From Deltaproteobacteria bacterium RBG_13_61_14 (GTDB lineage: Bacteria; RBG-13-61-14), in assembly GCA_001797815.1 (NCBI GenBank), contig MGQK01000039.1, positions 1 to 9,250 on the forward strand: a DNA stretch of 9,250 nucleotides, in the 5' to 3' direction. Under the pieces are notes generated by a model. That model saw only the letters and a program-made list of their open reading frames with translations. It had not been told where the DNA came from and did no database searches. Both the position numbers and the translations under genes were made by a program. Positions 1 to 9,250 of this stretch are shown here, piece after piece. Each line of letters opens with the position of its first letter. The first letter of the stretch is position 1.

Positions 1-1594
1 CCAGGCCGCGGCGGAAGGCGGCAAGACCGGCGGCTTTATCCTTTTGCACGGCTTGCCAGACCTGGAGCGCGCCCAGGAGCGCGATCCCATACTCGATGTA
101 ATAGAAGGGATAGAGGAAGATGTGGAGCTGGCGGTGCCAGCCGTTCTTGAGCGCGTCCTCGTAGCCGGAGTAGTCCTCGATGCCGCCGAAGCGGCGATGG
201 AGTTCGAGCCAGGCGGCCTGGCGCTCTTCCACCCGGTGGCCGGGGTGGGTGTAAATCCAGTGCTGGAAGGCATCCACCGTGGCGATCCAGCAGAGGAGCC
301 AAATGTCTTCTTCCACTTCTTTGACCCGCGCGCGCTTCGCCTCTTCGGCGTGGTAAAACACCTCATAAAAGTCACTGCCCAGGTGCTCCATGCTCATGGA
401 GGCGACCTCCGCGAACTCGGGGCCGGCCTGGCGATACCAGAGGAGCGGCTCTTGCCGGCACTCCATGGAGTGGACCGAGTGACCGGCCTCGTGGAGCAGG
501 GTGCTCACGTCGCCCTGGAGTCCGACCGCGTTCATGAAGATGAAGGGCAGGCGGTGCTCGGAGAGGACGGCCTGGTAACCGCCGGGCGCTTTGCCTTTGC
601 GGCTTTCCAGGTCGAGGAGCGAGTGCTGGCGAAGGAAAGCGAGGAGGCTGCCGAATTCGGGATGGACGCGGCTGAGGATCTCGGTGCAGCCTTTGACCAG
701 TTGGCCGGCTTTCTGGAAGGGCCGGAGCGGCGGCCGGCCCTGGGGGTCCACGCTCAAGTCCCAGGGCCGCAGCGGTTGCAGGTCAAGGGTCTTTTTCCGG
801 CGGGCCTGGATCCGGCGATGGAGCGGGACCACGACTTTCTCCACCGCGGCGTGGAACTGCTCGCACTCTTTCACGCCGTAGTCGAACCGCTCGTTCCGGC
901 GGAAAGCATAGGCGCGGTAATCGTCGCAGCCCGCGTTTTGGGTCTGGGTCTGGCGGAGCTTGAGCAGGCGGTCGAAGATGTCGTCGAGTTGCTGGCGGTC
1001 CTGGAGGCGGCGGGAGGCGACCAGTCCCCAGGCGCTCCGGCGGAGCGGGCGGTCAATGAGGTCATAGTATTTGGCCATCTGCTGGAGGGTGCGCTCCTTG
1101 CCGTCGAAGGTGACGGTCATGGCGCCGGTCAGTTTCTGGTATTCGACGCAAAGCTTTTCCTCCTCTTTCTCCAGCGGCACGTTCTCGGGCCGGAACAACT
1201 CCACTTCGTTCCGGATCGAGCGGTCGAGCACAAAGTAACGCGGCCGGGGAAGGTCCCGGCCGGCCGGGAGCGCGGCATACTGGGTCCGCAATTTCTGCCA
1301 GCGGGGCTTGGCCCGCGGCTCGATCTCCTCGATAAAATGCAGAAACCGTTTCTCACAGGCCGGGTCGTCGGTATGGCAGGTCATGGCGACGTAGCGGCGC
1401 GAGCCTTCTTCGGCCAGGGCGGCGGCCAGGTCGTTCCAGTCCAGGAGCCATTCTTCCATGGCGGAGGCGGTGGCTGGCGCGGCGCGATCGAGGAGATCGA
1501 AGAGCGGCTCGAGCTGCGACCAGTCGCCGAGGTCGGCCTTGTTCGGGACGATCCGGCGGGGAAAGGGCGGCGGCAGGTTTTTGCCGATGGTCAT
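1..1594 (-). CDS. M3-family oligoendopeptidase (partial; C-terminus beyond the left edge)
   Basis: Zinc metallopeptidase of family M3 (oligoendopeptidase F/thimet-type), which cleaves short peptides. Translating the minus strand from ATG 1594 gives 531 uninterrupted codons to the edge. The zinc motif HEAGH is at residues 368-372, and the third ligand is E396 in FAEVASMSMEHL, 24 residues on, the usual M3 spacing. Further family-like signatures follow, such as VDAFQHWIYTHPGH and LYPFYYIEYGIALLG near the broken end. Family members are about 560-600 residues, so roughly 30-60 residues are missing. I chose 1594 because AAAGGAGG (1609-1602) lies 7 nt before the ATG and the family N-terminus normally begins near here (PFPRR...DWSQLEPLF). 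The same frame stays open to an ATG at 1705, adding 37 residues that resemble a Tat signal peptide (see findings), so localisation is uncertain: cytoplasmic from 1594, exported from 1705. It lies downstream of the sulfatase-like gene on the same strand, 282 bp away, so probably has its own transcript. Confidence 0.93.
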   Translation of the reverse strand, partial: MTIGKNLPPPFPRRIVPNKADLGDWSQLEPLFDLLDRAAPATASAMEEWLLDWNDLAAALAEEGSRRYVAMTCHTDDPACEKRFLHFIEEIEPRAKPRWQKLRTQYAALPAGRDLPRPRYFVLDRSIRNEVELFRPENVPLEKEEEKLCVEYQKLTGAMTVTFDGKERTLQQMAKYYDLIDRPLRRSAWGLVASRRLQDRQQLDDIFDRLLKLRQTQTQNAGCDDYRAYAFRRNERFDYGVKECEQFHAAVEKVVVPLHRRIQARRKKTLDLQPLRPWDLSVDPQGRPPLRPFQKAGQLVKGCTEILSRVHPEFGSLLAFLRQHSLLDLESRKGKAPGGYQAVLSEHRLPFIFMNAVGLQGDVSTLLHEAGHSVHSMECRQEPLLWYRQAGPEFAEVASMSMEHLGSDFYEVFYHAEEAKRARVKEVEEDIWLLCWIATVDAFQHWIYTHPGHRVEERQAAWLELHRRFGGIEDYSGYEDALKNGWHRQLHIFLYPFYYIEYGIALLGALQVWQAVQKDKAAGLAAFRRGL

Positions 1595-1601
1595 TCCAGA
1601 G

Positions 1602-1609
1602 CCTCCTTT
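1602..1609 (-). promoter_or_regulatory. Strong Shine-Dalgarno site of the M3 peptidase
   Basis: AAAGGAGG on the minus strand with a 7-nt spacer to ATG 1594. It is the best ribosome binding site in the window and is the main reason to prefer 1594 over the in-frame ATG at 1705, which has no comparable site in front of it. Confidence 0.75.
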
Positions 1610-1709
1610 GGGAAAGCGGAGAGAAGGGAGCGTTCTTGGCACGGGCAGGAGCGCCAGGGAGGAGAGTTGGACAAAGGCACGACGCGAGAGCGGAGGAGTC
1701 GGCATGGTG

Positions 1710-1751
1710 CTTATCCAGAATGACTTATGCGGGGGGACTTATCCGGGGGCA
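1710..1751. repeat. Three-copy, 14-bp tandem repeat upstream of the M3 peptidase
   Basis: The heptamer CTTATSC starts at 1710, 1724 and 1738, an exact 14-bp period. Units 2 and 3 (CTTATGCGGGGGGA, CTTATCCGGGGGCA) agree at 12 of 14 positions, and unit 1 is more degenerate. On the minus strand each copy reads (G/C)ATAAG. The array ends five bases before the upstream candidate ATG (1705). It could be a regulatory array, overlapping weak -10-like elements, or a chance product of low complexity. Confidence 0.5.
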
Positions 1752-1769
1752 GGGGCGCCGGCTGGTCTG

Positions 1770-1794
1770 AAAACAAACGGGGGTCGTCCCGCTT
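1770..1794 (-). terminator. Possible weak intrinsic terminator after the minus-strand sulfatase-like gene
   Basis: On the minus strand AAGCGGG (1794-1788) can pair with CCCGTTT (1781-1775) around a 6-nt loop, with one G-T wobble. The right arm runs into TTTGTTTT. The stem is short and the U-tract is interrupted, so termination would be inefficient. It sits about 85 nt beyond the stop at 1877 and before the M3 gene. Confidence 0.35.
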
Positions 1795-1876
1795 GCAAGT
1801 GCCTTCCGGCTCGCGCAAGGACACCTTGGGCAAGAGCCTGCCCGGGGGACTGCCGCCCTTCCCTTGGAGGTCGAAC

Positions 1877-4084
1877 TCATTGGGCATAACCCAGAGCCTG
1901 CAGGGCCCTGCGGGTCTGAAAGTCGAGCGGCGGGGGTCCTTCCGCTTGGGGGGAAACATGGGTCAGCCGGAACAGGTTGATGCGATGGCTTAATTCGAGC
2001 TTGATCTCAAGTTGCTGCGAGATCAGGTTTTTTTGCTCGAGCGGGTCCTCGGCCAGGTCGTAGAGTTCATCGGCTTCCTTGGTATCCCAGATCAGTTTAT
2101 AGGGCCATTGGATTACCGCTTTTTGGCTTCGATTGAGGCGCTGGGTGTCAAAACCCGTCGGGCATCGGCCTTGGAGCTGGTTTATTCTAATCCAGGGAGG
2201 GGAAGCCTCGGCGAAAAGGACCTCACCGCCCTCTTTCTCCTTCAGGGCGTCTTCCAGCGACCGATGGTTGAGCAAAGCGAAAACGATGTCGGGGAGGCGG
2301 GTCAGGGAGACAGGCTGGGTGATGTGGGCCGGGGCCAGGTTGGGGGGGCCGTAAATCAGCAGGGGCACCCAAAGTTGAGACTGATACAGAAAAAAATCAT
2401 GCCCGAAAAATTGATGGTCTCCCAGCCCCTCCCCATGATCACTCAGCACGATCAGGATGGTATTGTCCAGGAGATTCGCTCGCTCCAGGCGGGAATAGAG
2501 CTGGCTCAATTTCAGGTCCAGGTAATAGATCGCCCCATCATATCTTTTCGTAATATACGAGAGCTCTTTTTCGTTGTTGACTTTATTACAATTGAAATAG
2601 GTCCAGTCACTAAATCGAGTTGCGGATCTTAGGTCGGACGGGTCCGATTCCGCAATAAAGTGGAAAGTGTCCTGGGCGGAAGGATAAGGCAAATGCGCTT
2701 CCATGTAGTTGATGAAAATGAAGAAGGGGGCTTTCTGCCGGGAAAGCCGTTTTACCCATGAGAAGATCACCTGGTCGGTCTTTTGCGCGCCCTTGTCTTG
2801 AAGAAATTCGGGACGGAAAATGCCTGTGGCAAACCGATGGGCTAATCCACCGGAGAAAATGTCGAACGGGGACCTCTCCACTAAGCGCTCAAATCCCTGA
2901 CAAATACGGGAAAAGCGGGACAAAAATGGATTGTTGGAGTAAGCCAGGGTCACATAGCCTTTTTCCTGCAACTCTTCGGCCAGGGTATTAAAATCGTCTG
3001 AAAGTCTAAAATGATCCCAATCACAATGATGTTCCGAAGGATACAGCCCGGTGAAAAAAGAGGCATGAGAAGGAAGGGTCCAAGGAGCGGCCGAATAAGC
3101 CCGGTCAAACACCACCGAGTGGGGGGCCAGCTTATCCAAAAAGGGCGTGGTCGGGCGGGAGTAGCCATACAAGGAAAGATGGTCCGCCCTCACCGTATCC
3201 CAGACCATCATGATAATGTTGGGCGACTTGGAAGTGGCTTCCGGGCTCTTCACCGTCCCAGGGAGACTTCCCTCTTCCGCAGTGTTTCCCTGCTCCCAGC
3301 CGGACAAGAAAATTCGACCCCATTCCCGCACCGGGAGCAAGACCAGCCAAAGACTAAAAGCCAGCAAGCCCAGACCCAGATATTTCTCGAGCGGAAAGAC
3401 CCAGGCCTTCTTTCGGTGCCACCGGCTGGGCAAAATGCCCAGAGCAAGACCAAGACCCGAAATGATGAGAAGCAGACCGATCACCCTGGCAAAGGAAAGA
3501 ATCGAAATTTCAGGCAAGTTTGCGAGGACGAACCGGAACAGGTTAAAATTTAAAAAGACCGCCACTCCGAGAAAAAAAGCAAACTCGAATCCATAGTTCC
3601 TTTTGAATCCCCACTGGATGCCCAGGAAAACTCCTTTCCCGATCAAATAGGAAAACAGGGCGATCAGCGCCAGAGAAAACATTTGAAACCTCGGCATCAA
3701 AGTGGAGAGGATTTGATTTAAAAGCACGACCGCGCCGAAGATCAAGAACAGGGAGATGCCGGCGCCGGCAACGAACTCTTTCATCCGGCCGGCCCTGGCG
3801 CTATTTTTTTGGGATAAAAACCATAGGGGCAAGATCGCGAGACCCACGAGACCCGCCCCCAGCAAGTAGGCGATCAGATTCAAACGGAGCGTGATGGACA
3901 GCAAGAGATCCCAGAATTGTTTCCAGTCCCCGGCAGGGTTGAGGATATTCTTATTAACGGGGTTGTGCCAGAAATTAAAAAAGGGAAACCAGATTTCCAG
4001 GAGGGCGATCAGCACGGCCAGCGCAAAAAGAAAAAGGGCAAGCCACCTCCAGGGGAGATCTCGCCATTCTTTGGGGCCATTCAT
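1877..4084 (-). CDS. Membrane-anchored sulfatase-fold hydrolase/transferase, Thr-type (paralogue 1)
   Basis: A 735-residue alkaline-phosphatase-superfamily protein. Residues 1-255 hold about seven hydrophobic segments (near 13-36, 64-88, 104-128, 134-158, 166-186, 196-218, 234-252, by eye). An odd number with a basic N-terminus puts the C-terminal domain outside the cytoplasm. The sulfatase fold runs from about 288: NIIMMVWDTVRAD (D296, metal ligand), the signature TLPSHASFFTG (T336 where sulfatases have Cys/Ser, H340 where they have Arg), NYMEAHLPYP (H464), LSDHGEGLGDH (D549, H550), H562, and the ELYDL-DP-E-KNL motif near 674-687 typical of sulfatase C-terminal subdomains. It ends in the family-like LQALGYAQ. 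Formylglycine cannot be made from Thr, so this is probably not a classical sulfatase; a phosphodiesterase or head-group transferase is possible. Start: ATG 4084, 10 nt after AAAAGGCGG; a TTG at 4132 would add 16 residues. It has a close paralogue transcribed divergently from 4501, and lower G+C than the flanks. Confidence 0.9.
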   Translation of the reverse strand: MNGPKEWRDLPWRWLALFLFALAVLIALLEIWFPFFNFWHNPVNKNILNPAGDWKQFWDLLLSITLRLNLIAYLLGAGLVGLAILPLWFLSQKNSARAGRMKEFVAGAGISLFLIFGAVVLLNQILSTLMPRFQMFSLALIALFSYLIGKGVFLGIQWGFKRNYGFEFAFFLGVAVFLNFNLFRFVLANLPEISILSFARVIGLLLIISGLGLALGILPSRWHRKKAWVFPLEKYLGLGLLAFSLWLVLLPVREWGRIFLSGWEQGNTAEEGSLPGTVKSPEATSKSPNIIMMVWDTVRADHLSLYGYSRPTTPFLDKLAPHSVVFDRAYSAAPWTLPSHASFFTGLYPSEHHCDWDHFRLSDDFNTLAEELQEKGYVTLAYSNNPFLSRFSRICQGFERLVERSPFDIFSGGLAHRFATGIFRPEFLQDKGAQKTDQVIFSWVKRLSRQKAPFFIFINYMEAHLPYPSAQDTFHFIAESDPSDLRSATRFSDWTYFNCNKVNNEKELSYITKRYDGAIYYLDLKLSQLYSRLERANLLDNTILIVLSDHGEGLGDHQFFGHDFFLYQSQLWVPLLIYGPPNLAPAHITQPVSLTRLPDIVFALLNHRSLEDALKEKEGGEVLFAEASPPWIRINQLQGRCPTGFDTQRLNRSQKAVIQWPYKLIWDTKEADELYDLAEDPLEQKNLISQQLEIKLELSHRINLFRLTHVSPQAEGPPPLDFQTRRALQALGYAQ

Positions 4085-4155
4085 TTGATCGTTGCCGCCT
4101 TTTCCCCCGCGGGTCGAGAAAGGGTTGCACAAAGTTAACCAGTGGGCTTTTTTTA

Positions 4156-4184
4156 AGCATAATCCAGCGACCGCTTCGAGTCAA
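4156..4184 (-). promoter_or_regulatory. Sigma70-type promoter of sulfatase-like paralogue 1
   Basis: Minus strand TTGACT (4184-4179), 17-bp spacer, TATGCT (4161-4156): 5/6 and 4/6 matches to consensus with ideal spacing. It predicts a start near 4149 and a leader of about 65 nt to ATG 4084. A second TTGACA lies 16 bp further upstream (4200-4195) but has no matching -10, so it may be part of an activator site or chance. Confidence 0.6.
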
Positions 4185-4243
4185 GCTTATGTTCTGTCAA
4201 ACCCTAAATGCCCTGATACCAGCGCAGCCCGCTCCAGCAACAT

Positions 4244-4326
4244 TCACCCTCCGGTAATCGCCTCGTCGGTGAAGCCAATCATCAGCTTGGGTGCGATACT
4301 CTTCACCAGGCACTTCCCCGGTGAAG
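4244..4326. repeat. Interleaved TTCACC/GGTGAA inverted repeats
   Basis: In order: TTCACC (4244-4249), GGTGAAG (4268-4274), CTTCACC (4301-4307), GGTGAAG (4320-4326). The last two form a perfect 7-bp inverted repeat with a 12-nt spacer, extendable by two G-C pairs after one mismatch. The first two form a 6-bp inverted repeat, and CTTCACC could instead pair with the upstream GGTGAAG. This could be a pair of operator palindromes or, if transcribed, alternative hairpins. Confidence 0.45.
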
Positions 4327-4408
4327 GTTTAAGAACGAGGAACACCTTTTTCTTTTACCAGGATGGTGCTCTTTTTATTCGGCTTATCAGGGAATAAGGG
4401 CCAAAATC

Positions 4409-4438
4409 TTGACACGCAGTATTAGTTCCCGTTAAACT
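4409..4438 (+). promoter_or_regulatory. Sigma70-type promoter of sulfatase-like paralogue 2
   Basis: A consensus TTGACA (4409-4414), 18-bp spacer, and TAAACT (4433-4438, 4/6 match). It predicts a start near 4445 and a leader of about 55 nt before ATG 4501. Confidence 0.55.
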
Positions 4439-4500
4439 CAATACATGCCCTCGCAAGTTTCGGTTTCCCCACCTTCTCGAGAGGCCCTTAGGACACTCTG

Positions 4501-6729
4501 ATGCCCCACCGTTCCAAGCAACCTCTCCTGATAAATGGCTGGTCCTGTCTTTTTCTGGTCCTGTTCTCTTTCTTGCTGGCTCTGGGAGAGGTTTTGGCCC
4601 TTCCCATTTTTTATGCCCTGACCAGACCTGGACACTCCACCATGTTGCCGCGCAGGGGCTTTCCGGTTCTGGGCAGAGAATTCGAAGCCCAATTCCTATG
4701 GGATACCTTAAATTCCCAAGCGGTGCACTTGAATATTTTATGCTACTTGGCGGCAGTGCTTCTGGGAGCGCTTTTAGTGTTGCCGGCAGCTCTGATCTTG
4801 CGGAAATACAATCGCCTCTCCCCTAGTCGCCAAGGGATCCTAATGGGGTTGATTCTTATCGCTCCATTGCTTTTCAACCTGATATTCATTGAGACCCAAC
4901 TGATGTCCTTTCTCCTACCTTGGTTCATTCTTGCCTTGCAAAGCTTGTTCTTCCTGATTGCGGCGGCGCTCTTGGCCGTCATGGTCCGGGTTACCCACCG
5001 CGGAGTGGCGAGCGGACAAGGTTTACGACCGGGCGTGCTCTTGGGCCTGGGCCTTTTCCTGTTTTTCAACTTTCTGCGTGGGGCCTTCTTAAATATCAGT
5101 TCTTTAATCGCAGGAAGGATTGCTTGGGTGGCGGGGCTAGTGTTGGCTTGGGGTCTCTTTTTCCTTGGATTGAATTTTTTCCTCGGCTACCTCCAAAGAA
5201 AATGGCCCCGGATCGTCCCCCTGGAAAAGGCCCTGGCCCTGGGCATGGTCTTCTTTGGTGGCCTGATCCTTACCGTCCCGGTTTGGGAGTGGAGCAAAAT
5301 CTATTTCAAGGGTCCACCCTCACCAATCAACGCCTGGCAAACTCAGAGCGGCTCCCCCTCCGATATCTCGAAGGAGGCCGAATTGCCCAATGTCATTCTG
5401 ATTGTTTGGGACACAGTCCGGGCCGACCATTTGTCGCTCTACGGCTATTCCCGGCCCACCACTCCCTTCCTGGAGCACTTGGCGGAACAAGCGGTGGTCT
5501 TTGACCGGGCCTATGCCACCGCCCCGTGGACCTTACCCTCTCATGCCAGCTTTTTCACCGGGCTTTTTCTTTCGGAACACCATTGCGATTCTTTCACTCA
5601 TCGCCTCTCCGATCAATACCTGACCTTGGCCGAAAAGCTATCCGCCTCGGGTTATGTTACCTTGGGCTATTCCAACAATTATTCCCTTAATCGCATCACC
5701 GGGATGGCCCAAGGGTTTGACCATTTTGTCGTGAACTCGCCGATCGGTTCTTTTTCCGGCGAGCTGGTCTTCCAGTTTGTAACCCGAGTGTTTCAACCCC
5801 AATTCCAGGCCGACAATGGAGCGAAGCGGACCGAGAGAGTTCTGTCCCGATGGTGGAAATGGCTTTCCCACACTCGGGCTCCCTTTTTCCTGTTCATCAA
5901 TTACATGGAAGCCCATATTCCTTATCCCTCAGACGAAGAGGTCTTCCATTTTTCCAAAGATCCGCTCGAAACGCGCAATAGCCGAATCAGCCAGGCGCAT
6001 GATTTTGATTTTTTCAATTGTCAGTCTAGTCTGCCTGAAAGCGAAACCGTCGCGATTCAGGATTTGTACGACGGCTCGATCTATTATCTGGACAACCACT
6101 TCCGCCGGTTGTTTGAACAACTGGAGCAAGCCAGGCTCTTAGACCACACCATTATTATCCTGCTTAGCGATCATGGAGAATCCTTGGGGGAACATGGCTA
6201 TTATGGACATAATTTGTTCCTTTACGAAAACCTGCTTCACGTGCCTTTGGTGGTTTACTACCCCAAGCGCTTGCCGGCCATCCGCATGACGGCTCCCTAC
6301 TCCCTCGTCCACTTGCCCCGGCTCGTGGAAACACTGATTCAGGGACAGTTTCCCGAGGATATTTCCTCCGCTCCCACTGTCCCTATTTATGCCGAAGTTT
6401 CTCCGGTCGTTTTGGAAATGAACAACTTCAAGAAACGATGCCCCCGCGCGTTTGATGCCGATTTGCTCGGCCGCCGACTCAAAACCGTGATTAGATGGCC
6501 CGATAAGCTGATCTGGGACGCGCAAGGCCAGGACGAACTTTACAACCTGGATCTGGATCCCGCGGAAACGAAGAACCTGGTGGCCAGCGAACCTCAAACT
6601 TATCGGCAACTTCAGCATTTGATTAACATTTTTCGACTGGCCCATCCCGGACCGGAGATCCCCGGAGAACCGCCGCCTCTGGATTTTCATACGCGCCAGG
6701 TTCTGGAGGCCCTTGGCTATGCTCACTGA
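4501..6729 (+). CDS. Membrane-anchored sulfatase-fold hydrolase/transferase, Thr-type (paralogue 2)
   Basis: A 742-residue paralogue of the protein at 1877-4084, collinear along its whole length. About seven hydrophobic segments (near 14-40, 76-100, 112-130, 135-163, 178-198, 205-230, 243-262, by eye) precede an extracytoplasmic sulfatase-fold domain. Active-site signatures: NVILIVWDTVRAD (D304), TLPSHASFFTG (T344 at the formylglycine position, H348 in place of Arg), NYMEAHIPYP (H472), LLSDHGESLGEH (D557, H558), H570, and DELYNL-DP-E-KNL near 678-692. Three ectodomain cysteines are shared with the paralogue (C362, C507, C647). ATG 4501 follows TTAGGA with a 7-nt spacer and begins a basic, then hydrophobic N-terminus like the paralogue's. 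The likely role is hydrolysis or transfer of a phosphate- or sulfate-type group on an envelope substrate; the substrate cannot be told from sequence. No formylglycine-generating enzyme is visible in the window, which fits the Thr nucleophile. Confidence 0.9.
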   Translation: MPHRSKQPLLINGWSCLFLVLFSFLLALGEVLALPIFYALTRPGHSTMLPRRGFPVLGREFEAQFLWDTLNSQAVHLNILCYLAAVLLGALLVLPAALILRKYNRLSPSRQGILMGLILIAPLLFNLIFIETQLMSFLLPWFILALQSLFFLIAAALLAVMVRVTHRGVASGQGLRPGVLLGLGLFLFFNFLRGAFLNISSLIAGRIAWVAGLVLAWGLFFLGLNFFLGYLQRKWPRIVPLEKALALGMVFFGGLILTVPVWEWSKIYFKGPPSPINAWQTQSGSPSDISKEAELPNVILIVWDTVRADHLSLYGYSRPTTPFLEHLAEQAVVFDRAYATAPWTLPSHASFFTGLFLSEHHCDSFTHRLSDQYLTLAEKLSASGYVTLGYSNNYSLNRITGMAQGFDHFVVNSPIGSFSGELVFQFVTRVFQPQFQADNGAKRTERVLSRWWKWLSHTRAPFFLFINYMEAHIPYPSDEEVFHFSKDPLETRNSRISQAHDFDFFNCQSSLPESETVAIQDLYDGSIYYLDNHFRRLFEQLEQARLLDHTIIILLSDHGESLGEHGYYGHNLFLYENLLHVPLVVYYPKRLPAIRMTAPYSLVHLPRLVETLIQGQFPEDISSAPTVPIYAEVSPVVLEMNNFKKRCPRAFDADLLGRRLKTVIRWPDKLIWDAQGQDELYNLDLDPAETKNLVASEPQTYRQLQHLINIFRLAHPGPEIPGEPPPLDFHTRQVLEALGYAH

Positions 6730-6920
6730 TGAAAGGTGATCGTGGCAGCTATTCTCCAAGCAGGATAGTTTATGGCCGAAAAAAACTTAAACAAAAGCCT
6801 TGGTCGTGGAGCACCCAAATCCGAAGAAAACAGTTTTGAATCCTTGAACCTTCAGATTCATTCCGCCCGCAAAAATCCGAAGGGGTCCTCGCCCAACCGA
6901 CGCCTCCGCTCCGGGAGCCT
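6730..6920. other. Convergent intergenic gap
   Basis: 191 bp between the stop of the plus-strand sulfatase-like gene and the stop of the minus-strand URO-D-like gene. It has A/T-rich tracts (for example GAAAAAAAC around 6778-6787, a U-tract on the minus strand), but I find no G+C-rich stem next to them, so no intrinsic terminator is called for either gene. Confidence 0.5.
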
Positions 6921-8048
6921 TTATCCTCGAAGCGGGAACCTCCCCTCTTGCTCGATGACTTCGCTCACCGCCCGCAGGTTTTCCCAGGTCGCGGTCTTGG
7001 GCGTGGCGTCGCCGGAGCCGAGGACGTAGCCGCGGCCGCGGTCCTTCAGGTCGCGCAGCAAGTTGCGCGCGTAATCTTTCATCTGCCCGGGCGTCAAGCT
7101 GGAAAAGGCGGTGGCGTCAATCCCGCCGGTGATCGCTTTCCCTGGTCCCCAGAGCTCGCGCGCTTCGCGGAGCGTGATCGAGCCGGTGGGCGGGATGGCG
7201 ACGTCGGTGCAGCCGTCGAAGCGGGCCTGGCGGAAGGCGGCGCCGAAGGCTTTGAGGTGGCCGCAGTTGTGCTGGAGGAAAATTTTTCCGGCCGCGTGGA
7301 GGATGTCGGCATATTCATTAATGCAAGGGAGAGTGTATCTTTCCCAGAGCCGGGGGGAGCAGAGGGTGGAAGAGAGGTTTTCATACTGGATGACCACCTC
7401 GCCCGGCCCCTCGGCAATCGCCCGAAACATGCGGAGGTTCATCTGGTGCACGGCTTCGAAATACTCTTCCATCTCCGCGGGATGGTCGGCGTAGAGGAAC
7501 CAGAACTTGTCGAGCGTGGTCTCGGCGTTGATGGTCCATTGGATGGGCGTGCCCAGGGCCGAGATGGTGGCGAGCCCGTCATCGCCCACCGCCTTGTCCG
7601 CCGGGTCGAAGAACCCGGGCACGGGCGCGAACTCGGCCTTCTCGCACATCCACTTTAGCACCTTGACGTCCTCGATGGTCTGGAGCCGGTGCCGGGTGGT
7701 CCAGGGGATGTTGGGAGACTCCGGGTTGAACTTGTAGCGCTCCATCAGGGTGCCCACCGGGCATTCGTAAGTGACCTCGGTCTCTTCCCCTACCCGGCGC
7801 TGGCGGATGGTAAAGGCCAAGGTTTTGCCGGGCGGCGGGGCCGTGATCCGCATGGGCACCGAGCCGATGAAGTTGAGCACGTGCCGGACCATGGCATCGG
7901 CCCGGATCTGCCGAAAGGCGGTGATCTGGTCCACCCGGGTGCCCAGGAAGTATCCGTCCAGACAAGGCGACCAGGGGATGCGGTCCACCTCCTGGCCGCG
8001 AAGCGCAGCCAACAGCCGCTCGCGCCGGCTCATGGTTTCGGTGGACAT
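6921..8048 (-). CDS. Uroporphyrinogen decarboxylase (URO-D) family protein, methyltransferase-like
   Basis: A 375-residue protein of the URO-D TIM-barrel family, which covers HemE and corrinoid/cobalamin methyltransferases such as MtaA and CmuA. The N-terminus, MSRRERLLAALRGQEVDRIPWSP, is the family's usual opening (residues 6-28). The HemE signature RQAGRYLPEY is absent, so haem biosynthesis is unlikely. The metal-binding HxC motif of methyltransferase members is present as LQHNCGHL (H260, C262). However, the later glycine-rich loop that carries the third ligand reads GSGDATP (344-350), with Asp rather than Cys. The tail TWENLRAVSEVIEQEG is also family-like. I chose ATG 8048 because it overlaps the upstream stop as TGATG and has GGAAAGGGG just ahead; a longer frame reaching 8117 would overlap the neighbour by 70 bp. 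It is probably co-transcribed with and translationally coupled to the kinase-like gene. The likely role is methyl-group or one-carbon transfer with unknown substrate; no corrinoid-protein gene is visible. Confidence 0.87.
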   Translation of the reverse strand: MSTETMSRRERLLAALRGQEVDRIPWSPCLDGYFLGTRVDQITAFRQIRADAMVRHVLNFIGSVPMRITAPPPGKTLAFTIRQRRVGEETEVTYECPVGTLMERYKFNPESPNIPWTTRHRLQTIEDVKVLKWMCEKAEFAPVPGFFDPADKAVGDDGLATISALGTPIQWTINAETTLDKFWFLYADHPAEMEEYFEAVHQMNLRMFRAIAEGPGEVVIQYENLSSTLCSPRLWERYTLPCINEYADILHAAGKIFLQHNCGHLKAFGAAFRQARFDGCTDVAIPPTGSITLREARELWGPGKAITGGIDATAFSSLTPGQMKDYARNLLRDLKDRGRGYVLGSGDATPKTATWENLRAVSEVIEQEGRFPLRG

Positions 8049-9040
8049 CACCGCCCCTTTCCCATGAGTTGATCCAATTCCAGCCGGGAGCCCGGCGACC
8101 AGCCCAGTTCCAGGCAAGGCACTTGCCCGAGGATGGCCAGGAGCTTTTGTCGGTAGAGATCGTGGTAGTGCTTCTCCCCTGCCTTGGCCAACACTCGATC
8201 GAACCCGTGCATCTCGTGATGATCAATGGCCGCAATCAAGTCCGCGGCTTCTTCAGCCGGGATTTCCTGAAGATCCTTGACTGCTCCGGGCGTGACGATG
8301 ATCACGGTCGCCAGCGGCACCTCATCCAGGAACCGGATTCCCGGAAAGATCCGGCTCACCGGGCATTTATACGCAAAGCGGACTTTATTGAAAAGCAGTT
8401 GGCGGACCGCGGTCCGGGCCAGGATGGCAAACTGGTCGGAGAAGGGCAACCCCCGGAGCTTGGGCGTCTCGATCAAGTTACGCGCCCCGAGGCGGAGTGG
8501 GGTCACGTAGGCCAGGGCTTTGCCCGGCGCCAGGATGGTGTAGTCGTCGGAGAGGAAGGGGTGGCCCTGGCTGAGCCATTGCAAGAGGAGCGTGGTCTTG
8601 CCGGTGGTAGCGCCGGCCGCGACGACTACGCCGGTTTCGCCGTCAGAAAGGCAGGTGGAGTGAACCGGGGGAAAGCCTTGACGGGTGAGCCAGTAGCGAA
8701 GCGCCGGCTCCACGATCCGCTTGGTGACGATGAAACGGCTGAGGCGGTTGCCGCGAAACCTAAGCCGGAGCGGGGCCTGATCCAGGCGTGAAAGCTCGAC
8801 CTGCCAGGCCGCGGCGCGATAGGTGCCGGAGGGCGGACCCTGAAACCCCAGGCTAAGCTCGGCCCCCAAGTCGAGTTGACCTAACCTCTCAGGGTCGGCC
8901 AGGTGATGGGCGAACTCCTGTGCCGCTGGCGCCAGGAGCCATTCCGGGCCGGAGATCACGGCCCGGCAAAGGTCGTGCAGGTTGACAGCGAGAGTGGAGG
9001 GCACGATCAGTAACCTATCAATTCCCAGGGTTATGGTCAA
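8048..9040 (-). CDS. HPr kinase/phosphorylase C-terminal-like P-loop protein
   Basis: A 330-residue protein whose centre matches the HprK C-terminal/PEP-carboxykinase-like kinase fold: H127 in PVHSTCL, then VVVAAGATTGKTTLL (Walker A, K148) and HPFLSDDYTIL (D165, D166, the metal-binding acid pair of HprK-like kinases). The first 110 residues have no domain I recognise and are not the normal HprK N-terminal domain. True HprK phosphorylates HPr in sugar regulation; no HPr or PTS gene is seen here, and many such orphans have unknown targets, so the substrate is open. The frame has a TGA two codons upstream of TTG 9040, which is therefore the earliest possible start. GTG 9004 (codon 13) is an alternative, and neither has a strong Shine-Dalgarno. 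The gene is followed with one-base overlap by the URO-D-like gene and lies divergent to polX. Confidence 0.8.
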   Translation of the reverse strand: MTITLGIDRLLIVPSTLAVNLHDLCRAVISGPEWLLAPAAQEFAHHLADPERLGQLDLGAELSLGFQGPPSGTYRAAAWQVELSRLDQAPLRLRFRGNRLSRFIVTKRIVEPALRYWLTRQGFPPVHSTCLSDGETGVVVAAGATTGKTTLLLQWLSQGHPFLSDDYTILAPGKALAYVTPLRLGARNLIETPKLRGLPFSDQFAILARTAVRQLLFNKVRFAYKCPVSRIFPGIRFLDEVPLATVIIVTPGAVKDLQEIPAEEAADLIAAIDHHEMHGFDRVLAKAGEKHYHDLYRQKLLAILGQVPCLELGWSPGSRLELDQLMGKGR

Positions 9041-9050
9041 TCTTCAAGCG

Positions 9051-9079
9051 TTGCCGAAATATTCGGGCTAAATTATAAT
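9051..9079 (+). promoter_or_regulatory. polX promoter
   Basis: TTGCCG (9051-9056, 4/6), 17-bp spacer, perfect TATAAT (9074-9079). The expected start site near 9086-9088 coincides with ATG 9088. The spacer holds the inverted repeat CCGAA-ATA-TTCGG (9054-9066), which could bind a repressor. Confidence 0.6.
9072..9077 (-). promoter_or_regulatory. -10 element (minus strand) for the kinase-like/URO-D operon
   Basis: The palindrome ATTATAAT at 9072-9079 gives TATAAT on the minus strand at 9077-9072. Transcription would start near 9065, leaving about 25 nt before TTG 9040. No good -35 lies 15-19 bp upstream, so this direction should be weaker or activator-dependent. Confidence 0.4.
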
Positions 9080-9087
9080 CGTGGATC

Positions 9088-9250
9088 ATGGCTCCCGCTG
9101 TGACCAACGCCGAGATCGCGGCGGCCTTTGAGGAAATCGCGGACATCCTGGACCTCAAGGGCGACAACCCGTTCAAGATCCGGGCTTACCGGCGGGCCGC
9201 GCAATTGATCGGCGGCTTTGAAAAGCCGATGGCCGAGGTGGAGCGGCTCG
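9088..9250 (+). CDS. polX: DNA polymerase/3'-5' exonuclease PolX (partial; N-terminus only)
   Basis: The first 54 codons of a bacterial family X DNA polymerase, which fills gaps in base-excision and end repair and usually carries a C-terminal PHP exonuclease domain. The visible part is the N-terminal helical 8-kDa-type domain. The segment NAEIAAAFEEIADILDLKG, followed by DNPFKIRAYRRAAQLI, matches the highly conserved opening of PolX proteins (NxEIAxxFxEIADxLExKGENPFRIRAYRxAA). The rest, about 520 residues in a typical member, lies beyond the right edge, so the polymerase and PHP active sites cannot be checked. There is no Shine-Dalgarno before ATG 9088, and a near-consensus promoter ends 9 bp upstream, suggesting leaderless translation. 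An in-frame GTG (9100) is a less likely start. Confidence 0.9.
   Translation, partial: MAPAVTNAEIAAAFEEIADILDLKGDNPFKIRAYRRAAQLIGGFEKPMAEVERL

Follow-up and report, generated by a model that had tools for sequence, protein, structure and literature searches.

Two divergent PF00884 proteins with threonine at the sulfatase nucleophile position and predicted active sites resembling those of phosphate-group transferases

Database profiles label the proteins P0001 and P0002 as sulfatases; their active sites, as read from aligned sequence, match those of phosphate-group transferases instead. We computed open reading frames, residue conservation, predicted fold and the loss of sulfatase-specific residues for both proteins. 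They are most likely surface phosphotransferases or phosphodiesterases, a prediction made from sequence, and true sulfatase activity is unlikely. P0001 and P0002 are two members of a lineage-specific triplet within a large Thr-type class of PF00884 proteins, and add to a kind of protein that is already known but has been poorly characterised.

Gene pair and active-site residues

The window, the whole stretch of DNA analysed, comprises bases 1 through 9,250 of contig C39 (48.5 kb) in a 4.7-Mb draft genome. P0001 and P0002 are two intact open reading frames within it, divergent and back to back. P0001 is open from a TTG, from which its residues are numbered here; the likely ATG start is residue 17 (position 4084) and gives a protein of 735 aa in which the Thr of interest is T336. 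Each protein has about seven predicted transmembrane helices, with all hydropathy segments before residue 300, followed by an alkaline-phosphatase-superfamily ectodomain; the same count gives five segments for EptA and LapC. In the following list, the active-site residues were placed by alignment, and T344 of P0002 by alignment and model.

1877..4132, minus strand: P0001, first paralogue, a predicted Thr-type membrane enzyme of PF00884; 751 aa when read from TTG, with the ATG at 4084 as the likely start
3284..4042, minus strand: N-terminal membrane part of P0001; seven hydropathy segments, residues 31-283
3197..3199, minus strand: P0001 D312, predicted metal-ligand position (Glu240 of EptA, Glu246 of MCR-1)
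3077..3079, minus strand: P0001 T352 (T336 from ATG), predicted nucleophile
3065..3067, minus strand: P0001 H356, where the sulfatase signature has Arg
2693..2695, minus strand: P0001 H480 of MEAH (His395 of MCR-1)
2435..2440, minus strand: P0001 D565-H566 of SDHGE, predicted metal-ligand positions (Asp465-His466 of MCR-1)
2399..2401, minus strand: P0001 H578 of GHD (His478 of MCR-1; Lys in sulfatases)
4133..4500, unstranded: intergenic stretch between P0001 and P0002, with promoter-like sites on both strands
4501..6729, plus strand: P0002, predicted Thr-type PF00884 membrane enzyme, paralogue 2; 742 aa, Thr = T344
4501..5304, plus strand: N-terminal membrane part of P0002; seven hydropathy segments, residues 1-268
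5410..5412, plus strand: P0002 D304, predicted metal-ligand position
5530..5532, plus strand: P0002 T344, predicted nucleophile; first residue of helix 344-353 in the model
5542..5544, plus strand: P0002 H348, where the sulfatase signature has Arg
5914..5916, plus strand: P0002 H472 of MEAH
6169..6174, plus strand: P0002 D557-H558 of SDHGE, predicted metal-ligand positions
6208..6210, plus strand: P0002 H570 of GHN (Lys in sulfatases)

The total of promoter-like sites in 4133..4500 is not clearly above the shuffled expectation.

Both proteins carry APWTLPSHASFFTGL, WDTVRAD, INYMEAH and SDHGE, and both read T-L-P-S-H at the site where sulfatases read C/S-x-P-S-R. In alignments with solved sulfatases, with E. 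coli controls (EptA, EptB, EptC, OpgE, YidJ and AslA) and with relatives, the Thr (Thr352 in P0001, Thr344 in P0002) occupies the column in which the solved sulfatases, YidJ and AslA have Cys/Ser, which confirms the claim of a sequence-only reading that two intact divergent genes have Thr at the formylglycine position. The same reading saw the signature Arg replaced by His in both, as we find at +4 (His356 and His348), and described the other landmarks as intact. That description is right for WDTVRAD, MEAH and SDHGE, which hold the predicted metal ligands common to the superfamily. The G-K-W-H and second Lys specific to sulfatases are absent, the corresponding columns of P0002 reading YSNNY and GHN. 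In EfAS, Arg65, Lys110, His112 and Lys324 are each required (PMC12421950), and column comparison finds the counterparts of all four missing in P0001 and P0002. Compared with formylglycine sulfatases, then, both proteins lack Cys/Ser, Arg at +4 and GKWH, have His for Lys and carry an added membrane part.

The residue set is that of the phosphoethanolamine (PEtN) transferases EptA and MCR-1 (with EptB and OpgE), a type whose activity is the transfer of phosphoethanolamine to lipid A or a glycan: a Thr at the nucleophile position, D/E and D-H at the ligand positions, and two further His, in the columns where E. coli EptA, EptB and OpgE read E-T-H-D-H-H. An Asn in EptA, OpgE and EptC aligns with N392 of P0002. 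In MCR-1, Glu246, phospho-Thr285, Asp465 and His466 hold Zn1, while His395, His478 and Asn329 line the site (PMC5031297). An S-D-H-G-E-S-L-G-E segment and a multi-helix N-terminal membrane part are also shared with EptA and MCR-1. P0001 and P0002 differ in their first ligand, which is Asp and not the Glu of EptA, in having seven hydropathy segments rather than five, and in an overall sequence and fold nearer to sulfatases. Lipoteichoic acid synthases of the LtaS type, which transfer glycerol phosphate, have five TM helices.

Predicted fold and profile matches

AlphaFold2 models of P0001 and P0002 have ectodomain cores with pLDDT > 90; the membrane part is poorly predicted (about 40-70). Comparison of both ectodomains (residues about 294-728) using VIA-align gives S1 sulfatases, sulfamidase and phosphonate monoester hydrolases as the closest among the matches listed (Z about 32-38; rmsd mostly 2.4-3.8 Å over about 340-397 residues), and both models contain the sulfatase fold together with its C-terminal subdomain. 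EptA and LtaS are absent among the structural matches listed for either model, an absence that does not exclude kinship. A sequence search brought up no solved structure that contains the T-x-P-S-H region; its best matches to that segment were sulfatases or phosphonate monoester hydrolases. Formylglycine sulfatases (SulfAtlas S1) and phosphonate monoester hydrolases (e.g. 6hr5, 4upl, 9koq, 2vqr) share the predicted ectodomain fold and the general metal-ligand positions with P0001 and P0002, as well as a C-terminal KLI...ELYDL...DP segment. The closest folds thus indicate a sulfatase-like scaffold, while the active-site residues are transferase-like.

The Pfam assignment to PF00884 (Sulfatase) is strong for both P0001 (E 3e-43, 148.6 bits) and P0002 (E 1e-46, 160.1 bits; cut-off 25 bits). 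PF01663 (Phosphodiest) is a secondary, weaker match (E 2e-11), also above cut-off. NCBIfam returns weak matches only, to arylsulfatases, choline sulfatase and phosphoethanolamine transferases, all far below their cut-offs; the curated PEtN-transferase family NF028537 scores 52 bits against a cut-off of 500.

Thr-type relatives and paralogues

Invariant columns of a 27-sequence alignment include P0002 D304, T344, H348, H472, D531, D557, H558, H570 and K669. A wider set, sorted by the residue in the nucleophile column, holds 100 distinct Thr-type and 19 Cys/Ser-type sequences; as it was assembled through similarity to P0002 and PF00884 membership in three related genomes, its counts describe the sample and not nature. 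Asp304 is present in 95/100 Thr-type relatives, His472 in 98/100, Asp557 and His558 in 97/100 each and His570 in 96/100, and the sulfatase K-W-H in 0/100. The Cys/Ser-type relatives have Arg at +4 in 18/19 cases, G-K-W-H in 18/19 and Lys/Arg at position 570 in 14/19. Invariance of the Thr in the smaller alignment, along with 95-98% conservation of the surrounding active-site residues in the 100 relatives, argues that the Thr did not arise by chance. His at +4, found in 69 of the 100 Thr-type sequences (the remainder being mostly hydrophobic there), marks a subgroup. The motif T-x-P-[SA]-H, or one close to it, is also present in relatives from records titled Nitrospinota, Nitrospirae, Planctomycetota, Calditrichota, KSB1, Deltaproteobacteria and Micrarchaeota.

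The pair was read earlier as a special duplication, a view that the genome search did not support. P0001 and P0002 are 42% identical to each other, and each shares 44-45% identity with a third paralogue (G000:C9:33734-35884). In a midpoint-rooted FastTree phylogeny the three paralogues form a clade with support of 1.0 (internal order, 0.40), and the Cys/Ser proteins form a clade separate from the Thr-type ones (0.93). When two genomes of the same order were searched for the triplet, only the catalytic part was matched and the membrane part gave 0 matches. These two genomes also contain runs of at least three PF00884 genes each, several of them Thr-type (G001:C148:8345-16728 and G002:C648:389-4583).

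Nor is the Thr unusual, as had been supposed. Annotation routinely calls Thr-type PF00884 proteins sulfatases; this genome has at least 17 of them (one broken and without the first Asp) against 3 of the Cys type. Thr also occupies half of the PF00884 seed (30/59 sequences) in the part of the SulfAtlas paper that covers it (Barbeyron et al. 2016, PMC5066984). The same part notes that formylglycine formation from Thr has never been demonstrated and that uncharacterised Thr proteins of PF00884 are not to be deemed functional sulfatases without experiments (PMC5066984), so the view of Thr members as non-sulfatases is not new to the literature. Its Thr set also has other motifs, e.g. TxNxE, and does not set the T-x-P-S-H subgroup apart in that part of the paper (PMC5066984); among open-access papers we found no name for this subgroup. 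The Thr-type class is large, widespread and mostly uncharacterised, and Thr is its normal state. Two adjacent Thr-type proteins elsewhere in the genome (G000:C27:15424-18524; L010 and L019) are very large, with open frames of 982 and 905 aa, and lie outside the T-x-P-S-H subgroup.

A residue rule follows the two patterns: Thr combined with His where the second Lys would be, in a protein that lacks GKWH, marks a likely phosphotransferase or phosphodiesterase, and Cys/Ser with Arg and GKWH marks a sulfatase. Such a rule would correct sulfatase counts in environmental genomes, and the three paralogues lend themselves to a test.

Proposed chemistry and gene neighbourhoods

We consider it probable that P0001 and P0002 carry out Thr-dependent chemistry on phospho-groups, by transfer or hydrolysis, and not on sulfate; for transfer specifically, the prospects are roughly even. 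A divalent metal held by the Asp, the Asp-His pair and the nucleophile would activate the Thr, which would attack a phosphodiester outside the cytoplasm, where the ectodomain is predicted to lie. The probable phosphodiester is the head group of a phospholipid or else an activated phospho-donor at the surface. A phospho-Thr intermediate would form, and its phospho-group would then be handed to water or to an acceptor at the surface, either a glycan or a lipid. The large membrane part moderately favours group transfer over plain hydrolysis. The earlier proposal of non-sulfatase chemistry is largely supported, and by more than that reading had noticed: a conserved predicted metal/Thr site has the EptA/MCR-1 residue set and lacks what formylglycine sulfatases need. 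The predicted scaffold is like that of sulfatases and phosphonate monoester hydrolases, C-terminal part included. Also in favour of phospho-group chemistry are the separate clade of the Cys/Ser proteins and the PF01663 phosphodiesterase genes beside the nearest outside relatives L033, L034 and L040. Counterweights are the closeness of sequence and fold to sulfatases and phosphonate monoester hydrolases, a group known for promiscuity, the Asp that replaces the Glu of EptA as first ligand, and the sulfotransferase-type genes beside some distant relatives.

The nearest relatives outside the genome (L033 and L034, from Nitrospinota and Nitrospirae) also have seven hydropathy segments. Their genes have two or three B12-binding radical SAM genes upstream and a PF01663 phosphodiesterase gene downstream, and the order B12-binding radical SAM, Thr-type PF00884, PF01663 is conserved between them (L033:191-7343 and L034:377-9153); this order possibly reflects a surface lipid or glycan pathway. 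Other relatives adjoin glycosyltransferase-like, sulfotransferase or arylsulfotransferase genes, and these neighbours together with PF01663 point loosely to surface lipid or glycan modification. More tentatively, and less likely than not, the three copies here could represent an undescribed family of surface phosphotransferases with a sulfatase-type fold, a PEtN-transferase-type Thr/His site and a seven-helix membrane module, acting on a membrane lipid or glycan and having Nitrospinota/Nitrospirae relatives beside B12-binding radical SAM and NPP-type phosphodiesterase genes. A Calditrichota locus (L040:1838-10344) has four consecutive phosphoesterase-superfamily genes in the order PF01663, Thr-type PF00884, Thr-type PF00884, PF01663.

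A reading that overlaps with our preferred one, and differs from it solely in that the acceptor is water, has P0001 and P0002 as pure hydrolases: extracytoplasmic, NPP-like Thr phosphodiesterases or phosphonate-ester hydrolases that act on external substrates and have no surface acceptor. We regard this as a credible minority possibility. The fold is closest to sulfatases and phosphonate monoester hydrolases, the PF01663 match is above cut-off, and the Thr nucleophile of NPPs (type I phosphodiesterases, PF01663) lies within a T-F-P-N-H motif that resembles T-L-P-S-H, both fitting T-x-P-[SN]-H. P0001 and P0002 differ from NPPs in that PF01663 matches them less well than PF00884 does, and in L033, L034 and L040 the NPP-type genes stand apart as neighbours of the Thr-type ones. 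Against the hydrolase reading, the multi-helix membrane part is nearer to the EptA/LtaS transferase plan than to secreted or single-anchor hydrolases, and the two extra His match PEtN transferases. An improbable alternative is that the ectodomain is kept as a fold only, in a regulatory or lipid-sensing role like that of LapC/YejM, a protein of PF00884 type that likewise has a membrane part but whose residues in matching columns are degraded. LapC differs in reading D-T-I-N-G-R-H in those columns, while all three paralogues retain every predicted catalytic and metal residue, and distant relatives show little or no variation there; this conservation of every predicted catalytic position disfavours a pseudoenzyme.

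Retained sulfate-ester chemistry, with P0001 and P0002 as sulfatases or sulfotransferases that use an unmodified Thr, is the most remote of these readings, and we hold it to be very improbable. It would accord with the PF00884 annotation, the best fold match to S1 sulfatases and the presence of FGE-like PF03781 proteins in the genome, and it is made conceivable by the sulfotransferase-type genes that lie near some distant Thr-type relatives (L043:4740-5696, PF13469; L050:7528-8772, arylsulfotransferase-like). The three Cys-type sulfatases of the genome, however, explain its need for FGE, and the sulfate-handling Arg, Lys-x-His and Lys, whose counterparts EfAS needs (PMC12421950), are all replaced. 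Formation of formylglycine from Thr was rejected on known chemistry, the relevant part of the SulfAtlas paper giving no known route (PMC5066984).

In the window itself, the neighbours of P0001 and P0002 encode an M3 peptidase, a URO-D-like protein and an HprK-like protein. No hint of a substrate came from neighbours in the window, further along the contig as far as 28 kb or around the C9 paralogue. The URO-D/MtaA-like frame (6921-8117, minus strand) overlaps the end of the HprK-like kinase frame (8048-9040, minus strand), which suggests a later start for the former.
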